Source of the DNA: Kribbella jejuensis
GTDB lineage: Bacteria; Actinomycetota; Actinomycetes; Propionibacteriales; Kribbellaceae
NCBI RefSeq assembly: GCF_006715085.1
Contig: NZ_VFMM01000001.1
Span: 1,302,001-1,366,000 of the forward strand
Length of the DNA: 64,000 nucleotides
Direction: 5' to 3'
A model generated the notes under the pieces. The model searched no databases, was not told the origin of the DNA, and saw only the letters and a list, made by a program, of their open reading frames with translations. Position 1 is the first letter of the stretch. The number at the start of each line of letters is the position of its first letter. The translations under genes were made by a program, and so were the position numbers. Below, in pieces: positions 1 through 64,000 of the stretch.

Positions 1-31
1 CGCTGTCGGGAACCCGGCCTAAGGTTGGCGG

Positions 32-811
32 GTGAGTGACATCGACTGGGGTCAAGGAACGTACGAGACGACCGCCGCCGACCTGCGACCGGCGGCCCGC
101 GAACTGGTGAAAGCAGCGCGGATCCAGCCCGGAGAACACGTCCTCGACGTCGGCGCCGGAACCGGGAACGTCGCGCTGCTGGCCACCGAGCTCGGTGCCC
201 GGGTGACCGCGGTCGAACCGGCCGCCAGGCTGCGCGAGGTGATCGCCGAGACCGCCGGCGCCCGCGACCTGACCGTCGTCGACGGCACCGCGGCCGACAT
301 CCCGCTCCCGGACGGTTCGGTCGACGTGGTCCTGTCCAACTTCGGGATCATCTTCGCGCCCGATCCCGCCGCCGCGGCGGCCGAGCTCGCCCGGGTCGGC
401 AAACCGGCGAGCCGCATCCTGCTCACCAGCTGGCTCCCGGGCGTGATGGGCAAGCTGGTCGAGATCATCGCCGGCACAGTCCGTGAGGTGACCGGCCGCG
501 GCAACCCCGGCGGCCCCGGCATCGACTGGCACGACCTGAACGCGTTGTCCGCCTTGTTCTCCCCGCACGGCTTCGAGGTCACGGCGACAACGCTGGAGCT
601 CGCCATCACCACGGCCTCCGCAGAGGACTACTGGGAGACCCGCTTCGCCAATCACCCGCTCGGAGTGACGACCTTCCCGCTGCTGCAACGAGCCGGCCGC
701 CTCGACGAGGTCCACCAGCGCTTCCTCCAGACCCTGGCCGACAACTGGACCACACCAAGCGGTCAGGTGCAGCTGCCCGCGCAGTACCTGTTGGCGACAG
801 CCGTGCGCTGA
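32..811 (+). CDS. Class I SAM-dependent methyltransferase
   Basis: A 259-residue protein with the Rossmann-type methyltransferase fold. Motif I reads VLDVGAGTG (residues 37-45), an acidic residue ends strand 2 (E62), and a DGTAADIPLPDGSVD stretch (84-98) fits motifs II/III, so it should transfer a methyl group from S-adenosylmethionine. The substrate cannot be told; the family (UbiE/ArsM-like) is broad. The GTG start is supported by a TAAGGT -10-like hexamer at 20-25, only 6 nt upstream and without a Shine-Dalgarno sequence, which indicates a leaderless mRNA. Downstream (819-849) GTTTTGGC and GCCAAAAC arms could form a weak terminator or operator before the protease gene. Confidence 0.85.
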   Translation: MSDIDWGQGTYETTAADLRPAARELVKAARIQPGEHVLDVGAGTGNVALLATELGARVTAVEPAARLREVIAETAGARDLTVVDGTAADIPLPDGSVDVVLSNFGIIFAPDPAAAAAELARVGKPASRILLTSWLPGVMGKLVEIIAGTVREVTGRGNPGGPGIDWHDLNALSALFSPHGFEVTATTLELAITTASAEDYWETRFANHPLGVTTFPLLQRAGRLDEVHQRFLQTLADNWTTPSGQVQLPAQYLLATAVR

Positions 812-954
812 GTGGCAGGTTTTGGCCAGCGGCTAGTTGAAGCCAAAACGGTGTAGTACGAGCGGTGGATTGGCAGGCTCTTCGGCGTCCGAGCTCGGGG
901 GCGGGCGGCCGCGGCGACAGCCACGGCCAGGACTACATGCCGTGGAGGCATCAC

Positions 955-3915
955 GTGAACCATCCGAACCTGCGTCGGCGCGCCGCACTGCTTGCAGGCG
1001 CCGCGCTGATCACCACCGCCTTGGTGGCTCCACCGGGCTCCGCGACCCCAGACGCCGCCGCTGCGCCGGCCGTCAACCGCTTCGGCTTCGCGCCGGGCCG
1101 GTATGTCGTCACGCTGGCCGACAAGCCGCTCGCGACGCACCAGGCCGCCTTGACCGGAGCCGGTCACAAGGTCGACGTCACCGGCGGGAAGGCGTACCGC
1201 AACTACCTGACCAGCAAGCACGAGCAGGTCGCGGCCGCCGTCGGAGCGAAGATCGACCACGACTACTCGGTCGCCCTGAACGGTTTCGCCGCTGCACTGA
1301 CCTCCAAGCAGGTCAACGAGCTCAGCAAGACCCCAGGCGTCGTGTCTGTCGTACCGGACCAGCTGCACCACGCCCTCGACGACCGCAACCCCACCGACTT
1401 CCTGAAGCTCTCCGGCGCAACCGGCGTCTGGAACAAGCTCGGCGGTACGGCGAACGCGGGCAAGGGCGTCGTCGTAGGTGTGGTCGACACAGGCATCTGG
1501 CCCGAGAGCGCCTCCCTGTCCGGCCCCAAGCTCGGTACCGAACCGCCAACAGCAGCTGACCCGTACCGCCCGTACCTGTCCGGCTCGACGACCGTCATGC
1601 AGAAAGCCGACGGCCGTACGTTCACAGGCAGCTGTGAGGCCGGCCAGGACTTCACTGCCGACCTGTGCAACACCAAGCTCATCAGCGCGAAGTACTTCGG
1701 TGACGGCTGGCTCGGCCTTATCCCTCCGGAGCGCCGCGCCGACTATGTGTCCCCGCGAGATGGCGAGGGCCACGGTACGCACACAGCGACCACCGCAGCA
1801 GGCAAGGCCGACGTGGACGTCGTACTGGGCGGCCGTGACCTCGGCACTGTCACCGGTGTAGCCCCTGCCGCAAAGATCGCTGTCTACAAGGCACTCTGGT
1901 CCGGCAAGAACGCCAACGACTCAGGCGGCCTCACCTCCGACATCGTCTCCGCCATCGACCAAGCGGTGGCCGACGGCGTCGACGTCATCAACTATTCGGT
2001 CGGCTCGACCATCGAGTCGCCCGCAACCGACCCGATCCAGCTGGCGTTCCTGTCCGCCGCATCGGCCGGCATCTTCGTCTCCGCGGCGGGCGGCAACTCC
2101 GGACCGGATGCCTCGACGCTCGACAACACGTCTCCGTGGGTGACGACGGTCGGCGCCAGCACGGTCGCACCGTGGAACGGCACAGTCGTACTGGGCAACG
2201 GCCAGAAGTACGCCGGTGTGAGCACGACGGTGTCCACCGCTACGGGCAGCAAGCCGCTCGTCAACGGTATTGCCGTCAAGAACGCAGGCGCGAGCGACGC
2301 AGACGCACTGATCTGTCTGGCGAACACCCTGGACCCGGCGAAGACAGCCGGCAAGATCGTCGCCTGTGACCGTGGCATCAGTGCCCGCGTCGACAAGTCC
2401 GCCGAAGTGCAGCGCGCAGGCGGCGTCGGCATGGTGCTGTTGAACCTCTTCGACCAGGACGTGGTCGGCGACTCTCACGCCGTACCGACCGTGCACCTGA
2501 ACACGCCCGGTGCGTTGTCGGTCCGCTCGTACGCGGCGCAGGCTGGTGCCACGGCCGAGCTCGTACCTGGTAACACGACCACTACCACGACGCCGTACCC
2601 GCAGATGGCCGACTTCTCTTCGCGTGGTCCGTCGCTGTCGAGCAACGGCAACCTGCTGAAGCCGGACCTCGCTGCACCGGGTGTCAACGTCCTGGCGGCC
2701 GTGGCACCGCCAACGAACGGCGGCCAGAGCTACGCGTTCCTCTCTGGTACGTCGATGGCCGCACCGCACGTAGCGGGTCTGGCAGCGCTCTACCTGTCAC
2801 AGCACCCGGACTGGTCGCCCATGGCGGTCAAGTCGGCGCTGATGACGACCGCGGGCAACGTATTGACCTCTACTGGCGCGGTGGACACCAACCCGTTCGA
2901 CGCGGGCGCTGGTGAAGTACAGCCGTCGAAGATGCTGGACCCCGGTCTCGTCTACGACTCCCGTGACACGGACTGGCTCGGTTACCTCGAGGGGACCGGC
3001 GTCAACACCGGTACCGGTGTACCGGCCATCAACCCGAGCGACTACAACGCCCCGTCCATCTCTGTCGGACAACTGTTGGGCACGCAGACCGTGACGCGTC
3101 GCGTCACCGCGGTGACGCCAGGCCTGTACCGGGCGACCGCTTCGGTGCCAGGCATGAAGGCAGTGGTCACCCCATCGGTCCTGAACTTCAGCAAAGCCGG
3201 TGAGACCAAGTCGTTCACGGTGAAGCTCACCCTCGACACAGCCGACTCCGGTACAACCACGAACGGCTGGCTGACGTGGCAGGGCGCCGGCAAGACAGTA
3301 CGCAGCCCCATCGTCGTCGTACCTACCTCCGTACTCGCCCCGACCGCAGTGTCAGGTACTGGCGCCTCAGGCTCCGTGTCGTTCACCGCCACCGTGGGCA
3401 AGGCCGGCGTACCGATCCGCTCGTACGGCGTCGTGTCAGCTCCCCTGGTGCCGGGTGCGGTTGCAGCGGGCGCAGCAGACGCTGACCTGCCGGACTACCC
3501 GGTCACCGTGACCTCACAGACCAAGGCTGTGCAGTGGAACATCAAGACCGTGGACCCGGCCGGGAGCATCTGGCTGGTGCTCTACAAGGTCGTGAACGGC
3601 CAGATGCAACTGCAGTCGTTCGTCGGTGACGGTTCGAACCAGGCATCTGCCAGCGTGGCCGGACCGACTCCTGGTGTCTGGGGCGTGCTCGCCATCACCC
3701 TGTCCAACCCACCGGGGGCCAGCACTACGGAGTACACGATACAGACCAACGTCGTGACCGGTGGTAGCTCGCTCAAGGTGACGCCGTCGTCGGCACCGGG
3801 TGCGTTCAAGCCGTTCCAGGTCACCGCTTCCTGGTCGAGCCTGCCGACGGGCAAGCGCTCCACCGGCTTCATCGAGTTCCCGAACCGAGCCGGGACGGTA
3901 GTAACCATCAACTAG
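955..3915 (+). CDS. Secreted S8 family subtilisin-like serine peptidase
   Basis: A large exported protease of 986 residues. After a basic N-terminus and a hydrophobic signal segment comes an inhibitor-I9-like propeptide (RYVVTLADKPLA), then the S8 domain with catalytic Asp178 (VVDTGIW), His273 (GHGTHTA) and Ser600 (SGTSMAAPH). A PA-type insert lies between His and Ser (AGGVGMVLLNLF), and a fibronectin-III-like C-terminal region follows the catalytic domain, the layout of plant-cucumisin-like actinobacterial subtilases. I chose the GTG at 955 because GGAGG (944-948) sits 6 nt upstream; longer frames exist (ATG at 937, GTG at 865) but lack a ribosome site. It probably digests extracellular protein. 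A terminator follows at once. Confidence 0.93.
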   Translation: MNHPNLRRRAALLAGAALITTALVAPPGSATPDAAAAPAVNRFGFAPGRYVVTLADKPLATHQAALTGAGHKVDVTGGKAYRNYLTSKHEQVAAAVGAKIDHDYSVALNGFAAALTSKQVNELSKTPGVVSVVPDQLHHALDDRNPTDFLKLSGATGVWNKLGGTANAGKGVVVGVVDTGIWPESASLSGPKLGTEPPTAADPYRPYLSGSTTVMQKADGRTFTGSCEAGQDFTADLCNTKLISAKYFGDGWLGLIPPERRADYVSPRDGEGHGTHTATTAAGKADVDVVLGGRDLGTVTGVAPAAKIAVYKALWSGKNANDSGGLTSDIVSAIDQAVADGVDVINYSVGSTIESPATDPIQLAFLSAASAGIFVSAAGGNSGPDASTLDNTSPWVTTVGASTVAPWNGTVVLGNGQKYAGVSTTVSTATGSKPLVNGIAVKNAGASDADALICLANTLDPAKTAGKIVACDRGISARVDKSAEVQRAGGVGMVLLNLFDQDVVGDSHAVPTVHLNTPGALSVRSYAAQAGATAELVPGNTTTTTTPYPQMADFSSRGPSLSSNGNLLKPDLAAPGVNVLAAVAPPTNGGQSYAFLSGTSMAAPHVAGLAALYLSQHPDWSPMAVKSALMTTAGNVLTSTGAVDTNPFDAGAGEVQPSKMLDPGLVYDSRDTDWLGYLEGTGVNTGTGVPAINPSDYNAPSISVGQLLGTQTVTRRVTAVTPGLYRATASVPGMKAVVTPSVLNFSKAGETKSFTVKLTLDTADSGTTTNGWLTWQGAGKTVRSPIVVVPTSVLAPTAVSGTGASGSVSFTATVGKAGVPIRSYGVVSAPLVPGAVAAGAADADLPDYPVTVTSQTKAVQWNIKTVDPAGSIWLVLYKVVNGQMQLQSFVGDGSNQASASVAGPTPGVWGVLAITLSNPPGASTTEYTIQTNVVTGGSSLKVTPSSAPGAFKPFQVTASWSSLPTGKRSTGFIEFPNRAGTVVTIN

Positions 3916-3921
3916 CAGTGC

Positions 3922-3947
3922 GGCGGGCCCGCTCGTGCGGGCCCGCC
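3922..3947. terminator. Bidirectional hairpin terminator
   Basis: GGCGGGCCCGC (3922-3932) and GCGGGCCCGCC (3937-3947) form a perfect 11-bp stem with a TCGT loop between the convergent protease and HxlR genes. There is no U-tract, as is common in high-GC actinobacteria. Confidence 0.7.
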
Positions 3948-3949
3948 CA

Positions 3950-4426
3950 TCAACGCCAGGTACTGCGATCCGCGGAGCTTCCTGGAACCGGCTCGAAGAC
4001 CACGTCCTCATCGGGAACCTGCTGACCGTCCTTGGCCACGAAGCCCACGTCGACAAGGCCCTTCGACCGCGTGTCTCGCCGCAGCACAGTCGGCCCGTCA
4101 GCCCGGGGTACGTGCACATCACCCCACTGCTGCAAGGCAGCCAGCACGATCTTGAGGTCCGCACCCGCAGGGGTCAGATGGTACGACGACCGCGTCCGCT
4201 CGCCTTCCTCCCGGTACTCACGCTTCTCCAGCAGCCCCGCGTCGACCATGGTGGTCAGCCGGTTCGTCAGGATGTTCGGGGCGATCTTGAGGAAGTCGCG
4301 GAAGTCAGCGAACCGGGTCGTACCGAGGTGTGCCTCACGGAGGATCATGAAGGTCCAGCGGTCACTGACCAGCTCGAGCGCCCTGGCGATCGAACAGTTC
4401 GGCCGGGTCGCCATGTGCGTTGTCAT
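3950..4426 (-). CDS. HxlR family winged-helix regulator
   Basis: A 158-residue regulator with the HxlR signature: an early Cys (NCSIARALELVSDRWTFMILREAHLG), followed by the recognition region FADFRDFLKIAPNILTNRL and the wing YREEGERTRSSYHLTPAG. HxlR proteins bind DNA as dimers and often sense electrophiles or aromatics. The start codon overlaps the stop of the upstream MFS gene (TGATG), so the two are translationally coupled, and this protein probably controls the exporter and itself. The C-terminal tail after the wing is somewhat longer than the minimal HxlR domain. Confidence 0.88.
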   Translation of the reverse strand: MTTHMATRPNCSIARALELVSDRWTFMILREAHLGTTRFADFRDFLKIAPNILTNRLTTMVDAGLLEKREYREEGERTRSSYHLTPAGADLKIVLAALQQWGDVHVPRADGPTVLRRDTRSKGLVDVGFVAKDGQQVPDEDVVFEPVPGSSADRSTWR

Positions 4427-5655
4427 CAGACCTCCTGGACCTTCTTCGCCGCCAGGGCCCCGGCGGCGCCGATCACGAGCAACGCCAGGCTACTGATGAC
4501 GATGGCGCCCAGCAGCAAGGCCGTACCCAAACCGGACGCTGTGGCCACCAGACCGAGGGCCAGAGCGATCGCTCCCTGCAGGATGTACGCAACGAGGTAA
4601 ACGGCCGAGACCGTGCCACCGCGGTGATGGGCCGGAGCGTGTGCCGTGATCAGACCGAGGCCGCCCGAGAACAACAGGCCGTAGCTGATGCCGCCGAGCA
4701 CGGTCGCGGTCATGAACAACGGCAGCGAGTGCAGTTGGGCCGAGGTCTCAAGAACAGCCAGGTCGATCAGCGTTGCGACCGCGCCGACCAGGACGAGACG
4801 GCCCGGCTGGAAGCGACGTCCGGCGATCGCGGTGACGCCGATCATGATCGACATGATCGCGAGCACCAGACCGATCACGAAAACGTTCGCAGTCCCGATC
4901 AGCTGATGGGCGATCTGCGCGCCGAGCGCGAGGAAGACCGAGCCGAACGCGTATGCAGTCGTCACCGCCAGTGCGGACGCGACGTACAGCACCCGAATGC
5001 CCTGGGGAACGGAGATCGGGCGCGGCCGCCAACGGCCCTGGCTCTCGTCCTTGGTGTGGCGCGGGAGCCTCCAGACGAATCCGAAGACCACTGCGATCAC
5101 GGCCAGCAGCACCCAGAAGTCCAGGTGCAGCGGCTGCGGCGCATACTCGATCAGCCCGCCGCCGACGATCGTCGCCAGTCCCAGGCCGGCCGCGGTCGCC
5201 GCAGTCGTCACGGACGAGGCCCGTGCGGCCTTGCCGAGCGGGCTGAACTCGACGACTGCAGCCGTCGCCGCGGTGAGTGCGAGGCCCACGCCTGCACCCA
5301 TCAGCGCGCGCCCGGCATACACCCAGGCGACCGACGGGGCGACCGCGAACAGCAGTACACCCGCGAGGAGAGCGCCGACGCCGTACAGCATCGTCGCCCG
5401 ACGGCCGATGTAGTCGGACAGCTGGCCGAAGACCAACAGGAACGCCACCAGCACCACGGGGTAGACGGCGAAGATTGCCGTGGTCGCAGTAGGAGTCAGG
5501 TGCCATGCAGAGGCATAGAGCGGGTACGTCGTCGTCGGGGCAGCGCTGGTCCACAGGCTGAGGCCTGCTACCGAAGCGGCCGTCCAGAAGCTCGCCTTCC
5601 GGTTCAGCGTGCGCGGTGCTCGGGTTGTGCTGAGTTCGAGAGTGCTGGTGGTCAC
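4426..5655 (-). CDS. MFS transporter (DHA1-like efflux permease)
   Basis: A 409-residue, 12-helix major facilitator protein. Motif A is visible between helices 2 and 3 (FGQLSDYIGRRATMLYG). Proton-coupled export of a small molecule is likely; the substrate is unknown. It is the first gene of a two-gene unit with the HxlR regulator. A ribosome site (GGAAGGAAC) lies just upstream of the ATG, and the 94 bp before the gene contain a short ATTG-CAAT inverted repeat that may be the HxlR operator. Confidence 0.87.
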   Translation of the reverse strand: MTTSTLELSTTRAPRTLNRKASFWTAASVAGLSLWTSAAPTTTYPLYASAWHLTPTATTAIFAVYPVVLVAFLLVFGQLSDYIGRRATMLYGVGALLAGVLLFAVAPSVAWVYAGRALMGAGVGLALTAATAAVVEFSPLGKAARASSVTTAATAAGLGLATIVGGGLIEYAPQPLHLDFWVLLAVIAVVFGFVWRLPRHTKDESQGRWRPRPISVPQGIRVLYVASALAVTTAYAFGSVFLALGAQIAHQLIGTANVFVIGLVLAIMSIMIGVTAIAGRRFQPGRLVLVGAVATLIDLAVLETSAQLHSLPLFMTATVLGGISYGLLFSGGLGLITAHAPAHHRGGTVSAVYLVAYILQGAIALALGLVATASGLGTALLLGAIVISSLALLVIGAAGALAAKKVQEV

Positions 5656-5749
5656 GCCAGGTTCCTTCCGGAGCTGAATTGCACAATGAAACCCAGAACA
5701 TCTGAGTAGCTCGATGCAATCCAGCGTCGGAAGTGATCCCGGTCATACC

Positions 5750-6490
5750 TCAGATCCAGCGGCGCCGGGCCGCCTGGACACCCGCTTGGAACCGGGTCTG
5801 CGCGCCGAGGGCGTCCATCAGCGCGCGGACCCGGCGTTGCGTCGTCCGCGGACTGATCCGCAGCCGCCGGCTGATCATGTCGTCGGTCGCGCCACCGGCC
5901 AGCAGCATCAGCACGTCCCGGTCCGGCGCCCGCAGCTCCGCCACCCCGCCGCCGGCCTCCAGCTCAGGCATCGGCACCGCCAGCCCCCACAACATCTCGA
6001 ACGTCGCGATCAGCCCGTCGAGCAACCCGGTCGATCTGATCAGCAGATGACACTCGGCCGGCGCGCGCTTGGTCAACGCGACCAGCGCCATGTTGTCGTC
6101 ACCGAGCACCATCTTCATCGGCATCTGCGGCAACACCCGGCTCTGCTCGCCCGCCGCCCGCAGCCCCGGGAGCACCGCCATCACCTCATCGGACTCGAAC
6201 ACCTCGAACCCGTAGATCGCCCGGTACGCCAGCCCTTGCTCGAGCCGCTCCAGCTCGAGCTCCTGCTGCGAAGCCGGCGGCGCCGAGTAGGGACCACGAT
6301 CCAGCGCCCGGATCTGCACACTGCAACTGCGCTGCATCTCCTCGTACGCCGCCAGCAACGTCGGCCCGTCCTCGACCAACTCAACCTGATTCCCATCCAG
6401 AACCGGCTTCCCCCGCCCCTCCCGCAACTCAGCCACCACCCCCTGCAACCGAGCCACGTGCACCTCAAGCTCATCCAGCGGATCCCTCAC
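5750..6490 (-). CDS. LuxR-type helix-turn-helix regulator
   Basis: A 246-residue protein with a C-terminal LuxR-type DNA-binding domain (APDRDVLMLLAGG, then MISRRLRISPRTTQRRVRAL) and an N-terminal region starting with a coiled-coil helix, as in the TrmB-like/LuxR hybrid regulators common in actinomycetes. No receiver domain is present, so it is not a classical response regulator. I place the start at the GTG at 6490 rather than 6499 because TAGTGT (complement of 6498-6503) is a -10 element exactly 7 nt upstream, giving a leaderless mRNA. The target is unknown; the MFS/HxlR pair lies downstream. Confidence 0.75.
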   Translation of the reverse strand: MRDPLDELEVHVARLQGVVAELREGRGKPVLDGNQVELVEDGPTLLAAYEEMQRSCSVQIRALDRGPYSAPPASQQELELERLEQGLAYRAIYGFEVFESDEVMAVLPGLRAAGEQSRVLPQMPMKMVLGDDNMALVALTKRAPAECHLLIRSTGLLDGLIATFEMLWGLAVPMPELEAGGGVAELRAPDRDVLMLLAGGATDDMISRRLRISPRTTQRRVRALMDALGAQTRFQAGVQAARRRWI

Positions 6491-6583
6491 CCCACGCACA
6501 CTAAACCGCGTGAAGTAAGTCCCCCGACCAACGTCTCAAAGATCAACTGACGCCCAGGGTCCTGAGTCTTGGTGCGACGGCGC

Positions 6584-6934
6584 CTACGGGCCGCAGCTGA
6601 GGCAGGGCCAAGGGCGGCCGCAGTGAGAGCAGAGGCCTTCGGGGGTTGGGGGTGGGAGCCAGATGGTGGGGGTGGGTTCGGTGGGTGGGGTGCGGTCTTC
6701 GGGTGGGGTGGGGAGAGGTTCGTGGGTCCAGTGGAGTTGGGTGCGGGCGTCGGGGGCTTGGGTGGCCAGGAGGGCGGGGATGCCGGCGTCCCAGGTGGCG
6801 GTGCTGGGCCAGGGGCCGCGCCAGCGGAGGGTGGCTGCACCGTCGGACCACTCCACGCCCTCGGCGAGGATCGCGGTGGGGTTGGTGTGGCGGACCAGAC
6901 GGAAGAGGCGGGCCTGGGGCTGCAGCGGGTTCAC
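6584..6934 (-). CDS. Conserved hypothetical protein with C-terminal Cys motif
   Basis: A protein of about 116 residues that I recognise only as a type common in actinobacteria: an N-terminal domain (ARLFRLVRHTNPTAILAEGVEWSDGAATLRWRG), a Pro/Thr-rich linker and a short Cys tail (CSHCGRPWPCLSC) that could bind zinc. The N-terminal pattern is coherent and the linker ends in a motif unlikely by chance, so I treat it as real. The GTG at 6934 is the best start; the frame stays open to 7069 but that extension has no family character. It is divergent from the XRE gene. Function unknown. Confidence 0.55.
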   Translation of the reverse strand: MNPLQPQARLFRLVRHTNPTAILAEGVEWSDGAATLRWRGPWPSTATWDAGIPALLATQAPDARTQLHWTHEPLPTPPEDRTPPTEPTPTIWLPPPTPEGLCSHCGRPWPCLSCGP

Positions 6935-7100
6935 GTCTTCACGATCGCCCAGAACGCCCTGCGGACAACAGGTGTTTGCTGTGGGCTGTGGGAACAGCCC
7001 ACAGCCACATGGCCTTGTTTTGAACGGTTTTTGTCGGCGAGGGCTTGTAACTTCACCGGCACGCACCACATGAGCTCGAAGCGACGAACGGGGTGGTCCT

Positions 7101-8153
7101 GTGACTTTCGGTTCCCTACTGCGGCAGTGCAGGCAGACGGCCGGGCTGAGCCTGCGGCAACTGGCAGCACAGGTTGGGTACGACCACAGCTACCTGTCAC
7201 AGGTGGAGCGTGGGCAACGACCGGGCTCCACGGACCTGGCGCGGCTCTGCGACCAGGTGCTCGGCACCGACGGCCGGTTGTCCGCCACGTTCGAGCGACG
7301 GCCCGCCCGCGTGCGCCCGGAGCCGTTGGAGGCGGCGTGGCGTGGACTGGTCGGCAGCGTCGACGCCGATCCGGGTCAGCTGTTCGGTGACATCGGCAGT
7401 GTTCCTCCGGCCGCGCTGCTGCCTTCCCTCGTGCGGCAGCTGGCCGGCGCCGATCAAGCGGAGGCCGCCGAGCTGAGCATCCTGATCGCGGAAACCCTGA
7501 CCAGGTTGGACGATCGGTGTACTGCGGGGCGCTGGTGGTGGGCCGCCCGCGCGGCCGCGGACAGTGCCGGCTGCGGGGCGACGGCGCGTGCCAGGGAGGT
7601 GATCAGCGGGCTTGCCGAGCGTCGTCCGTTGCCGGAGCTGCTCGAGCTGGCAGAGGAAGCGGTCGCCCTCGACCGGCAGGGGTACCTGCCGCGCGCTGCA
7701 CGAGCGCTGGTGCTGGCCGAGCTCGGCCGGCGCGAGGAAGCACGTCGCGCGTTGCAGGAGTTGATCGGCGTCGAGCTCGCCCCGACGTACCAAATGCACT
7801 GGGTGGAGGGACGCCTCTGCACCCTGCTCGGGTACGGCGTGGCCGGCTGTGTGCTGCTGCAGCGCGCCAGGGAGCTCTGCCCGGAGAGGTGGATCGGCGA
7901 GCGCGCCCGGCTCGACTTGTGCCTCGCCGAGTGCCTGGCCGTTGCGGGGGAGGTCGCGGCCGGTCTGGCGATGGCACTGCGCGTCCTGGTGGAGCTTCCG
8001 GACGAGTGGCGCGACACCTTGGTGTACGACGCTGCCGACCGGGTGCTGTCCGTCGTACAGGCAGAGCCAGGGGCAACCGAGCTACGGCGGCTGATGGCCG
8101 GAGTGTGGGCAGCGGGTCGAGCTGGAGGTGAGGGCAGGGGTAGCGTGCGGTGA
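7101..8153 (+). CDS. XRE-family helix-turn-helix regulator
   Basis: A 350-residue protein. The N-terminal XRE domain is clear (FGSLLRQCRQTAGLSLRQLAAQVGYDHSYLSQVERG, residues about 3-38). The remainder is an Ala/Leu/Arg-rich helical domain resembling the TPR-like sensor regions of actinomycete regulators. The GTG start follows a GGGGTGG ribosome-site-like sequence. The stop codon is directly followed by the GTG of ilvE, so the two genes probably share a transcript. Whether it regulates branched-chain amino-acid metabolism is inference from position only. Confidence 0.82.
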   Translation: MTFGSLLRQCRQTAGLSLRQLAAQVGYDHSYLSQVERGQRPGSTDLARLCDQVLGTDGRLSATFERRPARVRPEPLEAAWRGLVGSVDADPGQLFGDIGSVPPAALLPSLVRQLAGADQAEAAELSILIAETLTRLDDRCTAGRWWWAARAAADSAGCGATARAREVISGLAERRPLPELLELAEEAVALDRQGYLPRAARALVLAELGRREEARRALQELIGVELAPTYQMHWVEGRLCTLLGYGVAGCVLLQRARELCPERWIGERARLDLCLAECLAVAGEVAAGLAMALRVLVELPDEWRDTLVYDAADRVLSVVQAEPGATELRRLMAGVWAAGRAGGEGRGSVR

Positions 8154-9290
8154 GTGACAGGTGAACAGCGGACGACGGTGATGACAGACGCATGGGACTT
8201 CGCGGTCGAGCTGCGGAGCGACCCGGCCAGTGCAGAGACCAGAGCTGCAGTGCTCGCGAACCCTGCGTTCGGCCAGTCCTTCACGGACCACATGGTCATT
8301 GCGAACTGGACTCCGGACCGCGGCTGGCACGACACGAAGGTCACGGCCTACGCACCGCTCAAGCTGAGCCCTGCCGCTGCTGTCTTCCACTACTCACAGG
8401 AGATCTTCGAGGGCCTCAAGGCGTACCGGCACTCCGACGGGTCGGTGTGGGCGTTCCGTCCCGACCGGAACGCCGCCCGGTTCACCGCGAGCGCGAAGCG
8501 GCTCGCACTGCCGCATGTTCCCGAGGACCAGTTCGTGGCAGCACTGCGGGCGCTGGTGACCGTCGACGAGTCCTGGGTGCCGTCGGCAGAACACGGCGAG
8601 ACCAGCCTGTACCTGCGGCCGTACATGATCGCCACTGAGGCCGCTCTGGCTGTGCGGCCCTCCAACGAAGTGCTGTTCGGAGTCATCGCCTCCCCTGCCG
8701 GTCCTTACTTCAACACGGGCCCCAAGCCGGTCTCGATCTGGCTCACCACCTCCACGATCCGTGCCACCCCGGGCGGGACGGGCGCGGCCAAGTGCGGCGG
8801 CAACTACGCAGCCAGCCTGGCCGGCCTGGCGGAGGCCGTGGCGAACGGCTGCGACCAGGTCGCGTTCGTCGACGCCGCCGAGCACAAGTGGCTCGAGGAG
8901 ATCGGCAGCATGAACATGTTCTTCGTGTACGCCGATGGCCGGATCGCCACGCCGGAGCTGTCCGGATCGATCCTGGAGGGCGTCACCCGCGCCTCGGTCG
9001 TCGAACTCGCCGCCGACCTCGGCCACCCGGTCGAGGAACGCCGCATCTCCGCCGACGAGTGCAAGGACGGCGTCCGCTCCGGCGAGATCACCGAGGTCTT
9101 CGCCTCCGGCACCGCCGCCGTCATCACCCCGATCGGCCGCCTCGCCTGGCCGGACGGCGACCTGACCATCGGCGACCACTCGGTCAACTACGGCGTCGGC
9201 CCGGTGACCGCGAAGATCCGCAGTACCCTCCTCGACGTCCAGTACGGCCGAATCCCCGACACCCGGGGCTGGCTCACGCGCCTGGCCTGA
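8154..9290 (+). CDS. ilvE: Branched-chain amino-acid aminotransferase
   Basis: A 378-residue fold-type IV PLP enzyme that interconverts leucine, isoleucine and valine with their 2-oxo acids, using glutamate/2-oxoglutarate. Family signatures include FHYSQEIFEGLKAYR, the PLP-lysine region (GTGAAKCGGNYAASL, Lys before CGGNY) and EEIGSMNMFFVY. Length and order match the actinobacterial/eukaryotic-type BCAT. The GTG at 8154 directly follows the stop of the XRE gene; the ATG at 8181 would give a protein nine residues shorter and is a fair alternative, as neither has a good ribosome site. Confidence 0.94.
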   Translation: MTGEQRTTVMTDAWDFAVELRSDPASAETRAAVLANPAFGQSFTDHMVIANWTPDRGWHDTKVTAYAPLKLSPAAAVFHYSQEIFEGLKAYRHSDGSVWAFRPDRNAARFTASAKRLALPHVPEDQFVAALRALVTVDESWVPSAEHGETSLYLRPYMIATEAALAVRPSNEVLFGVIASPAGPYFNTGPKPVSIWLTTSTIRATPGGTGAAKCGGNYAASLAGLAEAVANGCDQVAFVDAAEHKWLEEIGSMNMFFVYADGRIATPELSGSILEGVTRASVVELAADLGHPVEERRISADECKDGVRSGEITEVFASGTAAVITPIGRLAWPDGDLTIGDHSVNYGVGPVTAKIRSTLLDVQYGRIPDTRGWLTRLA

Positions 9291-9325
9291 CCCCGGTTGT
9301 CCCTGGAGCCAGTTAAGTTGGCTCC

Positions 9326-10288
9326 ATGGCGGCCAAGTCTCCGGCGATCGAGCTTGAAGTTGGTGAGCGGACGGTCCGGATCTCGAATCCGGACCGGGTG
9401 TACTTCCCTGCGCGCGGGGAGACCAAGCTCGACCTGGTGAACTACTACCTGTCCGTCGGCGACGGGATCGTGAACGCGCTCCGCGAGCGGCCGTGCATGC
9501 TGCATCGGTTCCCGGAGGGCGTCTCCGGCGAGAAGGTGCACCAGAAGCGGTTGCCGCACGGCGCGCCGCCGTGGATGGAGACCGTCCGCGTCAAGTTCCC
9601 GCGGTACAACCGGACCGCCGACGAGCTGTGCGTCACCGAGGTGGCCCACGTCGCCTGGGCGGTGCAGATGTCGACTGTCGAGTTCCACCCGTGGAACTCG
9701 CGGCGCGCCGACACCGAGAAGCCGGACGAGTGGCGGATCGACCTCGACCCGATGCCGGACTGCCCGTTCGACCGGGTCCGCCGCGTCGCGCACACCGTCC
9801 ACGAAGTGCTCGACGAGCTCGGCGCGGTCGGCTACCCGAAGACGTCGGGCGGCAGCGGTATCCACGTCTACGTCCGCGTCGAGCCGGAGTACGGGTTCAC
9901 CGACGTACGGCGTGCCGCGCTCGCCTTCGCGCGTGAGGTCGAACGCCGCGCGCCGGAGGACGTGACGACCACGTGGTGGCGCAAGGACCGCGACCCACGG
10001 CTCGTCTTCGTCGACTTCAACCAGAACGCCCGCGACCACACGATCGCCGCGGCGTACTCGGTCCGCGGCAACCCCGAGGGCACCGTATCGACCCCGATCC
10101 GCTGGGACGAGATCGACGACGTGAACCCGAAGGACTTCACGATCGCGACCGTTCCCCAGCGGTACGCCGAGCTCGGCGACCTGCACGCGACGATCGACGA
10201 CAACGTCTACTCGCTCGACACCCTCATCGATTGGGCCGACCGCGACGAACGTGAAGGCGCCGAGGAGCCTCCGCCGCCCGAGGACTGA
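9326..10288 (+). CDS. Stand-alone LigD-type polymerase/primase domain protein
   Basis: A 320-residue protein equal to the polymerase (PolDom) part of LigD, an archaeo-eukaryotic primase-like enzyme of bacterial non-homologous end joining that adds ribo- or deoxynucleotides at DNA ends. The metal-binding IDLDP motif, the KTSGGSGIHVYV motif and the RHTIAAAYSVRG-like region (here RDHTIAAAYSVRG) are present. No ligase or nuclease domain is fused, and neither Ku nor ligase genes lie in the window, so partners must be elsewhere. The ATG lies 35 nt after ilvE. It may serve end-joining, base-excision repair or primase-polymerase roles. Confidence 0.88.
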   Translation: MAAKSPAIELEVGERTVRISNPDRVYFPARGETKLDLVNYYLSVGDGIVNALRERPCMLHRFPEGVSGEKVHQKRLPHGAPPWMETVRVKFPRYNRTADELCVTEVAHVAWAVQMSTVEFHPWNSRRADTEKPDEWRIDLDPMPDCPFDRVRRVAHTVHEVLDELGAVGYPKTSGGSGIHVYVRVEPEYGFTDVRRAALAFAREVERRAPEDVTTTWWRKDRDPRLVFVDFNQNARDHTIAAAYSVRGNPEGTVSTPIRWDEIDDVNPKDFTIATVPQRYAELGDLHATIDDNVYSLDTLIDWADRDEREGAEEPPPPED

Positions 10289-10312
10289 CCAGCTACCACC
10301 TATGATCCCCGG

Positions 10313-10945
10313 GTGCAGACGTTGGACCCGGCCGCCGCGTATCAGCGGGCCGTCGAGTTGGCGACGCAGGGTCGACGGCAGATCCTCGGTATCACCGGAG
10401 CACCGGCGGCCGGCAAGTCGACGTACGCCGAACAACTCGCCGCACAACTGACCGCTGACGGGTATCAGGTCGCGCTCGTTCCGATGGACGGGTACCACCT
10501 CGCGCAATCCGTTCTCGAGACCCTGGGGCTTGCCGAGGTGAAGGGGGCGCCGCACACGTTCGACGGTTACGGCTTCGTCGCCATGCTGAGACGGCTCAAG
10601 GAGAGCCCGGACGAGCAGATCTGGGCGCCGCGTTTCGATCGCAGCATCGAGGACTCGATCGCCGCGAGCATCGGCGTCGCGCCCGAGGTCACGCTGGTGC
10701 TGACCGAAGGCAACTACCTGCTGCTCGACGAGGCGCCTTGGTCGACGGTACGGACGCTGCTCGACCAGTGCTGGTACGTCGAAGTACCCGAGGACCTGCG
10801 CCACGAGCGCCTCGAGGCGAGGCACCGCGCCTTCGGCCGATCCCCCGAACAAGCCCACGAACGAACCTTCGGGTCGGACGAACGCAACGCCCACCTGATC
10901 GCGGCCACCGCGCCGTCGGCCGACGCGATCATCCAACCCGGCTGA
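10313..10945 (+). CDS. P-loop nucleoside/sugar kinase-like protein
   Basis: A 210-residue kinase of the uridine-kinase/pantothenate-kinase-like superfamily. Walker A is GAPAAGKS (residues 29-36), followed by the conserved MDGYHLAQ substrate region and a lid-type helix (RHERLEARHRAFG). It phosphorylates a small metabolite with ATP; annotations in this family range from nucleoside to fructose kinase and I cannot decide. TATGAT (10301-10306), 6 nt before the GTG with no Shine-Dalgarno, indicates leaderless transcription separate from the upstream repair gene. Confidence 0.82.
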   Translation: MQTLDPAAAYQRAVELATQGRRQILGITGAPAAGKSTYAEQLAAQLTADGYQVALVPMDGYHLAQSVLETLGLAEVKGAPHTFDGYGFVAMLRRLKESPDEQIWAPRFDRSIEDSIAASIGVAPEVTLVLTEGNYLLLDEAPWSTVRTLLDQCWYVEVPEDLRHERLEARHRAFGRSPEQAHERTFGSDERNAHLIAATAPSADAIIQPG

Positions 10946-11075
10946 TCGAACGACGGCTTGGTGTTCTGGTCTGCACCTGTTCTCGGTCATGGTGGTGACT
11001 TCGCTCTACCGGCGACGCACTCGCAAGTGATCGGCGGACACGCGCCGGATTCGACGGGCGTGACCCCTTGGGGTT

Positions 11076-11172
11076 GTTAACGTCAAAGTCCCCCCCAACG
11101 TGTGGTGGTCCCATCCCCCCGGGACCCACACGGACAAGCGCCCCGATCATCGATCGGGGCGCTCTGTTTTTC
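11076..11172 (+). ncRNA. Candidate 6C small RNA
   Basis: The 300-bp gap between 10946 and 11245 is not empty. It has a run of 7 C (11090-11096), then a hairpin whose arms (11100-11112 and 11121-11131) close a loop ATCCCCCC containing exactly six C (11115-11120), then a perfect intrinsic terminator. Two C-rich loops followed by a terminator, within about 100 nt, is the defining layout of the actinobacterial 6C RNA (B11 in mycobacteria). I could not fold the first stem unambiguously (an ACGT/ACGT or GTTG/CAAC stem is possible), and the 5' end is approximate. It probably acts as a trans-acting regulatory RNA through its C loops. Confidence 0.65.
11138..11172 (+). terminator. Intrinsic terminator of the 6C RNA
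   Basis: GCGCCCCGATC (11138-11148) and GATCGGGGCGC (11152-11162) make a perfect 11-bp stem with a 3-nt loop, followed by TCTGTTTTTC. This is a classical rho-independent terminator, with one of the best U-tracts in the window. Confidence 0.85.
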
Positions 11173-11245
11173 TTTCCAGCCGGGTGTCGATTCCGGCCTC
11201 TCCGGTTCGACGTATCAGTAAGAGCGACCAAAGGAGAGGGTCAGA

Positions 11246-11443
11246 ATGAACATCACCACCGACACCCGGAACATGATCGTCACCATGCTGGCCGAGGGCA
11301 GCCCGGTCTGGTACGTGGCCGGCATGGTCAACATGCGCAGCCACGACGTGTACGTGATCGGTCGCGAGGCCGGCTATCCCGACAAGGCCGAACTGCGCCG
11401 AGCCGTCTGGGCCGCCCGCAACCGGATCCCCCAAGCCGCCTGA
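11246..11443 (+). CDS. Small conserved-type hypothetical protein (65 aa)
   Basis: A 65-residue protein preceded by a strong ribosome site (AAAGGAGAGG) at normal spacing, which supports translation. It is a compact helical sequence (TRNMIVTMLAEGSPVWYVAGMVNM, then VYVIGREAGYPDKAELRRAVWAAR) that reads like a small helix-turn-helix fold: a helix, a turn and a second helix with the GYPD cap. It might be a small DNA-binding or phage-derived regulator; that is inference. It is isolated between the 6C RNA and the proline racemase gene, with a GC-rich hairpin downstream (about 11457-11492). Confidence 0.65.
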   Translation: MNITTDTRNMIVTMLAEGSPVWYVAGMVNMRSHDVYVIGREAGYPDKAELRRAVWAARNRIPQAA

Positions 11444-11514
11444 CATTTCAGGTCGCTCCAGCCGCTGTCTGCCCCTGTGGGCGACAGCGGCTTTGCTCTG
11501 TCTAGGGTGATCGC

Positions 11515-12471
11515 GTGGAAGATGTCAGCGTCGTGGACTACCACACCGCCGGCGAACCGTTCCGGATCGTGACGTCGGTGGAGATCCCGGGCTTGTCGGT
11601 GGCCGAACGCCGGACCACGGCCCAGTCGTCCGAGTCAGTGGATGCCGTCCGGCGGCTGCTGGTGAACGAGCCCCGCGGTCACGCCGACATGTACGGCGGG
11701 TTCGTCGTACCGGCTGATGACGACGGCGCCGACTTCGGCGTGGTGTTCTGGCACAAGGACGGGTACTCGACTGCGTGCGGGCACGGGACGATCGCGCTCG
11801 CCACCTGGGCCGTCGACACCGGTCTGGTCCCGCCCGGCGAGGTGGTCATCGACGTACCGTCCGGCCGGGTCACCGCTCGGGTGGATGCCGATGGTGTTGC
11901 CTTCCGCAACGTTCCGTCGTGGGTGCTGCGACGCGACGTACAGGTGTCGACGTCCCGCGGCGACGTGCTGGCGGACATCAGCTACGGCGGCGCCTTCTAT
12001 GCGTCGGTGCCCGCAACTGCGGTCGGTCTGTCGGTCACGCCGGACGCGTACGCGGACCTGATCGCGATCGGCCGCGAGATCAAGTGGGCGCTCGACCCGG
12101 TCGCCGTACACCCGGCCGATCCGCGCCTCAGCGGCCTCTACGGCACGATCCTGTACGACGACCTCGGCTCCTGGGCGGAGGGCCCGCACCAGCGCAACCT
12201 CGCGGTCTTCGCCGACGGCGAGGCGGACCGCTCCCCCTGCGGCTCCGGTACGTCGGCCCGCCTGACGCTGCTGCACGACGAGGGCCGGCTCGGTCCGGGG
12301 CAGACGCTCCGCCACGACTCCATCGTCGGTACGACGTTCCGCGGCCGCGTCGTCGAGGAGACATCCGAGGGCGTGATCACCGAGGTCCACGGCATCGCGT
12401 ACCGGACCGGGACCGCGACCTTCACCCTCGATCCGCGCGACGGGCTGGGTACCGGGTTCGTCCTGCGCTGA
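11515..12471 (+). CDS. Proline racemase family protein (racemase/4-hydroxyproline epimerase type)
   Basis: A 318-residue enzyme of the proline racemase superfamily. Both catalytic cysteines are present: Cys88 in STACGHGT and Cys242 in DRSPCGSGT. This favours a racemase/epimerase (proline or 4-hydroxyproline) over trans-3-hydroxyproline dehydratase, where one Cys is replaced. The gene stands alone; no hydroxyproline catabolic partners adjoin it, so the physiological substrate is open. TAGGGT at 11503-11508 ends 6 nt before the GTG start, a leaderless arrangement. Confidence 0.87.
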   Translation: MEDVSVVDYHTAGEPFRIVTSVEIPGLSVAERRTTAQSSESVDAVRRLLVNEPRGHADMYGGFVVPADDDGADFGVVFWHKDGYSTACGHGTIALATWAVDTGLVPPGEVVIDVPSGRVTARVDADGVAFRNVPSWVLRRDVQVSTSRGDVLADISYGGAFYASVPATAVGLSVTPDAYADLIAIGREIKWALDPVAVHPADPRLSGLYGTILYDDLGSWAEGPHQRNLAVFADGEADRSPCGSGTSARLTLLHDEGRLGPGQTLRHDSIVGTTFRGRVVEETSEGVITEVHGIAYRTGTATFTLDPRDGLGTGFVLR

Positions 12472-12520
12472 TCTCAGATTGCGACTGTCCTTGCCGTGGG
12501 TGACCGCTAGGTTGGTCCTC

Positions 12521-12844
12521 ATGATCTTCATCACCGCGAAGTTCCGTGTGAAGCCCGAGCACGCCGACGACTGGCCGTCCGTCACCGCCGACTTCACGGC
12601 CGCGACCCGCGCGGAGCCCGGCTGCCTGTGGTTCGACTGGTCCCGCTCCCTCGACGACCCGCACGAGTACGTCCTGGTCGAAGCCTTCGCCGACGACGAT
12701 GCCGCCACCCACCACGTCACCTCCGACCACTTCAAGGCCGCCCAGCAACACCTACCGCCGCACCTGGTCGAGACGCCCCGCATCGTCAACTTCAAAGTCC
12801 CGCAAGACGACTGGTCCGAACTCGGCGAACTCGCTGTCGAGTGA
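12521..12844 (+). CDS. Putative quinol monooxygenase (ABM domain)
   Basis: A 107-residue protein with the antibiotic-biosynthesis-monooxygenase (YgiN-like) dimeric ferredoxin-like fold: MIFITAKFRVKPEHADDW at the start, the CLWFDWSRSLDDPHEYVLVEAFADDDAATHHVTSDHFK core and a C-terminal strand. Such cofactor-free enzymes oxidise quinols or similar polyphenols; many members have no known substrate. TAGGTT (12508-12513) lies 7 nt before the ATG, indicating a leaderless mRNA. It converges with the SDR gene with a 2-nt gap. Confidence 0.85.
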   Translation: MIFITAKFRVKPEHADDWPSVTADFTAATRAEPGCLWFDWSRSLDDPHEYVLVEAFADDDAATHHVTSDHFKAAQQHLPPHLVETPRIVNFKVPQDDWSELGELAVE

Positions 12845-12846
12845 GC

Positions 12847-13617
12847 TCAGTGGAGGGTGTAGCCACCGTCGATCACGACCACTGAGCCGGTCATGAAGCT
12901 GGAGGCGTCCGAGGCCAGGTAGACGACCGTCGGCGCGATTTCCTCGGGCGTGGCGTACCGCTGCATCGGGGCGTCGTCGATCCAGCGAGACTTGAACTGT
13001 GGCTCGTCGACCGGCGCCATCTCGGTCTTCACGTAACCGGGCGCGACCGCGTTGACCCGGATGTTCAACGGCGCCCACTCCGCGGCCAGCGACTTGGTGA
13101 GCTGGTGCACCGCCGCCTTGGACGCGTTGTACGCCGGCTGCCACTGCGGCCGGTTCACGATCTGCGCCGAGATCGATCCCACGTTGACGATCGAACCGCC
13201 ACCCACCGTGGTGAAGTGGCGGGCCGCCTCCTGACTGAGCTTCCACAGACCGTCGACATTCGTCGCGAACACGGCGTCCCACTCGTCATCCGGTACGTCG
13301 AGCGCCGGCCGGTGAACGCAGGCGCCGGCGTTGTTCACCAGAATGTCGAATCGCCCGGTCGCCTCCAGCGCCGCCTCGATGGCGGCCCGCCCGGATGCCC
13401 GATCGGTCACGTCGAGACCGACACCAAGGGCGGTCCGTCCGGTCGCCGCAGCGACCTGCCGGGCCGCCTGCTTCGACGCGGCCGCATCGCGTGCGCCGAT
13501 CACGACGTCCGCCCCCGCTTCGGCCAACCCGGTCGCGAACGCGAGCCCAAGCCCTCGGTATCCACCGGTCACCAACGCCGTGCGCCCATCCAGCGAGAAC
13601 CTGTCCAGGATGCCCAT
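12847..13617 (-). CDS. SDR family oxidoreductase
   Basis: A 256-residue classical short-chain dehydrogenase. The cofactor motif is TGGYRGLG, the structural NNAG motif follows, and the catalytic set is Ser (GSISAQ) with YNASK. The VNVGSISAQIVNRPQWQPAYNASKAA stretch resembles gluconate/polyol dehydrogenases, so a sugar or polyol substrate is plausible but not proven. I start at the ATG at 13617; a GTG at 13638 adds seven residues without a better ribosome site. The gene is transcribed toward the monooxygenase gene and away from the tRNA. Confidence 0.88.
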   Translation of the reverse strand: MGILDRFSLDGRTALVTGGYRGLGLAFATGLAEAGADVVIGARDAAASKQAARQVAAATGRTALGVGLDVTDRASGRAAIEAALEATGRFDILVNNAGACVHRPALDVPDDEWDAVFATNVDGLWKLSQEAARHFTTVGGGSIVNVGSISAQIVNRPQWQPAYNASKAAVHQLTKSLAAEWAPLNIRVNAVAPGYVKTEMAPVDEPQFKSRWIDDAPMQRYATPEEIAPTVVYLASDASSFMTGSVVVIDGGYTLH

Positions 13618-13743
13618 CGCACCATTGTCACGCGTCACCGCCGCCCGCGACGCCCGTCTCAGTCTCGAAGGTCAACCACACGCAGCCCAGGACCCAGATC
13701 GCAAAGACGAAGGCCCGGACCTGATGGTCCGGGCCTTCTTCCG

Positions 13744-13817
13744 TAGCGGGGGCAGGATTTGAACCTGCGACCTCTGGGTTATGAGCCCAGCGAGCTACCG
13801 AGCTGCTCCACCCCGCG
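13744..13817 (-). tRNA. Initiator tRNA-fMet (CAT)
   Basis: The reverse strand folds into a tRNA with anticodon CAT (CTCATAA loop), T-loop TTCAAAT and D-arm GAGCAGCTCGGTAGCTC. Three G-C pairs close the anticodon stem (GGG/CCC) and position 1 (C) does not pair with position 72 (T); both are hallmarks of the initiator tRNA. The 3' CCA is not encoded (CGG follows A73), so it must be added after transcription. Confidence 0.96.
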
Positions 13818-13922
13818 TCGTTGTGTCTTCAGTTTAGAGGATCCGGGCCGTGCAACCAAATCGGTTCCCGGGGCGGCGAAAACCCGTGTCTGCGGACGGC
13901 TCCGCGGGCGTACCGTCCAAGT

Positions 13923-14888
13923 ATGTCCCGACACGTCGTCCGCCCGTTCGAGGAGGCGGATCTGCCGGCGGCGGCCGGCCTGCTCGCTCAGCGGCATCAG
14001 ACGCATCGCAAGCGTCACCCACTGCTTCCCGCCGACTACGAAGACGAGCGGCTGGCACTCACCGAGGTCACCGCAGCCTGGGAAACCGAAGGCGCGTCCG
14101 GAGCTGTCATGGTGGAGGCCGGCGAGGTCACCGGTTACTTGCTCGCAGCACCGAAACCGTCGCAAACCTGGGGCCCGAACATCTGGGTGGAGGCCGCCGG
14201 TCACGCCGTCCGGGAGCCGGAACACATCCGCGACCTGTACGGCGCTGCCGCTGAAGCCTGGGTCGACGCCGGCCACACCGCTCACTACGTCCTCGTGCCC
14301 GACGACGCCGAGCTGATCGACGCCTGGTTCCGCCTCGCGTTCGGCTCGCAGCATGCACACGCGGTCCGCCCCGTGCCCACGACGTCACCGACTCCGCCCC
14401 GGAATCTCGTCGTACGTCGGGCGACGCGTGCGGACATCCCTGTACTCGCGGAGCTCGACCTCGTACTGCCCCAGCATCAAGGGCAGTCGCCGGTGTTCTC
14501 GTCCGGCGAGGTGCCGACGCTCGAGGAGGCGGTGGCGGACTGGGAGGAATCGATCGACGACCAGGACTACGCCACATTTGTTGCCTCGTACAACGGTGAT
14601 GTCATCGGCTCGTCGGTGGGGTGCTCACTGGACAAGTCGAGCGCGCACAGCGGGCTCGCGAAGCCGGACAATGCCGGGTTCCTCGGGTTCGCTGCGGTGC
14701 TGCCGGCGGCGCGTGGGCTCGGCGCGGGCCGAGCGCTGGGCGAGGCCGTGCTGCAGTGGTCGGCGGAGACTGGGTACACGTCGGTCGTGACCGACTGGCG
14801 GGTGACGAACCTGCTGTCCTCGCGGACGTGGCCACGGCTCGGATTCCGGCAGACCTTCCACCGTCTGCACCGGCTGATCGGACACTGA
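13923..14888 (+). CDS. Two-domain GNAT family N-acetyltransferase
   Basis: A 321-residue protein with two GNAT folds. The N-terminal half (VRPFEEADLPAAAGLLAQRH...) is degenerate, and the C-terminal half (VRRATRADIPVLAELD, FLGFAAVLPAARGLGAGRALGEAVLQW) carries the acetyl-CoA-binding RGLGAGRAL motif. It should transfer an acyl group from CoA to an amine; the substrate is unknown. TACCGT at 13911-13916 lies 6 nt before the ATG, so the mRNA is probably leaderless, fired divergently from the tRNA. The upstream frame is open to 13821 but overlaps the tRNA side and has no family content. Confidence 0.86.
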   Translation: MSRHVVRPFEEADLPAAAGLLAQRHQTHRKRHPLLPADYEDERLALTEVTAAWETEGASGAVMVEAGEVTGYLLAAPKPSQTWGPNIWVEAAGHAVREPEHIRDLYGAAAEAWVDAGHTAHYVLVPDDAELIDAWFRLAFGSQHAHAVRPVPTTSPTPPRNLVVRRATRADIPVLAELDLVLPQHQGQSPVFSSGEVPTLEEAVADWEESIDDQDYATFVASYNGDVIGSSVGCSLDKSSAHSGLAKPDNAGFLGFAAVLPAARGLGAGRALGEAVLQWSAETGYTSVVTDWRVTNLLSSRTWPRLGFRQTFHRLHRLIGH

Positions 14889-15009
14889 CGGGCCGAGTTG
14901 TCCACAGGTTCGAATTCGCCGGTCCGGACGAGAGCCGATCGGTGCACCTTCTTGGACACGAAAGGCGTCTCGCAATCGGTGGGGCGCCGACCGTTCCCAG
15001 GAGGCTGTC

Positions 15010-15579
15010 ATGTCACGTTCACTGCTTGGCTCCCGAGTCATGCCGTCCGCCCGCCGTATCGTGACCGGGAGCGCGGTCGTGCTGGCCACGCTCGGCCTCG
15101 CGACGACGGCCGACGCCGCAACCTCATCGACGTACTCCGTTGTCTCCGGATCCCCATCGACCGAGCAGAAGGCTGGCACCTTGGACGGCTTCGTGATCGA
15201 GAACCTGCCCGACGGCATCGGCACGCCGAGCGACTTCGAGTACGAGTGGGAGGACGTGTCGTTCCACAGCCGGGTCTGGGAGACCGGCCCGGATGCGAAC
15301 GGCGCCTACAAGGTCGACCTCACCGTCAAGACGATCCGCGGCGAGAAGCTCACCGATCTCGAGACCTTGAAGAACTTCCTGGTGGAGTACGAGGAGAAGG
15401 ACCCGGGCTGGCAGCTCACTCCCGTCAAGGTCGGTGGGTACGACGGGCTGTTCGCCGGTGACGAGGTGTTCTACTTCATCGAACCGGGGGTGGCGGCCGA
15501 GGTCACGATCGACCACGACCGGTTCACCGACGAGGACGTGCTCGACACCGCGGCCGGGTTCCGGCCCGAAGCGCCCTGA
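15010..15579 (+). CDS. Secreted hypothetical protein
   Basis: A 189-residue protein with a clear Sec signal peptide (basic start, VLATLGLATTADA cleavage region). The mature part is acidic and beta-rich (DFEYEWEDVSFHSRVWET, LTPVKVGGYDGLFAGDEVFYFIEPGVAAEVTID). I recognise no family. A strong ribosome site (AGGAGG) precedes the ATG. Just before it (14896-14906) lies a TTGTCCACA DnaA-box-like word. The gene is followed by a strong bidirectional terminator. It may be an extracellular or wall-associated protein. Confidence 0.75.
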   Translation: MSRSLLGSRVMPSARRIVTGSAVVLATLGLATTADAATSSTYSVVSGSPSTEQKAGTLDGFVIENLPDGIGTPSDFEYEWEDVSFHSRVWETGPDANGAYKVDLTVKTIRGEKLTDLETLKNFLVEYEEKDPGWQLTPVKVGGYDGLFAGDEVFYFIEPGVAAEVTIDHDRFTDEDVLDTAAGFRPEAP

Positions 15580-15610
15580 TGCCGTAGGCAACCACCCCCG
15601 CAAGACGAAA

Positions 15611-15646
15611 GGGCGGCGACGCCGACAGGTGTCGGTGTCGCCGCCC
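15611..15646. terminator. Bidirectional hairpin terminator
   Basis: Arms 15611-15626 (GGGCGGCGACGCCGAC) and 15631-15646 pair over 16 bp with one mismatch or wobble and an AGGT loop. It lies between the convergent secreted-protein and UPF0182 genes. Confidence 0.8.
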
Positions 15647-15663
15647 GGAAAATGTCCTGCGGG

Positions 15664-18663
15664 TCAGCCTGACGGCGAGGCCGGCGGGCTCGACGGTGTT
15701 GTCGACGGGGTCGTCGACGGTGCTGTTGATGGTGTTGTCGATGGGGCGCCGGACGGTTTCGGTGTCGGGGTGGGCGTCGCCGCGGCACCGGCCGTCGCCC
15801 GGTCGAGCGCGGCCTTCATCTGGTTCACGTTCGACTGGTAACCGGCGAGGTCACCCTTCTTGAGGGCGTCCTGTGCCCGGTTGTAGGCCGCTTCGGCTTC
15901 GGCCAGGGCCTGCTTGACGGTCTGGTTCGTCTGTGCCGGCGGTGTCTTGGTGCCCGGTGGGTTCTCGCCCGTGTCGACGTTGGTGTTGAACACCTTCTCG
16001 AGGGCTTCCTGCAGCGTCGTCCCGAAGGCGACGTTGTCCCCGAAGGACACCAGGACGTACCGCAGGACCGGGTAGTTACCCGGCCCGCTGGTCCGCGACG
16101 AGTAGACCGGCTGGACGTAGAGCAGACCACCGCCGAGTGGCAACGTGAGGAGGTTCCCGAACTGGGCTCTGGCGCCGCTGTTCTGCTGGTTGATCGGCAG
16201 CAACGCCGCTCGGATGCCTTCGTCGGTCTGGAACTTGTTGTACACCTGCCCCGGACCAGGCACCTGCAGGTTCGCCGGCAATCGGAGTATTCGGAACTTG
16301 CCGTAGTCCGGGGAGGTTGCCTCGGAATCGACAGCCATGAACGCGGTGAGGTTCTCCCGTTCACCGTTCGGTACGTACACGGAGGTCAGGGAGAACTTCG
16401 GATCGGTCTGGTCCGGCATCCGCAACGAGAGATAGAAGGGAGGCTGGCTGATTTGGCTGGACGAGTCGCTACCGGTCGCCACCGCGGTCGGGTCGGCCGG
16501 AACGCGCCACAGGTCGCTGTTCTGGTACCAGGTGCCCGCGTCCTGGACGTGGTACTTCGCGAGCAGGTCGCGCTGCACCTTGAACATGTCCTCCGGGTAG
16601 CGCAGGTGCGCCATCAGCGCCGGGGAGATGTCGGAGCGCGGCTTGACCGTGCCGGGGAAGGCCTTCATCCAGGTCTTCAGGACCGGGTCGTTCTCGTCCC
16701 ATGCGTACAGCTCGACCGAGCCGTCGTAGGCGTTGACGACGGCCTTGACCGAGTTCCGGATGTAGTTGATCTTCTCGCTCGGCTGCTGGGCGATCGTGCC
16801 CCGGCCGGTGGTGGTGTCCCGGGTGCTGGTGTCCAGCCCGACCTTCTCGGAGTACGGGTAGTTGTCCGAGGTGGTGTAGCCGTCGACGATCCAGACCACC
16901 TGGCCGTCGACGACCGCCGGGTACGGGTCACCGTCCGGCGTCAGCCACGGCGCGGCCTTCTCGACCCGCTCGCGCGGGGTGCGGTCGTAGAGGATCTTCG
17001 AGGCCGAGTTCACCCGGCTGGACAGCAGGATGTTCGCGTCCCGGAACTTGGTTGCGTAGAGCAACCGGTTGAAGAAGGAGCCGACCTTGACGCCACCCTT
17101 GCCGTTGTAGGTGTTCAGCGTCGGGTCACCGCCTTTGGTCCCCTCCGGGGTGTCCAGCTCGACCGGCGCGGATCCCGGCGGCGCACCGACGATCGAGTAG
17201 TCCGGCGACTGCTCACCGAAGTAGATCCGCGGTTCGTAGTCGCCGAGCTGGCCCTGCGGCGGCAGGTCCTTCTCGGTCCAGACCGGCGTACCGTCGGCGG
17301 CCCGCTGGTTCCCGTTCGCGGCGACCACGCCGTAGCCGTGGGTGTAGACCGTGTGATCGTTGTTCCAGTTCCGCTGACCGGCCGGCAGCCGGTCGATCTG
17401 GACCTCCCGGGCCGCGATCACGGTGTCCTGGGTCTTGTCCTTGAGCTTGTACCGGTCCACATCGAGATCGGTCGGGAAGGAGTAGAAGCCACGGACCTGC
17501 TGCAACTGCTCGAAGGTCGGACCGATGACGGTCGGGTCGATCAGCCGGATGCCGGGCAGCACGTCCGCATCGGCGGTCAGCTCGTTCGGCTTGGCGGTGC
17601 TCTGCGCCTGGTACTCGGTGATCTGTGTGTTCTCGAGACCGTACGCCTGGCGCGTGGCCGTGATGTTCTTGGTGATGTACGACCCTTCCTTCACCGGCTC
17701 GCTCGGGCGCACCCGCAACTGCTGGAGAGCGGCCGGCCAGAGCGCGCCGAGGAGGATCGCCGACAGGATCAGCACGACCGTGCCGACGCCGGGCAGCAGC
17801 CAGGTCCGGCGTACGACGTTCGCGAAGAATAGGCCGGCGCAAAGGACCGCGATGACCGCCAGGATCTCCTTGCTGGGCAGGATCGCGTGGTCGCCCGTGT
17901 AGGAGATACCCGTGAAGAGCCTGCCGTCGGAGGTGGTCAGGCCGTAGCGGTCGAGCCAGTAGCTGAACGCCTTGAGGAGCACGAGCAGCCCCAGCAGCAC
18001 CGAGAACTGCACCTGCGCCGCACCGGAGGCCTTCTGTCCCTTGGCCGACGGGCGGAACCCGCCGTACAGGTAATGGGTGATGATCGCGGCCACCAGCGAG
18101 AGCAGCACGATCGAGTAGCCGAAGCCGAGCAGTACGCGCAGCCACGGGTAGTCGAAGACGAAGAACGAGATGTCCTTGTTGAAGTGCTGGTCGGTGACTC
18201 CGAACGGGGTCCGGTTCTTCCACGCCAGGAAGGTCTTCCACTCCCCCGAGGCTGCCGAGCCGCCGAAGATCAGCATCAGCGTGGCGACCACGCCGACGGC
18301 GATCTTCCCGTGCTGCTGGAGCAGGTCGCCGTACCGCTCGAATCCGGGGCTCGGCGACGGAGCGAGGGCGACCCGCGGCCGGGTGCGGAACGCAACGATG
18401 ATGTTCGCAACGACGGCGACCGCCATCAGCAGGCCGACCACCACGAACAGCAGCACCCGGGTGCCGAGCACCGTGCTGAACACCGAGCCGAGGTCGACCG
18501 ACCGGTACCAGAGCCGCTGGGTCCAGACGTCGGTGAAGACGCTGAAGAGGATGAGCAGGACGATCAGTGTCGCGATCGTCGGCAGCAGCGCGCGTGGACG
18601 GCCGCCCGGCCGCCGCATTCGCCGGGCAGGCTCCTCAGGCATGTCGTAGACGCCGTCGCTCAT
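15664..18663 (-). CDS. UPF0182 family large membrane protein
   Basis: A 999-residue protein matching the UPF0182 family found across actinobacteria (Rv3193c type). About seven transmembrane helices fill the first 330 residues (LLPTIATLIVLLILFSVF, VLLFVVVGLLMAVAVVANIIV and others). A large extracytoplasmic domain follows, rich in YTHGYGVVAANGN- and LPLGGGLLYVQPVY-type motifs. The C-terminus is a low-complexity Pro/Ser/Thr tail with TPS repeats, probably wall-spanning and variable. The start overlaps the stop of the PPA1309 gene (ATGA). Molecular function is unknown; a role in envelope processes is inferred. Confidence 0.93.
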   Translation of the reverse strand: MSDGVYDMPEEPARRMRRPGGRPRALLPTIATLIVLLILFSVFTDVWTQRLWYRSVDLGSVFSTVLGTRVLLFVVVGLLMAVAVVANIIVAFRTRPRVALAPSPSPGFERYGDLLQQHGKIAVGVVATLMLIFGGSAASGEWKTFLAWKNRTPFGVTDQHFNKDISFFVFDYPWLRVLLGFGYSIVLLSLVAAIITHYLYGGFRPSAKGQKASGAAQVQFSVLLGLLVLLKAFSYWLDRYGLTTSDGRLFTGISYTGDHAILPSKEILAVIAVLCAGLFFANVVRRTWLLPGVGTVVLILSAILLGALWPAALQQLRVRPSEPVKEGSYITKNITATRQAYGLENTQITEYQAQSTAKPNELTADADVLPGIRLIDPTVIGPTFEQLQQVRGFYSFPTDLDVDRYKLKDKTQDTVIAAREVQIDRLPAGQRNWNNDHTVYTHGYGVVAANGNQRAADGTPVWTEKDLPPQGQLGDYEPRIYFGEQSPDYSIVGAPPGSAPVELDTPEGTKGGDPTLNTYNGKGGVKVGSFFNRLLYATKFRDANILLSSRVNSASKILYDRTPRERVEKAAPWLTPDGDPYPAVVDGQVVWIVDGYTTSDNYPYSEKVGLDTSTRDTTTGRGTIAQQPSEKINYIRNSVKAVVNAYDGSVELYAWDENDPVLKTWMKAFPGTVKPRSDISPALMAHLRYPEDMFKVQRDLLAKYHVQDAGTWYQNSDLWRVPADPTAVATGSDSSSQISQPPFYLSLRMPDQTDPKFSLTSVYVPNGERENLTAFMAVDSEATSPDYGKFRILRLPANLQVPGPGQVYNKFQTDEGIRAALLPINQQNSGARAQFGNLLTLPLGGGLLYVQPVYSSRTSGPGNYPVLRYVLVSFGDNVAFGTTLQEALEKVFNTNVDTGENPPGTKTPPAQTNQTVKQALAEAEAAYNRAQDALKKGDLAGYQSNVNQMKAALDRATAGAAATPTPTPKPSGAPSTTPSTAPSTTPSTTPSSPPASPSG

Positions 18664-19277
18664 GGTCGGTTCTCCTCGTCGTCACTCACGCCGTCGACCC
18701 CAGGACCTTCACCCGGCCGGTTGCCGGCCGAAGGTTCGAATGTCAATGACAGTACTTCGCACAGCGTGGGGACCAAGTCGACCCCGGTGAGCACTGCACT
18801 GTCCTCGTCGTGCGCACGCAGCCGGACCGCACCGAAACGGTCCCCTTCACGCAGCACCGCGGCGACCATGCGGACCTCGTGCCGGCGCGGATCGCTACCG
18901 GCCAGCCGGGCCAGCTCGGCGTCGGACTCGACGCTGGACAGTCCCGACTCGGCCGCCGCCGGCAGCACGATCCGTTCGATCGCCAGGGCGCAACCGGCGA
19001 CACCCTCGGGCCATTCGATCCTGCCCAAGGTGTCAGCGAGGTTCTCGTCGTCGACGCCACCGGGCAGCTCGCCCTGGGCCACCGGGGTCAGTGGCTGGGA
19101 CGCGTCCTCGGCGCCGAGTTCGGCGGCCAGTTGCGGTTCGGCGCGCAGCAGTTCGGCGGTCGGGACCAGCGCGAACAACTGCGCCGGCTGGTCCCAGCCC
19201 GCGCCGCTCACATGCTTCTCGATCTCGACCACCGCGCGGCTGAGCGCGTCAGGAGGCAGCGTGCCTACGGAATCCAT
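18660..19277 (-). CDS. PPA1309 family protein
   Basis: A 205-residue soluble protein of the PPA1309 family, an actinobacterial family of unknown function usually encoded beside UPF0182. Conserved-looking blocks are ALSRAVVEIEKHVSGAGWDQPAQLFALVPTAELL, IEWPEGVAGCALAIERIVLPA and HEVRMVAAVLREGDRFGAVRLR. I use the ATG at 19277 (MDSVGTLPPDAL); the frame continues to 19415, but that extension runs through the left arm of the long inverted repeat and is not family-like. It overlaps the UPF0182 start by 4 nt. Confidence 0.88.
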   Translation of the reverse strand: MDSVGTLPPDALSRAVVEIEKHVSGAGWDQPAQLFALVPTAELLRAEPQLAAELGAEDASQPLTPVAQGELPGGVDDENLADTLGRIEWPEGVAGCALAIERIVLPAAAESGLSSVESDAELARLAGSDPRRHEVRMVAAVLREGDRFGAVRLRAHDEDSAVLTGVDLVPTLCEVLSLTFEPSAGNRPGEGPGVDGVSDDEENRP

Positions 19278-19326
19278 GCCGGCAGATCTTCCCTTCGGCT
19301 CGCCGATTCGTTCAGGTTGCTCATCT

Positions 19327-19489
19327 GGGCATGTCTCCCAATCCCGCGCCGTCGCGAGCAGGTGCTCGGCGGAGTGCCTCGGCGCGCCGGCGCGGAGGGC
19401 TCGATGTGGTTCCATCGTGCCCTTCGCGCCGGTGCGGCGAGGTGCCCGCCGAGTGCCGCGCAGTAGGCGTGGGATTGGGAGACATGCCC
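19327..19489. repeat. Long imperfect inverted repeat (about 163 bp palindrome)
   Basis: GGGCATGTCTCCCAATCCC (19327-19345) is perfectly inverted at 19471-19489. Inward of these 19-bp ends the two arms stay similar: the GGTGCTCGGCGGAGTGCCTCGG side mirrors the GAGGTGCCCGCCGAGTGCCG side, and GAGGGCTCGATG mirrors CATCGTGCCC, up to a centre near 19408. The transcript could fold into one stem of nearly 80 bp. It begins on the last base of the PDZ-protease stop codon, between two co-directional genes. No transposase is present. It looks like a palindromic intergenic repeat (REP/MITE-like) acting as a terminator or mRNA stabiliser. Confidence 0.85.
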
Positions 19490-20523
19490 TAGCTGCACGA
19501 GGGGACGTCTCCCTTGCCGGTGGTGACCGCCTGCAGGGCGCTGATCGCGTCCTTCAGCGTGCTGATCTTCACCAGCCGGATGCCGCTGACGTCCGCGTGC
19601 AGCGCGGCCTCACAGTTCGGCGCGGGGACCAGGAAGATCGTGGCGCCGTCATTCTTGGCACCGGCGATCTTCTGCTGGATGCCGCCGATCGCGCCGACCT
19701 GGCCGAGCGCGTCGATCGTGCCGGTGCCGGCGACGTGCTTGCCGTTCAGCAGCGCGCCCGGCGTCAGCTTGTCGTAGATGGCCAGCGCGAACGCGGTACC
19801 CGCACTCGGACCGCCGATGTCCTGACCGAGGTTGACCGTCACCTTCACTGTCGAGTCGACGCCGATCGTGATCCCGACCATCGGGCGGGTCTCCTCACCG
19901 GGAGTCGCGGCCGTCTTCAGTTCGACGGTCTGCTCGGCGGTGCCGCGCCGGATCAGGAACACGACGGTCTGACCGACCTTGTGCTTCCGGACGAGCTCAC
20001 CGACCTGCGGGACCTGTGTCACCGTGTGGCCGTCGACGGCCAGAATCAGGTCACCGGGTTTCAACTTGCCCTCGGCCGGCGACTTGTCCGCGACCGTCGA
20101 CACCTTCGTGTGGAACGGGACGTTCGCGGCCTGCAGCGCCGCGGCGACCGCACTGTCCTGGGAACCGGTCATCTCCGCGGTGTTCTGCTGCTCGACCTCG
20201 TCGGCGCTCTGGCTCGGCGGATAGATGATGTCGCGGGGGAACAGGTCGTGGTGTGGGTCGAGCCAGTTCCGCATCGCCTGCGGAAGCGTCAACTGCCGAT
20301 CGGGCGAGGTCACCGACACCGTGGTCAGGTCCAGCTGGCCCGACGTCGGGAAGGTCTCGTGACCGGTGATCTCGATCACCGGCTTGTCTTTCGCCGTCCC
20401 GAGCGTGTCCTTGACCGGTCCCGGGCTGAACGAGACGAACGGCACCGGGAACGCGGTCACCAACCCCAGCGAGACGACGAGCACGACGATCGAGGCGACC
20501 AATGTGGCGGTACGACGTGTCAC
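19489..20523 (-). CDS. Lon-like PDZ-domain S16 protease (YlbL type)
   Basis: A 344-residue membrane-anchored protease. One N-terminal helix (ATLVASIVVLVVSLGLVTAF) is followed by a PDZ domain (about 130-205, KLKPGDLILAVDGHTV) and a Lon-type S16 domain with the Ser240 (IGGPSAGTAF) / Lys285 (GGIQQKI) dyad. It resembles mycobacterial Rv3194c. It probably degrades or processes proteins outside the membrane. The start overlaps the small membrane-protein gene upstream (ATGA), and the stop touches the long inverted repeat. Confidence 0.93.
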   Translation of the reverse strand: MTRRTATLVASIVVLVVSLGLVTAFPVPFVSFSPGPVKDTLGTAKDKPVIEITGHETFPTSGQLDLTTVSVTSPDRQLTLPQAMRNWLDPHHDLFPRDIIYPPSQSADEVEQQNTAEMTGSQDSAVAAALQAANVPFHTKVSTVADKSPAEGKLKPGDLILAVDGHTVTQVPQVGELVRKHKVGQTVVFLIRRGTAEQTVELKTAATPGEETRPMVGITIGVDSTVKVTVNLGQDIGGPSAGTAFALAIYDKLTPGALLNGKHVAGTGTIDALGQVGAIGGIQQKIAGAKNDGATIFLVPAPNCEAALHADVSGIRLVKISTLKDAISALQAVTTGKGDVPSCS

Positions 20524-20792
20524 GAACCCTGCCCTGCGATCTTGGTGGAGCCGGAGCCCCGGTCCTCGGAGACCGGCTGATGGTTACGACGACCCAGGCC
20601 GCGGCGACGTTCCGGAGTGGCCCGTGGGCCCGGCGCGGAGAGCGCGGCGTTGAACCGGCGGAACTCGTCCACCGACGCGAACGGACCACCGGAGCGGCGC
20701 GGCTCACGGCTGCGCCACCCGCGCCAGCCTGCCCAGCACATCGCGAGCAGCGTGGCGACCAGCGGGAACGCCAGCCACGCCAAAACCTTCAT
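20520..20792 (-). CDS. Small membrane protein upstream of PDZ protease
   Basis: A 90-residue protein with one N-terminal transmembrane helix (VLAWLAFPLVATLLAMCWAGWRGW) and a basic, disordered C-terminal tail containing FASVDEFRRFNAAL. Small proteins of this design are often found just before YlbL-type genes in actinobacteria. The 4-nt overlap with the protease start suggests coupled translation and perhaps a physical partner role. Function is not known. Confidence 0.75.
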   Translation of the reverse strand: MKVLAWLAFPLVATLLAMCWAGWRGWRSREPRRSGGPFASVDEFRRFNAALSAPGPRATPERRRGLGRRNHQPVSEDRGSGSTKIAGQGS

Positions 20793-20822
20793 CCGGCCAC
20801 CTTCATGCGCCCAGCGTACGGG

Positions 20823-21248
20823 TCAGTGAGCGCCGACCCACTCGCTGCCACCGTCGGTGAAGTGCTGGTGTTTCCAAATCGGGACCTCTGCCTTGAGGTC
20901 GTCGATCAGCTGCCGGCATGCCGTGAAAGCCACATCCCGGTGCGATGCGGCTACCGCGACGATCACCGCGGCGTCCCCGATGACAAGGTCTCCGGTCCGG
21001 TGGACGGCGGCCAAAGCCGTCACCGCGGGGTCGTCGCAGACCCGCTGCGCGACCTTCCGCAGGTGCTCGAGCGCGTCCGGGTGCGCCTCGTAGCTGAGCT
21101 GCTCGACGGGCTTTTCCTGGTCGTGGTTGCGCACAGTGCCGATGAAAAGCGCAGTTCCACCCGCCGTCGGATCCGCGACAGCAGCCAGCACCTCGTCGCT
21201 GGACAACGCACTGTCGCGAATGTCCAGCAGCCTGATCGCGTCGCTCAT
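20823..21248 (-). CDS. moaE: Molybdopterin synthase catalytic subunit
   Basis: A 141-residue MoaE protein that, with thiocarboxylated MoaD, turns precursor Z (cPMP) into molybdopterin. Features are TALFIGTVRNHDQEKPVEQLSYEAH, the VHRTGDLVIGDAAVIVAVAASHRDVAF block and the active-site lysine region VPIWKHQHFTDGGSEWVG. I start at the ATG at 21248, which has a GAGG ribosome site; the frame is open to 21323. No other moa genes lie nearby. The FdhF-type molybdo-enzyme at 40.2 kb is one likely consumer of the cofactor. Confidence 0.93.
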   Translation of the reverse strand: MSDAIRLLDIRDSALSSDEVLAAVADPTAGGTALFIGTVRNHDQEKPVEQLSYEAHPDALEHLRKVAQRVCDDPAVTALAAVHRTGDLVIGDAAVIVAVAASHRDVAFTACRQLIDDLKAEVPIWKHQHFTDGGSEWVGAH

Positions 21249-21550
21249 CGGTTCCTCATTCCCGCCGGGTACCACGCCTGCAGAGCACACCATTCCATTC
21301 CCGCAGCACGATTCTCCCTCCAACCCTGGATTTCCCCGACATCACCTCCCGGTTCAGCACATCTCGCGCTGCGTTGTGTGTCCCGGCGTACACCCAAAGA
21401 GACTGTTGCCCTGCTCCCCTACTTGGCTGCGTGTCTCCCGGCTCTGCCCGCGGCGAACACCAGGCGGGAACTGTTGACCGGACGCGGAACTCGTGGACCG
21501 AACCAGTACGTTTGGAGTAGTACGCCCCACCCGCACAGGAAGGCCCTCCG
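21249..21550. other. Intergenic region between divergent moaE and DUF2342 genes
   Basis: A 302-bp gene-free stretch. It must hold both divergent promoters. An isolated TTGACC (21474-21479) faces the DUF2342 gene but has no matching -10 at 17-18 bp, and I see no convincing hairpin or operator. The AGGAAGG just before 21551 is the ribosome site of the DUF2342 gene. Confidence 0.5.
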
Positions 21551-22852
21551 ATGAGCGACGAACCGGAAAACCCGGACAACCCCTTCAAGGGCACGCCGTT
21601 CGAGGCCATGTTCCAGCAGTTCTCCGGTGCGGCCGGCGCGGGCGCTACCCCGGACCTGAACGCGATCTTCGCGCAGGTCCAGCAGCTGCTCAGCGGTTCG
21701 GCCGACGGCAAGCCGGTGAACTGGGACCTGGCCAAGGACATCGCGCGCAAGACGGTCTCCGCCGCCGGGGACCGGTCGATGACGGCGACCGACAGCGATC
21801 GGGTCGCCGACGCGGTCCGTCTCGCCGAGCACTGGCTGGACGACGCGACCACACTGCCCGAGGTCTCCGCGACCTCACAGGCCTGGAGCCGCGCCGAGTG
21901 GGTCGAGAACACGCTTCCGGTGTGGCAGACGATCGTTGACCCGGTGGCCGAGCACGTCGCCGGCGCGATGGGCAACGCGCTGCCTGCCGAGGCACAGCAG
22001 TTCGCCGGTCCGATGGCGGGGATGCTGCGGCAGCTCGGCGGTTCGGTGTTCGGCGCGCAGGTCGGGCAGGGTCTCGGCGAGCTCGCGGGTGAAGTGGTCA
22101 GCTCGTCCGACATCGGCCTGCCACTGGGCCCGACGGGCCAGGCGATCCTGCTGCCGGACAACGTCGCGAAGTTCGCCGAGGGCCTTGGGTTGACCGACGA
22201 GGACGTCCGGCTGTACCTGGCGCTCCGCGAGGTCGCCCACCAGAGGCTGTACGCCGGTGTCCCGTGGCTGCGGCAGCACCTGCTCGCCGCGGTCGCCGAC
22301 TACGCGGCCGGGATCGAGGTCGACTCCGGCAAGATCGAGCGCGCGATGGCCGACATCGACCCGCAGAACCCGGAAGCCATGCAGGAGGCCCTCGCGGGCG
22401 GCCTGTTCGAGCCTGAGGACTCCGAGCAGCAGAAGGCCGCTCTCGTCCGACTCGAGACCACGCTCGCGTTGGTCGAAGGCTGGGTCGACGACGTCGTACG
22501 CGAAGCCACCAAGGGCCGGATGCCCGCCGCCGTACAACTCGCCGAGACGGTACGCCGCCGCCGCGCCGCGGGAGGACCCGCAGAGCAGACGTTCGCCACC
22601 CTCGTCGGCCTCCAACTCCGCCCCCGTCGCCTCCGCGACGCCGCCAACCTCTGGGCAGCCGTCCGCGACGCCCGCGGGGTAGAGGGCCGCGACAGCCTCT
22701 GGTCCCACCCCGACCTGATGCCCAGCACCAGTGACCTCGACGACCCCATCGGCTTCGCCCAACACGCCGGCGAACTGTCCAACATAGACATCACCGACTT
22801 CCTGGACACCCCCACCAACCCCGAAGAAGACAACGGCGACACCCCCAAGTAG
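21551..22852 (+). CDS. Zincin-like DUF2342 (zinc-dependent metalloprotease family) protein
   Basis: A 433-residue protein of the DUF2342 family (mycobacterial Rv3195 type), sometimes named F420 biosynthesis-associated or zinc-dependent metalloprotease. Family features are the WDLAKDIARKTV and DAVRLAEHWLDDATTLP segments and the helix LREVAHQRLYAGVPWLRQHLLAAV, a relaxed zincin-like motif (AH rather than full HExxH). A true catalytic role is therefore uncertain. The ATG has a good ribosome site (AGGAAGG). It is divergent from moaE and lies next to the PDZ protease, as in mycobacteria. Confidence 0.88.
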   Translation: MSDEPENPDNPFKGTPFEAMFQQFSGAAGAGATPDLNAIFAQVQQLLSGSADGKPVNWDLAKDIARKTVSAAGDRSMTATDSDRVADAVRLAEHWLDDATTLPEVSATSQAWSRAEWVENTLPVWQTIVDPVAEHVAGAMGNALPAEAQQFAGPMAGMLRQLGGSVFGAQVGQGLGELAGEVVSSSDIGLPLGPTGQAILLPDNVAKFAEGLGLTDEDVRLYLALREVAHQRLYAGVPWLRQHLLAAVADYAAGIEVDSGKIERAMADIDPQNPEAMQEALAGGLFEPEDSEQQKAALVRLETTLALVEGWVDDVVREATKGRMPAAVQLAETVRRRRAAGGPAEQTFATLVGLQLRPRRLRDAANLWAAVRDARGVEGRDSLWSHPDLMPSTSDLDDPIGFAQHAGELSNIDITDFLDTPTNPEEDNGDTPK

Positions 22853-22910
22853 GGGGTGAGTCCCACCGCAGCTCGACGGCGGTCCGGAGTGGATGCGGGA
22901 GACTGGGCGG

Positions 22911-23456
22911 ATGCTTCGTGTAGATGCGGTTGGGGTTTTGGAGAGGTGGAATGCGCCGGATGGGGAGCAGGAGGAGTTGCGGCGGCATTACCTGAGGCAT
23001 CTGGCTGAGCACGTGGACGGGATGTGGCGGACGTGCCGGCCGGAGCATGTGACCGCCAGTGCGTTGGTGGTCGATGCGCCCGGCGAGAAGACCCTGCTGA
23101 CGCTGCACAAGGCAGTTGGGCGTTGGCTTCAGCTCGGCGGACATTGCGAGCCTGGCGACACCACCTTGACCGGCGCGGCCCTCCGCGAAGCAACTGAGGA
23201 GTCCGGGTTGATCGGGCTGACGGTCGGCCCGCAGCCCCTTCATCTCTCGCGCCATCTCATCGAGGCCGGCGGTTGTGCGGGCGCGTACCACCTCGACGTC
23301 CAGTTCTTGGTGACCGCGACCACGGATACCGAGTACGTGGTCAGCGACGAGTCGGAGGATCTTGCCTGGTTCCCTCTCGATGCCCTGCCACCCGACACGG
23401 ACGCCAGTGTCCAGGCTCTCGCGAGTCGCGCACTTCAGCACATACCCCACGTCTGA
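22911..23456 (+). CDS. NUDIX hydrolase
   Basis: A 181-residue NUDIX protein with the box starting at GGHCEPGDTTLTGAALREAT and ending EESGL, holding the REATEE metal-binding core. The N-terminal helix domain (EELRRHYLRHLAEHVDGMWRTCRPEHVTASALVVD) is typical of a large actinobacterial NUDIX subgroup. It hydrolyses a nucleoside-diphosphate-linked substrate that cannot be identified from sequence. The ATG is 58 nt after the DUF2342 stop, so co-transcription is likely. A strong terminator follows. Confidence 0.9.
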   Translation: MLRVDAVGVLERWNAPDGEQEELRRHYLRHLAEHVDGMWRTCRPEHVTASALVVDAPGEKTLLTLHKAVGRWLQLGGHCEPGDTTLTGAALREATEESGLIGLTVGPQPLHLSRHLIEAGGCAGAYHLDVQFLVTATTDTEYVVSDESEDLAWFPLDALPPDTDASVQALASRALQHIPHV

Positions 23457-23470
23457 GACGGGACAGAACT

Positions 23471-23498
23471 GTGGGCCGGCTCAACTCAGCCGGCCCAC
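23471..23498 (+). terminator. Hairpin terminator after the NUDIX gene
   Basis: GTGGGCCGGCT (23471-23481) and AGCCGGCCCAC (23488-23498) form a perfect 11-bp stem with a 6-nt loop, 14 nt after the stop codon. Confidence 0.8.
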
Positions 23499-23539
23499 TT
23501 CCCCGCAACAAGCCCCCCAGCCCTGCTTCCCCCGCCGAG

Positions 23540-23910
23540 ACCGCTCCCCGTGCCCCCACTGGCAATGCGCCCCGTGCACCCCACTTGCTGGTAGCGATCC
23601 CCGTGTCCCCGCTAGTGGTTCCCCGGCACCCCACTGCTACTGGCAATGCTCCCCCGTGCCCCCACTGCTGGTAGCGCTCCCCCGTATCCCCGTTGGTGAT
23701 ACTGCTCCCCCCGCGTCCGCTGGTACAACCCCAGCGATCCCGCTGGTACAACCCCCCAGCGATCCCCGCTACTACAACTCCCCCGCGATCCCCGCTGGTG
23801 CTACTCCCCGCGATACTGCGTCCCCGCTCCCCCGCGATACTGCGTCCCCGCTCCCCCGCGTGCTGCGTCCCCGCTCCCCCGCGCGTACTGCGTCCCCGTC
23901 CCCTCGGCAC
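23540..23910. repeat. Degenerate C-rich minisatellite in a 670-bp gene-free gap
   Basis: The stretch 23457-24126 has no credible gene. Its core is a run of degenerate units of about 20-26 bp built on CCCCGCTGGTA and GATACTGCGTCCCCGCTC. The right-hand end is most regular: GATACTGCGTCCCCGCTC occurs twice, followed by two shortened copies. Nearly all G/C is C on the plus strand, so the minus strand carries many runs of 4-5 G that could form G-quadruplexes. Open frames across it encode only Arg/Gly/Ser repeats. From 23911 to 24126 I see nothing. Confidence 0.75.
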
Positions 23911-24126
23911 GGTCCGTTGACCCTGCCGTCTTCCTGCCCCCGTTGATGTGGCGTGTCCAGGGTGGCGCGGTCCCCCGACCGCGCGGTTGGTGCCGTTCCC
24001 CGCCGCATCCCCCCGGTGCGGTTGGGTTCGTCGAGTACCGCCCCTGAACGGCATCGGCGAGGGTGCTGGGCTTCCCCCGAAGACCCTGCTGCATGGTGAA
24101 CGAGTGGGTGTGGAGAAGGTGACGGG

Positions 24127-24735
24127 TCAGGAGTGACGAAGTATGGATCTTGTCGCGTCCCAGCCCTCAAGTCCCGGATCCAGTCGCGCTATGTCAGCAT
24201 TCGATCGCAGACGGTGCCAACCAGGGCCGATCGCGACCGCGTGCCGGCGCGGTTTGCGGGCTTCCAGCTCGGCGAGCGGGGTGTCGAAGGTCGGCGCGAG
24301 TTCGGCGACCCAGTCCGCGACCGGCACGTTCACTCCGATCGCCGCCAACGTGCCGTCCTCCGCCGGAGTCACCGCGATGTCGGCATGAGCGAGAGCGCGG
24401 AACAGCTTGCCGATCAACAGCCCAGGCAAGTCGGGTACGTCGTGCGACACCGCAACGACCGCCGCGGCCGACCCCGCCTGTGACAACGCGTCCAGCACGG
24501 GCCGCGCAGGATCAACGGCGTACGTCGGCGTCCCGGGCCAGGTCAGTGCGCTCATCTCGGCCACGGCGCCCTCGTCGCCAGCAACCGCGACGGCGACCTC
24601 GACCCGATCCAGCGCGGCCAGGACTTCGTACGTGTCCTCGGCCAGCGCGAGCCGCCACGCCTCCGGATCGCGGCCGGGCGGAGCCCACGTACCAACTCCC
24701 GGTACGACGACAACGACGACCCGGCGGTCCGTCAT
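24127..24735 (-). CDS. GT-A-like (DUF2064/nucleotidyltransferase-like) protein
   Basis: A 202-residue protein. The order [11 protein letters not shown]..., [40 protein letters not shown] and [21 protein letters not shown] follows the nucleotide-diphospho-sugar-transferase-like fold of the DUF2064 group (D-PDLP and PA-DG motifs), but the first motif is altered. Substrate and even activity are unknown. It overlaps the upstream HxlR gene by 4 nt, so the two are translated together; why a regulator is coupled to it is not clear. Confidence 0.6.
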
Positions 24736-25136
24736 GCGGGAGTACTCGAGTCGTAGGCGTCGCGGGCGGCGGCAACCTCAGGCATATGGCCGTCGGCCCA
24801 GGACTTGATCGCGGAAATGAGCGGCATCAGCGTGCCGCCGAGTGGCGTGAGCTCGTAGTCGACGCGGACCGGTACGGACGGCGTGACCGAGCGAGTCAGC
24901 AGACCGTCGCGCTCCAGCGAGCGGAGCGTTTGCGTGAGCATCTTCTCGCTGACGCCGGCGATCCGGCGGGACAGGTCGGAGTATCGCTGGGGACCGTCGG
25001 CGAGGGCCGTGAGGATCAGGGTGACCCACTTGTCGCTGATGCGGTCGAGGAGTTGCCGCGCCGGGCAGGTCGCCAGGAACGCGTCGTACTCGCGCGCCGC
25101 TTCCTCACGGCGCTGGGCGGCGGTCCGGGTCGGCAT
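24732..25136 (-). CDS. HxlR family winged-helix regulator
   Basis: A 134-residue HxlR regulator: [60 protein letters not shown], with the sensor-type Cys near residue 25. The ATG at 25136 has a strong ribosome site (AGGAGGAG). The gene is divergent from a quinone oxidoreductase; in this family such pairs (YodB/HypR-like) often respond to quinones or diamide, so redox or quinone sensing is the likely role. Two inverted repeats in the shared promoter are probable operators. Confidence 0.9.
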
Positions 25137-25165
25137 GGCTCTCCTCCTCGTACGGTACGCACTCC

Positions 25166-25219
25166 GAAGTACGTACTTCCCGTCAGAGAGTAGCTCTCCC
25201 ACAGTGGTGTACACACCAC
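25166..25219. promoter_or_regulatory. Divergent promoter with two palindromic candidate operators
   Basis: GAAGTACGTACTTC (25166-25179) is a perfect 14-bp palindrome, and GTGGTGT-AC-ACACCAC (25204-25219) is a second inverted repeat, 24 bp further on. Both lie between the HxlR and oxidoreductase starts. The first has the GTAC-centred form seen at several HxlR-family sites. Confidence 0.6.
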
Positions 25220-25239
25220 GAAACAAGGAGAGAAACGAT

Positions 25240-26163
25240 ATGCGCGCACTGGTGGCCCGGCGGCTCAACGGGCCGGAGGCGGTCGAGTTGATCGAGACCG
25301 CCGTACCCGAACCGGCCGCGGGCCAGGTACGGATCAAGGTGGCTGCCGCCGCGGTCAACCCGGTGGATCTGGCGATCAGCAGCGGGGCCCTCGTCGAGGT
25401 CGGGCTGACGGCGCCGCGGGAGCAGTTCGGTCTCGGCTGGGACGTCGCCGGCACGGTGGACGCCGTCGGACCCGGCTGCCAGCTACAGATAGGTACGCCG
25501 GTGGTCGGCGTGGCGGATCGTCTGGCGCAGAGCCTCAAGACGCATGCGGAGTACGTCGTACTGGACGCCGGCACGGTCACCGAAGCCCCGCATGGCGTGG
25601 AGCTCGAGAGAGCAGCCACGTATGGGCTGAACGGTCTCACGGCCTTGCAGGCGGTCAAGGCGGTCCGCGGAGAGACCGTGCTCATCACAGGAGCAGCAGG
25701 CGGCGTCGGCGGCTACGCCGTGGAGCTGGCTAAGCACTTCAACAAGACCGTGATCGCCAGCGCAGCGCCAGCTGACGAGGACCTGGTTCGGAGGCTCGGC
25801 GCGGACCATTTCATCGACCGCAACGATGACCTGGCGGCAGCGGTACGGCGAATCGCACCGGCCGGCGTTGACGGTGTCGTGGATGCTGCGGTCGCCGGAA
25901 TCGGCGCACAGGAGGCGGTCCGCAACGGCGGACGGCACGTACACCTACAAGGCGGCCCGCGACCGCCGCACTTAAGAGGGATCACCGTGGAGCAGGTGTT
26001 CATCCACGTGAACCAGGAGCAGCTGGCAGAGCTCACACAGCTTGTAGAAAAGAACGTGATCTCAACGCGGATTGCCGACACCTACGAGCTCGGTGACGCT
26101 CAGCAGGCCTACAAGCGGCTCGCGGAGGGAGGGGTCCGCGGTCGGCTGGTACTCGCGCCGTGA
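25240..26163 (+). CDS. NADPH:quinone oxidoreductase-like MDR protein
   Basis: A 307-residue medium-chain dehydrogenase/reductase: the GroES-like N-terminus ([35 protein letters not shown]), then the NADPH-binding Rossmann domain ([21 protein letters not shown]). The structural and catalytic zinc ligands of alcohol dehydrogenases are absent, which points to a quinone/enone reductase. The ATG has an AAGGAGAG ribosome site. It is divergent from an HxlR regulator that probably represses it until quinones or other electrophiles appear. Confidence 0.9.
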
Positions 26164-26166
26164 ACG

Positions 26167-26832
26167 TCAGGCGATCGCGGACAGCTCGGTGCTGATGAGA
26201 CCGAGGCGTAGTGCAGTCATAATCGCGTTCGCGCGGTTGGTCGCGCCCAGCTTGTCGTAGAGCCGGGACACGTACGTCTTGGCCGTCGACAGGCTCACGA
26301 ACATCGAGCCCGCGATGGCCGGTACGGACTGCCCGGTCGCCAGCAAGGACAGGACCTCACGCTCCCTCGGGCTGAGCGCCAGTGTGGCGGCCGTCGGCAG
26401 GGTGGCCTGTCCGCGACGCGCGAGTGCCGACGCGAGGCCTGTCGCGGTGAAGGACGCGGCCGCCACGGCGGCGTGCCGGATCGCCGCCAGCACCTCGGCG
26501 TTCGGGGCGGTCTTGGCCACGAACGCGGACACCCCGGTCTCCAGCGCGCGGAAAAGGACGTCGTCCTCGTCGTGGCATGTCAGTACGACGATGCCGAGCG
26601 ACGGGTACCGATCGCGCAGTTCCCGGGCGAGGCGCAGGCCGTCGGCGTCCGGCAGGACCACATCGAGCACCACGACATCAGGATGAGCAACCGCGATCCG
26701 GGCGGGTGCCTCCGCGGCGAGGCCACACTCACCGACGATGCTGATCTCCGGGTCGGCGCTGACGAGTCCGGCCAGCCCGTATCTGGTCAAGGTGTGGCCG
26801 TCGACGACGACGACCGTGATCGGTCCGCTCAT
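26167..26832 (-). CDS. LuxR-family response regulator (NarL type)
   Basis: A 221-residue two-domain regulator. The receiver has the phosphoacceptor Asp57 (VVVLDVVLPDADG) and the late Lys (FVAKTA); the usual acidic pair is reduced to one Asp (VVVVDGHTL, D11). The C-terminal NarL/LuxR helix-turn-helix is LSPREREVLSLLATGQSVPAIAGSMFVSLSTAKTYVSRLYDKLGATNR. No histidine kinase is adjacent. It follows the pilus operon on the same strand after a 146-bp gap, so a role in pilus or motility control is possible but not shown. The frame stays open upstream to 27447 without family content. Confidence 0.9.
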   Translation of the reverse strand: MSGPITVVVVDGHTLTRYGLAGLVSADPEISIVGECGLAAEAPARIAVAHPDVVVLDVVLPDADGLRLARELRDRYPSLGIVVLTCHDEDDVLFRALETGVSAFVAKTAPNAEVLAAIRHAAVAAASFTATGLASALARRGQATLPTAATLALSPREREVLSLLATGQSVPAIAGSMFVSLSTAKTYVSRLYDKLGATNRANAIMTALRLGLISTELSAIA

Positions 26833-26978
26833 GATTTGCCCCCGTGGAAGCCCCAGCGCAGCGTGACGACTATCACGTGCTGTAATGATCATCGGGCATG
26901 CGTCACAGGTTGTTACGCCGCTCACGCTAGGTGTTTTTAATCTAAACGCCCTAAACACCTGGTTAACAAGTTGCGGAC

Positions 26979-27746
26979 TCAACCAAGCAGAGCGCCGTAC
27001 CAGGCGGCCAGCGGAGCGGCCGCGAACACGGCCAGCAGAACGCCACCGATCATGAACGGCCCGAACGGCAGCGCCGTCTTCCGCCCGCCCTGCCGGAAGG
27101 CCAGCACAGCGACGCCGACAATCGCTCCGAGCACGAACGCCGCGAAGGCGCCGACGAAGAACGCCTGCCACGAGAGGAACGCCAGTACGCCGCCAACGAG
27201 CCCGGCCAACTTGACGTCTCCCCAGCCCATACCGGCCGGGTAGACGAGCACGAGCGCCAGGTAGAACGCGAACAACACTGCCCCACCGATCAGCGCCCGC
27301 CCGAGCGCCCACCAGTCGTGTTCCAGAGCCGAAGCGCCGGCCAGCAAGCCGAGGAGGATCGGGTACGACGGCGCCACGATCGCATTCGGCAACCGCCGTA
27401 CGTCGAGATCGATCAACGCCAGCGCAAGCCCCGCACCCGTGAACCACAGGTACGCCGGAATCGCCCCTCCCCCAACCCGCAATGCGACCGCCGCGAACAG
27501 CAGCCCCGTCACCAGCTCGACAAGCGGATAACGCACGCTGATCGGCAGACGACAGTCAGCGCACCGCCCGCGCAACAAGATCCATCCCAGCACAGGGACG
27601 TTGTGCCTGGGCCGCACGAGACTCCCACACTGCGGACAGTGCGACGGCGGCCTAACCACAGACTCCCCACGCGGCACCCGGTACACCACCACGTTCAGGA
27701 ACGACCCGACCATCAGCCCCAGGACGCCCGCAAACGCGGCGATCAT
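26979..27746 (-). CDS. pilD: Prepilin peptidase / N-methyltransferase
   Basis: A 255-residue A24 aspartic peptidase that cleaves type IV prepilin leaders and N-methylates the new N-terminus. The N-terminal methylase domain keeps its two zinc CxxC pairs (CPQCGSLVRPRHN, CADCRLPI). Catalytic aspartates are in ALIDLDVRRLPN and in the GMGWGDVKLAGL motif. About eight membrane helices are visible. It is the last gene of the pilus operon; its ATG overlaps the stop of the preceding pilX-like gene by 4 nt, which fixes the start at 27746. Confidence 0.95.
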   Translation of the reverse strand: MIAAFAGVLGLMVGSFLNVVVYRVPRGESVVRPPSHCPQCGSLVRPRHNVPVLGWILLRGRCADCRLPISVRYPLVELVTGLLFAAVALRVGGGAIPAYLWFTGAGLALALIDLDVRRLPNAIVAPSYPILLGLLAGASALEHDWWALGRALIGGAVLFAFYLALVLVYPAGMGWGDVKLAGLVGGVLAFLSWQAFFVGAFAAFVLGAIVGVAVLAFRQGGRKTALPFGPFMIGGVLLAVFAAAPLAAWYGALLG

Positions 27747-29806
27747 CCCGGCCTCGACCAACTGAGCACGGTGACCTGCCGGTGTCCCGGACTCGGCGCC
27801 ATCGGGTTCGTGTCGACCAGCGCGACCTTCGATCGCAGCACAGGTGTCCCACCCGTCGAACACGGTCCGGCACCGGCGCAGATGTAGGCAGACAAATACA
27901 GACTGAACACGAAGCCCGGCGAGTCGTCAGGCACCTCGATCACGACCCCGCCGTAGTTGAAACTGCCTGTTTCCTTCACCCACAACGATCGTGCGATGAC
28001 GCCGAACCGGAACACCTGCTCTTGGGCGTTGTTGAGCGTGATGTCCAGAGCCGCCTTCGGGGCGTAGGTCGTGCCTTGCACATAGAACTTGTTCGCGGGG
28101 TCGAGTTCAGACGTGACAAGGGCACAGGTCGTCGAATGCCCGCCGCTGCGCATGTACGGACCGGTCGCAACGCAGCCGCTGCTTGCTCGGAGGGTTGGCG
28201 GCAGGAAGGTGAGCTCCAGCTTCAGGCTGTCCACGCGCTCGATCCCGGCATGCTTCACCGTTGCCGAGTACGTCAGCTTGGTGGTGCTCAGCGTTCCAGC
28301 GTTCGCCAACTGTGCCAGTTGCCCGGTCAGGCCCTGGAACACATCGACAGAGTCCGTGTGCACCGCGGTGTCGCCGTAGGAGGGGAGCGTGACCGTGTAC
28401 GGCGTACCGCCTGTCGGGCTGACCTGTACGGACAGTGTGTCCAGTGTCGAGCCCGCCGTGTTGCCGTGAACAGCGACCATCTTGGCGGAGGTGAGGATGG
28501 AGCCCGCAGGGATCGGGGTGGTGGGCTGATATCCGGTGACAACTACTTTGCCCGTCTGTTGGTTGCTCCCGGTCTTTGTCCAGGTAGCGCTCTGGCCGTC
28601 GGTCTGGCTGATCCAGCCCGCGTTGGTGAAGTCACCGGTGTCGGAGACTCCGGACATAGTGAGCGCGTTGGACCCGGTCCACGCCACGGGAGAGTCGGCG
28701 CCGGTGGTTTGCCCGTAGACCGCGACCGGCGCCTTGTTGGTGTGGTACGAGCCGCAGATCTCGGCCTGAGCCGATCCGACGATCAGTTGACTGTCCCCGC
28801 CGAAAATGAACTGGACTCCGACCGCGTTGGCGTTGTTGATCGGGTTGTCACACGCGCCCGGAATGCTCGGTGGAACGGCCGGCTGCGCGATCGGGGTACC
28901 GGCGGCGTTGACGGGCGTGCCGGCGACAAGGTAGCCGTCGTCGATTCGCCAAATGTCGTTGCCGGACGAGAGGAACGGGCTCGGGTTGGTGCCGCCGTTG
29001 CGGAAGTCGAAGTAGTACGTCCCGGGCTTGAACCACCAGACGCTGTGCTTGCACTGACTGTTCCCATGCATCATCGTGGTCAGGCCCACGGCATCGTCGT
29101 AGGCGCCCGGCTCGAAGACGACCACGGAGTTAGCGGTCGTGCAGCTTGGCAGTGCCCGACGGACAGGCGCTGCGACTGCATCGGAAACGTAATTGGGGTC
29201 GTCCCCGAGCGGGTTCGACGCATTACCGATATTGCAAGCCGGGGCCGGTGTGCTCTGGATCGATCCGGTGCAGGAGGTTCGGGCGGACGCGATGGCGTTG
29301 GTGTTGAGGGTGCCGTTGACGACGTTGATGTTCGAGTTCGAGAAGACGTTGCCGTGGACCCGGAAGGTCGAGCCGGTGTTCTGGGTGATGTTGAGACCGT
29401 CCTCGGACGTCCGGCCCAGGGTCAGGATCGCGTTGCCCGGGCGGTTGCAGTTCGAGAGGGATGGGCATTGGATGCGGACCGTCTTGGGGTCGGCTTGGCA
29501 GGTTATGGCGGCTGAGTTCGAGCCGTAGAAGTTGCTGAGCTGGAGGGTGTTGCTCGCGCCGAAGCAGGGTTGACCGGCGTTGTCGTTGTAGGCACTGTTT
29601 CGGAGGTTGTTGATGGCGGCCTGCATGGCGCCGTCGGCGCTGTAGGTGTTCGATGCTTGGTCGCGGAGGCCGACCGTTGTGCGGACGCTGGTGTCGGAGA
29701 GGGTCAGCAGGGCGGAGAGGCTCAAGGCAATGACCGTAATCACGATCAGGACCAGTACCAGCGCCGCCCCTTCATCTCCCTTGGCGCGGGCGATGCGCTT
29801 TCTCAT
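27743..29806 (-). CDS. Large PilX-like minor pilin / possible pilus-tip protein
   Basis: A 687-residue protein beginning with a PilX-type class III leader and membrane helix (KGDEG then AALVLVLIVITVIALSLSALL). The exported part is long, beta-rich, Gly/Ser/Thr-rich and has many cysteines in pairs (IQCPSLSNC, YICAGAGPC and others), suggesting disulfide-stabilised domains. It is much larger than ordinary minor pilins (150-200 residues), so it may be a tip adhesin or surface-recognition subunit. No domain was recognised. The ATG at 29806 is fixed by a 4-nt overlap with the previous gene. The PilD gene overlaps its end. Confidence 0.8.
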   Translation of the reverse strand: MRKRIARAKGDEGAALVLVLIVITVIALSLSALLTLSDTSVRTTVGLRDQASNTYSADGAMQAAINNLRNSAYNDNAGQPCFGASNTLQLSNFYGSNSAAITCQADPKTVRIQCPSLSNCNRPGNAILTLGRTSEDGLNITQNTGSTFRVHGNVFSNSNINVVNGTLNTNAIASARTSCTGSIQSTPAPACNIGNASNPLGDDPNYVSDAVAAPVRRALPSCTTANSVVVFEPGAYDDAVGLTTMMHGNSQCKHSVWWFKPGTYYFDFRNGGTNPSPFLSSGNDIWRIDDGYLVAGTPVNAAGTPIAQPAVPPSIPGACDNPINNANAVGVQFIFGGDSQLIVGSAQAEICGSYHTNKAPVAVYGQTTGADSPVAWTGSNALTMSGVSDTGDFTNAGWISQTDGQSATWTKTGSNQQTGKVVVTGYQPTTPIPAGSILTSAKMVAVHGNTAGSTLDTLSVQVSPTGGTPYTVTLPSYGDTAVHTDSVDVFQGLTGQLAQLANAGTLSTTKLTYSATVKHAGIERVDSLKLELTFLPPTLRASSGCVATGPYMRSGGHSTTCALVTSELDPANKFYVQGTTYAPKAALDITLNNAQEQVFRFGVIARSLWVKETGSFNYGGVVIEVPDDSPGFVFSLYLSAYICAGAGPCSTGGTPVLRSKVALVDTNPMAPSPGHRQVTVLSWSRPG

Positions 29807-30447
29807 TGCTGCCTCCGCTGGCCGTTGAGCGTGATCGGGTAGTCGGCTGCCGAGCCTTTGGTGACCTGGAACGTCAGCGAGAGCTGGTTCGGTACGGCGG
29901 TTGCCTCGCAGGTGCTGGAGCACGTCACGGAGACGCTCCCAGGTTTCACGTTGTGGGCGAGGACGACATCGGCGGTGGGCGTCGTCGCCGGGCCGAGGCA
30001 CTTGATCCGGTGCAGTTCGCTGACGGCGCCGACCGGCTGCAGGTAGTACGCGACGACGTTGGTCGTGGGATCGGTGTTGGAGACGGCCGGGTCCCACGCG
30101 TCGGACAGCAGCCGCACCACCGCAGCAGGAGTGGCCGACGTACCGCACGTGTAGCCGCCGGCGTTGTAGGCCGCGTTCAGCTGGACGGACTGCTTGAACG
30201 GTACGGCGTTCGCGTTGATGTTGGCCCAGTCCCGGAGGCCGAGCTCGGCGACGTCGCGGGCGAAGTACGACGCACTGATCTGCGCGTCGTGCGACAACGC
30301 GAGCCGGTCCGACGTGTCGGTGGTGTTCCGGAAGGCACCGATCACGACGTTCGCCAGCGGTACCGTGATGACCGCGAGGATCGCCACTGCGACGAGCAAC
30401 TCGACCAGGGTGAACCCGTCGTCGGTACGGCGTACGCGGGTCAGCAT
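29803..30447 (-). CDS. PilW-like minor pilin
   Basis: A 214-residue protein with a typical prepilin leader: a short basic start, cleavage after DG, then FTLVELLVAVAILAVITVPLANVVIGAF with Glu at +5. The body is beta-rich with four cysteines (YTCGTS, IKCLG, VTCSSTCE). It fits the PilW position in the PilV-W-X set and should help prime pilus assembly. The frame continues to 31077 only as an artefact. Both ends overlap neighbours (7 nt with pilV, 4 nt with pilX). Confidence 0.85.
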   Translation of the reverse strand: MLTRVRRTDDGFTLVELLVAVAILAVITVPLANVVIGAFRNTTDTSDRLALSHDAQISASYFARDVAELGLRDWANINANAVPFKQSVQLNAAYNAGGYTCGTSATPAAVVRLLSDAWDPAVSNTDPTTNVVAYYLQPVGAVSELHRIKCLGPATTPTADVVLAHNVKPGSVSVTCSSTCEATAVPNQLSLTFQVTKGSAADYPITLNGQRRQQ

Positions 30448-30884
30448 GTCGTGTCCAGACCGCACGGCTTGCGCAGTACGACAGTGACTCGCTCCGTCGC
30501 GCGGCCGTCGGTGCTCGCGACCTGGACCGTCAACTGCTGCAGGCCGAGATCGGTCGTGCAGCTGGTCTGCCACGAGCTGCCGTTCCAGTACCGGATCGAG
30601 CCGGCGACGATCGACTTCGTGTAGCCGGTGGGGACCGTGAAGGACGACAGGTTGTACGGCGTGATCGAGCCGCAACTGTCCACATAGTTGCCGTTGGCTA
30701 CGAATGTCTGGATCGCCTCGGCGTAGTCGCGGACCGCGGTGCCGGCGGTGGCCTGTTTGCGATGTACGTCGGAGACGAGCACGCTGGTGACCAGACCGGC
30801 CATGATGGCAACCACGGCGATTCCCATGATCGCCACGGCGATCAGTAGCTCCAGCAGCGATTCGCCGCTTTCGTCCTGGGTCAT
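30441..30884 (-). CDS. PilV-like minor pilin
   Basis: A 147-residue prepilin-like protein: leader MTQDESG, then ESLLELLIAVAIMGIAVVAIMAGL. Glu at +5 of the mature protein is kept, but +1 is Glu instead of the usual Phe, a variant common in actinobacterial PilV proteins. The C-terminal part has five cysteines. It overlaps the pilC stop by 4 nt and the pilW start by 7 nt, so it is tightly coupled. Probable minor pilin in the assembly-priming complex. Confidence 0.85.
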   Translation of the reverse strand: MTQDESGESLLELLIAVAIMGIAVVAIMAGLVTSVLVSDVHRKQATAGTAVRDYAEAIQTFVANGNYVDSCGSITPYNLSSFTVPTGYTKSIVAGSIRYWNGSSWQTSCTTDLGLQQLTVQVASTDGRATERVTVVLRKPCGLDTTC

Positions 30885-32086
30885 GTCTGCACCTGGCGGA
30901 AGATGCCGTACATCGCGGAGACCAGAGCGACGGCCACGAAGCCGACGATGAGACCCATGACGACGATGACGAGGGGTTCGAAGAGGCCGATGAGCTTCTT
31001 GAGCTTGTAGTCCAGCTCACCCTCATAGTAGGCCGCTGTGACTTCCAGCTGGGTGTCCAGCGTGCCCGTCTCTTCACCGACGCGCATCATCTGCGCGGCA
31101 GTCTTCGGGAACAGTTTGGTGGCGGCCAGTGGACGGGCCAGGCCCTCACCTTCCAGCAGAGCTTCGCCTGCCACGCCCAGCGAGCGGCGGAAGACCAGGT
31201 TCGGCAGCGACCCCGTGGCAACCCGCAGAGCCTCCGGGAGCTGAACACCCGCACCGACCATCGACGACAGGATCCGGCAGAAGCGTTCGACCAGCGCGAA
31301 CTGGATCGTCCCACCGAGCACCGGCAGCGCGAGGAACACCCTGTCCCGCAGGTAGCGGCCGCCTTGGGTCTGGACGACGCTGAAGATGAGCAGTGCGACT
31401 ACGGCGGCACCGCCGGCCAGCGCCCACCACCATGCGGCGAAGAAGTCCGTGACCGCGAGCAGCATGCGTGTGGGAAGCGGCAGCGTCGCATGCAGGCTGG
31501 CGAAGAAGTCCTTGAACCGCGGTAGTACGAAGGCGGCCAGCACAACCACCGTCACCAAGGACATGATCGCCACGATCGACGGATAGATCATGGCCTGCTT
31601 CACCTTGCGCCGTGCTTCCAAGTCCCGTTCCAGATACCTGGCCAGTTGCCCGAGTACCGTGTCGAGCTGACCGCTCAGCTCTGCCGAGCGCAGGATGCCG
31701 CGGTAGAACTCGGGAAAGATCTTCGGGTGCCGGTCGAAGCAGTCCGAGAGCTTCTCACCACCGCGAAGTCCGTGCTCGACCTCGCCCATCATCCGGCGTA
31801 CCGAGGCGTTGTCCGACTCCTCGCCCAGCGAGTGCACTGCGTCGATGAGCGGCATGCCTGCCTTGATGAACGCACCCAGTTGCCGGGAGAGGTGCATGAC
31901 CTCCTCACGCTTCACCCGGCGCGGAGTGATCTCCAACTGCAGGACACTGCGCTTCTCGGTGACCCGGATGTCGCGCAGCTCGCGTTCGTACAGTGCGAGC
32001 TCCGCGTCCTCACGGCTCTCCGCCTTCGTGGTGCCCTTCGCGACCTGGCCGTCCGGTGCGACCGCGACGTACGCGTATCTCGTCAT
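30881..32086 (-). CDS. pilC: Type IV pilus inner-membrane platform protein
   Basis: A 401-residue GspF/PilC protein with two homologous cytoplasmic T2SSF domains separated by membrane helices (VVLAAFVLPRFKDFF, LLAVTDFFAAWWWALAGGAAVVALLIF, LVIVVMGLIVGFVAVALVSAMYGIF). The LSRQLGAFIKAGMPLIDAV start and the MMRVGEETGTLDTQLE motif in the second domain are typical. It couples the PilB/PilT motors to pilin insertion and extraction. The gene starts 3 nt after pilB and overlaps pilV. Confidence 0.96.
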   Translation of the reverse strand: MTRYAYVAVAPDGQVAKGTTKAESREDAELALYERELRDIRVTEKRSVLQLEITPRRVKREEVMHLSRQLGAFIKAGMPLIDAVHSLGEESDNASVRRMMGEVEHGLRGGEKLSDCFDRHPKIFPEFYRGILRSAELSGQLDTVLGQLARYLERDLEARRKVKQAMIYPSIVAIMSLVTVVVLAAFVLPRFKDFFASLHATLPLPTRMLLAVTDFFAAWWWALAGGAAVVALLIFSVVQTQGGRYLRDRVFLALPVLGGTIQFALVERFCRILSSMVGAGVQLPEALRVATGSLPNLVFRRSLGVAGEALLEGEGLARPLAATKLFPKTAAQMMRVGEETGTLDTQLEVTAAYYEGELDYKLKKLIGLFEPLVIVVMGLIVGFVAVALVSAMYGIFRQVQT

Positions 32087-32089
32087 CGG

Positions 32090-33727
32090 TCAGCTCCCGA
32101 CCATGTAAATGGACCGCATGACCTCACCGATGGTGGTAATACCATGGCCGACCAGCCGGACGCCCTCCTCGGTCAGCGTGCGCATCCCCTCGTAGCGGGC
32201 AGCCTTGCGGATCTCGTCGTGGGAGGCGCGGTCCACGATCAGCTCGCGGATCGCGTCCGACACCGGCATCAGCTCGTACACCCCGGTCCTTTCCAGGTAT
32301 CCCGTGTGAGCGCAGAAGTTGCAGCCCGCGCCGCGGACGAAGCCGTCGGACGGCAGGGCTCCACCGGCGCTGGCAAGGAAGGCCAGCTCTTCGGACTTCG
32401 GTTGGTAGTACTCGCGGCAGTTCGTGCAGATCCGCCGTACCAAGCGCTGTGAAACCACCGCGGTCACGGAGGACGCGATGAGGAACGTCTCGATGCCCAT
32501 GTCCAGCAGGCGATGCAGCGCAGTCGCGGCGTCCGTTGCGTGCAGGGAGGACAGTACGAAGTGCCCGGTGAGGGCGGACTGTACGGCGATCCGCGCGGTC
32601 TCCACATCGCGGACCTCACCCACCAGGATCACATCGGGGTCCTGCCGCAGGATCGACCGCAGCCCACCGGCGAACGTGATGCCGGCCGCTTCGTTGATCT
32701 GGATCTGGTTGATCGAGTCGAACGTGTACTCCACCGGGTCCTCGATCGTCATGATGTTCCGCTCGGGACTGTTGATCTCGCCCAGCGACCCGTACAGCGT
32801 GGTGGTCTTGCCGCTGCCGGTCGGCCCGGCGCAGATGACCATGCCGTACGGCGCCCGCAGCAGACCCGAATACGTCGAAGCCATGTCATCCGGCATCCCG
32901 AGCTGCTCCAGGCGGTACAGCGGCCGGCTCTTGTCCAGCAGTCGCAGCACGACCTTCTCGCCGCCGACCACCGAGGTCGTCGAGACCCGGATGTCGACCG
33001 GTCGGCCCTCGACGTCCATGCTGATCTGCCCGTCCTGCGGGCGCCGGCGCTCGACGATGTTCAGATCGGCGAGGATCTTGATCCGGCTGACCACCGCAGG
33101 GCCGATCGACCCGGGCAGTTCGAGTACGTCGTGCAGCGCGCCGTCAATGCGGTACCGGACCCGGACGCGGTCGCCGTGCGGCTCGATGTGTACGTCCGAG
33201 GCACGGTCGCGCAGCGCCTGGGTGATGACGAGCTGGACGACCTGGACCACCGGGGCGTCGTCGCTGGCACCAGGGGCGTCGTCACGGAAGTCCTTGCGGA
33301 CCGCGTCGCGGGCCTCGAAGACCTTGACCCGGTCGTCGATCCCGGTGAGCGCGCGGTACGCCGTACCGATCGCGTGCAGCACATCGGTCGGCGCGGCCAG
33401 CTTGACGATCACGCGGCGGCCGAGGGCTGCCTGTAGTTCCTGGTGCACGGTCGGGTCGGCGACCGCGGCCGTGACGACGTCGTCGTGGACCTCCAGCGGT
33501 ACGGCGACCAGGGAGCGAGCAGTGCGTTCGTCGAGCAGGGCGGCCGCGGTCGGGTCGGGGCTGACTGTGCGCAGATCGACCAGCTGGAGGTTGTGCTGCT
33601 CGGCGAGCTGACGGGTCCTGGTCCGCTCGATGTGCAGGTCCTGTTCGGTCGCGGCCGGGAGTACCTCGGCGCGCGGCGCCGGCGCGGCGTGCCGCGGTTC
33701 GGGCTGGGTGGGCTTGCGGAGCTTCAT
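32090..33727 (-). CDS. pilB: Type IV pilus extension ATPase
   Basis: A 545-residue GspE/PilB ATPase: an N-terminal N1E/MshEN-like domain, then the motor with Walker A GPTGSGKTTT, an Asp box, Walker B (ILRQDPDVILVGEVRD) and the His box. A zinc tetra-cysteine (RICTNCREY ... GCNFCAHTGY) marks PilB rather than PilT. It powers pilus polymerisation. The start codon overlaps the pilT stop by 4 nt. Confidence 0.96.
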   Translation of the reverse strand: MKLRKPTQPEPRHAAPAPRAEVLPAATEQDLHIERTRTRQLAEQHNLQLVDLRTVSPDPTAAALLDERTARSLVAVPLEVHDDVVTAAVADPTVHQELQAALGRRVIVKLAAPTDVLHAIGTAYRALTGIDDRVKVFEARDAVRKDFRDDAPGASDDAPVVQVVQLVITQALRDRASDVHIEPHGDRVRVRYRIDGALHDVLELPGSIGPAVVSRIKILADLNIVERRRPQDGQISMDVEGRPVDIRVSTTSVVGGEKVVLRLLDKSRPLYRLEQLGMPDDMASTYSGLLRAPYGMVICAGPTGSGKTTTLYGSLGEINSPERNIMTIEDPVEYTFDSINQIQINEAAGITFAGGLRSILRQDPDVILVGEVRDVETARIAVQSALTGHFVLSSLHATDAATALHRLLDMGIETFLIASSVTAVVSQRLVRRICTNCREYYQPKSEELAFLASAGGALPSDGFVRGAGCNFCAHTGYLERTGVYELMPVSDAIRELIVDRASHDEIRKAARYEGMRTLTEEGVRLVGHGITTIGEVMRSIYMVGS

Positions 33728-34818
33728 GCCGTCACCCCCGCGTGCAGGCGCGGACGTGCCTCGACGTCCTTCGGGTAGAGGCTGCGCGCGACCGCATCGT
33801 CGTACGAGACGATGCCGTTCTGTACCAGCGTCGAGAGCGACTGCTCGAGCGTCTGCATGCCGTCACGCTGGCCGGTGACGACCGAGTTGCGCAGCTGATG
33901 CGTCTTGCCTTCCTTGATCAGGTTGCGTACCGCGGCGTCGGCGACCATCACCTCGTACGCCGCGACGAGGCCGCCGCCGATCCTTGGGACCAGCCGTTGG
34001 TACACGACACCGGTGAGGGCCGCGGCCAACTGGACCCGGACCTGTGCCTGCTGCTCACCGGGGAAGACGTCGATGATGCGGCCGAGGGACTGCGCAGTGT
34101 CGTTGGTGTGCAGGGTCGCGAACACCAGGTGGCCGGTCTCGGCGATCGTGAGCGCGAAGCGGATGGACTCCAGGTCGCGCATCTCACCGACGAGCAGTAC
34201 GTCGGGATCCTCGCGCAGTGCGGAGCGCAGGGCGTCCGGGAAGCTTGCCGTGTCGCTGCCTACCTCGCGCTGGTTCACCGCGGACAGCTTGTGGTCGTGG
34301 ACGTACTCGATCGGGTCCTCGACGGTGATGATGTGGCAGGCGCGGTCCGTGTTGATCTTGCCGATCATCGCGGCCAGCGTGGTCGACTTGCCGGAGCCGG
34401 TCGGGCCGGTGACCAGAACCAGGCCCTGGTGCTTGCGAGCGAAGTCGTACAGCACGGGCGGCAGGCCGAGCTCCTCCATCGTCGGGATCTCGCGCGGGAT
34501 CATCCGGAGCGCCACGGCGGTGTCACCGCGCTGCGTGAACGCGTTGCCGCGAATCCGGGCCTCGTCGCGCCACGAGAACGAAAAGTCGTGTTCGTGCTTG
34601 GTGTTCCAGTCGGTCGCCTGTTCGGGGGTGAGTACCTCGGCGAGCAGGGCGTCGGTGTCGTTGCGGGTCAGGGGGTCCAGGCCGTGGACCGAGTACAGCC
34701 GGCCGTGCACACGGATCTGCGGCGGCATGCCCGCGGTCAGCAGGAGGTCGGTGCCGCCCGCGTTCCACAACTCTTCGAGCAGCAGGTCGACCCGGCTGCC
34801 ACGAGCAAGACTGATCAT
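33724..34818 (-). CDS. pilT: Pilus retraction ATPase
   Basis: A 364-residue PilT motor. Walker A is GPTGSGKSTT, Walker B is REDPDVLLVGEMRD, and the C-terminal retraction signature is present (VRNLIKEGKTHQLRN). Its presence means the pilus can retract, implying twitching, DNA uptake or surface sensing rather than a static fimbria. I start at the ATG at 34818, which has a GGAG ribosome site; a longer frame to 34884 lacks one. It precedes pilB with a 4-nt overlap. Confidence 0.95.
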   Translation of the reverse strand: MISLARGSRVDLLLEELWNAGGTDLLLTAGMPPQIRVHGRLYSVHGLDPLTRNDTDALLAEVLTPEQATDWNTKHEHDFSFSWRDEARIRGNAFTQRGDTAVALRMIPREIPTMEELGLPPVLYDFARKHQGLVLVTGPTGSGKSTTLAAMIGKINTDRACHIITVEDPIEYVHDHKLSAVNQREVGSDTASFPDALRSALREDPDVLLVGEMRDLESIRFALTIAETGHLVFATLHTNDTAQSLGRIIDVFPGEQQAQVRVQLAAALTGVVYQRLVPRIGGGLVAAYEVMVADAAVRNLIKEGKTHQLRNSVVTGQRDGMQTLEQSLSTLVQNGIVSYDDAVARSLYPKDVEARPRLHAGVTA

Positions 34819-34898
34819 GGTCGTCTCCAGGAGAAGGTCAATGGAAACCGGTGGAGAGGGGCGCTTGGGGTCCCCCCTCCCCACCGGGGTCAGGTGGA

Positions 34899-35246
34899 TC
34901 AGCCGGCAGCGCAGCCAGTCGGCACGCCCGCCGCGGCCATCGTCAAGGCGCCAGTCGTCCCGTCGGCACTCGCTACATACTTCGGCGTGCCTGGGCGCAG
35001 GAACCCGTTGGTGACCAGGCCGCCCAGGTCGGCGTAGGCGCCCTTCTGTGCGTAGTTGGCTTCTTCGGCGACCGCGATGGTCTTGACCTCGGACTTGCAG
35101 GCGGCCAGGTCACCACGGTCTTGGATGCCCTTGACGGCAAAGACGACGATCCCCGACAGGATGCCGAGGATGACGATGACCATCAGGAGTTCGATCAGGG
35201 TGAAGCCGGACTGATTGCGCCGGGCTTCGTGGATTCGGTTGAGCAT
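34899..35246 (-). CDS. pilA: Major type IV pilin
   Basis: A 115-residue prepilin: a basic leader ending SG, then FTLIELLMVIVILGILSGIVVFAV with Glu at +5, followed by a short globular domain closed by two cysteines (AACKSE near the helix and PTGCAAG at the C-terminus), a D-loop-like disulfide. The small size is typical of actinobacterial PilA. An 80-bp gap to pilT may carry a processing site or partial terminator that would give higher pilA expression. The ATG at 35246 follows a purine-rich AAAGAG. Confidence 0.92.
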   Translation of the reverse strand: MLNRIHEARRNQSGFTLIELLMVIVILGILSGIVVFAVKGIQDRGDLAACKSEVKTIAVAEEANYAQKGAYADLGGLVTNGFLRPGTPKYVASADGTTGALTMAAAGVPTGCAAG

Positions 35247-35293
35247 GGTGTTTTCTCTTTCTGTACAAAGGGTTTGATGGTTGTGAAGTGGTG

Positions 35294-36055
35294 CTACGCG
35301 GAGGGCGGGTCGCGGCTGCACCTCCCGTCGCTCGCGGCCAACGAGCCCGCGAGTTCGCGGATGGCCTGGCTGACGGGGTGGTCCGGGTAGCCGACGACGA
35401 TCGGTTCGCCGCGGTTGATCGAGGCGGGTACGTCGGTCCAGTTCGGCAGCTGGATCGTGATCGGGCTGCGGAGCAACTGGTCGACGTCGGCCGCGGTGAG
35501 GCCGGTCCGGCTGTCCGATCGGTTGACGACGACCGAGCGCGCGCTCGCGTCGTACAGCACGTCGAGTACGTCGAGCGTGAGTCGCAGGTTCTTCAGCGAG
35601 GGGCGCTCCGGCGTTGCGACCAGCACTTGGTGGTCGGCCGCGTCGAGCGCCGCGAGTACCGAGGCGTCGAACTGTGCCGGGGTATCGACGACCACGTAGT
35701 CGTACGCGTCCGGCAGCACCTGCAGGAGTTCCTCGATCAGGGCCTGCGGCACCTGTGCGGCGGCTCCCGGCCCGGTCGGTGCCAGCAGGCAGTCGAGGTT
35801 CGGACGGAACGAGGTCATCAGTTCCGGCAGCTGCTCGGCGGTCAGGGCGCCGGACCAGCGGACCGCATCGCAGAGACCGCGTTCGGCGCGGAGTCCGAGC
35901 GCACACGCGACGTCACCGAACTGCAGGTCCAGATCGACCAGACAGACGTGCCGGGTGCCGAGAGCACACAGGGTCGCGGCCAGGTTCGTGGCCACCGTCG
36001 TCTTCCCGCAGCCGCCCTTGGCTGCGAAGACCGTGATGATGCGTCCCCTCGACAT
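35294..36055 (-). CDS. ParA/MinD-like (CpaE/TadZ-type) ATPase
   Basis: A 253-residue MinD/ParA-family ATPase with a deviant Walker A (FAAKGGCGKTTVATNLAATL), switch region LVDLDLQFGDVACALGL and Walker B YDYVVVDTPAQFD. It resembles the ATPase part of CpaE/TadZ proteins that place Flp/Tad or type IV pilus machines at a cell site. It is the first gene of the pilus cluster, 47 bp before pilA, so a positioning role for the pilus is likely. I use the ATG at 36055; the GTG at 36076 would add seven residues. Confidence 0.9.
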   Translation of the reverse strand: MSRGRIITVFAAKGGCGKTTVATNLAATLCALGTRHVCLVDLDLQFGDVACALGLRAERGLCDAVRWSGALTAEQLPELMTSFRPNLDCLLAPTGPGAAAQVPQALIEELLQVLPDAYDYVVVDTPAQFDASVLAALDAADHQVLVATPERPSLKNLRLTLDVLDVLYDASARSVVVNRSDSRTGLTAADVDQLLRSPITIQLPNWTDVPASINRGEPIVVGYPDHPVSQAIRELAGSLAASDGRCSRDPPSA

Positions 36056-36206
36056 CCGACACCCCCCCGCCACCACTCTCTGTCACCGCAACCCGCGATG
36101 AAGCTGCCTAAAGAGTGATGTCCACCGCGAATCCGTCACAGCGGGTGAACGGATGACAGAGCCTGTCGTTCGGCCGACCTGCCGTCGGCTGAACGGACGA
36201 CAGGGC

Positions 36207-37973
36207 TCAGCCGAGGGCGGAGTGGAGGCGGAGGGCTACCTGGATGTCGAGGGCGCGGGACGGGGACTGCCAGCCGTTGCCGAGGAGGGCGGTGATTCGG
36301 TCGAGGCGTTGTTGGACGGTGTTGGGGTGGATGTGGAGGGACGTGGCGGCGCGGGTCGGGCTTTGGCCGGCGGCGAAGTAGGCGTGCAGGGTGCCGATGA
36401 GGTCGGTGCCGCGTTGGGTGTCGTAGTCGAGGACCTGGCCGAGTACGTGCTGCACGTGGGTGTGTACGTCGACCTCGGACGCTCCGACGAGTCCTGCGAC
36501 GCCCAGGTCGTCAGGAGTCGCCGCCTCGTTCGTACGCCCCAGCCGGATCATCCTGGTGACCAGGCGCGCCGCCTGGCGGTGCGCCTCGACCAGTGGCTGG
36601 CCCCAGGCGGCAGGGCCCGTCACTGCGACGGTGACACCAGTACGCTTCGCCAACTCGGACAGGTCCCGTGCAGCCGACACGGCCTTCGTACGGGCGAACA
36701 GCAGCACCAGGTCGCCGCCGTACGGACCAGATAAGACCAGCCGCTCCTCCAGCGGAGCAGACAGTCGCGCACGTACGCCGGAGTGATCACCGCGGCACAC
36801 TGCGACGACGAGAGGGTCGTGGCGGTGCTGTGGTGCAAGCAAACGGAGTCGATCGGTCAGGGTGCGCGGGTCAGCGCTTCCACTGAGTACGTCGGCCAGT
36901 AGATCCGCCTGTGCACGTTGAGATTGCTCAGCGGCCTGTCGACGGAAGAGCAGCACCAGCGCCGTGACAACAGCTGCACGCTCCACGATGCGCTGATCAG
37001 CACCGGACAGGTCGTCGGCGCCGCCAATGACCAGGGCTCCAAGCCGCTCGCCCTTGGCCGTCGCTGCGACGACCCAGCAATCCTCAGTGCGAGTCAAACG
37101 ACCAGACACCGACTCCTGCCACGGGACCGACGCACCAGGAACACGACCCGCGTTGGCGAGCTCGTTGCCGTTGGCATCAACCAGTACGACCCACACGTTC
37201 AGGAGCTCGGCAAGGGCGGCCGCGATGGCGTCGACATCCCCACCGGACAAGACGATCTCAGCGAAGCGGTCATGCGCGGCAGCTGCGTGCTCCACTCCAG
37301 CATGTGCTGCAGACAGCTGATCCAGCGCTGCAGCCGTCTCTGCGGCGGCCCGCACCTGTACCAGTGTCACAGCAGCCAGCGTGGCAAGTGAACCTAGTAG
37401 TGACACCTCGTCATGGCTGAACGGCCTACGAGTCCGGTTGGACGCGAACAGCACGCCGACGAATGCCCCGTCCACCACAAGCGGCGTACCGCAGATGGCT
37501 ACTAATCCCTCCTCACCAACGGCGTCGTCGATCGGCAGGGTGTGCTTGAAGCGACGGTCAGACGGATAGTCCGCGGTCCAGTACGGCTTGTACGTTTCTG
37601 CGACCAGTCCCCCGAGCCCCGCGCCCAGCGGCAGTCGCAGCTGCTGGAAGGCCGCGGACACGGAGCCATCGGTGGCCCGCATGTACGTGTCACCACGTGT
37701 CTCGTCGTACAGGGTCAGGTAGGCGACGTCCGTCCCGACCAGAGTGCGAGCACGGTGCACGATGGTTTGCAGTACGCCGCCCGGGTCGCGGGCGGATGCC
37801 AGCTCGCGTGCTACGTCGACCAGTGCGGACAGCTCGGCCTCACGCTTCTTGCTGGCGTCCATGCCGGCCCGGATGCGCAGGGCGAGGTCGCGTGCCACCG
37901 CGTCCTCGCCCGCCGCGCGGGCCAGCTCGCTCCCGGGCGCATCCTCCGCCAGCAGGCGCAGCAGCTCCTCCAT
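36207..37973 (-). CDS. GAF-PucR family transcriptional activator
   Basis: A 588-residue regulator: a coiled-coil linker, a GAF domain (about 55-200, VLQTIVHRARTLVGTDVAYLTLYDETRGDTYMRATDG), a central region and a C-terminal PucR-type helix-turn-helix (DLIGTLHAYFAAGQSPTRAATSLHIHPNTVQQRLDRITALLG). Such CdaR/PucR proteins activate adjacent catabolic operons on binding a small carboxylate or purine. It lies 3 nt after the MHS transporter and behind a hydroxybutyrate-type dehydrogenase on the same strand, so it probably controls that unit. Confidence 0.9.
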   Translation of the reverse strand: MEELLRLLAEDAPGSELARAAGEDAVARDLALRIRAGMDASKKREAELSALVDVARELASARDPGGVLQTIVHRARTLVGTDVAYLTLYDETRGDTYMRATDGSVSAAFQQLRLPLGAGLGGLVAETYKPYWTADYPSDRRFKHTLPIDDAVGEEGLVAICGTPLVVDGAFVGVLFASNRTRRPFSHDEVSLLGSLATLAAVTLVQVRAAAETAAALDQLSAAHAGVEHAAAAHDRFAEIVLSGGDVDAIAAALAELLNVWVVLVDANGNELANAGRVPGASVPWQESVSGRLTRTEDCWVVAATAKGERLGALVIGGADDLSGADQRIVERAAVVTALVLLFRRQAAEQSQRAQADLLADVLSGSADPRTLTDRLRLLAPQHRHDPLVVAVCRGDHSGVRARLSAPLEERLVLSGPYGGDLVLLFARTKAVSAARDLSELAKRTGVTVAVTGPAAWGQPLVEAHRQAARLVTRMIRLGRTNEAATPDDLGVAGLVGASEVDVHTHVQHVLGQVLDYDTQRGTDLIGTLHAYFAAGQSPTRAATSLHIHPNTVQQRLDRITALLGNGWQSPSRALDIQVALRLHSALG

Positions 37974-37976
37974 GGC

Positions 37977-39287
37977 CTACAGCGTAGTGAGGTCCCGGCG
38001 ATGCGTTTCGGAATACGCCGTGACCGCGACGATCGAGATGACCGCGCAGACCGCGACGTAGACGGCGATCGCGTACCCGGAGTCGTACGCCTTGAGCAGG
38101 GCGACTGCGATGAACGGGGCAAGACCGCCCGCGATGATCGAGGCGAGCTGGTACCCCACCGAGACGCCGGAGTACCGCACTCGTGTCCCGAACAGCTCGG
38201 TGAAGAACGACGCCTGCGGTCCGTACATCGCACCGTGCAACACCAGGCCGACCGTGACCGCAAGAGCCGCGAGACCGAAGTTCTTGGTGTTCACCAGCGT
38301 GATGAAGACGAAGCCCCAGACCCCGACGCCGATCGCACCGATCAGGTACACGGGCCGGCGACCGATACGGTCCGACAGCGCTCCCCACAGCGGGATCGCG
38401 AAGAAGTGCACGGCCGCACCGATCAGTACCGCGTTCAACGCGAAGGACTTGCCCATGTGCAGGTGTTCCTTGGTGTACGTCGCGATCACGATCGTGAAGA
38501 TGTAGTAGCTGACGTTCTCCGCCATGCGTGCGCCCATCGCTGTCAGGACCTCGCGCGGGTACCGCGTGAGCACCTCCACCAACGGCAGCCTGTCAGCCGG
38601 CTCTTCCTGCGCTCGAACTTGAGCCTGCTTGAACACAGGCGACTCCTCGATCCGCAGCCGCACCCACAGACCCACCAGGACAAGCACTGCGGACAGGAGG
38701 AACGGGATGCGCCAGCCCCACCGGTTGAAGTCAGCGTCCGACTGGAACGCGGCCAGCCCGGCCAGTACGCCGTTGGCAATCAGCTGACCCGCTGGAGCAC
38801 CCGCCTGCGGCCAGGACGCCCAGAAACCACGCCGTGCCGGATCACCATGCTCCGACACGATCAGAACTGCCCCACCCCACTCCCCACCTAGTGCGAAACC
38901 CTGGATGAGCCGCAGTACTGTCAGCAGGACCGGAGCGAGCGCACCGACCTGCGCGTACGTCGGGAGTAGGCCGATGGCGAACGTAGCGAGTCCCATCATC
39001 AGCAGCGACAGCACGAGCAGCTGCTTGCGGCCCAGGCGGTCCCCGAAGTGCCCGAACACCACACCGCCGACAGGACGGGCGAAGAAGCCGACCGCGAAGG
39101 TGGCGAAGCTCAGCAGCGTCCCCGTGAGCTGCTCGCCCTTCGGGAAGAACAGGTCGCCGAACACCACCGATGCGGCGACCCCGTACAAGAAGAAGTCGTA
39201 CCACTCGACCGTCGTACCGACGAGGCTCGCGCCGACCACCCGGACGATCGACGTACGTGTCTGGACTGGTTGTGTTGCTGCCGTCAT
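37977..39287 (-). CDS. MHS-family MFS metabolite:H+ symporter
   Basis: A 436-residue, 12-helix transporter. The start VVGASLVGTTVEWYDFFLYGVAASVVFGDLFFP and GHFGDRLGRKQLLVLSLLMMG are signatures of the metabolite:H+ symporter family (shikimate, ketoglutarate, proline/betaine importers). It therefore most likely imports a carboxylate. A ribosome site (AGGAG) precedes the ATG. It sits between a 3-hydroxybutyrate-type dehydrogenase (15 nt upstream) and a PucR regulator (3 nt downstream), forming one transcript. Confidence 0.92.
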   Translation of the reverse strand: MTAATQPVQTRTSIVRVVGASLVGTTVEWYDFFLYGVAASVVFGDLFFPKGEQLTGTLLSFATFAVGFFARPVGGVVFGHFGDRLGRKQLLVLSLLMMGLATFAIGLLPTYAQVGALAPVLLTVLRLIQGFALGGEWGGAVLIVSEHGDPARRGFWASWPQAGAPAGQLIANGVLAGLAAFQSDADFNRWGWRIPFLLSAVLVLVGLWVRLRIEESPVFKQAQVRAQEEPADRLPLVEVLTRYPREVLTAMGARMAENVSYYIFTIVIATYTKEHLHMGKSFALNAVLIGAAVHFFAIPLWGALSDRIGRRPVYLIGAIGVGVWGFVFITLVNTKNFGLAALAVTVGLVLHGAMYGPQASFFTELFGTRVRYSGVSVGYQLASIIAGGLAPFIAVALLKAYDSGYAIAVYVAVCAVISIVAVTAYSETHRRDLTTL

Positions 39288-39302
39288 GGCGGGCTCCTGT
39301 GT

Positions 39303-40031
39303 TTAGTGGGCGGTCCAGCCGCCGTCGAGTACGAACGAGCTCCCCGTGATGGAGGCGGACGCGGGGCCGCACAGTACGGTCACGAGTTCCGCCACTTCGG
39401 CCGGCTCGATCAGCCGCTTCACCGCGACCGGCTCGAGCAGGACCTTGTCCAGCACCTCCGACTCGGACAGGCCGTGGGTTGCGGCCTGGTCCGCCAGCTG
39501 CGCGGTGACGAGCGGCGTACGGACGTACGCCGGGTTCACGCAGTTGCTGGTCACTCCGTGCGCCGCACCCTCCAGTGCGACAACCTTGCTGAGTCCCTCC
39601 AGCCCGTGCTTCGCAGCGACGTACGCCGCCTTGAAGGGACTCGCCCTGAGTCCGTGGACCGAGCTGATGTTCACCACGCGGCCCCAGCCTGCGCCGTACA
39701 TGTGTGGCAGCGTCTGGCGGATCAGCCGGAACGGGGCCTCCAGCATGAGCCGGATGAGATAGCTGAACCGCTCCGGCGGGAACTGCTCGACCGGTGCGAC
39801 CTGCTGGACGCCTGCGTTGTTCACCAAGATGTCCACGTCTGCGGGGAGTTGCTGCAGGCTCTCGAGGTCGGACAGGTCGGCTACGACCGTCTCGACACCC
39901 TCCAGAGCGTCGAGACCAACCTGGTCGAGGTCGACGGCCACCACGTGGACGCCGTCCGCGGCCAGGCGCTGGGCGCAGGCGGCGCCGATACCGGACGCTG
40001 CACCGGTGACGAGGGCTCGACGGGTCTCCAT
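39303..40031 (-). CDS. 3-hydroxybutyrate dehydrogenase-like SDR
   Basis: A 242-residue SDR. The cofactor motif is TGAASGIG, NNAG follows, and catalysis rests on Ser (NISSVHG) with YVAAK. The sequence VVNISSVHGLRASPFKAAYVAAKHGLEGLSKVVALEGAAHGVTSNCVNPAYVRTPLV closely matches D-3-hydroxybutyrate dehydrogenases, which oxidise hydroxybutyrate to acetoacetate with NAD+. I use the ATG at 40031. It is the first gene of the dehydrogenase-transporter-PucR unit. Substrate assignment comes from sequence pattern and context. Confidence 0.82.
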   Translation of the reverse strand: METRRALVTGAASGIGAACAQRLAADGVHVVAVDLDQVGLDALEGVETVVADLSDLESLQQLPADVDILVNNAGVQQVAPVEQFPPERFSYLIRLMLEAPFRLIRQTLPHMYGAGWGRVVNISSVHGLRASPFKAAYVAAKHGLEGLSKVVALEGAAHGVTSNCVNPAYVRTPLVTAQLADQAATHGLSESEVLDKVLLEPVAVKRLIEPAEVAELVTVLCGPASASITGSSFVLDGGWTAH

Positions 40032-40177
40032 GGCGGACGACTGTAGGAATCCCGAGGCGGCTGCGGTATGGGATGCGGCCACATATCCACGCGGTCATCG
40101 ATGGGTCCGGAAGCCAGTTATCCACAACTCCGGCTATCAGGGCAGCGCTTGGGGATAGCCAGGCCTATTGTTGAAAC

Positions 40178-42436
40178 ATGGTCGATATCGAGCAGCCGCA
40201 GAAGAAGGCCGCCGGGGTGCCCGCGGTGCTGTCGTCGTTCAAGTTCGGCTTGCACGAGATGGGCCCGCTGCGGACCGGCAAGGTCTTCCAGAAGATGAAC
40301 CAGGACGGCGGGTTCGACTGCCCGTCGTGTGCGTGGCCGGACCCCGACCACAAGCGCAAGCACGCCGCCGAGTTCTGCGAGAACGGCGCCAAGGCCGTCG
40401 CCTGGGAGGCCACCCGGAAGCGGGTCCCGCGGGCGTTCTTCGCCGAGCACTCGGTCGCGGAAATGGATCGGATCAGCGAGTTCGAGCTGGGCAAGCTCGG
40501 CCGGATCACCGAGCCGATGCTGCTCCGGGCCGGCGCCACCCACTACGAGCCGGTCGGCTGGGACGAGGCCTTCCAGGTCGTCGCCCGGCACCTGAAGGCG
40601 CTGGTCGACCCCAACGACGCCGTCTTCTACACCTCGGGCCGGACCAGCAACGAGGCCGCTTTCCTGTACCAGCTGTTCGCCCGCGCTTACGGGACGAACA
40701 ACCTGCCCGACTGCTCCAACATGTGCCACGAATCTTCTGGTACGGCGCTGTCCAAGGTGATCGGCAGCGGGAAGGGCGCGGTCACGCTGGAGATGCTCGA
40801 GGAGTCCGAGCTGATCGTCGTCGTCGGGCAGAATCCGGGCACGAACGCGCCGCGGATGCTCAGCCATCTGGAGATCGCCAAACGCAACGGCGGCTCGATC
40901 GTCTCGGTGAACCCGTTGCCCGAGCCCGGCCTGAAGCGGTTCATGAACCCGCAACGCCCGCGCGGCTGGGTCGGCAAGGGCACCGAGCTCGCCGACCAGC
41001 ACCTGCAGATCCGGATCGGTGGCGATCAGGCGCTGTTCCTGGCCCTCGGCCACTTGCTGCTGGAGGCCGAGGCCGCCGCCCCGGGCACGGTCCTGGACAA
41101 GTCGTTCATCGAATCGCACACCAGCGGCTTCGAGCTCTACTCCAAGCACAACGCCGAGCTGGACTGGGCGGCCGTCGAACAGGCGACCGGGTTGCGGCGG
41201 GCCGAGATCGAGGAGCTGGCGCAGCGGTTCATCAAGTCCAAGGCGACCGTGATCTGCTGGGCGATGGGCCTGACGCAGCACCGGGACGCGGTCGCGACGA
41301 TCAGGGAGATCGTCAATGTGCTGCTGCTCCAGGGCAACATCGGCAAGCCGGGCGCCGGCCCCTGCCCAGTGCGCGGGCACTCCAACGTGCAGGGCGACCG
41401 GAGCATGGGCATCTGGGAGAAGATGCCGGACGCCTTCCTGGACAAACTGGACCGCGAGTTCTCGTTCACGTCGCCGCGGGAGCACGGGATCGACGCGGCC
41501 GCGACCGTGAAGAGGCTGCGGGACGGTGCCGTGCGCGTGTTCTTCGCGATGGGCGGCAACTTCGCGATGGCCACTCCCGACACAGAGGTCGTACACCGCG
41601 GGCTACGGGAGTGCGACTTGACCGTCCACGTGTCGACCAAGCTCAACCGGTCCCACACCGTGACCGGCCGGGAGGCGCTGATCCTGCCGACGCTCGGGCG
41701 CACCGACCACGACCACACCCCGGCGGGGCCGCAGTCGGTCACGGTCGAGGACTCGCAAGGCGCCGTACACCTGTCCACCGGCAACCTGACCCCGCCGGCA
41801 CCGGAGATGAAGAGCGAGATCGGGATCATTTGCGGGCTCGCGCAGCACGTCGTACCGGACGTCGGGCAGATCCCGTGGGCGGACTTCGCCGACGACTACA
41901 GCCTGATCCGGCAGCGGATCGGGCGGGTGGCCGACGGGTACGAGGACTTCGAGGAACGGCTACGGGCCAACGAGGGTGGGTTCCTGCTCGCGCACGCGGC
42001 CCGGGACAAGCGTGAGTTCAAGACGTCGGATGCGCGCGCGCAGTTCACCGCCAACGATCTGACTTGGTTGCCGACGGCACCTGGGCGGTTGTTGCTGCAG
42101 ACGTTGCGGAGCCACGATCAGTTCAACACGACGATCTATGGGCTCGAGGATCGGTACCGCGGGGTGCACGGGACGCGCGAGGTCGTGTTCGTGCATCCGG
42201 ACGATCTGGCGGACCTCGGGCTGCAGGACGGTCAGTACGTCGACATCGTGAGCGAGTTCGAGGGGGTCGAGCGGCGGGCGTCGCACTTCCAGCTGGTGTC
42301 CTATCCGACGGCCCGCGGGTGCGTGGCGGCGTACTACCCGGAGACCAACGTGCTGATGTCGGCCGATGACCTGGCGAAGGGCAGCAACACCCCGGTTGCC
42401 AAAGGTCTGACGGTCAGGCTGGAGCCGCGCAGCTGA
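40178..42436 (+). CDS. FdhF/YdeP family molybdopterin oxidoreductase
   Basis: A 752-residue molybdopterin-dependent enzyme of the YdeP/FdhF group. It carries an N-terminal Cys motif (FDCPSCAWPDPDH ... FCENG), the central NNLPDCSNMCHESSG segment and molybdopterin-binding blocks (VVGQNPGTNAPRM, LLQGNIGKPGAGPCPVRGHSNVQGDRSMG), and a C-terminal dinucleotide-binding domain. Related proteins act in acid resistance or formate/other oxidations; the substrate here is unknown. TATTGT (40166-40171), 6 nt before the ATG, shows a leaderless promoter. A TTATCCACA word lies about 50 bp upstream. Confidence 0.9.
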   Translation: MVDIEQPQKKAAGVPAVLSSFKFGLHEMGPLRTGKVFQKMNQDGGFDCPSCAWPDPDHKRKHAAEFCENGAKAVAWEATRKRVPRAFFAEHSVAEMDRISEFELGKLGRITEPMLLRAGATHYEPVGWDEAFQVVARHLKALVDPNDAVFYTSGRTSNEAAFLYQLFARAYGTNNLPDCSNMCHESSGTALSKVIGSGKGAVTLEMLEESELIVVVGQNPGTNAPRMLSHLEIAKRNGGSIVSVNPLPEPGLKRFMNPQRPRGWVGKGTELADQHLQIRIGGDQALFLALGHLLLEAEAAAPGTVLDKSFIESHTSGFELYSKHNAELDWAAVEQATGLRRAEIEELAQRFIKSKATVICWAMGLTQHRDAVATIREIVNVLLLQGNIGKPGAGPCPVRGHSNVQGDRSMGIWEKMPDAFLDKLDREFSFTSPREHGIDAAATVKRLRDGAVRVFFAMGGNFAMATPDTEVVHRGLRECDLTVHVSTKLNRSHTVTGREALILPTLGRTDHDHTPAGPQSVTVEDSQGAVHLSTGNLTPPAPEMKSEIGIICGLAQHVVPDVGQIPWADFADDYSLIRQRIGRVADGYEDFEERLRANEGGFLLAHAARDKREFKTSDARAQFTANDLTWLPTAPGRLLLQTLRSHDQFNTTIYGLEDRYRGVHGTREVVFVHPDDLADLGLQDGQYVDIVSEFEGVERRASHFQLVSYPTARGCVAAYYPETNVLMSADDLAKGSNTPVAKGLTVRLEPRS

Positions 42437-42512
42437 CGCCCGGTCGTCACGATCACAGCCGGCGGGGCCGTACCACTGCTGTCGTCGCCGGGCGGGTCGG
42501 AGGGCAGTGGCT

Positions 42513-42815
42513 TCAGGCCAGCCAGGAGCCGGTGCCGTCCCAGGCGTACTCGAGTTCGTCGGCGACAACGGGATCCGGCAGCCGGGAGGCGACCTCAGCT
42601 ATCGCCGCACGCATCGACGCGATCCCGCCGTGTGCGTGCAGTTGGCGGCCAAGCTCGCGAGCACGGGCCTCACCGGGACCGCCGTCCAGGTACTTTTCGG
42701 CCTTGCCGATCTCCGTCAACTCCTTGACGACGGCCTGCAGGTCCAGGCCGCCGGGCTTTGGCGATGCGTCGGTCACCTGTACTCCGATCCGATCGAGCTC
42801 CCCAGCATTCGTCAC
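42513..42815 (-). CDS. Small hypothetical protein coupled to MFS gene
   Basis: A 100-residue acidic helical protein (GLDLQAVVKELTEIGKAEKYLDGGPGEARARELGRQLHAHGGIASMRAAIAEVASRLPDPVVADELEYAWDGTGSWL). I recognise no family. The GTG start overlaps the stop of the upstream MFS gene as GTGA, which both fixes the start and shows coupled translation. Bases 42437-42512 between it and the FdhF gene contain only GC-rich sequence. Confidence 0.7.
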   Translation of the reverse strand: MTNAGELDRIGVQVTDASPKPGGLDLQAVVKELTEIGKAEKYLDGGPGEARARELGRQLHAHGGIASMRAAIAEVASRLPDPVVADELEYAWDGTGSWLA

Positions 42816-44179
42816 TCGGCACCGGGACGCAACTGCCGTCTGACCCACGGTTGGAGTGCGGCGAGCACGGCGGCGACCGCGGCGCTCGTGAGCCAGAGTC
42901 CTGTCGGACCGGACGTTTTGAGGAGCTGGGTGACGGTGATGGGTGCGATCGTGGTCGCGATACCCCAGCTCAGGCCGAAGATCGCGAGGTAGCGCCCGCG
43001 CGCGTTGTCCGGGGCGAGTCCGGAGGCTTGGGTGAGGTAACGGGTCAGCAGGAAGAGGTCCCCGAGGCTCCAGAGGACGGCGGCCAGGAGGAAGACGAGG
43101 AGCGTGTGGGCGAAGGCGCTGGCGATCAGACCGGTTGCCAGTAGTACGTAGCCGATCGCGATCGATCGGAAGTCGTCGAGTTTCTGGACGCGCAGGAGCC
43201 GCTGGGCGACGATCAGAACCAGTGCCGAGACCGCGAGAATCACGCCCGTACCGGACTTGGGGATGCCCTGCTCGAGCAGCGTCAGCGGAATACCGATGAC
43301 GAGCTGCATGTAGATCGTCGCGAAGACGGTTCCACTTGCCAGCAACAACAACAACCGCCGATCCCGCCATGCAGATCCCCCATTCCCAAGCCCACCCTCC
43401 ACCTCCAGCCCCGCATCGCCACGCCCCTCCGCCTCGCCGCGCCCCTCCAGCTCCGCGTGGACCCGCCCCTCTGCCTCCGTGTGGCCGCGCCTCTCCAACT
43501 CCCCGTAGACCCGGCCCTCCGCCTCCATGTGGCCGCGTCCCTCCGCCTGCGTACGACGCAGGACGCTGACCGGCGGCTCGCGTCGTACGCCGGTGCGAGT
43601 GTCCCGGCGTACATCAGCTGGTAACGCCAGCGCGACCAGCGTGGCGCAGGAGAGGCAGGTGAGCGCGTCGGCGACGAAGAGCCAGCGGAGGTCCCAGTGG
43701 CTGATTGCCGCCGCCAGTAGTCCGGCGAGGACGCCGGCCGCGGCGAGGGCAGCGCTGTAGAGGCCGTAGGCGGCGGGGCGATCCTCCGGTGCGGTGACGT
43801 CGGCGATCATCGCCTGGCTCGGCGGCTCGTAGATCTCGAACGCCAGGCCCAGCAGGACGGTCGCGAGTACCGCGGACCACAGCGCGTGGCTGAGCGCGAT
43901 CCACAACTGCGAGACCGCACACCCCACCAGCCCCAGGACGATCGTCCGGCGACGCCCGAGCCGATCCGCCAACTGACCGCCGAGCAGCCTCGACGGGATG
44001 GTCGCCGCGCCGAAGATCGCCAGGATGAGCCCGGTCTGACTCAGCGACGCCCGGAATTCGACGGTCAGCACCACCCCGAGGAAGGGCAGCGTGAACGCCC
44101 CGATCTTGTTGACCGCCCGCGCGACGATCAGGATCCAGACGGTCCGCGAGAGCCCTCTGGTCGCGACAACAACGCTCAT
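42812..44179 (-). CDS. MFS transporter with repetitive central loop
   Basis: A 455-residue, 12-helix MFS permease of the drug-exporter type. Motif A is GGQLADRLGRRRTIVLG. Between helices 6 and 7 the cytoplasmic loop is expanded by about 60 residues of Glu/Gly/Arg repeats (AEGRGHMEAEGRVYGELERRG and similar), far beyond the usual loop length. It is divergent from a CGNR regulator and coupled to a 100-residue protein downstream. Substrate unknown; export of a toxic compound is the family expectation. Confidence 0.85.
   Translation of the reverse strand: MSVVVATRGLSRTVWILIVARAVNKIGAFTLPFLGVVLTVEFRASLSQTGLILAIFGAATIPSRLLGGQLADRLGRRRTIVLGLVGCAVSQLWIALSHALWSAVLATVLLGLAFEIYEPPSQAMIADVTAPEDRPAAYGLYSAALAAAGVLAGLLAAAISHWDLRWLFVADALTCLSCATLVALALPADVRRDTRTGVRREPPVSVLRRTQAEGRGHMEAEGRVYGELERRGHTEAEGRVHAELEGRGEAEGRGDAGLEVEGGLGNGGSAWRDRRLLLLLASGTVFATIYMQLVIGIPLTLLEQGIPKSGTGVILAVSALVLIVAQRLLRVQKLDDFRSIAIGYVLLATGLIASAFAHTLLVFLLAAVLWSLGDLFLLTRYLTQASGLAPDNARGRYLAIFGLSWGIATTIAPITVTQLLKTSGPTGLWLTSAAVAAVLAALQPWVRRQLRPGAE
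43385..43555 (-). repeat. Degenerate in-gene repeat coding for E(A/L)EGR units
   Basis: Within the MFS gene, short units of roughly 12-24 bp (CCCCTCCGCCTC, CCCCTCTGCCTCCGTGTGG and variants) repeat about eight times. They code on the minus strand for EAEGR/ELEGR motifs joined by GH, VY, VH or GD. The array keeps the reading frame. Confidence 0.7.
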
Positions 44180-44247
44180 CCAAGAACCCCATGACTGTCT
44201 AAGTGGCTATGATCGGTCACGCAAGCTCGAGCCTACGGAGGGATCGC

Positions 44248-44844
44248 ATGACTGGTCAAGTGTCTTTTGATAGTCATGCCCGCAGCGTGCTGGCGGCGTC
44301 GGTCGAGTACGTCAACCGCCTGACGCCGGGCTACTCGGGCGGTACGCCGTACTCCGCACCGGCCGACGATCCGGAATCGGTCACGTCCGCGGTCGCTGAT
44401 GCGCTGACCGCGATCGGCTACCCGCCGAGCGCGCGGCCGCCGTTGGAGGACTCGCGTCGCCTGGTCCAGCTTGCTCAGCGCATGCGACTCGTCTTCGAGT
44501 CCGCCCACGCCGGCGACCTCGACGCAGCCGCGGCCGAAATCAACTCGCTCCTGGTCGACACCAACGCCCGCCCACAGTTGGACCGCGGCCGCGACCGTCC
44601 GTGGAGCCTCCACTTCCACGGCCCCGACGAACAACTGGCCAACGGCTGGGCAGCCGGCTGCGCCGCAGGCCTCGCCCTGGCAGTAGGCAGCGACCTGGCC
44701 GGCCGCCTAGGCGTCTGCGCGGCTCCCCACTGCGACCGAGTCTTCGTAGACACCTCCAAAAACGGCCAACGCCGCTTCCACTCCCCCCAATGCCAAAGCC
44801 GAGTAAAAGCCGCCGCCCACCGAGCCCGCCACTCCACCACCTGA
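44248..44844 (+). CDS. CGNR zinc-finger (ABATE domain) regulator
   Basis: A 198-residue protein with an N-terminal ABATE-type domain and a C-terminal zinc finger (GVCAAPHCDRVFVDTSKNGQRRFHSPQCQSRVKAAAHRAR). The normal CGNR tetrapeptide reads CQSR here. These actinobacterial proteins are thought to be DNA-binding regulators. The ATG at 44248 follows a good CGGAGGG ribosome site. A TATGAT -10 element at 44208-44213 lies in the 68-bp space shared with the divergent MFS gene, which it probably controls. Confidence 0.82.
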   Translation: MTGQVSFDSHARSVLAASVEYVNRLTPGYSGGTPYSAPADDPESVTSAVADALTAIGYPPSARPPLEDSRRLVQLAQRMRLVFESAHAGDLDAAAAEINSLLVDTNARPQLDRGRDRPWSLHFHGPDEQLANGWAAGCAAGLALAVGSDLAGRLGVCAAPHCDRVFVDTSKNGQRRFHSPQCQSRVKAAAHRARHSTT

Positions 44845-44903
44845 CCCGGCCGGCACTCCACAAATTGGATGCCGGTAGCACGTGTCCCCAGCACAATGGC
44901 GCC

Positions 44904-45395
44904 ATGGTCGAGCAGGTCCTTCCGAACGATGCAACACCGCCACCCGCGCTCGTCGCCGCCTGGCTGACCCTCGACAACCTGCACCTGGAGGCGGTGCCGA
45001 TGTGGGCGGCCAACTGGATCGTCCAGGGATACGACGGTCCATCGCTGGCGGAACTGGCTGGCCTCAACGGCCAGGACACCCGCGAGGTCCGCGACCTCCT
45101 ACCGGATGCCCTCGCAGACACTGGAATCGCCGCGCTGCCATCCGGTCAGGCTGCGCTCAAGATTGCGTACGACGACATCGCCACGGCGTACCTCGCCGGC
45201 CGCGCTCAGTGGACCTGGGCTGCCAACGAAGTCGCCCGACTCGTCATCGCCACCAACTACGCCGAGGAGAACTTCGATCACCCGCTGAGCGTCCTCTGGT
45301 ACATCGACGAGGAGATTGGTCAGCCATGGGCCCGGACCGATGACGAACTGGCCGCAGACGTACGCCGGCTGTGCATCGATCAACTGCACCACTGA
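44904..45395 (+). CDS. Hypothetical helical protein
   Basis: A 163-residue acidic, Trp/Ala/Leu-rich protein (VAAWLTLDNLHLEAVPMWAANWIVQGYDG, then LAGLNGQDTREVRDLLPDAL). I do not recognise a domain; the general look resembles DUF families in polymorphic-toxin immunity or phage loci, but no toxin gene adjoins. The ATG at 44904 is in the expected frame; an upstream frame to 44601 overlaps the CGNR gene and is a shadow. The 164 bp after it hold no clear gene. Confidence 0.65.
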   Translation: MVEQVLPNDATPPPALVAAWLTLDNLHLEAVPMWAANWIVQGYDGPSLAELAGLNGQDTREVRDLLPDALADTGIAALPSGQAALKIAYDDIATAYLAGRAQWTWAANEVARLVIATNYAEENFDHPLSVLWYIDEEIGQPWARTDDELAADVRRLCIDQLHH

Positions 45396-45559
45396 CAAAC
45401 CTCTGCTCGGTCCTGGCGCCCCGAATGGATTCATGTGACGACGCTAGTGCACGCCGCTCGAAGCAGTTCGGCCAGTGCTTCGAGGTGTTCCAACAGCACG
45501 CTCACACTGGGTGTGGAAATCGGAGCAACGAGCTAATCGTCCACGATCCTCAGTGTCGG

Positions 45560-46237
45560 TCAGCCGGCAGATGGTCGGGTGAGGATCGGGCGGGCTGGGT
45601 TCTCGTTGTCGATGACGAGGTGGGCGCGCGCGGCGGGATCGACCCGCTTGATGTAGAGGCGTTCCCCCGGGATGTACCGGGTGCGGTACCGATGGGCAGC
45701 TGCCTCTGGTGAGTCCATCCAGGCTGCGTCGCGGTCGGTGCCGCGACGGAGTACGGTCTCGAAACTCACGTGTACATACATGCTCAGATCCCAGCAGTCG
45801 TTGAGTTCTGGACGTTGCAGGAAAGCACCGTCGGCGATCAGGATCGCGGCCGGGGCCGCAGTACGGACCGGTACGTCGAGCACCTCCGCGGCCGAGCTGT
45901 CCCGCAGACCGTTCACATACCGCCGATCCCCACCCGACCCCAACGGCACCAACAACCGCTCCCGGATGCTGTCGCAGTCATACATCTCGAAGTAGTAACT
46001 CTCGGGTGATTCGAGCGGATACCGAGTCCGCAGCTCCGGGGCTCGCTTGAAGTGGTCGATTTCGGCGCGGATGAGCTCCCGATCGGTGCGTAGTCGCAGT
46101 ACGTCGGCCAGCTCGTCTGCCAGTGTCGTCTTGCCTGCAGCGGAGCAGCCGTCCACGGCGACACGTACTGGATGGTCGCGTTCGATGGAGAGCACTTCGT
46201 CCGCGAGCTTCTCCAGAACCGCAGCTCGGTCTGCCAT
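45560..46237 (-). CDS. Uridine kinase-like P-loop protein
   Basis: A 225-residue kinase-like P-loop protein. Walker A is GCSAAGKT (residues 30-37); an RAEIDHFKRAPELRTRYPLESPESYYFEMYD substrate region and the strand AILIADGAFLQRPELNDCWDLSMYVHVSFE follow, matching the uridine-kinase-like family common in actinobacteria. The phosphorylated substrate is uncertain. I use the ATG at 46237. It is separated from the MMPL gene by a strong terminator, so it has its own promoter. Confidence 0.85.
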   Translation of the reverse strand: MADRAAVLEKLADEVLSIERDHPVRVAVDGCSAAGKTTLADELADVLRLRTDRELIRAEIDHFKRAPELRTRYPLESPESYYFEMYDCDSIRERLLVPLGSGGDRRYVNGLRDSSAAEVLDVPVRTAAPAAILIADGAFLQRPELNDCWDLSMYVHVSFETVLRRGTDRDAAWMDSPEAAAHRYRTRYIPGERLYIKRVDPAARAHLVIDNENPARPILTRPSAG

Positions 46238-46256
46238 GGGTCCATCGTGCAACGAC

Positions 46257-46292
46257 AGCGGCCCACCCGATTCGGGAATCGGGTGGGCCGCT
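46257..46292 (-). terminator. Strong hairpin terminator after the MMPL gene
   Basis: AGCGGCCCACCCGATTC (46257-46273) pairs perfectly with 46276-46292, giving a 17-bp stem. It lies 9 nt after the MMPL stop codon on the minus strand. Confidence 0.85.
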
Positions 46293-46300
46293 GGGATGTG

Positions 46301-48496
46301 TTAGCCGACGGGGGTTAGTTCGCGGTTTGGGGTGGGTGGGGGTGTGGCGTGTTTGGGGGGCTTGGGGCGGAGCCACTTGGGGGTCCACCAGTTTGCTTCG
46401 CCTAGGAGGGTCATGATGCTGGGGAGGACTACGGCGCGGATGATCGTGGCGTCGATCAGGATTGCGACCGCCAGGCCTACGCCCAGTTGTTTCATGTCCA
46501 GGGTGCTCAGGGTGGCGAAGACTGCGAAGACGCCGATCATGACTGCGGCTGCGCTGGTCACCACTCCTGCTGAGCCGGTGATGCCTTCGGCTACGGCCTG
46601 GCGGGTTGGGATGCCGCGGAGTACTGCCTCGCGGATCCGGCTTACTACGAAGACGTGGTAGTCCATCGAGAGGCCGAACAGGACCACGAACAGGAACAGT
46701 GGGAGCCAGCTGACCACTGCGCCGTTGGAGCGGAAGTGGAGTATGCCTTCGGCCCAGGTGTTCTGGAAGACCGCGGTGACGACTCCGTACGCCGCACCGG
46801 CGCTCAGCAGGTTCAGGCCGATCGCGGTGACAGCCACGACGACGGACCTGAACGTCACCATCATCACGATCATCGTCAGCAGCAGTACGAACCCGATCAC
46901 GAGCGGCAGCTTGGACCGGGTGTGGGCCGCGTAGTCCACGTCCGCGGCCACGAACCCACCGACGGCGTACTCGACCCCGGGCACCTTCCCGACCGTCTCC
47001 GGCATCAGCTCCTTGCGCAGCTTGGCCAAGGAATCACGGGCCTGCTGGCTACCACCCTCGTACGGCGTGGCGACCTCAAGCGTCGCGACCGTACCGTCCT
47101 TGGAGAAGCGCGGCTCCTCCAGACCGTCCGACGCGAACAGCTTGTCGCCCTTGGTCTTCTGCTGAAGCTCGGCCAGCGCGGCCTTCACCGCGGGCAGCTC
47201 GTTCGCAGGCGCCCGTACGGCGACCTCGTGGCTCGTGCCCGTACTCGGGAACGCGGCCGTCAACCGGTCGTACGCCTTCATCACAGACGTCGTCCGCGGC
47301 AGGTCCTCGGTACCGGGGAACTTCAGCGTCATGCCCAGCGCCGGCGACGCAACCGCGAGCAGTGCGGTGACTGCGACGAGCAGCGTGGCAACGGGGTGCT
47401 TCAGAGCGGGCTTCAGTACGGTCGGCCAGAACCGCGGCCGACGGTTGCCGGCGGTCAGCCGCCACAGCAGCGGGATCCGCGGGCGGTCCACCCAACGACC
47501 GAGCTTCGCGAGTACGGCGGGAAGTACGGTCAGCGAGCCGACGACGGCCACCGCGACGACGAGGATCGATCCGACGGCGAACGACGAGAACACCGCGTCC
47601 CGGGCCAGGAACAGGCCGGCCATCGAGATGATCACCGCCGTACCGGACACCACGACCGCATGCCCCGAGGTCGCCGCGGCGATCTCGACCGCGTCGACGT
47701 GACCGCGGCCCTTGGCGCGTTCCTCGCGTTCACGGCGCAAGTAGAACAGTGAGTAGTCGACGCCGACCGCCATACCGATCAGCAGGATCACGCTGTTCAC
47801 CGCGTCGACCGCGGGCACCAGCTGGGACGCCGCGGCGGAGAGGCCGATGGCGGCTGCGACGGCGGACAGCGCGAGTAGTACTGGTACCGAGGCGGCGATC
47901 AGTGCACCGAAGGCGATCAACAGGATCGCCAGCGTCACCGGCAGGCTGAACATCTCGGCCCGCTTGAAGTCCTTGCCCAGCGTCTCGTTCAGGGCCTTGC
48001 CGATCGACAGTCCACCGACCTCCTCGATCCGGAGGTCCGGGTACTGCTGCTGGACCTTGGCGGTGGTGTCGAGCAGCGGCTGGACCCGGGCGTTGTCGTC
48101 AGCACCCTGCGGCGCGTCCTTCAGCGTCACTCGGACGATGACCGCGTCGTTCTTCGGCGACGGCATCGGCTGACCGACCTCCGCGACCCCACCGAGGGCG
48201 CGCATCTGCTGGATCACCGTGCCGGCCGCCTTCGTCGCCGCGGCCCGGTCGAGCTGTCCGGACGGCGCCGTGATCAGCACGCTCTCCACGTCCGGGTCGT
48301 CGAAGTTGCCGGACTTCACGATGTTGTCGGCCCGGGTCACCTCGCCGATGTTGCCCTCGTCGGTGGACTTCTTTGTGCCGGTCACCGAGCCGAGCGCGAA
48401 ACACGCGGCTACCACGACCACGCACATCGCGATCGCGCGCCACGGATGGGTGGCGCTCCAGCGCGCCGCCCGGACCGTGATCTGTCCCCTGGCCAT
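46301..48496 (-). CDS. MMPL family RND transporter
   Basis: A 731-residue MMPL/RND protein with about 12 membrane helices and two extracytoplasmic loops. It has duplicated helix blocks (AVDAVNSVILLIGMAVGVDYSLFYLRREREERAKG in the first half, FLFVVLFGLSMDYHVFVVSRIREAV in the second), each carrying the GxDY-type proton-relay motif. It uses proton force to move lipids or drugs across the membrane. I use the ATG at 48496, preceded by a GGGAAGG ribosome site, not the longer frame to 48601. No adjacent regulator or lipid-synthesis gene indicates the cargo. Confidence 0.93.
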   Translation of the reverse strand: MARGQITVRAARWSATHPWRAIAMCVVVVAACFALGSVTGTKKSTDEGNIGEVTRADNIVKSGNFDDPDVESVLITAPSGQLDRAAATKAAGTVIQQMRALGGVAEVGQPMPSPKNDAVIVRVTLKDAPQGADDNARVQPLLDTTAKVQQQYPDLRIEEVGGLSIGKALNETLGKDFKRAEMFSLPVTLAILLIAFGALIAASVPVLLALSAVAAAIGLSAAASQLVPAVDAVNSVILLIGMAVGVDYSLFYLRREREERAKGRGHVDAVEIAAATSGHAVVVSGTAVIISMAGLFLARDAVFSSFAVGSILVVAVAVVGSLTVLPAVLAKLGRWVDRPRIPLLWRLTAGNRRPRFWPTVLKPALKHPVATLLVAVTALLAVASPALGMTLKFPGTEDLPRTTSVMKAYDRLTAAFPSTGTSHEVAVRAPANELPAVKAALAELQQKTKGDKLFASDGLEEPRFSKDGTVATLEVATPYEGGSQQARDSLAKLRKELMPETVGKVPGVEYAVGGFVAADVDYAAHTRSKLPLVIGFVLLLTMIVMMVTFRSVVVAVTAIGLNLLSAGAAYGVVTAVFQNTWAEGILHFRSNGAVVSWLPLFLFVVLFGLSMDYHVFVVSRIREAVLRGIPTRQAVAEGITGSAGVVTSAAAVMIGVFAVFATLSTLDMKQLGVGLAVAILIDATIIRAVVLPSIMTLLGEANWWTPKWLRPKPPKHATPPPTPNRELTPVG

Positions 48497-48696
48497 ACCT
48501 TCCCTGCCCCTCTGCGCCCCCACCGGCGCCCCACCCAGCGCACCTGGCGTGGCGCTGGCTACGGGACAAAAGCCTCGCTGGCAGGCACACCGCGCGACCA
48601 TGCAGGAAGCCCCCTAGTAACCCCTGGGGAAGACCCCACCCCTCCCTTTCCCGTACGGCGTACGCACCCGGTGATCGGATGTCCGCACCGAGGGCG

Positions 48697-49233
48697 TCAG
48701 AAGTCCTCGAAGTCGAGCGAGGCGGCGGCCGAGACCCCCTCCAGATACCCCTCGGCGCGCTCTGCCTTGGGGTAGCGGTGGACCAAGGACCAGAAGTGGG
48801 CGTTGTGCGCCGGCTCGACCAGATGGGCCAGCTCGTGCACCAGCACGTAGTCGACGACCCAGGCCGGCATCGACTGCAGCCGGGTGCTCAAACGGATCGA
48901 CCGGTCCGCCGGGGTGCACGATCCCCACCGTCTGTTTTGGTTCGAAACCCACCTCACCGACGCAGGTTCGGGCACTTCCGGGAGGTGACGACACGCGAGT
49001 TCGTGTGCTCTGGCCAACAATTTTTCGTCCGACACGCGCGATCGGCTGCGCTGCTTCTCGAGCCGCGCCAGCATGGTCTCGACCCAGCGCGCCTCCTCGG
49101 CGGCCGACAGCCGGTCGGGCATCAGCACGACCACCCGCTCACCGTCGCGGTACGCGCTGACCGTGCGCTTGCGGCGCTTGCTGCGGCGGATGTCGACGTA
49201 CGGCGGGATCGGGCGCGGTGGGGAGTCGGCCAT
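48697..49233 (-). CDS. YgjP-like (DUF45, M48-type) zinc metallopeptidase
   Basis: A 178-residue protein of the YgjP/WLM-like metallopeptidase family. The zinc motif HELAHLVEPAHNAHFWSLVHRYP includes HELAH and a downstream His. NQNRRWGSCTPADRSIRLSTRL is the second family signature. The role is probably protein cleavage linked to stress or restriction systems, as in other family members, but unproven. TACATT on the minus strand, 8 nt before the ATG, suggests a leaderless or near-leaderless start. Confidence 0.9.
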   Translation of the reverse strand: MADSPPRPIPPYVDIRRSKRRKRTVSAYRDGERVVVLMPDRLSAAEEARWVETMLARLEKQRSRSRVSDEKLLARAHELACRHLPEVPEPASVRWVSNQNRRWGSCTPADRSIRLSTRLQSMPAWVVDYVLVHELAHLVEPAHNAHFWSLVHRYPKAERAEGYLEGVSAAASLDFEDF

Positions 49234-49281
49234 GGCTCAAAAATGTACCCCCCGAATCCGACAACTTTCTTCCGCGCACAG

Positions 49282-49426
49282 CCTGTGGACTTGTGTTTTC
49301 GCAGGTCAGGCGCCAGATCGTGAGCCCTGGGACCCCGGTTGTTCACATCGTGTTCCCCCGCCCGTCCACAGTGCCGCGCGGCGCGTCCCACAGGTTGCGC
49401 ACAGAGTTATCCACAGGGGTGGACAA
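49282..49426. other. Cluster of DnaA-box-like sites in a 523-bp gap
   Basis: The gene-free region 49234-49756 opens with a cluster of words close to TTRTCCACA: TTATCCACA (49407-49415, perfect), TTGTTCACA (49339-49347, fits TTRTNCACA), GGTGGACAA (49418-49426, reverse, one mismatch), CCGTCCACA (49362-49370, two mismatches) and a TGTGGACTT reverse site near 49284. Orientation is mixed. No dnaA or dnaN gene is near, so this is not a canonical oriC; it may bind DnaA for titration or regulation. Confidence 0.5.
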
Positions 49427-49469
49427 CCGGGGCTTGCCACCGCTGCCGTGGCCTCCTAGCGTCGTCTGC

Positions 49470-49548
49470 AACAGGCTCCCGGACCGCCTCCGGGGCTGCT
49501 CGGAGGGGAAGCCGAGTGGCTCCGGAGGCGGATCACCGGGAGCCTGTT
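49470..49548. repeat. Nested inverted repeat (79 bp)
   Basis: AACAGGCTCCCGG (49470-49482) is inverted at 49536-49548; inside it CCGCCTCCGG (49484-49493) is inverted at 49522-49531, and CTCGG (49499-49503) at 49512-49516. The three levels stack into one long hairpin. It could be a terminator for unseen transcription or an RNA-processing element. Confidence 0.75.
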
Positions 49549-49635
49549 CCGCGCCGCCGAAAGTCTCGGTAAGGGCTTTCCCAGGCGGGCCGACGCGGCA
49601 CGCGGACGCCGACGTGCGCTTGAGCGTGCGGAAAG

Positions 49636-49728
49636 CTGCCGTAGGGTGAATCCCGACTGGGCCGAACGGCCTACGGCAGGACGGTCTGCCGTTAGCATCC
49701 AACGACTGCCCGGGGCCAGACCCCGGGC
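49636..49728 (+). other. Structured leader upstream of the DUF5679 gene
   Basis: CTGCCGTAGG (49636-49645) pairs perfectly with CCTACGGCAG (49670-49679). Further down, GCCCGGGG (49708-49715) pairs with CCCCGGGC (49721-49728). A TAGCAT -10-like hexamer lies between them (about 49693-49698). The second hairpin ends 13 nt before the AAGGAG ribosome site of the next gene and could influence its translation. Confidence 0.5.
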
Positions 49729-49756
49729 TGAAATTCAGAGCAAGGAGAGGGCCCTC

Positions 49757-49915
49757 ATGGCAGAGACCTGGAGCGGCGAGTTCTACTGCGTCAAGTGCAA
49801 GGCCAAGCGCACCGCCGACGGCGAGGTCAAGGTCAACGACAAGGGCACGCGCATGGCGAAGGCCAAGTGCCCCGAGTGCGGTACGAACCTGAACCGGATC
49901 CTCGGCAAGGCCTGA
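49757..49915 (+). CDS. DUF5679 small zinc-ribbon protein
   Basis: A 52-residue protein with two CxxC knuckles (CVKCK at residue 11 and CPECG near 38), matching the DUF5679 family. Such tiny zinc ribbons probably bind nucleic acid or a protein partner. The ATG at 49757 is supported by AAGGAG at 49742-49747; the frame is open upstream but non-family. It lies before the ABC1 kinase gene. A GC-rich stem (49962-49969 with 49991-49998) follows and may end the transcript. Confidence 0.88.
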   Translation: MAETWSGEFYCVKCKAKRTADGEVKVNDKGTRMAKAKCPECGTNLNRILGKA

Positions 49916-49961
49916 CGCACCCCGTAGCACCAGTAGGACCGAGCAGTACGAGTAACACCGC

Positions 49962-49998
49962 GGAGGCGGTGTCCGGCCGGTCGCCGGGCGCCGCCTCC
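49962..49998 (+). terminator. Possible hairpin terminator after DUF5679
   Basis: GGAGGCGG (49962-49969) pairs with CCGCCTCC (49991-49998), with a GC-rich 21-nt interior that can pair further. There is no U-tract, so this is only a candidate. Confidence 0.4.
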
Positions 49999-50086
49999 CG
50001 CTGTGAGCGAGTCGTGATCGCATCGATGAGGACGACACCGGGCACCCCGGAGCGCCCGGACTTGGGTGACCGGACAGAATGGGTAC

Positions 50087-51400
50087 GTGTCGGACCTTCC
50101 CCGTAAGGCGCTGAGCCGGACCGCGAAACTTGCCAGCCTGCCGCTCGGCGCCGCCGGGCGCGCGACGGTCGGCCTGGGCAAACGGATCGGTGGCGCACCC
50201 GCCGAGGCGGTGTTCGCCGAGTTCCAGCGCCGCACCGCGGACCAGCTGTTCGCCGTCCTGGGCGAGCTCAAGGGCGGCGCGATGAAGTTCGGGCAGATGC
50301 TCAGCCTGATGGAATCGGCGATGCCGGAGGAGTTCGCGGCGCCGTACCGGGCCACCCTGACCAAGCTGCAGGACTCCGCTCCGCCGATGCCGGCCTCGAC
50401 CGTGGACACGATCCTGTCCCGGGAGCTCGGCAAGCGCTGGCGGGACCGTTTCGACGAGTTCAACGAGGTTCCGGCGGCGGCCGCGTCGATCGGCCAGGTG
50501 CACCGCGGACGGCTGAAGGACGGCCGTGAGGTCGCGGTCAAGCTGCAGTACCCGGGTGCCGCCGAGGCGCTCCGGTCGGACCTGCGTCAGCTCGGCCGGG
50601 TCGGCCGCACGATCGGCACGATGATCCCGGGCCTGGACGTGAAGCCGCTGGTCGCGGAGCTGCAGGAGCGGATCGGCGAGGAGCTCGACTACGACCGCGA
50701 GGCGCAGGCCCAGCAGCAGTACGCCGACGCCTTCAAGGACCACCCGGAGTTCGTCGTACCGCGGGTGGTGAAGCACTCCCCCACCGTGATCGTGTCCGAG
50801 TGGATCGAGGGCCGGCCGCTGTCGTCGTACATCAGTGACGGCACGAAGCAGGAGCGGGACGCGATCGGGCTGAAGTACGCGCGGTTCATGTTCAGCGGAC
50901 CGAAGTACGCCGGTCTGCTGCACTCCGATCCGCATCCCGGGAACTTCCGCGTGCTGGCCGACGGCCGGCTCGGCGTGGTCGACTTCGGCCTCTGCGCCCG
51001 GCTCCCGGACGGACTGCCGCCGGCGATCGGCAGGCTGCTGCGGATCTCGCTGCTCGGCGACGGGATCGCGGTCCGGGACGGTCTCAAGGCCGAGGGCTTC
51101 ATCAAGCCTCGGATGGAGATCGATCCGGAGCAGCTGATGAACTACCTGTCGCCGTTCGCGGACCCGGCCCGGGAGGAGACGTTCCAGTTCAGCCGGGCCT
51201 GGATGCGTGCGCAGGCGAACCGGACCAGTGACTTCCGGTCGCCGAACGCGTCGCTCGCACTGCGCCTGAACCTGCCTCCGTCGTACCTGCTGATCCATCG
51301 CGTCTGGATCGGCGGCATCGCCGTACTGTCCCAGCTCGAGGCGCAGGCGCCGTTCCGGGCGGTCCTGGAGGAGCTCCTCCCCGGCTTCACCGACGACTGA
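50087..51400 (+). CDS. ABC1/ADCK (AarF/UbiB) family kinase-like protein
   Basis: A 437-residue ABC1-family atypical kinase. It has the KxGQ motif (AMKFGQMLSL), the VAVKLQYPG lysine, ExD (EELDYDREAQ), the catalytic HSDPHPGNF loop and the metal-binding VDFGL. In other bacteria UbiB-like proteins support quinone synthesis or lipid handling; the actinobacterial Rv3197-type relative lies beside whiB7 and has been linked to macrolide resistance there. The GTG at 50087 (MSDLPRKAL) matches family starts; GTG 50066 is possible. Its end overlaps the convergent MFS gene by 14 bp. Confidence 0.9.
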   Translation: MSDLPRKALSRTAKLASLPLGAAGRATVGLGKRIGGAPAEAVFAEFQRRTADQLFAVLGELKGGAMKFGQMLSLMESAMPEEFAAPYRATLTKLQDSAPPMPASTVDTILSRELGKRWRDRFDEFNEVPAAAASIGQVHRGRLKDGREVAVKLQYPGAAEALRSDLRQLGRVGRTIGTMIPGLDVKPLVAELQERIGEELDYDREAQAQQQYADAFKDHPEFVVPRVVKHSPTVIVSEWIEGRPLSSYISDGTKQERDAIGLKYARFMFSGPKYAGLLHSDPHPGNFRVLADGRLGVVDFGLCARLPDGLPPAIGRLLRISLLGDGIAVRDGLKAEGFIKPRMEIDPEQLMNYLSPFADPAREETFQFSRAWMRAQANRTSDFRSPNASLALRLNLPPSYLLIHRVWIGGIAVLSQLEAQAPFRAVLEELLPGFTDD

Positions 51401-52844
51401 GGACCGGTAGCGCCCGGAGCGTGACCGCGAGCAGGACCGCCATCGCGGCCAGCGCCGCGGCGGTGATCCCGGCCGCCAGGTGCAGGCCGGAGGTGAAGGC
51501 GTCACGGGCGTGCTCCAGGACATCGCCCGTCGCGCCGGAGGCGATCGTCTCGCCGAGCGAGTTGCTGCCCGTCCGGCCGCGGTAGACGGCGGTCACCACG
51601 CAGCCGAGGACGGCGATGCCGAGCGAGTACCCGAACTCGTTGCCGGTCTGGGTCAGCGCGCCCGCCGAGCCCGCCTGCTCCGGTGGGACCGAGCCGATCA
51701 CCAGGTTCGTCCCCAGGATGACCAGCGCGCCTGGCCCGAAGCATTCGAACGCGAACGCGATGACCAGAACGGTCGTCGACGTCGTCAGGCTGACCACGAC
51801 CATCCCGACCACCGTGAACGCGACCCCGATCGGGATCAGCACGCCCGGCCGGATCCGCTGCGCCAGCCGCGGCGCGAGCTGGAACCCGATCGTCGACGTG
51901 ATCATGCCCGGTACCAGCGCCAGCCCCGCCTGCAGCGGTGTCATGCCCTTGACCAGCTGGAAGTACTGCGCGACGAACACCATCACGCCACCGGACAGCA
52001 TCGAGTACGCCGTCATGCTGCCGAGCGTCACGCTGAACGTCCGCCGGGTGAACAGCCGAACGTCGACGAGCGGGTCGTCCAGTCGCGCCTGCCGCCGTAC
52101 GAAGACGATGCCGAAGAGGACACCGAACGCGAGCGCCCCGAGGGCCTGGGCGTCGGCACCGTGCGCCGCCAGGTGTTTCAGACCGTGGATGACCGGCAGG
52201 ATCGCGGCCAGCGACAGCAGCACGCTCGGTACGTCGATCCGCCCGGCCCGCTCGTTGCGGTACTCCGGCAGCAGTACCGGCCCCACCGCCAGCAGCACGA
52301 CCATCGCGGGTACGCCGATCAGGAACGCCGAGCCCCACCAGAAGTGGTTCAGCAGGACGCCACCGACGATCGGGCCGATGATGGCGCCGACCGTGAAGCA
52401 GCCGCCCCAGACGCCGAGTGCGGTGGCGCGCCGGCGCTCGTCCGGGAACAGCGTGGAGATCAGCGACAGTGTGCACGGCGCGATCGCGGCGCCGGCGATG
52501 CCCAGGACTGCGCGGGCGCCGATAAGCATTGCCGGGTTCACCGAGTACGCCGCGACGACCGAGGCGACGCCGAACACGGCGGCCGCGATCAGCAGCAGCC
52601 GCCGGCGCCCGAGGCGGTCACCGAGATTGCCCATCGTGATCATCAGGCCGGCCACCATGAACCCGTACACGTCCAGGATCCACAGCTGCTGGCTCCCGGT
52701 CGCGCCGAGCGCTGCGGTGACCGAGGGGATCGCCAGCAGCATCACGAACAGATCCAGCGACACGAGCAGCGCCGCCAGGCACAGCACACCCAGCGCGATC
52801 CACGGCCGCTTGCTCGTCGCCACCACGTCTGCCTCGATGGTCAT
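51387..52844 (-). CDS. MFS multidrug exporter (DHA2/EmrB type)
   Basis: A 485-residue, 14-helix drug:H+ antiporter-2 family protein: ALLVSLDLFVMLLAIPSVTAALGATGSQQLWILDVYGFMVAGLMITMGNLGDRLGRRRLLLI at the start (motif D1/motif A) and the motif C-like GIAGAAIAPCTLSLI. These export cationic drugs or antibiotics. The ATG at 52844 is the best start. It is divergent from the DUF899 gene across a promoter with inverted repeats. Upstream frame to 53603 is a shadow of DUF899. Confidence 0.92.
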   Translation of the reverse strand: MTIEADVVATSKRPWIALGVLCLAALLVSLDLFVMLLAIPSVTAALGATGSQQLWILDVYGFMVAGLMITMGNLGDRLGRRRLLLIAAAVFGVASVVAAYSVNPAMLIGARAVLGIAGAAIAPCTLSLISTLFPDERRRATALGVWGGCFTVGAIIGPIVGGVLLNHFWWGSAFLIGVPAMVVLLAVGPVLLPEYRNERAGRIDVPSVLLSLAAILPVIHGLKHLAAHGADAQALGALAFGVLFGIVFVRRQARLDDPLVDVRLFTRRTFSVTLGSMTAYSMLSGGVMVFVAQYFQLVKGMTPLQAGLALVPGMITSTIGFQLAPRLAQRIRPGVLIPIGVAFTVVGMVVVSLTTSTTVLVIAFAFECFGPGALVILGTNLVIGSVPPEQAGSAGALTQTGNEFGYSLGIAVLGCVVTAVYRGRTGSNSLGETIASGATGDVLEHARDAFTSGLHLAAGITAAALAAMAVLLAVTLRALPVLSRR

Positions 52845-52860
52845 GATCGTTCCTTTCGCG

Positions 52861-52926
52861 GAAGTTCCTTCACCCACTGCGTCGATCGGAGCGCGTCGGC
52901 GTCGACATATCTTCGAAAGGAACTTC
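52861..52926. promoter_or_regulatory. Inverted repeat in the MFS/DUF899 divergent promoter
   Basis: GAAGTTCCTT (52861-52870) is perfectly inverted as AAGGAACTTC (52917-52926), 46 bp apart, and a TTCGAA palindrome touches the right copy. The spacing would suit a repressor that loops the shared promoter. Confidence 0.45.
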
Positions 52927-52946
52927 TTCGAGGAGCGGAGACCGTG

Positions 52947-53732
52947 ATGACGACGTTCGGAAACCTCCCTGAGGTCGTGTCGCCAGACGAGTGGCTGGCC
53001 GCCCGCCGGGAACTGCTGCGGCTGGAGAAGGAGGTCACGCACGCCCGGGACCGCCTGAACGCCGAGCGGCGGCGGTTGCCGATGGTGCGGATCACCAAGC
53101 CGTACGTCTTCGAGGGACCCGACGGACCGGTCGGTCTGCTCGACCTGTTCGAGGGCCGGGACCAGCTGGTGATCCATCACTTCATGTTCGCCCCGGACTG
53201 GGACGAGGGCTGCCCGAGCTGTTCGTCGGCGGCCGACGAGATCGGCAACCTGCGGCAGCTGCACGTCCGGAACACGTCGCTCGCCGCCGTGTCGCGGGCG
53301 CCGTACCCCAAGCTGGCCGTATTCAAGGAGCGGCTGGGCTGGACGTTCCCGTGGTACTCGTCGTACCCGGGCGACTTCAACTACGACTTCCACGCGACGC
53401 TCGACGACCGGGTCGCGCCGGTACTGCTGCACTTCCGGACGCAGGCGGAGCTGGCCACCGAGAAGGGCACGCCCTGGACGGACGGGCCGTGGACCGCGGA
53501 CATGAACGGCGAGGAGATGCCGGGGATCAGCGCGTTCCTGCGGGTCGGCGACGAGGTGTTCCACACGTACTCGACGTTCGGCCGCGGGATCGAGGACTTC
53601 CACAACTGCTACCGATACCTCGACCTGACCCTCCTCGGCCGGCAGGAAGCGTGGGAGGAGCCGGCCGGGCGGGCCGAGCCGCTCGGGCTCCAGGTCGGCG
53701 GGCCGTCGATGCGGGTGCCCGACCGGTACTGA
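52947..53732 (+). CDS. DUF899 thioredoxin-like protein
   Basis: A 261-residue DUF899 protein, a thioredoxin-fold family. Conserved blocks are PEVVSPDEWLAARRELLRLEKEVTHARDRLNAERRRLPMV at the start, LFEGRDQLVIHHFMFAPDWDEGCPSCSSAADEI with the CPSC pair, and the C-terminal VFHTYSTFGRGIEDFHNCYRYLDLTLLGR. Biochemical role is unknown; a redox or arsenic-stress function is often proposed for relatives. AGGAG precedes the ATG. The stop codon directly abuts the stop of the convergent 54-residue gene. Confidence 0.9.
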   Translation: MTTFGNLPEVVSPDEWLAARRELLRLEKEVTHARDRLNAERRRLPMVRITKPYVFEGPDGPVGLLDLFEGRDQLVIHHFMFAPDWDEGCPSCSSAADEIGNLRQLHVRNTSLAAVSRAPYPKLAVFKERLGWTFPWYSSYPGDFNYDFHATLDDRVAPVLLHFRTQAELATEKGTPWTDGPWTADMNGEEMPGISAFLRVGDEVFHTYSTFGRGIEDFHNCYRYLDLTLLGRQEAWEEPAGRAEPLGLQVGGPSMRVPDRY

Positions 53733-53897
53733 TCACCAGTAGACGGAGTCGAGCTTGCCCTCGATGCTGCGGACGTTCTCGCGGGCGCAGCGATCGCAGT
53801 ACAGCAGCTTGCGGCCGTCCTCGATGGACGTCATCCAGGTCAGCGGCACGTCCTCCGACTCCGCCTGCCGACCACACAACGCACAGGTAGCTCTCAC
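53733..53897 (-). CDS. Small zinc-ribbon-like protein (54 aa)
   Basis: A short gene easily missed. The minus strand from GTG 53897 encodes 54 residues beginning MRATCALCGRQAESEDVPL, then WMTSIEDGRKLLYCDRCARENVRSIEGKLDSVYW. Two CxxC pairs (CALC, CDRC) form a zinc ribbon, and the body resembles small conserved actinobacterial proteins. It starts 19 bp from the divergent NUDIX gene and ends on the base next to the DUF899 stop. Function unknown; binding to nucleic acid or protein is likely. Confidence 0.8.
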   Translation of the reverse strand: MRATCALCGRQAESEDVPLTWMTSIEDGRKLLYCDRCARENVRSIEGKLDSVYW

Positions 53898-53916
53898 ATG
53901 TCCTAGTGTGCCCTGC

Positions 53917-54438
53917 GTGCGATGGACGGTTCACGGCGAGGGTGAAGTCTGGGGAAATCAGTGGCTGAGCGTACGGCGGCTGGACGTCGAGCAGCCTGAC
54001 GGGCTGCGGTTCGACTATCACGCCGTACGGCTGAAGGACATCGCAGCGGCTGTCGTCACCCGGGACGAGCATGTGCTGCTGATGTGGCGGCACCGCTTCC
54101 TGACCGACACGTGGGCGTGGGAGCTCCCGATGGGGATCATCGAGCCGGGTGAGAGCCCGCAGACGGCGGCGGCCCGGGAGCTGCTGGAGGAGACCGGGTG
54201 GCAGGCGGACAGGCTGACCGAGCTGATCCGGTCGGAGCCGGCCGCCGGGATCATGGACTCGCGGCATTTCGTGTACCGGGCGACGGCCGCGAGGTGGGTC
54301 GGTGAGCCGACCGAGAAGAACGAGTCGGACCGGATCGAATGGATCCCGATCGCCGACCTGCCCGGGATGATCGCCCGGCACGAGATCGTCAGTGGGATCA
54401 CGTTGATCGGGCTGCTGCAACTGCTGGTGCAAAGCTGA
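53917..54438 (+). CDS. NUDIX hydrolase (ADP-ribose pyrophosphatase-like)
   Basis: A 173-residue NUDIX protein. The NUDIX box starts at GIIEPGESPQTAAARELLEE and ends TGW. The N-terminal DYHAVRLKDIAAAVVTRDEHVLLMWRHRFLTDTWAWELP strand set resembles ADP-ribose/8-oxo-NTP hydrolases of actinobacteria. The GTG at 53917 is chosen because TAGTGT (53904-53909) lies exactly 7 nt upstream, a leaderless promoter; GTG 53908 would overlap that element. A terminator follows immediately. Confidence 0.88.
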   Translation: MRWTVHGEGEVWGNQWLSVRRLDVEQPDGLRFDYHAVRLKDIAAAVVTRDEHVLLMWRHRFLTDTWAWELPMGIIEPGESPQTAAARELLEETGWQADRLTELIRSEPAAGIMDSRHFVYRATAARWVGEPTEKNESDRIEWIPIADLPGMIARHEIVSGITLIGLLQLLVQS

Positions 54439-54439
54439 A

Positions 54440-54468
54440 GGGGCGGCACCCCCGGTGGGTGCCGCCCC
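54440..54468. terminator. Bidirectional hairpin terminator
   Basis: GGGGCGGCACCC (54440-54451) and GGGTGCCGCCCC (54457-54468) form a perfect 12-bp stem with a CCGGT loop, between the convergent NUDIX and 61-residue genes. Confidence 0.85.
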
Positions 54469-54501
54469 TCGATGGTTCAGCTGGTCAGGCTGTTGTGTGG
54501 A

Positions 54502-54687
54502 TCAGACCAGGCGGGCGAGTGCGAGGCGCGCGCGTGCGCTGGCCCTCTCCGCTCGCCGCGAGGCCCGCTCGGCCTGCTTCTGCGCCCGCTCGAGCTGACG
54601 AGCGAAGTGGAAGCGCCGGTTCTGCTCTGCGTCGTTCAATGTGGAACGACAATGAGCACGGGCGAGATCTTCATTGAGTAAATGCAT
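54502..54687 (-). CDS. Small coiled-coil protein downstream of whiB7 (61 aa)
   Basis: A 61-residue, Arg/Ala/Glu-rich helical protein (LNEDLARAHCRSTLNDAEQNRRFHFARQLERAQKQAERASRRAER), probably one long coiled coil. I use the ATG at 54687 because AGGAG (complement of 54695-54699) sits 7 nt upstream; the longer frame to 54720 has no ribosome site. It lies 67 bp after whiB7 on the same strand and may share its transcript. Function unknown; it may be a small stress-induced protein of the WhiB7 response. Confidence 0.75.
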   Translation of the reverse strand: MHLLNEDLARAHCRSTLNDAEQNRRFHFARQLERAQKQAERASRRAERASARARLALARLV

Positions 54688-54754
54688 TTCGGTGCTCCTG
54701 TTGAAAGTCTGGGTAGTCATCGTTCGGACTCGTTTTCGGTAGGGGTTGTCGTCG

Positions 54755-55042
54755 TCAGGCAGCGGTTACGGTGTCGCTCTTGCGGGGACGCCCACGGGGC
54801 CGCTTGCGCGGAACCACCACACCCTGGACGAACAGCTCGCCACCCCACACTCCCCACGGCTCGGAACGCTCGAGCGCTCCGGCCAGGCACTCGGCCTTCA
54901 GCGGGCAGGTCGTGCAGAGCGACTTCGCGTACTCGACGTCCGCCGGCGATTCGGCGAAGAAGAGTTCTGGCGCGTAGGACCGACAGGGCAGGTCCTGCGA
55001 CGTTGCCACCTCGGTGAAGACATCGAGGAAGCTCACGCTCAT
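54755..55042 (-). CDS. whiB7: WhiB7 transcription factor (intrinsic antibiotic resistance)
   Basis: A 95-residue WhiB protein. Four iron-sulfur cysteines are C20, C43, C46 and C52, followed by the GVWGGE turn (64-69) that binds the sigma factor. The C-terminal AT-hook RPRGRPRK (81-88) identifies WhiB7 among WhiB paralogues. WhiB7 joins the housekeeping sigma factor at promoters with an AT-rich patch before the -35 box and activates multidrug-resistance genes. The ATG at 55042 follows a strong GGGAGG ribosome site. It has a long leader with an upstream ORF and an intrinsic terminator. Confidence 0.95.
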   Translation of the reverse strand: MSVSFLDVFTEVATSQDLPCRSYAPELFFAESPADVEYAKSLCTTCPLKAECLAGALERSEPWGVWGGELFVQGVVVPRKRPRGRPRKSDTVTAA

Positions 55043-55123
55043 TCCGGTCACCTCCCAGTGACTGTTGTTGCTGATCTCTTGTCGTCCCTGACGGCTGCCG
55101 GTTGGCAACCGCCAAATCTGTGT

Positions 55124-55201
55124 TGACAAACAAAAGGGCCGCGGGACCCTTGGGTGGGTTCCGCGGCCTGGAGGTGCCGGCTCTGACGCTTGTCAGACCG
55201 G
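55124..55201 (-). terminator. Intrinsic terminator in the whiB7 leader (attenuator) with preceding hairpin
   Basis: On the minus strand GGCCGCGGAACCC (55168-55156) pairs with GGGTCCCGCGGCC (55149-55137), one G-U wobble, loop ACCCAA, followed at once by CTTTTGTTTGTC. This is a canonical rho-independent terminator, ending about 80 nt before the whiB7 start. Just upstream, a second hairpin (55177-55201, CCGG-CTGAC paired with GTCAG-CCGG) straddles the stop codon of the upstream ORF. In addition, CGGGTTC in the last uORF codons can pair with GAACCC of the terminator's 5' arm, a possible antiterminator. Confidence 0.8.
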
Positions 55202-55390
55202 TGGACTCCATGCTCGAGAACCCGAATCGCCGTACTTCACATCGCCGACAGCTCCGCCCTTGAACTGGGCAGCGCCGGAAGCCATGAGCACAACGGTCGC
55301 GACGTGCAGGCGCGGCGAGGCACCCGGGATCTGGGCGCACGGCAGCGCGGCAGCGTCGCTGAACGGCTTCTTGACCGTGTTGGTGATCAT
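55193..55390 (-). CDS. Upstream ORF / leader peptide of whiB7 (65 codons)
   Basis: An open frame of 65 codons starting MITNTVKKPFSDAAALPC, with an ATG preceded by GAGGAGG 10 nt upstream, and ending at TGA 55195-55193, about 24 nt before the terminator hairpin. Its good ribosome site and position inside the whiB7 leader suggest a regulatory leader peptide whose translation state controls the terminator. The sequence has no recognised domain. It could instead be an independent small protein with its own terminator. Confidence 0.65.
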   Translation of the reverse strand: MITNTVKKPFSDAAALPCAQIPGASPRLHVATVVLMASGAAQFKGGAVGDVKYGDSGSRAWSPPV

Positions 55391-55485
55391 TTCCAGGGCA
55401 CCTCCTCTCGTTGTGGCGAAGCGGGCGGTTGGCTCGATCGCTATGGTGGTTTGAAGTTTTCGGCCAGGCTTCGACCGCAGAAAGA

Positions 55486-55525
55486 ACAGTACGCCGTCCG
55501 CGCCGAAGCCCGCAAACTATTTATT
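55486..55525 (-). promoter_or_regulatory. WhiB7-type promoter of whiB7
   Basis: On the minus strand: AATAAATAGT (AT-rich patch, complement of 55516-55525), TTGCGG as -35 (55515-55510), an 18-bp spacer, then TACTGT as -10 (55491-55486). An AT-rich patch touching the -35 is the known recognition pattern of WhiB7's AT-hook, so the gene is probably autoregulated. Transcription would start near 55479, giving a leader of about 435 nt. The rest of the 335-bp stretch 55391-55725, up to the uvrD2 stop, shows nothing else I can name. Confidence 0.65.
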
Positions 55526-55725
55526 GCCAGTTCGCGAAGTTGGCCGGAAGTTGCCGCTCCGACGACCGGATCTGACCGTCGAAGAAGCTTTCCAGCACGC
55601 TCCGGGACGCCGTCCGCACGCTGCGGGATCGTTGCCCTTGTCACCTAACTGCCACGTCTGCCAGGAGCAGAACACGGCCTGTCGTCCAGCATGCGCCGCG
55701 CTTCGCGTGCCTGGCAACAGATTTG

Positions 55726-57843
55726 TCAGCGCGTGCAGAGGTTGATGATCTGCTCGCCGTACTTGCTGATCTTGGTATGGCCGATGCCCGGGATCTGCCG
55801 GAGCGCCTGCGCGTCGGCGGGCCGGGTCTCCGCGATCGCGGTCAGCGTCGCGTCGGTCAGGATCACGAACGCGGGCATCTTCTCGGACTCGGCCTGCTCG
55901 GTGCGCCACTCGACCAGGGCGTCGTACAGCTTCTGGTCCATCGTGGACGGGCAGTCCTCGCAGCGGCCGAGCTTGCGCGCGCCCGGCTCGAGCAGGCCCT
56001 TCCCGCAGACCCGGCACTTCGGGATCGGCCGGCCGGACCGCTCCGAGCGCGCCGGCCGCTCCCAGCCGACGGAGGTCGACGGATTCCACTCCGACCGCGC
56101 CGTCCGGACGCCGATCGGGTCGAGGAACCGCGTCGGCCCGCGGGTCCCGCGGCCGCCTGGCGAGCGGGACGTCGCCCAACTGACGAACAGCTGCTGCTTC
56201 GCGCGCGTCACGCCGACGTAGAACAGCCGGCGCTCCTCCTCCACCTGTGCCGGCGTCTGGGCGTAGCTGATCGGCAAGGTCCCCTCGTGCGCCCCGACGA
56301 TGAACACGCACTCCCACTCCAGCCCCTTCGCCGCGTGCAGTGTCGCCAGCGTGACACCCTCCGCCAGCGGCGCGTGCTGGATCGTCGCCCGCCGGTCCAG
56401 CTCCGCCATCAATTCGGGCAACCGCGCCGACGGGTGCTCCGCGGCGAAGTCGGCCGTCATCGTCACCAGCGCGCTCAGCGACTCCCACCGGTCCCGCACT
56501 GCGCCGGTCCCGGTCGGCGGCTCCGCGGTCCATCCGGCGCCGGCCAGCACGCCGGTCACCGTCGACAACAGGTCGTCCGACACGTCGCCGGCCTTCACCT
56601 GCCCGCGCAGCAGGACGGCGGCCTGCCGGATCTCGGCCCGCTCGAAGAACCGCTCCGCGCCCTTCAGCACGGTCGGGATCTTCCGCTCGGCCAGCGCCTG
56701 CTCGAAGTTCTCCGACTGCGCGTTGGTCCGGAACAGCACGGCGATGTCGCGTAGCGCCACGCCCTCGTCTCGCAGCCGGACGACAGCCCGCGCGACCGCA
56801 TCCGCCTCCGCGACCTCGTCGGAGTACTCGCGGTAGACCGGGACCGGGCCGGCCTCCTTCTGCGAGCGGAGCGTGACCCGCCCGGGCAGACCGGTCGGGC
56901 CCGCCGCGTCGAGGATCTTGTTCGCGACGTCGACGATCTGCGGGGTCGAGCGGTAGTCGCGGACCAGCTTGATCAGCGTCGCGGAGGGATGCCGGGACGC
57001 GAAGCGGACCAGGTTCTCCGGCTCGGCGCCGGCCCAGGAGTAGATGGTCTGCGCCGGGTCACCGACCACGCAGACGTCCTCGCGACCGCCCAGCCACAGG
57101 TCGAGCAGGCTCTGCTGCAGCGGCGAGACGTCCTGGTACTCGTCCACGACGAAGGTCCGGTACTGCCGGCGGATCTCCGCCGCGACCCGCTCGTCCTCCG
57201 CGAGCAGCGCGACCGCGCAGAGCAGCACGTCCTCGAGGTCGATCCGCCCGCGCTCGAGCTTCACGTCCTCGTACGCCGCGAAGATCCGGGCGATCGTCGC
57301 CGGGTCGAAGGCGGCGAGCTGGCGCCCGGAACGAGGCGCCAGCTTGGCGTAGTCGTCCGGGCGGACGTTGCTCACCTTGGCCCACTCCACCTCACCGGCG
57401 AGGTCGCGCAGCGCGGGCGTGTCGACGCGGATCCGGCACCGCGACGCGGCCTCGGTCAGCAGCGGGAACTTCCGGTCCACGATCGGCGGCAGCTCCCCGC
57501 CGTACACCTTGGGCCAGAAGAACCGCGCCTGGCGCAGCGCCGCCGAGTGGAACGTCCGGGCCTGGACGCCCTGGACGCCGAGCTGGGCGAGCCGGCCGCG
57601 CATCTCGCCCGCCGCGCGCTGGGTGAAGGTCACCGCGAGCACCCGGACCGGGTCGAACGTGCCGGTGCGTACGCCGTACGCGATCCGGTGGGTGATCGCC
57701 CGGGTCTTCCCCGTGCCCGCACCCGCCATCACCACGACCGGCCCGTGCAGGGCGGTCGCGACCGCCCGCTGCTCCGGATCGAGCGCCTCGAGAAGGCTCT
57801 CCGCGGAGGCGGGTCGTGTGAAGTCGCTCACGGACTGAGACAT
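55726..57843 (-). CDS. uvrD2: UvrD2-type superfamily 1 DNA helicase with HRDC domain
   Basis: A 705-residue SF1A helicase. Walker A is AGAGTGKT (residues 40-47), with the Q-motif LDPEQRAVA before it, Walker B VDEYQDVSP, GDPAQTIYSWAGA, and the C-terminal TLHAAKGLEWECVFIVG and EEERRLFYVGVTRAKQQLFVS motifs. A Cys cluster (CRVCGKGL, CEDC) links to a C-terminal HRDC domain (LYDALVEWRTEQAESEKMPAFVILTDATLTAIAE). This architecture matches mycobacterial UvrD2, a 3'-5' helicase in repair. The ATG at 57843 is the family start. It is divergent from the mycoredoxin gene. Confidence 0.94.
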   Translation of the reverse strand: MSQSVSDFTRPASAESLLEALDPEQRAVATALHGPVVVMAGAGTGKTRAITHRIAYGVRTGTFDPVRVLAVTFTQRAAGEMRGRLAQLGVQGVQARTFHSAALRQARFFWPKVYGGELPPIVDRKFPLLTEAASRCRIRVDTPALRDLAGEVEWAKVSNVRPDDYAKLAPRSGRQLAAFDPATIARIFAAYEDVKLERGRIDLEDVLLCAVALLAEDERVAAEIRRQYRTFVVDEYQDVSPLQQSLLDLWLGGREDVCVVGDPAQTIYSWAGAEPENLVRFASRHPSATLIKLVRDYRSTPQIVDVANKILDAAGPTGLPGRVTLRSQKEAGPVPVYREYSDEVAEADAVARAVVRLRDEGVALRDIAVLFRTNAQSENFEQALAERKIPTVLKGAERFFERAEIRQAAVLLRGQVKAGDVSDDLLSTVTGVLAGAGWTAEPPTGTGAVRDRWESLSALVTMTADFAAEHPSARLPELMAELDRRATIQHAPLAEGVTLATLHAAKGLEWECVFIVGAHEGTLPISYAQTPAQVEEERRLFYVGVTRAKQQLFVSWATSRSPGGRGTRGPTRFLDPIGVRTARSEWNPSTSVGWERPARSERSGRPIPKCRVCGKGLLEPGARKLGRCEDCPSTMDQKLYDALVEWRTEQAESEKMPAFVILTDATLTAIAETRPADAQALRQIPGIGHTKISKYGEQIINLCTR

Positions 57844-57944
57844 GCGGGAACAGCACCACCTGCGCCATGGTTCGGATACGTCGAGGGCAACCCTAGACGG
57901 GTCGTCCGACAAAACCCCTCCCAGCTCCAACAAGGAGTCCGCCG

Positions 57945-58184
57945 ATGTCGGCTTTCACCATGTATTCGACCCCGTGGTGCGGCTACTGCCACCGCCTCAA
58001 GGGCCAGCTCGACCGAGCCGGCATCGAGTTCACCGAGGTCGACATCGAGCAGGTCCCCGGCGCCGCCGAGATCGTCGAGAAGATCAACAACGGCAACCAG
58101 ACGGTGCCGACCGTGGTCTTCCCGGACGGCACCGCGATGACCAACCCGTCACTCGCCCAGGTAGCGGAGAAGCTCGCCGCGTAA
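57945..58184 (+). CDS. mrx1: Mycoredoxin-like glutaredoxin
   Basis: A 79-residue glutaredoxin-fold protein with active site CGYC (12-15, in YSTPWCGYC), the TVPTVVF cis-Pro loop and a C-terminal helix. It matches mycoredoxin-1, which reduces mycothiol mixed disulfides in actinobacteria. AAGGAG lies before the ATG. It is divergent from uvrD2, exactly as in mycobacteria. A 7-bp inverted repeat (58194-58200 and 58211-58217) after the stop may be a weak terminator. Confidence 0.93.
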   Translation: MSAFTMYSTPWCGYCHRLKGQLDRAGIEFTEVDIEQVPGAAEIVEKINNGNQTVPTVVFPDGTAMTNPSLAQVAEKLAA

Positions 58185-58226
58185 CTGAATAACGGCTCAG
58201 GCCGTATTGGCTGAGCCATGGACTTT

Positions 58227-58246
58227 ACGGCCATGGCCGTTATACC
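58227..58246 (+). promoter_or_regulatory. Palindromic operator and -10 before the beta-propeller gene
   Basis: ACGGCCATGGCCGT (58227-58240) is a perfect 14-bp palindrome directly followed by TATACC (58241-58246), a -10-like hexamer 32 bp before the start codon. A repressor bound there would block the -35/-10 region. Confidence 0.5.
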
Positions 58247-58278
58247 TTGCGATGAACCACGTCGCAGGGAGTCCGCCC

Positions 58279-60636
58279 ATGTTCTCGCGCCGTCTATTCC
58301 GCCGTGCCTTCATCACTTTCATCGCCGCGACAGGTCTGCTCGCGACCGCGGGCCTGCACGCAACAGCGGCCCCGCCGAGTGATCTGCCGGACCCGTTCCC
58401 GTCCGAGAACTGGCCGCTCGGTCCGGCCGTCAGACCGCTCGCTCCGTCCGCGGACGTCGTCAAGGACCTCGGCTCACCGGTCAGTTCGCTCACGATCATG
58501 GAGGGTGCGGTCGGCCGCACCCCCGACGGTCGCGGCGTCGTGTACGCCGTACCCGCGGGTGAGAACGCCCGTTTGAACGTCGTCGATCTGCACTCACGCC
58601 AACTGCTGCGGACCGTCCCACTGCCCGGCGCGGCCGGCGGCTGGGCGATCGTCGTCGTACCGAACGGTGACGTCTACCTCGGTACGTACGCCAACGCGCA
58701 TCTCTACCGCTACAGCCCGGTCACCGGCGAGGTGACCGATCTCGGCCAGCCGATCCCGGGGCAGTCGCAGATCTACGGCCTCACGTCCGATCCGGACGGC
58801 AACGTGTACGCCGGGACGTACCCGAACGCGCACGCGTTCAAGTACGACGCCACGACCGGTGAGGTCACCGACTACGGCTCGCTGGACCCCGTACAGCAGT
58901 ACGCACGCTCCACGGTCTACGACCCCGACCACAACAAACTGTTCGTCGGTGTCTCCACTCCGAACGCCCGGCTGCTCCGGATCGACGTAGCCACCAATGC
59001 GGTCGAGGACATCACTCCCCCGGGCATTACGGCCAAGGACTTCATCGACCTGGACTACGCGGACGGCAGGGTGTTCGCCAACGCGAGCAGCCGTCTGGTC
59101 GTGGTGGACGCGGTGAGCGGAGAGCAACTCAAGTACACCGACGCGACCACGGGCCAGCAGGTGATGGACTACCCCATCGCTGCGCGTGGCGTGTCCCCAG
59201 CCGGCCCGGGCGGTGTCTACTTCACCGACAACACGCTCAAGCTCATCCACTACGACCTGGCCACCAACACGGTCGGCCCCGTCATGCCGGTGCGCACGCT
59301 GACCCGTGGAGCGTCCATCGGCTACGGCTGGGTGACTGAGAACGGCGTACCGGTCCTGTACGGCCTTGCAGGTAACTACTCCGGTGGCACGTTCCGCTAC
59401 AACCCCGCGGACGGCACGCTCGCTCAATGGAGCTCTCCGTTCCAGTACGTGCCGTCTCCACTCATGCACGAGCTGGCCGATCCCAGTACGGGCAAGGTCT
59501 TCGTCAACGTCTATCTGAACGGCTCGACCGCCATCTACGACCCCGCGACCGGCAAGTCGACCGTGACTACCCGCCAGGGACAGGTGGAAGGCTGGGCGTG
59601 GGACGGCCACGGCAAGATGTACGTCGGCATCTACCCGTACGGCAGGCTCTCGCTCTGGGACCCGACCAAACCGGACAGCTCCACCAACCCGAAGGAGCTG
59701 TTCAGCCTCGTCGACAGCGACCACCAGAACAGACCGGTCGCTGTAGTACCTGACGGCGACCACGTCTACGTCGGCACTACCCCCGCGTACGGCGAGTACG
59801 GCGGCGCGCTGACCGTGTACGACGTACCGACCGGAGCTCACACCGTCTACCGGGACCTGGTGACCGATCAGACGATCGCCTCGATCGTGCCGGACGGCAA
59901 CGACGTCTGGCTCGGCTCCAGCATCGAGGGCGGCCAGGGCACCGAGCCGAAGGCGAGCGAAGCCCACCTGGTCAAGGTGGATCCAGCGACGGGACAGGTG
60001 CTCACCGACATCGTCCCAGTGCCTGGTGCGGCGAGTATCAACGAGCTGATCACCGGTCCGGACGACAACATCTGGGGTCTGGCCGACGGCATCGTGTTCG
60101 CCGTCGACCCGGCGACCGGTGTGGTGAAGCGGCTGCTGCCCGTGTTCAGCGGATTCACCGGCTCACAGGACGGCGCACTCTCCTGGCGGGACGGCTACCT
60201 CTACGGAGTGACGGGCGGCCGGCTGTTCGTACTGGACATCCTCAGCGGACAGACGACCGTACTGCGCGACCACGGGCTGAACCGGCTCACCCAAACGCCG
60301 GACGGTACGTACTACACGCTGCTACGCCCGGACGGGTACATCAACCCGACCAACCTGGCGTCCTACACCCCGCCGGTGGACCCGTGCCCGCACTCCGACC
60401 TACGGCCGACGGTGTGGACCGGCAACATCGACAGCCACGTCCAGAACCGGTTCTTGACGTACGGCTGCACGCTGACCGACGTACTACCCGACGCCGGAGC
60501 GGACTGGCCGAGCCACAGCGCCTACGTGAGCGCGGTCGTGAAGAAGGTGCACGAACTCGAGGGCGACGGCTCCATCGCCCGCTGGGAAGGCACCCTCGTC
60601 ATCGTGGCCGCGGCCCGGTCGGACGTGGGCCGCTGA
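58279..60636 (+). CDS. Secreted beta-propeller protein
   Basis: A 785-residue exported protein. A signal peptide (RRLFRRAFITFIAATGLLATAG) precedes a long series of beta-propeller blades with a recurring motif of the type YRYSPVTGEVTDLG / FKYDATTGEVTDYG / AIYDPATGKS / VKVDPATGQVLTD, akin to YVTN/PQQ-like repeats. A short C-terminal FIMAH-like domain follows (NRFLTYGCTLTDVLPDAGADWPSHSAYVSAVVKKVHEL). It may be a polysaccharide lyase or a ligand-binding protein; no catalytic motif is certain. AGGGAG 7 nt upstream fixes the ATG at 58279. Its stop abuts nudC. Confidence 0.85.
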   Translation: MFSRRLFRRAFITFIAATGLLATAGLHATAAPPSDLPDPFPSENWPLGPAVRPLAPSADVVKDLGSPVSSLTIMEGAVGRTPDGRGVVYAVPAGENARLNVVDLHSRQLLRTVPLPGAAGGWAIVVVPNGDVYLGTYANAHLYRYSPVTGEVTDLGQPIPGQSQIYGLTSDPDGNVYAGTYPNAHAFKYDATTGEVTDYGSLDPVQQYARSTVYDPDHNKLFVGVSTPNARLLRIDVATNAVEDITPPGITAKDFIDLDYADGRVFANASSRLVVVDAVSGEQLKYTDATTGQQVMDYPIAARGVSPAGPGGVYFTDNTLKLIHYDLATNTVGPVMPVRTLTRGASIGYGWVTENGVPVLYGLAGNYSGGTFRYNPADGTLAQWSSPFQYVPSPLMHELADPSTGKVFVNVYLNGSTAIYDPATGKSTVTTRQGQVEGWAWDGHGKMYVGIYPYGRLSLWDPTKPDSSTNPKELFSLVDSDHQNRPVAVVPDGDHVYVGTTPAYGEYGGALTVYDVPTGAHTVYRDLVTDQTIASIVPDGNDVWLGSSIEGGQGTEPKASEAHLVKVDPATGQVLTDIVPVPGAASINELITGPDDNIWGLADGIVFAVDPATGVVKRLLPVFSGFTGSQDGALSWRDGYLYGVTGGRLFVLDILSGQTTVLRDHGLNRLTQTPDGTYYTLLRPDGYINPTNLASYTPPVDPCPHSDLRPTVWTGNIDSHVQNRFLTYGCTLTDVLPDAGADWPSHSAYVSAVVKKVHELEGDGSIARWEGTLVIVAAARSDVGR

Positions 60637-61560
60637 TCACCAGCTGCCGCTGAGGCTCTCGCCGTACCAGCCTTCGATCAGGCGGCGGGAGATCGAGATC
60701 GCACCTGGGAGGGCCATCGTGCCGGCGTCGACCAGCACGCGGAGGTCCTCCCGGGTGAACCATTTCGCCTCGGCGATCTCGTCCTGGTCCACCTCGATCT
60801 CGAAGCCCGTCGCCTTCGCGTAGAACCCGAGCATCAGGCTCGCGGGCAGCGGCCACGGCTGGCTGCCCGCGTACTCGATCTCCGGGCCGACGATCACGCC
60901 GGTCTCCTCGAGCACCTCACGCCGTACCGCCGACTCCAGCGACTCACCCGGCTCCACGAAGCCGGCGAGCGTCGAGTAGCGGCCGACGGGCCACGCCTCG
61001 TTGCGGCCGAGCAGCGCACGGTCCTGGTCGTCGGTGACGAGCACGATGATCGCCGGGTCGCTCCGCGGGAAGTGGCTCTTTCCACACACCGGGCAATGGC
61101 GAACGTGCCCGGCCTCGACCACCTCGGTGTGCTCGCCACAGTTCGCGCAGTGGGTGTGGACGCCGTGCCAGTTCGACAGGCCGATCAGATGCACGGCGAT
61201 ACCGGCCTCGCGATCGACCAGCAGTGCGCCCAGCTCACGCAGGCCGGCGTACGACTCGTCGGGCGTACCGTCGACGATCACGCCGAAGACCGCCCGGCCC
61301 TCCGCGGTCATGCCGGCCCCGGACTCGCGGTCGATCCCGAGGAAGACCCGGATCCCGTCGGGTGCCTCGCCCGGCGTCAGGAACCGCAGTGCGGAACGGT
61401 CCTCGACCACCTGGATCTGGTCGCCGGCCACGACGACCACCTGGGTGTCCGGCGCGGCCCAGGCCTTCTCCAGCCAGTCGTCGTCACGGCGGCGATCAGC
61501 GGCGCGGTCCAGGACGGAACGGGACAGGGCTAGCGAACCGGGAGTGATGGAGTAGGCCAC
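60637..61560 (-). CDS. nudC: NAD(+)/NADH diphosphatase
   Basis: A 307-residue NUDIX enzyme that hydrolyses NADH and can remove NAD caps from RNA. It has the four-Cys zinc ribbon (CANCG ... CPVCGK), the NUDIX box beginning GFVEPGESLESAVRREVLEE, and the NudC signature SQPWPLPASLML. The GTG at 61560 (VAYSITPGSL) is chosen: TAGGTT ends 7 nt upstream on the minus strand, so the mRNA is leaderless. The neighbouring uvrD2 and mrx1 genes are the usual actinobacterial partners, but the propeller gene intervenes. Confidence 0.94.
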   Translation of the reverse strand: MAYSITPGSLALSRSVLDRAADRRRDDDWLEKAWAAPDTQVVVVAGDQIQVVEDRSALRFLTPGEAPDGIRVFLGIDRESGAGMTAEGRAVFGVIVDGTPDESYAGLRELGALLVDREAGIAVHLIGLSNWHGVHTHCANCGEHTEVVEAGHVRHCPVCGKSHFPRSDPAIIVLVTDDQDRALLGRNEAWPVGRYSTLAGFVEPGESLESAVRREVLEETGVIVGPEIEYAGSQPWPLPASLMLGFYAKATGFEIEVDQDEIAEAKWFTREDLRVLVDAGTMALPGAISISRRLIEGWYGESLSGSW

Positions 61561-61612
61561 AGGTCTCAACCTACCCCGGCCCGGTGACTGGTCTCCGTGA
61601 GAGCATCCCCGC

Positions 61613-62326
61613 ATGAGTATTCACATCGCCGCCGAGAAGGGGCAGATCGCGCCGCGGGTGCTGTTCCCCGGGGACCCGCTGCGGGCCAAGTGGATCGCCG
61701 AGACCTACCTGTCCGACGTGATCTGCTACACCGAGATCCGGAACATGTTCGGGTTCACCGGCACCTACAAGGGTGAGCGGATCTCCGTCCAGGGCTCCGG
61801 CATGGGCCAGCCGTCCGCCTCCATCTACGCGAACGAGTTGTTCGAGGAGTACGACGTACAGACCCTGATCCGGGTCGGTACGTGTGGCGCGCTGACCGAG
61901 GCGGTCCGGGTCCGGGACGTGATCGTGGCGATGTCCGCGAGTACCGACTCGCAGATGAACCGGCTGCGTTTCCACGGTATCGACTACGCGCCGACCGCGG
62001 ATTACAAGCTGCTCCGCGCGGCCGTCGACGCGGCCGAGGCGGCCGGGCTGAACGTGCACGTCGGCCAGGTGTTCTCCGGCGACCTGTTCTACAACGACCG
62101 TCCCGACCTGGTCTCGCGGACCGCGGAGTACGGCGTGCTCGGCATCGAGATGGAGGCCGCCGCGCTGTACACGCTGGCGGCGAAGTTCGGCCGCCGGGCG
62201 CTCGGCATCATGACGGTGTCGGACCACCTGATCACGCACGAGGTGACGTCCGCGGAGGAGCGCCAGACGACGTTCTCCGAGATGATCACGATCGCACTGG
62301 ACGCGGCGATCGAGGTGCCGGTCTGA
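61613..62326 (+). CDS. deoD: Purine-nucleoside phosphorylase (hexameric type)
   Basis: A 237-residue DeoD protein that splits purine (deoxy)nucleosides with phosphate in the salvage pathway. Family motifs are [16 protein letters not shown] (phosphate site), [25 protein letters not shown] and [13 protein letters not shown]. Length matches the bacterial hexameric enzyme. Its TGA overlaps the probable CTG start of the lipoprotein gene, so the two are coupled. Confidence 0.96.
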
Positions 62327-62910
62327 ACCGCCGGCTCGGCGCGGCCTTCGCCTGCGCCGCGCTGCTGCTCGGTACGACGGCCTGCTCCAGCAGCAAGCCG
62401 TCGTCATCGTCCGGGGGCAGCAGCCCGAGCACATCTACTACCGGATCTACTGCCGGGCCTACGACTGGACCGTCGGCGACGTCCAGCAGCGGGTCTGAAG
62501 AGACACTGTCGGATCTCACCGAAGCACAGGTGGTTGCCGCGTTCACCGGTCAGCAGTACCAGTGCACCACCGACGAGGCGTACCAGACGTGCAGCAAGGG
62601 CACGACGTCCGTACAGGTGCTGATCGGCACCCAGCCTCGCCCTGCGGTGCTCTCACTGCAGGCCACGGGCGCCGCCGCAGAGGCGGCAGCGGCGCTGGTC
62701 GAGTTCGCACCGCAGGCGCTCGAGCTCGCTCACGTGAATCCACGCGGCACGATCGTCGACTGGCTGAAACAGCAGTCGGGCAAGGCGGGCGGTACCACAA
62801 CGGCCGGCAACTGGACCGTCGAATTCTCCACCGAGTCCGGTACCGATCAGCCCGGCGCGATCCTCACGCTGACCGACAAGCTCTGCAAGGTGGACTGCGG
62901 AGCGGAGTAG
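62323..62910 (+). CDS. Probable lipoprotein with CTG start
   Basis: A 195-residue protein. After a basic start ([20 protein letters not shown]) comes a lipidation Cys, then a long Ser/Thr/Gly/Pro linker and a compact domain ([29 protein letters not shown] ... [11 protein letters not shown]) with two Cys pairs. No ATG, GTG or TTG precedes the signal peptide in frame; the only sensible start is the CTG at 62323, overlapping the deoD stop as CTGA. The frame extends upstream inside deoD as a shadow. Function unknown; surface-exposed. Confidence 0.75.
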
Positions 62911-62916
62911 CGGGCG

Positions 62917-63552
62917 CTACGCCGCGACCAGTTTGGGCAGCACCTGCATGATGCGGTCGCACAGCAGTGCGGGTGCCTTGTCCGGGTTCGCGGCGTAGGC
63001 CACCACGGCCTGCTCGAACAGGCCGTCGACCAGGGCGTACGCCGTCGGCGCGTCCACGGTCGGGATCGTCTCGGTGAGATCGGCGTACCGCGACAGGATC
63101 CGCCAGATCATCTCCTCGAGCAGCTTGTCGATCGCCTCGACGTCCGGGCGCAACTGCTCCTCGAACATGCTCTGCGCGCGGAGGTCGTACCAGAGCTTGT
63201 GCATCGGGGTTTCCTCGACCAGCGTCTGGGTCATCTTGGCCAGGAAGCCGGTCGCGAGCTCCTCCGCCGACGTCGCCGTCTCCACGACCTCGTCGTACCG
63301 CCGGGCGCACTTGGTCTTGTAGTAGCGCACGCAGTAGCTGATCAGGTCGATCTTGTCGCGGAAGTAGTAGTGCACGACGCCGTGCGTGAACTCGGAGTTG
63401 TTCGCGATCTCGCGCAGGCTGGTGCGCGCGTAGCCGAGCTCACCGAGGGTCTTCAGCGCGGACTCGGCCAGCGCGATCCGGCGGCGCTCGATCTTGTCGA
63501 TCCCCGAGACGCGGGCAGGTCGCTCCTCAGCGGCGGACACCACGGCATTCAC
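62917..63552 (-). CDS. TetR family transcriptional regulator
   Basis: A 211-residue TetR protein. The N-terminal helix-turn-helix is RRRIALAESALKTLGELGYARTSLREIANNSEFTHGVVHYYFRDKIDLISYCV, and the C-terminal ligand domain is helical. I use the GTG at 63552 (MNAVVSAAEERPAR), with an AGAAGAG-type ribosome site; longer frames run into the operator region. It is divergent from an SDR gene, and two tandem 14-bp palindromes lie between them, so it most likely represses both. Confidence 0.9.
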   Translation of the reverse strand: MNAVVSAAEERPARVSGIDKIERRRIALAESALKTLGELGYARTSLREIANNSEFTHGVVHYYFRDKIDLISYCVRYYKTKCARRYDEVVETATSAEELATGFLAKMTQTLVEETPMHKLWYDLRAQSMFEEQLRPDVEAIDKLLEEMIWRILSRYADLTETIPTVDAPTAYALVDGLFEQAVVAYAANPDKAPALLCDRIMQVLPKLVAA

Positions 63553-63626
63553 CCACTCTTCTGCTCGACTCGTTGCGTCAGAGTACCCCGCGCCGGGCCA
63601 GGCGCGTCCCGGCGCGGGGCGGTTTC

Positions 63627-63662
63627 TTGACAAGTGTCAAACAAAGTCTTGACGAGTGTCAA
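63627..63662. promoter_or_regulatory. Two tandem TetR operators
   Basis: TTGACAAGTGTCAA (63627-63640) and TTGACGAGTGTCAA (63649-63662) are near-identical palindromes, 22 bp centre to centre, i.e. about two helical turns, on one DNA face. They lie in the tetR/SDR divergent promoter. Each half-site TTGACA also resembles a -35 box. Confidence 0.8.
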
Positions 63663-63711
63663 AAGACTGGCCCAGAGTGTGAACAACCCGTACGAGCAAA
63701 GGGAGCTTCAG

Positions 63712-64000
63712 ATGGGTTCACTCGATCTCTCCGGCCGCAAGGCCCTGGTCACCGGCGGCGCGCAGGGTCTCGGCGAGGGCATGGCGCGAGCCCTCGCGGC
63801 AGCCGGTGCCAAAGTCGTGATCAGCGACATCCAGAAGGACCTCGGCGAAAAGGTCGCCGACGCACTGGACCAGGAGTACGGCGACGGGAACGGCTTCGTC
63901 GCGCACGACATCACCGACGACGGCGACTGGGAGAACGCGGTGGTCGCCGCCAACGACATCCTCGGCGGGCTGGACATCCTGGTGAACAACGCGGGGGTGG
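63712..64000 (+). CDS. SDR family oxidoreductase (cut by window edge)
   Basis: The first 96 codons of a short-chain dehydrogenase: LDLSGRKALVTGGAQGLGEGMARALAAAGAKVVISDIQ with the TGGAQGLG cofactor motif, then HDITDD and DILVNNAGV. The catalytic Tyr/Lys lie beyond the window. AAAGGGAG (63698-63705) is the ribosome site. It is divergent from a TetR gene and preceded by its two probable operators, so it is induced when the TetR ligand, perhaps its substrate, is present. Confidence 0.9.
   Translation, partial: MGSLDLSGRKALVTGGAQGLGEGMARALAAAGAKVVISDIQKDLGEKVADALDQEYGDGNGFVAHDITDDGDWENAVVAANDILGGLDILVNNAGV

Follow-up and report, generated by a model that had tools for sequence, protein, structure and literature searches.

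The window analysed here is a stretch of 64,000 nucleotides from the genome of Kribbella jejuensis, and all coordinates below refer to it. The whiB7 gene and every element of its upstream region are encoded on the minus strand, where a UvrD/HRDC helicase gene precedes them. The gene (55042-54755) encodes a protein of 95 amino acids, which carries the Pfam WhiB domain and matches solved WhiB7 chains with an E-value of 2e-29, the match extending through the RGRPRK AT-hook; the presence of both the domain and the AT-hook identifies the controlled gene as whiB7. The 95-residue protein had no match in NCBIfam, and the leader region had no relevant match in Rfam. Immediately 3' of whiB7 there is an open reading frame (54502-54720, minus strand) for a basic, coiled-coil-like product of 72 amino acids with neither a Pfam nor an NCBIfam match. 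Wherever a Kribbella locus extends far enough to show it, this frame is in most cases kept beside whiB7, and weak conservation is seen in loci of Streptomyces and Nocardioidaceae; its product is possibly a partner of whiB7. This frame is followed by a strong hairpin, GGGGCGGCACCC-ACCG-GGGGTGCCGCCCC, and then TTCAGCTTT (54468-54438, minus strand), which is likely the end of the whiB7 operon.

We re-examined the minus strand upstream of whiB7 and found the order of elements given in the preliminary description (promoter, leader, 65-codon upstream open reading frame or uORF, stop-codon hairpin, terminator and whiB7) to be correct in both position and character. A WhiB7-type promoter occupies positions 55525-55486. 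It is composed of an AT-rich block, AATAAAT (55525-55519), separated by 3 bp from the -35 element TTGCGG (55515-55510), and, after 18 nt, the -10 element TACTGT (55491-55486). An AT-rich block 3 bp upstream of the -35 element is also what the published WhiB7 motif contains (PMC10727445). The promoter core, ATAAATAGTTTGC, is identical or almost so across the 38 Kribbella genomes of our conservation set, and the pattern is present in 119 of 161 whiB7 leaders. Transcription is expected to start near 55479, for a leader of about 437 nt. The leader segment that precedes the uORF (55391-55479) is strongly conserved in Kribbella (p-distance 0.106) with unremarkable RNA stability (z +0.7). A scan of the genome with strict WhiB7-type promoter patterns produced no match besides whiB7's own; because the patterns are strict, this single match says nothing about the regulon. 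Just 5' of the promoter (about 55555-55534, minus strand) we also observed GGCAACTTCCGGCCAACTTC, found in at least 25 of the 38 Kribbella genomes and in none of the other loci, which may possibly be a site for another regulator.

The uORF extends from an ATG at 55390 to a TGA at 55193 and has its own ribosome site, a Shine-Dalgarno sequence GGAGG at 55405-55401. Its start, frame and stop are intact in all 38 Kribbella genomes, at lengths of 63-70 codons and with the frame preserved through the length changes. Openness as such is weaker evidence, since a neutral copy with 17% substitutions would have a 66% chance of staying open, and all 38 genomes also have one reverse frame open. Two further features were seen within the uORF. 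Isoleucine is very often its second residue (in 63% of cases in Kribbella, 77% in Streptomycetaceae and 88% in Actinopolymorphaceae, but hardly ever in other Propionibacteriales), and a hairpin GCGCCC-N7-GGGTGC at about 55347-55328 (minus strand) has a nearly constant stem and a variable loop across Kribbella.

An intrinsic terminator, GGCCGCGGAACCC...GGGTCCCGCGGCC with the tail CTTTTGTTT, lies between the uORF and whiB7 (55168-55128) and is matched in a terminator scan. Its folding energy is -25.2 kcal/mol (z -4.6, none of 200 shuffles equally stable). It is conserved in 38 of 38 Kribbella genomes, so that both the uORF and the terminator are conserved in related genomes, a point on which the preliminary description had staked its reading. 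A second, larger structure of 68 nt (55223-55156) is built of uORF and terminator sequence. In this antiterminator GGGTTCTCG..GC and TGGAG of the uORF pair with CTCCA..GC..GGAACCC, with an energy of -37.7 kcal/mol (z -5.1, none of 200 shuffles equally stable). When the upstream strand was shuffled in a separate run of 1000, none of the shuffles was as stable as the antiterminator and 89 paired an equal share of the terminator arm. The pairing of GGGTTC (55223-55218) with GAACCC (55161-55156), which had been noticed before, is real and belongs to this full 68-nt structure.

The tip of the antiterminator is the hairpin at the uORF stop codon (55201-55177), CCGGTCTGAC-AAGC-GTCAGAGCCGG, which folds and is conserved in the 38 Kribbella genomes. 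The two large structures contest GGCCGCGGAACCC: the terminator pairs it with GGGTCCCGCGGCC, and the antiterminator pairs it with GGGTTCTCG..GC inside the uORF, an outer helix that is held by the TGGAG:CTCCA helix together with the stop-codon hairpin. Folding indicates that the stop-codon hairpin and the TGGAG:CTCCA helix are compatible with the terminator and that the terminator and the outer helix (GGGTTCTCG..GC with GC..GGAACCC) alone exclude each other. The hairpin that the preliminary description had placed at the stop codon is present, but it is its outer extension, and not the hairpin itself, that excludes the terminator.

In order to compare the antiterminator across families we built a covariance model from eight Kribbella antiterminators. 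The model matches whiB7 leaders of Actinopolymorphaceae and Nocardioidaceae (family names inferred) with a best E-value of about 5e-10 and, more weakly, Streptomyces whiB7/wblC leaders (E-values from about 3e-4 to 5e-3). The matches in other families sit at the expected place, between the uORF and the terminator; the element is nearly palindromic, and some weak matches for this reason lie on the opposite strand at the site. Among 38 aligned members across families, in an alignment that was fitted to the model and so favours the structure, 90% of cells pair and 13 of 26 pairs have changed on both sides. Cells changed on both sides number 74, against 18.7 in shuffles (0 of 500), and pairing falls to about 52% when the partner is slid by one column. 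Of the leader hairpins, whose covariation had been put forward as a check on the original reading, the one at the stop codon has 8 of its 10 pairs changed on both sides across families. The terminator is almost without covariation within Kribbella, where it hardly varies.

We also followed the choice between the two structures as a function of ribosome position, placing a ribosome on each codon in turn, truncating the nascent RNA at its assumed leading edge and computing the partition function, a calculation that takes no account of polymerase speed or coupling. With the A site at codons 1-52 the outer helix has a probability of about 1; this drops to 0.12 at codon 53 and is 0 beyond it, the middle helix is lost at codons 57-58, and in the absence of a ribosome the outer helix has a probability of 0.93. 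In the model, then, a ribosome at the end of the uORF would favour termination, and a stall or failed initiation would favour readthrough, with a stall at any of codons 1-52 predicted to induce. The complete leader at equilibrium prefers the terminator, therefore the switching must be kinetic.

Taken together, these features make it very probable that the Kribbella leader is an actinobacterial whiB7/wblC ribosome-dependent transcription attenuator. RNA polymerase would start at the WhiB7-type promoter and produce the leader RNA. Under healthy translation the leading ribosome would run to the end of the uORF and occupy both the GGGTTC..TGGAG arm and the hairpin at the stop codon; the terminator would fold, and most transcripts would stop short of whiB7. 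If ribosomes were slowed or halted by antibiotics at roughly codons 1-52, or did not load, GGGTTC..TGGAG would pair with CTCCA..GGAACCC, the terminator would be blocked and whiB7 would be transcribed, after which WhiB7 would presumably activate its own promoter. What would count in the uORF is the stretch of codons that the ribosome has to read, whatever peptide they encode. Induction is predicted for a stall at nearly any position within the initial 80% of the uORF, which would explain how chemically unrelated drugs are sensed by one leader. A 2025 paper (PMC12121999) describes one whiB7 leader as responding to many unrelated drugs and to amino-acid starvation; the same paper calls stalling by antibiotics within the whiB7 uORF untested.

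The uORF could instead encode a specific arrest peptide, in the manner of erm leaders, where the drug and the C-terminal residues (here GSRAWSPPV) would act together to stall the ribosome at a single codon. The last residues (AWSPPV) are indeed nearly invariant in Kribbella, and similar endings, W-S-P-P or P-W-S-D-P, recur in other families. However, these conserved codons are the ones that form the antiterminator strand, and the endings in other families encode the same TGGAG pairing strand; their conservation is accounted for by the TGGAG:CTCCA pairing, and we have set WSPP aside as an arrest motif. The peptide otherwise drifts. Between Kribbella species the uORF has a dN of 0.204 and a dS of 0.205 (dN/dS 0.997, or about 0.96 for the uORF body alone), compared with dN/dS values of 0.087 for whiB7 and 0.356 for the C-terminus of uvrD2 in the same strains, although silent sites of the uORF are also constrained (dS 0.205 versus 0.273 for whiB7) and its ratio is therefore inflated. 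The dN of the uORF is eight times that of whiB7, and there is more variation at second than at third codon positions. A late stall, from codon 53 onward, would moreover favour termination and not induction according to the folding model, and the known response of one leader to so many unrelated agents speaks against recognition at one codon. The preserved frame with a drifting peptide, together with the folding for codons 1-52, favours a sensor that is independent of peptide sequence, and we regard an arrest peptide as quite improbable. From these comparisons, it seems that translation of the uORF matters and that its peptide sequence does not.

Control of whiB7 might also be exerted mainly at initiation, via autoactivation by WhiB7, with a terminator that only trims background transcription and does not sense translation. 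No other element is kept as strictly as the promoter, which is of the autoregulated type, as this explanation would have it, but the conserved antiterminator, its covariation and the fixed position of the uORF stop inside it would be left unexplained, which makes the explanation very improbable. We give hardly any credence to a promoter of whiB7's own between the terminator and the gene, with the uORF and terminator forming a separate small transcript: the terminator does separate the uORF from whiB7, but the arrangement accompanies whiB7 in most of the examined leaders from several families, among the segments compared, conservation is lowest from the terminator to whiB7 (p-distance 0.266), a scan detected no sigma-70-type promoter there (nor at 55525-55486), and the antiterminator would serve no purpose.

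Ribosome-dependent attenuation of whiB7 through a uORF, as proposed in the preliminary description, is well supported by comparison of sequences and agrees with published work. According to PMC10727445, a long leader is typical of whiB7 genes in actinobacteria and contains a uORF, an intrinsic terminator and an antiterminator formed from overlapping uORF and terminator sequence; the uORF switch of whiB7/wblC in Streptomyces and Mycobacterium is attributed to Lee, Lee & Roe 2022 (doi 10.1111/mmi.14834) in PMC10727445, PMC11550727, PMC12121999 and PMC13236596. The Kribbella leader resembles these attenuators in promoter type, long leader, uORF, terminator and overlapping-sequence antiterminator, and because the switch has already been published, the Kribbella copy is not a new type. 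The suggestion that a 65-codon uORF and a hairpin at its stop codon make it a distinct version does not hold, as uORFs of about 50-160 codons are usual. Median uORF lengths rise from 65 codons in Kribbella through 74 in other Propionibacteriales, 77 in Pseudonocardiaceae and 89 in Actinopolymorphaceae to 108 in the streptomycete group (the longest about 160), so that other leaders are equally long or longer. Neither is the stop-codon hairpin unique, given that all Kribbella and 97% of streptomycete leaders have the stop codon base-paired in their predicted antiterminator. Our analysis adds Kribbella to the genera with this resistance switch and contributes a covariance model by which the antiterminator can be recognised in several families.

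Several differences of detail from the other whiB7/wblC attenuators can be named. The Kribbella uORF is shorter than that of the Streptomyces wblC attenuator (65 codons versus a median of about 108), the outer clamp GGGTTC:GAACCC has its own letters, and there is an extra covarying hairpin 3' of the terminator. Unlike the uORFs of a mycobacteria-like family, the Kribbella uORFs are not rich in alanine: they contain 15.0% (12.2% in the proteins of the window), compared with 30.6% in three uORFs of that family, which is probably Mycobacteriaceae. A response to alanine starvation is reported for mycobacteria (Poulton 2024, as cited in later papers), and the lower alanine content makes it less expected in Kribbella.

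Comparison can be extended to other attenuators. In the leaders of ABC-F resistance genes (vmlR, vgaL, lmrC and are5sc; PMC12421871) stalling on a uORF likewise blocks an intrinsic terminator and turns a resistance gene on, but those uORFs are very short and the stall is at the start codon, whereas the Kribbella uORF, at 65 codons, serves a gene for a transcription factor. Amino-acid attenuators of the trp or ilvB type share with it the principle that the position of the ribosome in a leader ORF selects between terminator and antiterminator. The signal in those attenuators comes from consecutive control codons for a single amino acid, in contrast to the long run of codons without a conserved peptide in Kribbella; there is no single-amino-acid codon run in the 65-residue peptide, which argues against a trp/ilv-type attenuator. 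An erm-type arrest-peptide leader is disfavoured in the same manner by a uORF body with dN/dS of about 1 and by conserved codons that are the RNA-pairing codons.

A second layer of control was considered as well. The sequence CCGGCACCTCC (55180-55170, minus strand) resembles an anti-Shine-Dalgarno sequence and is invariant in the 38 Kribbella genomes. It is complementary both to the ribosome site of the uORF (GGAGGTGCC, 9 bp) and to that of whiB7 (GGAGGTGACCGG, with one bulge); judged by the length of contiguous pairing, the fit to the whiB7 site does not exceed chance, nor is the complementarity above chance across families, and masking of the Shine-Dalgarno sequence as a conserved second layer is unsupported outside Kribbella. 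It is conceivable, though unlikely, that the Kribbella leader controls whiB7 twice, by attenuation and by masking of the whiB7 (and uORF) ribosome site with CCGGCACCTCC, in which case the antiterminator would hold CCGGCACCTCC away and the hairpin following the terminator would be part of the second step. That hairpin (55113-55090) has 7 of its 10 pairs changed on both sides in Kribbella; we rejected it as a family-wide part of the switch, having found no consistent counterpart in other families. Closer to the gene, a short hairpin (55062-55047, z -1.8) holds the whiB7 Shine-Dalgarno sequence GGGAGG in and beside its loop, and its GTCAC..GTGAC stem is nearly invariant in the 38 Kribbella genomes.
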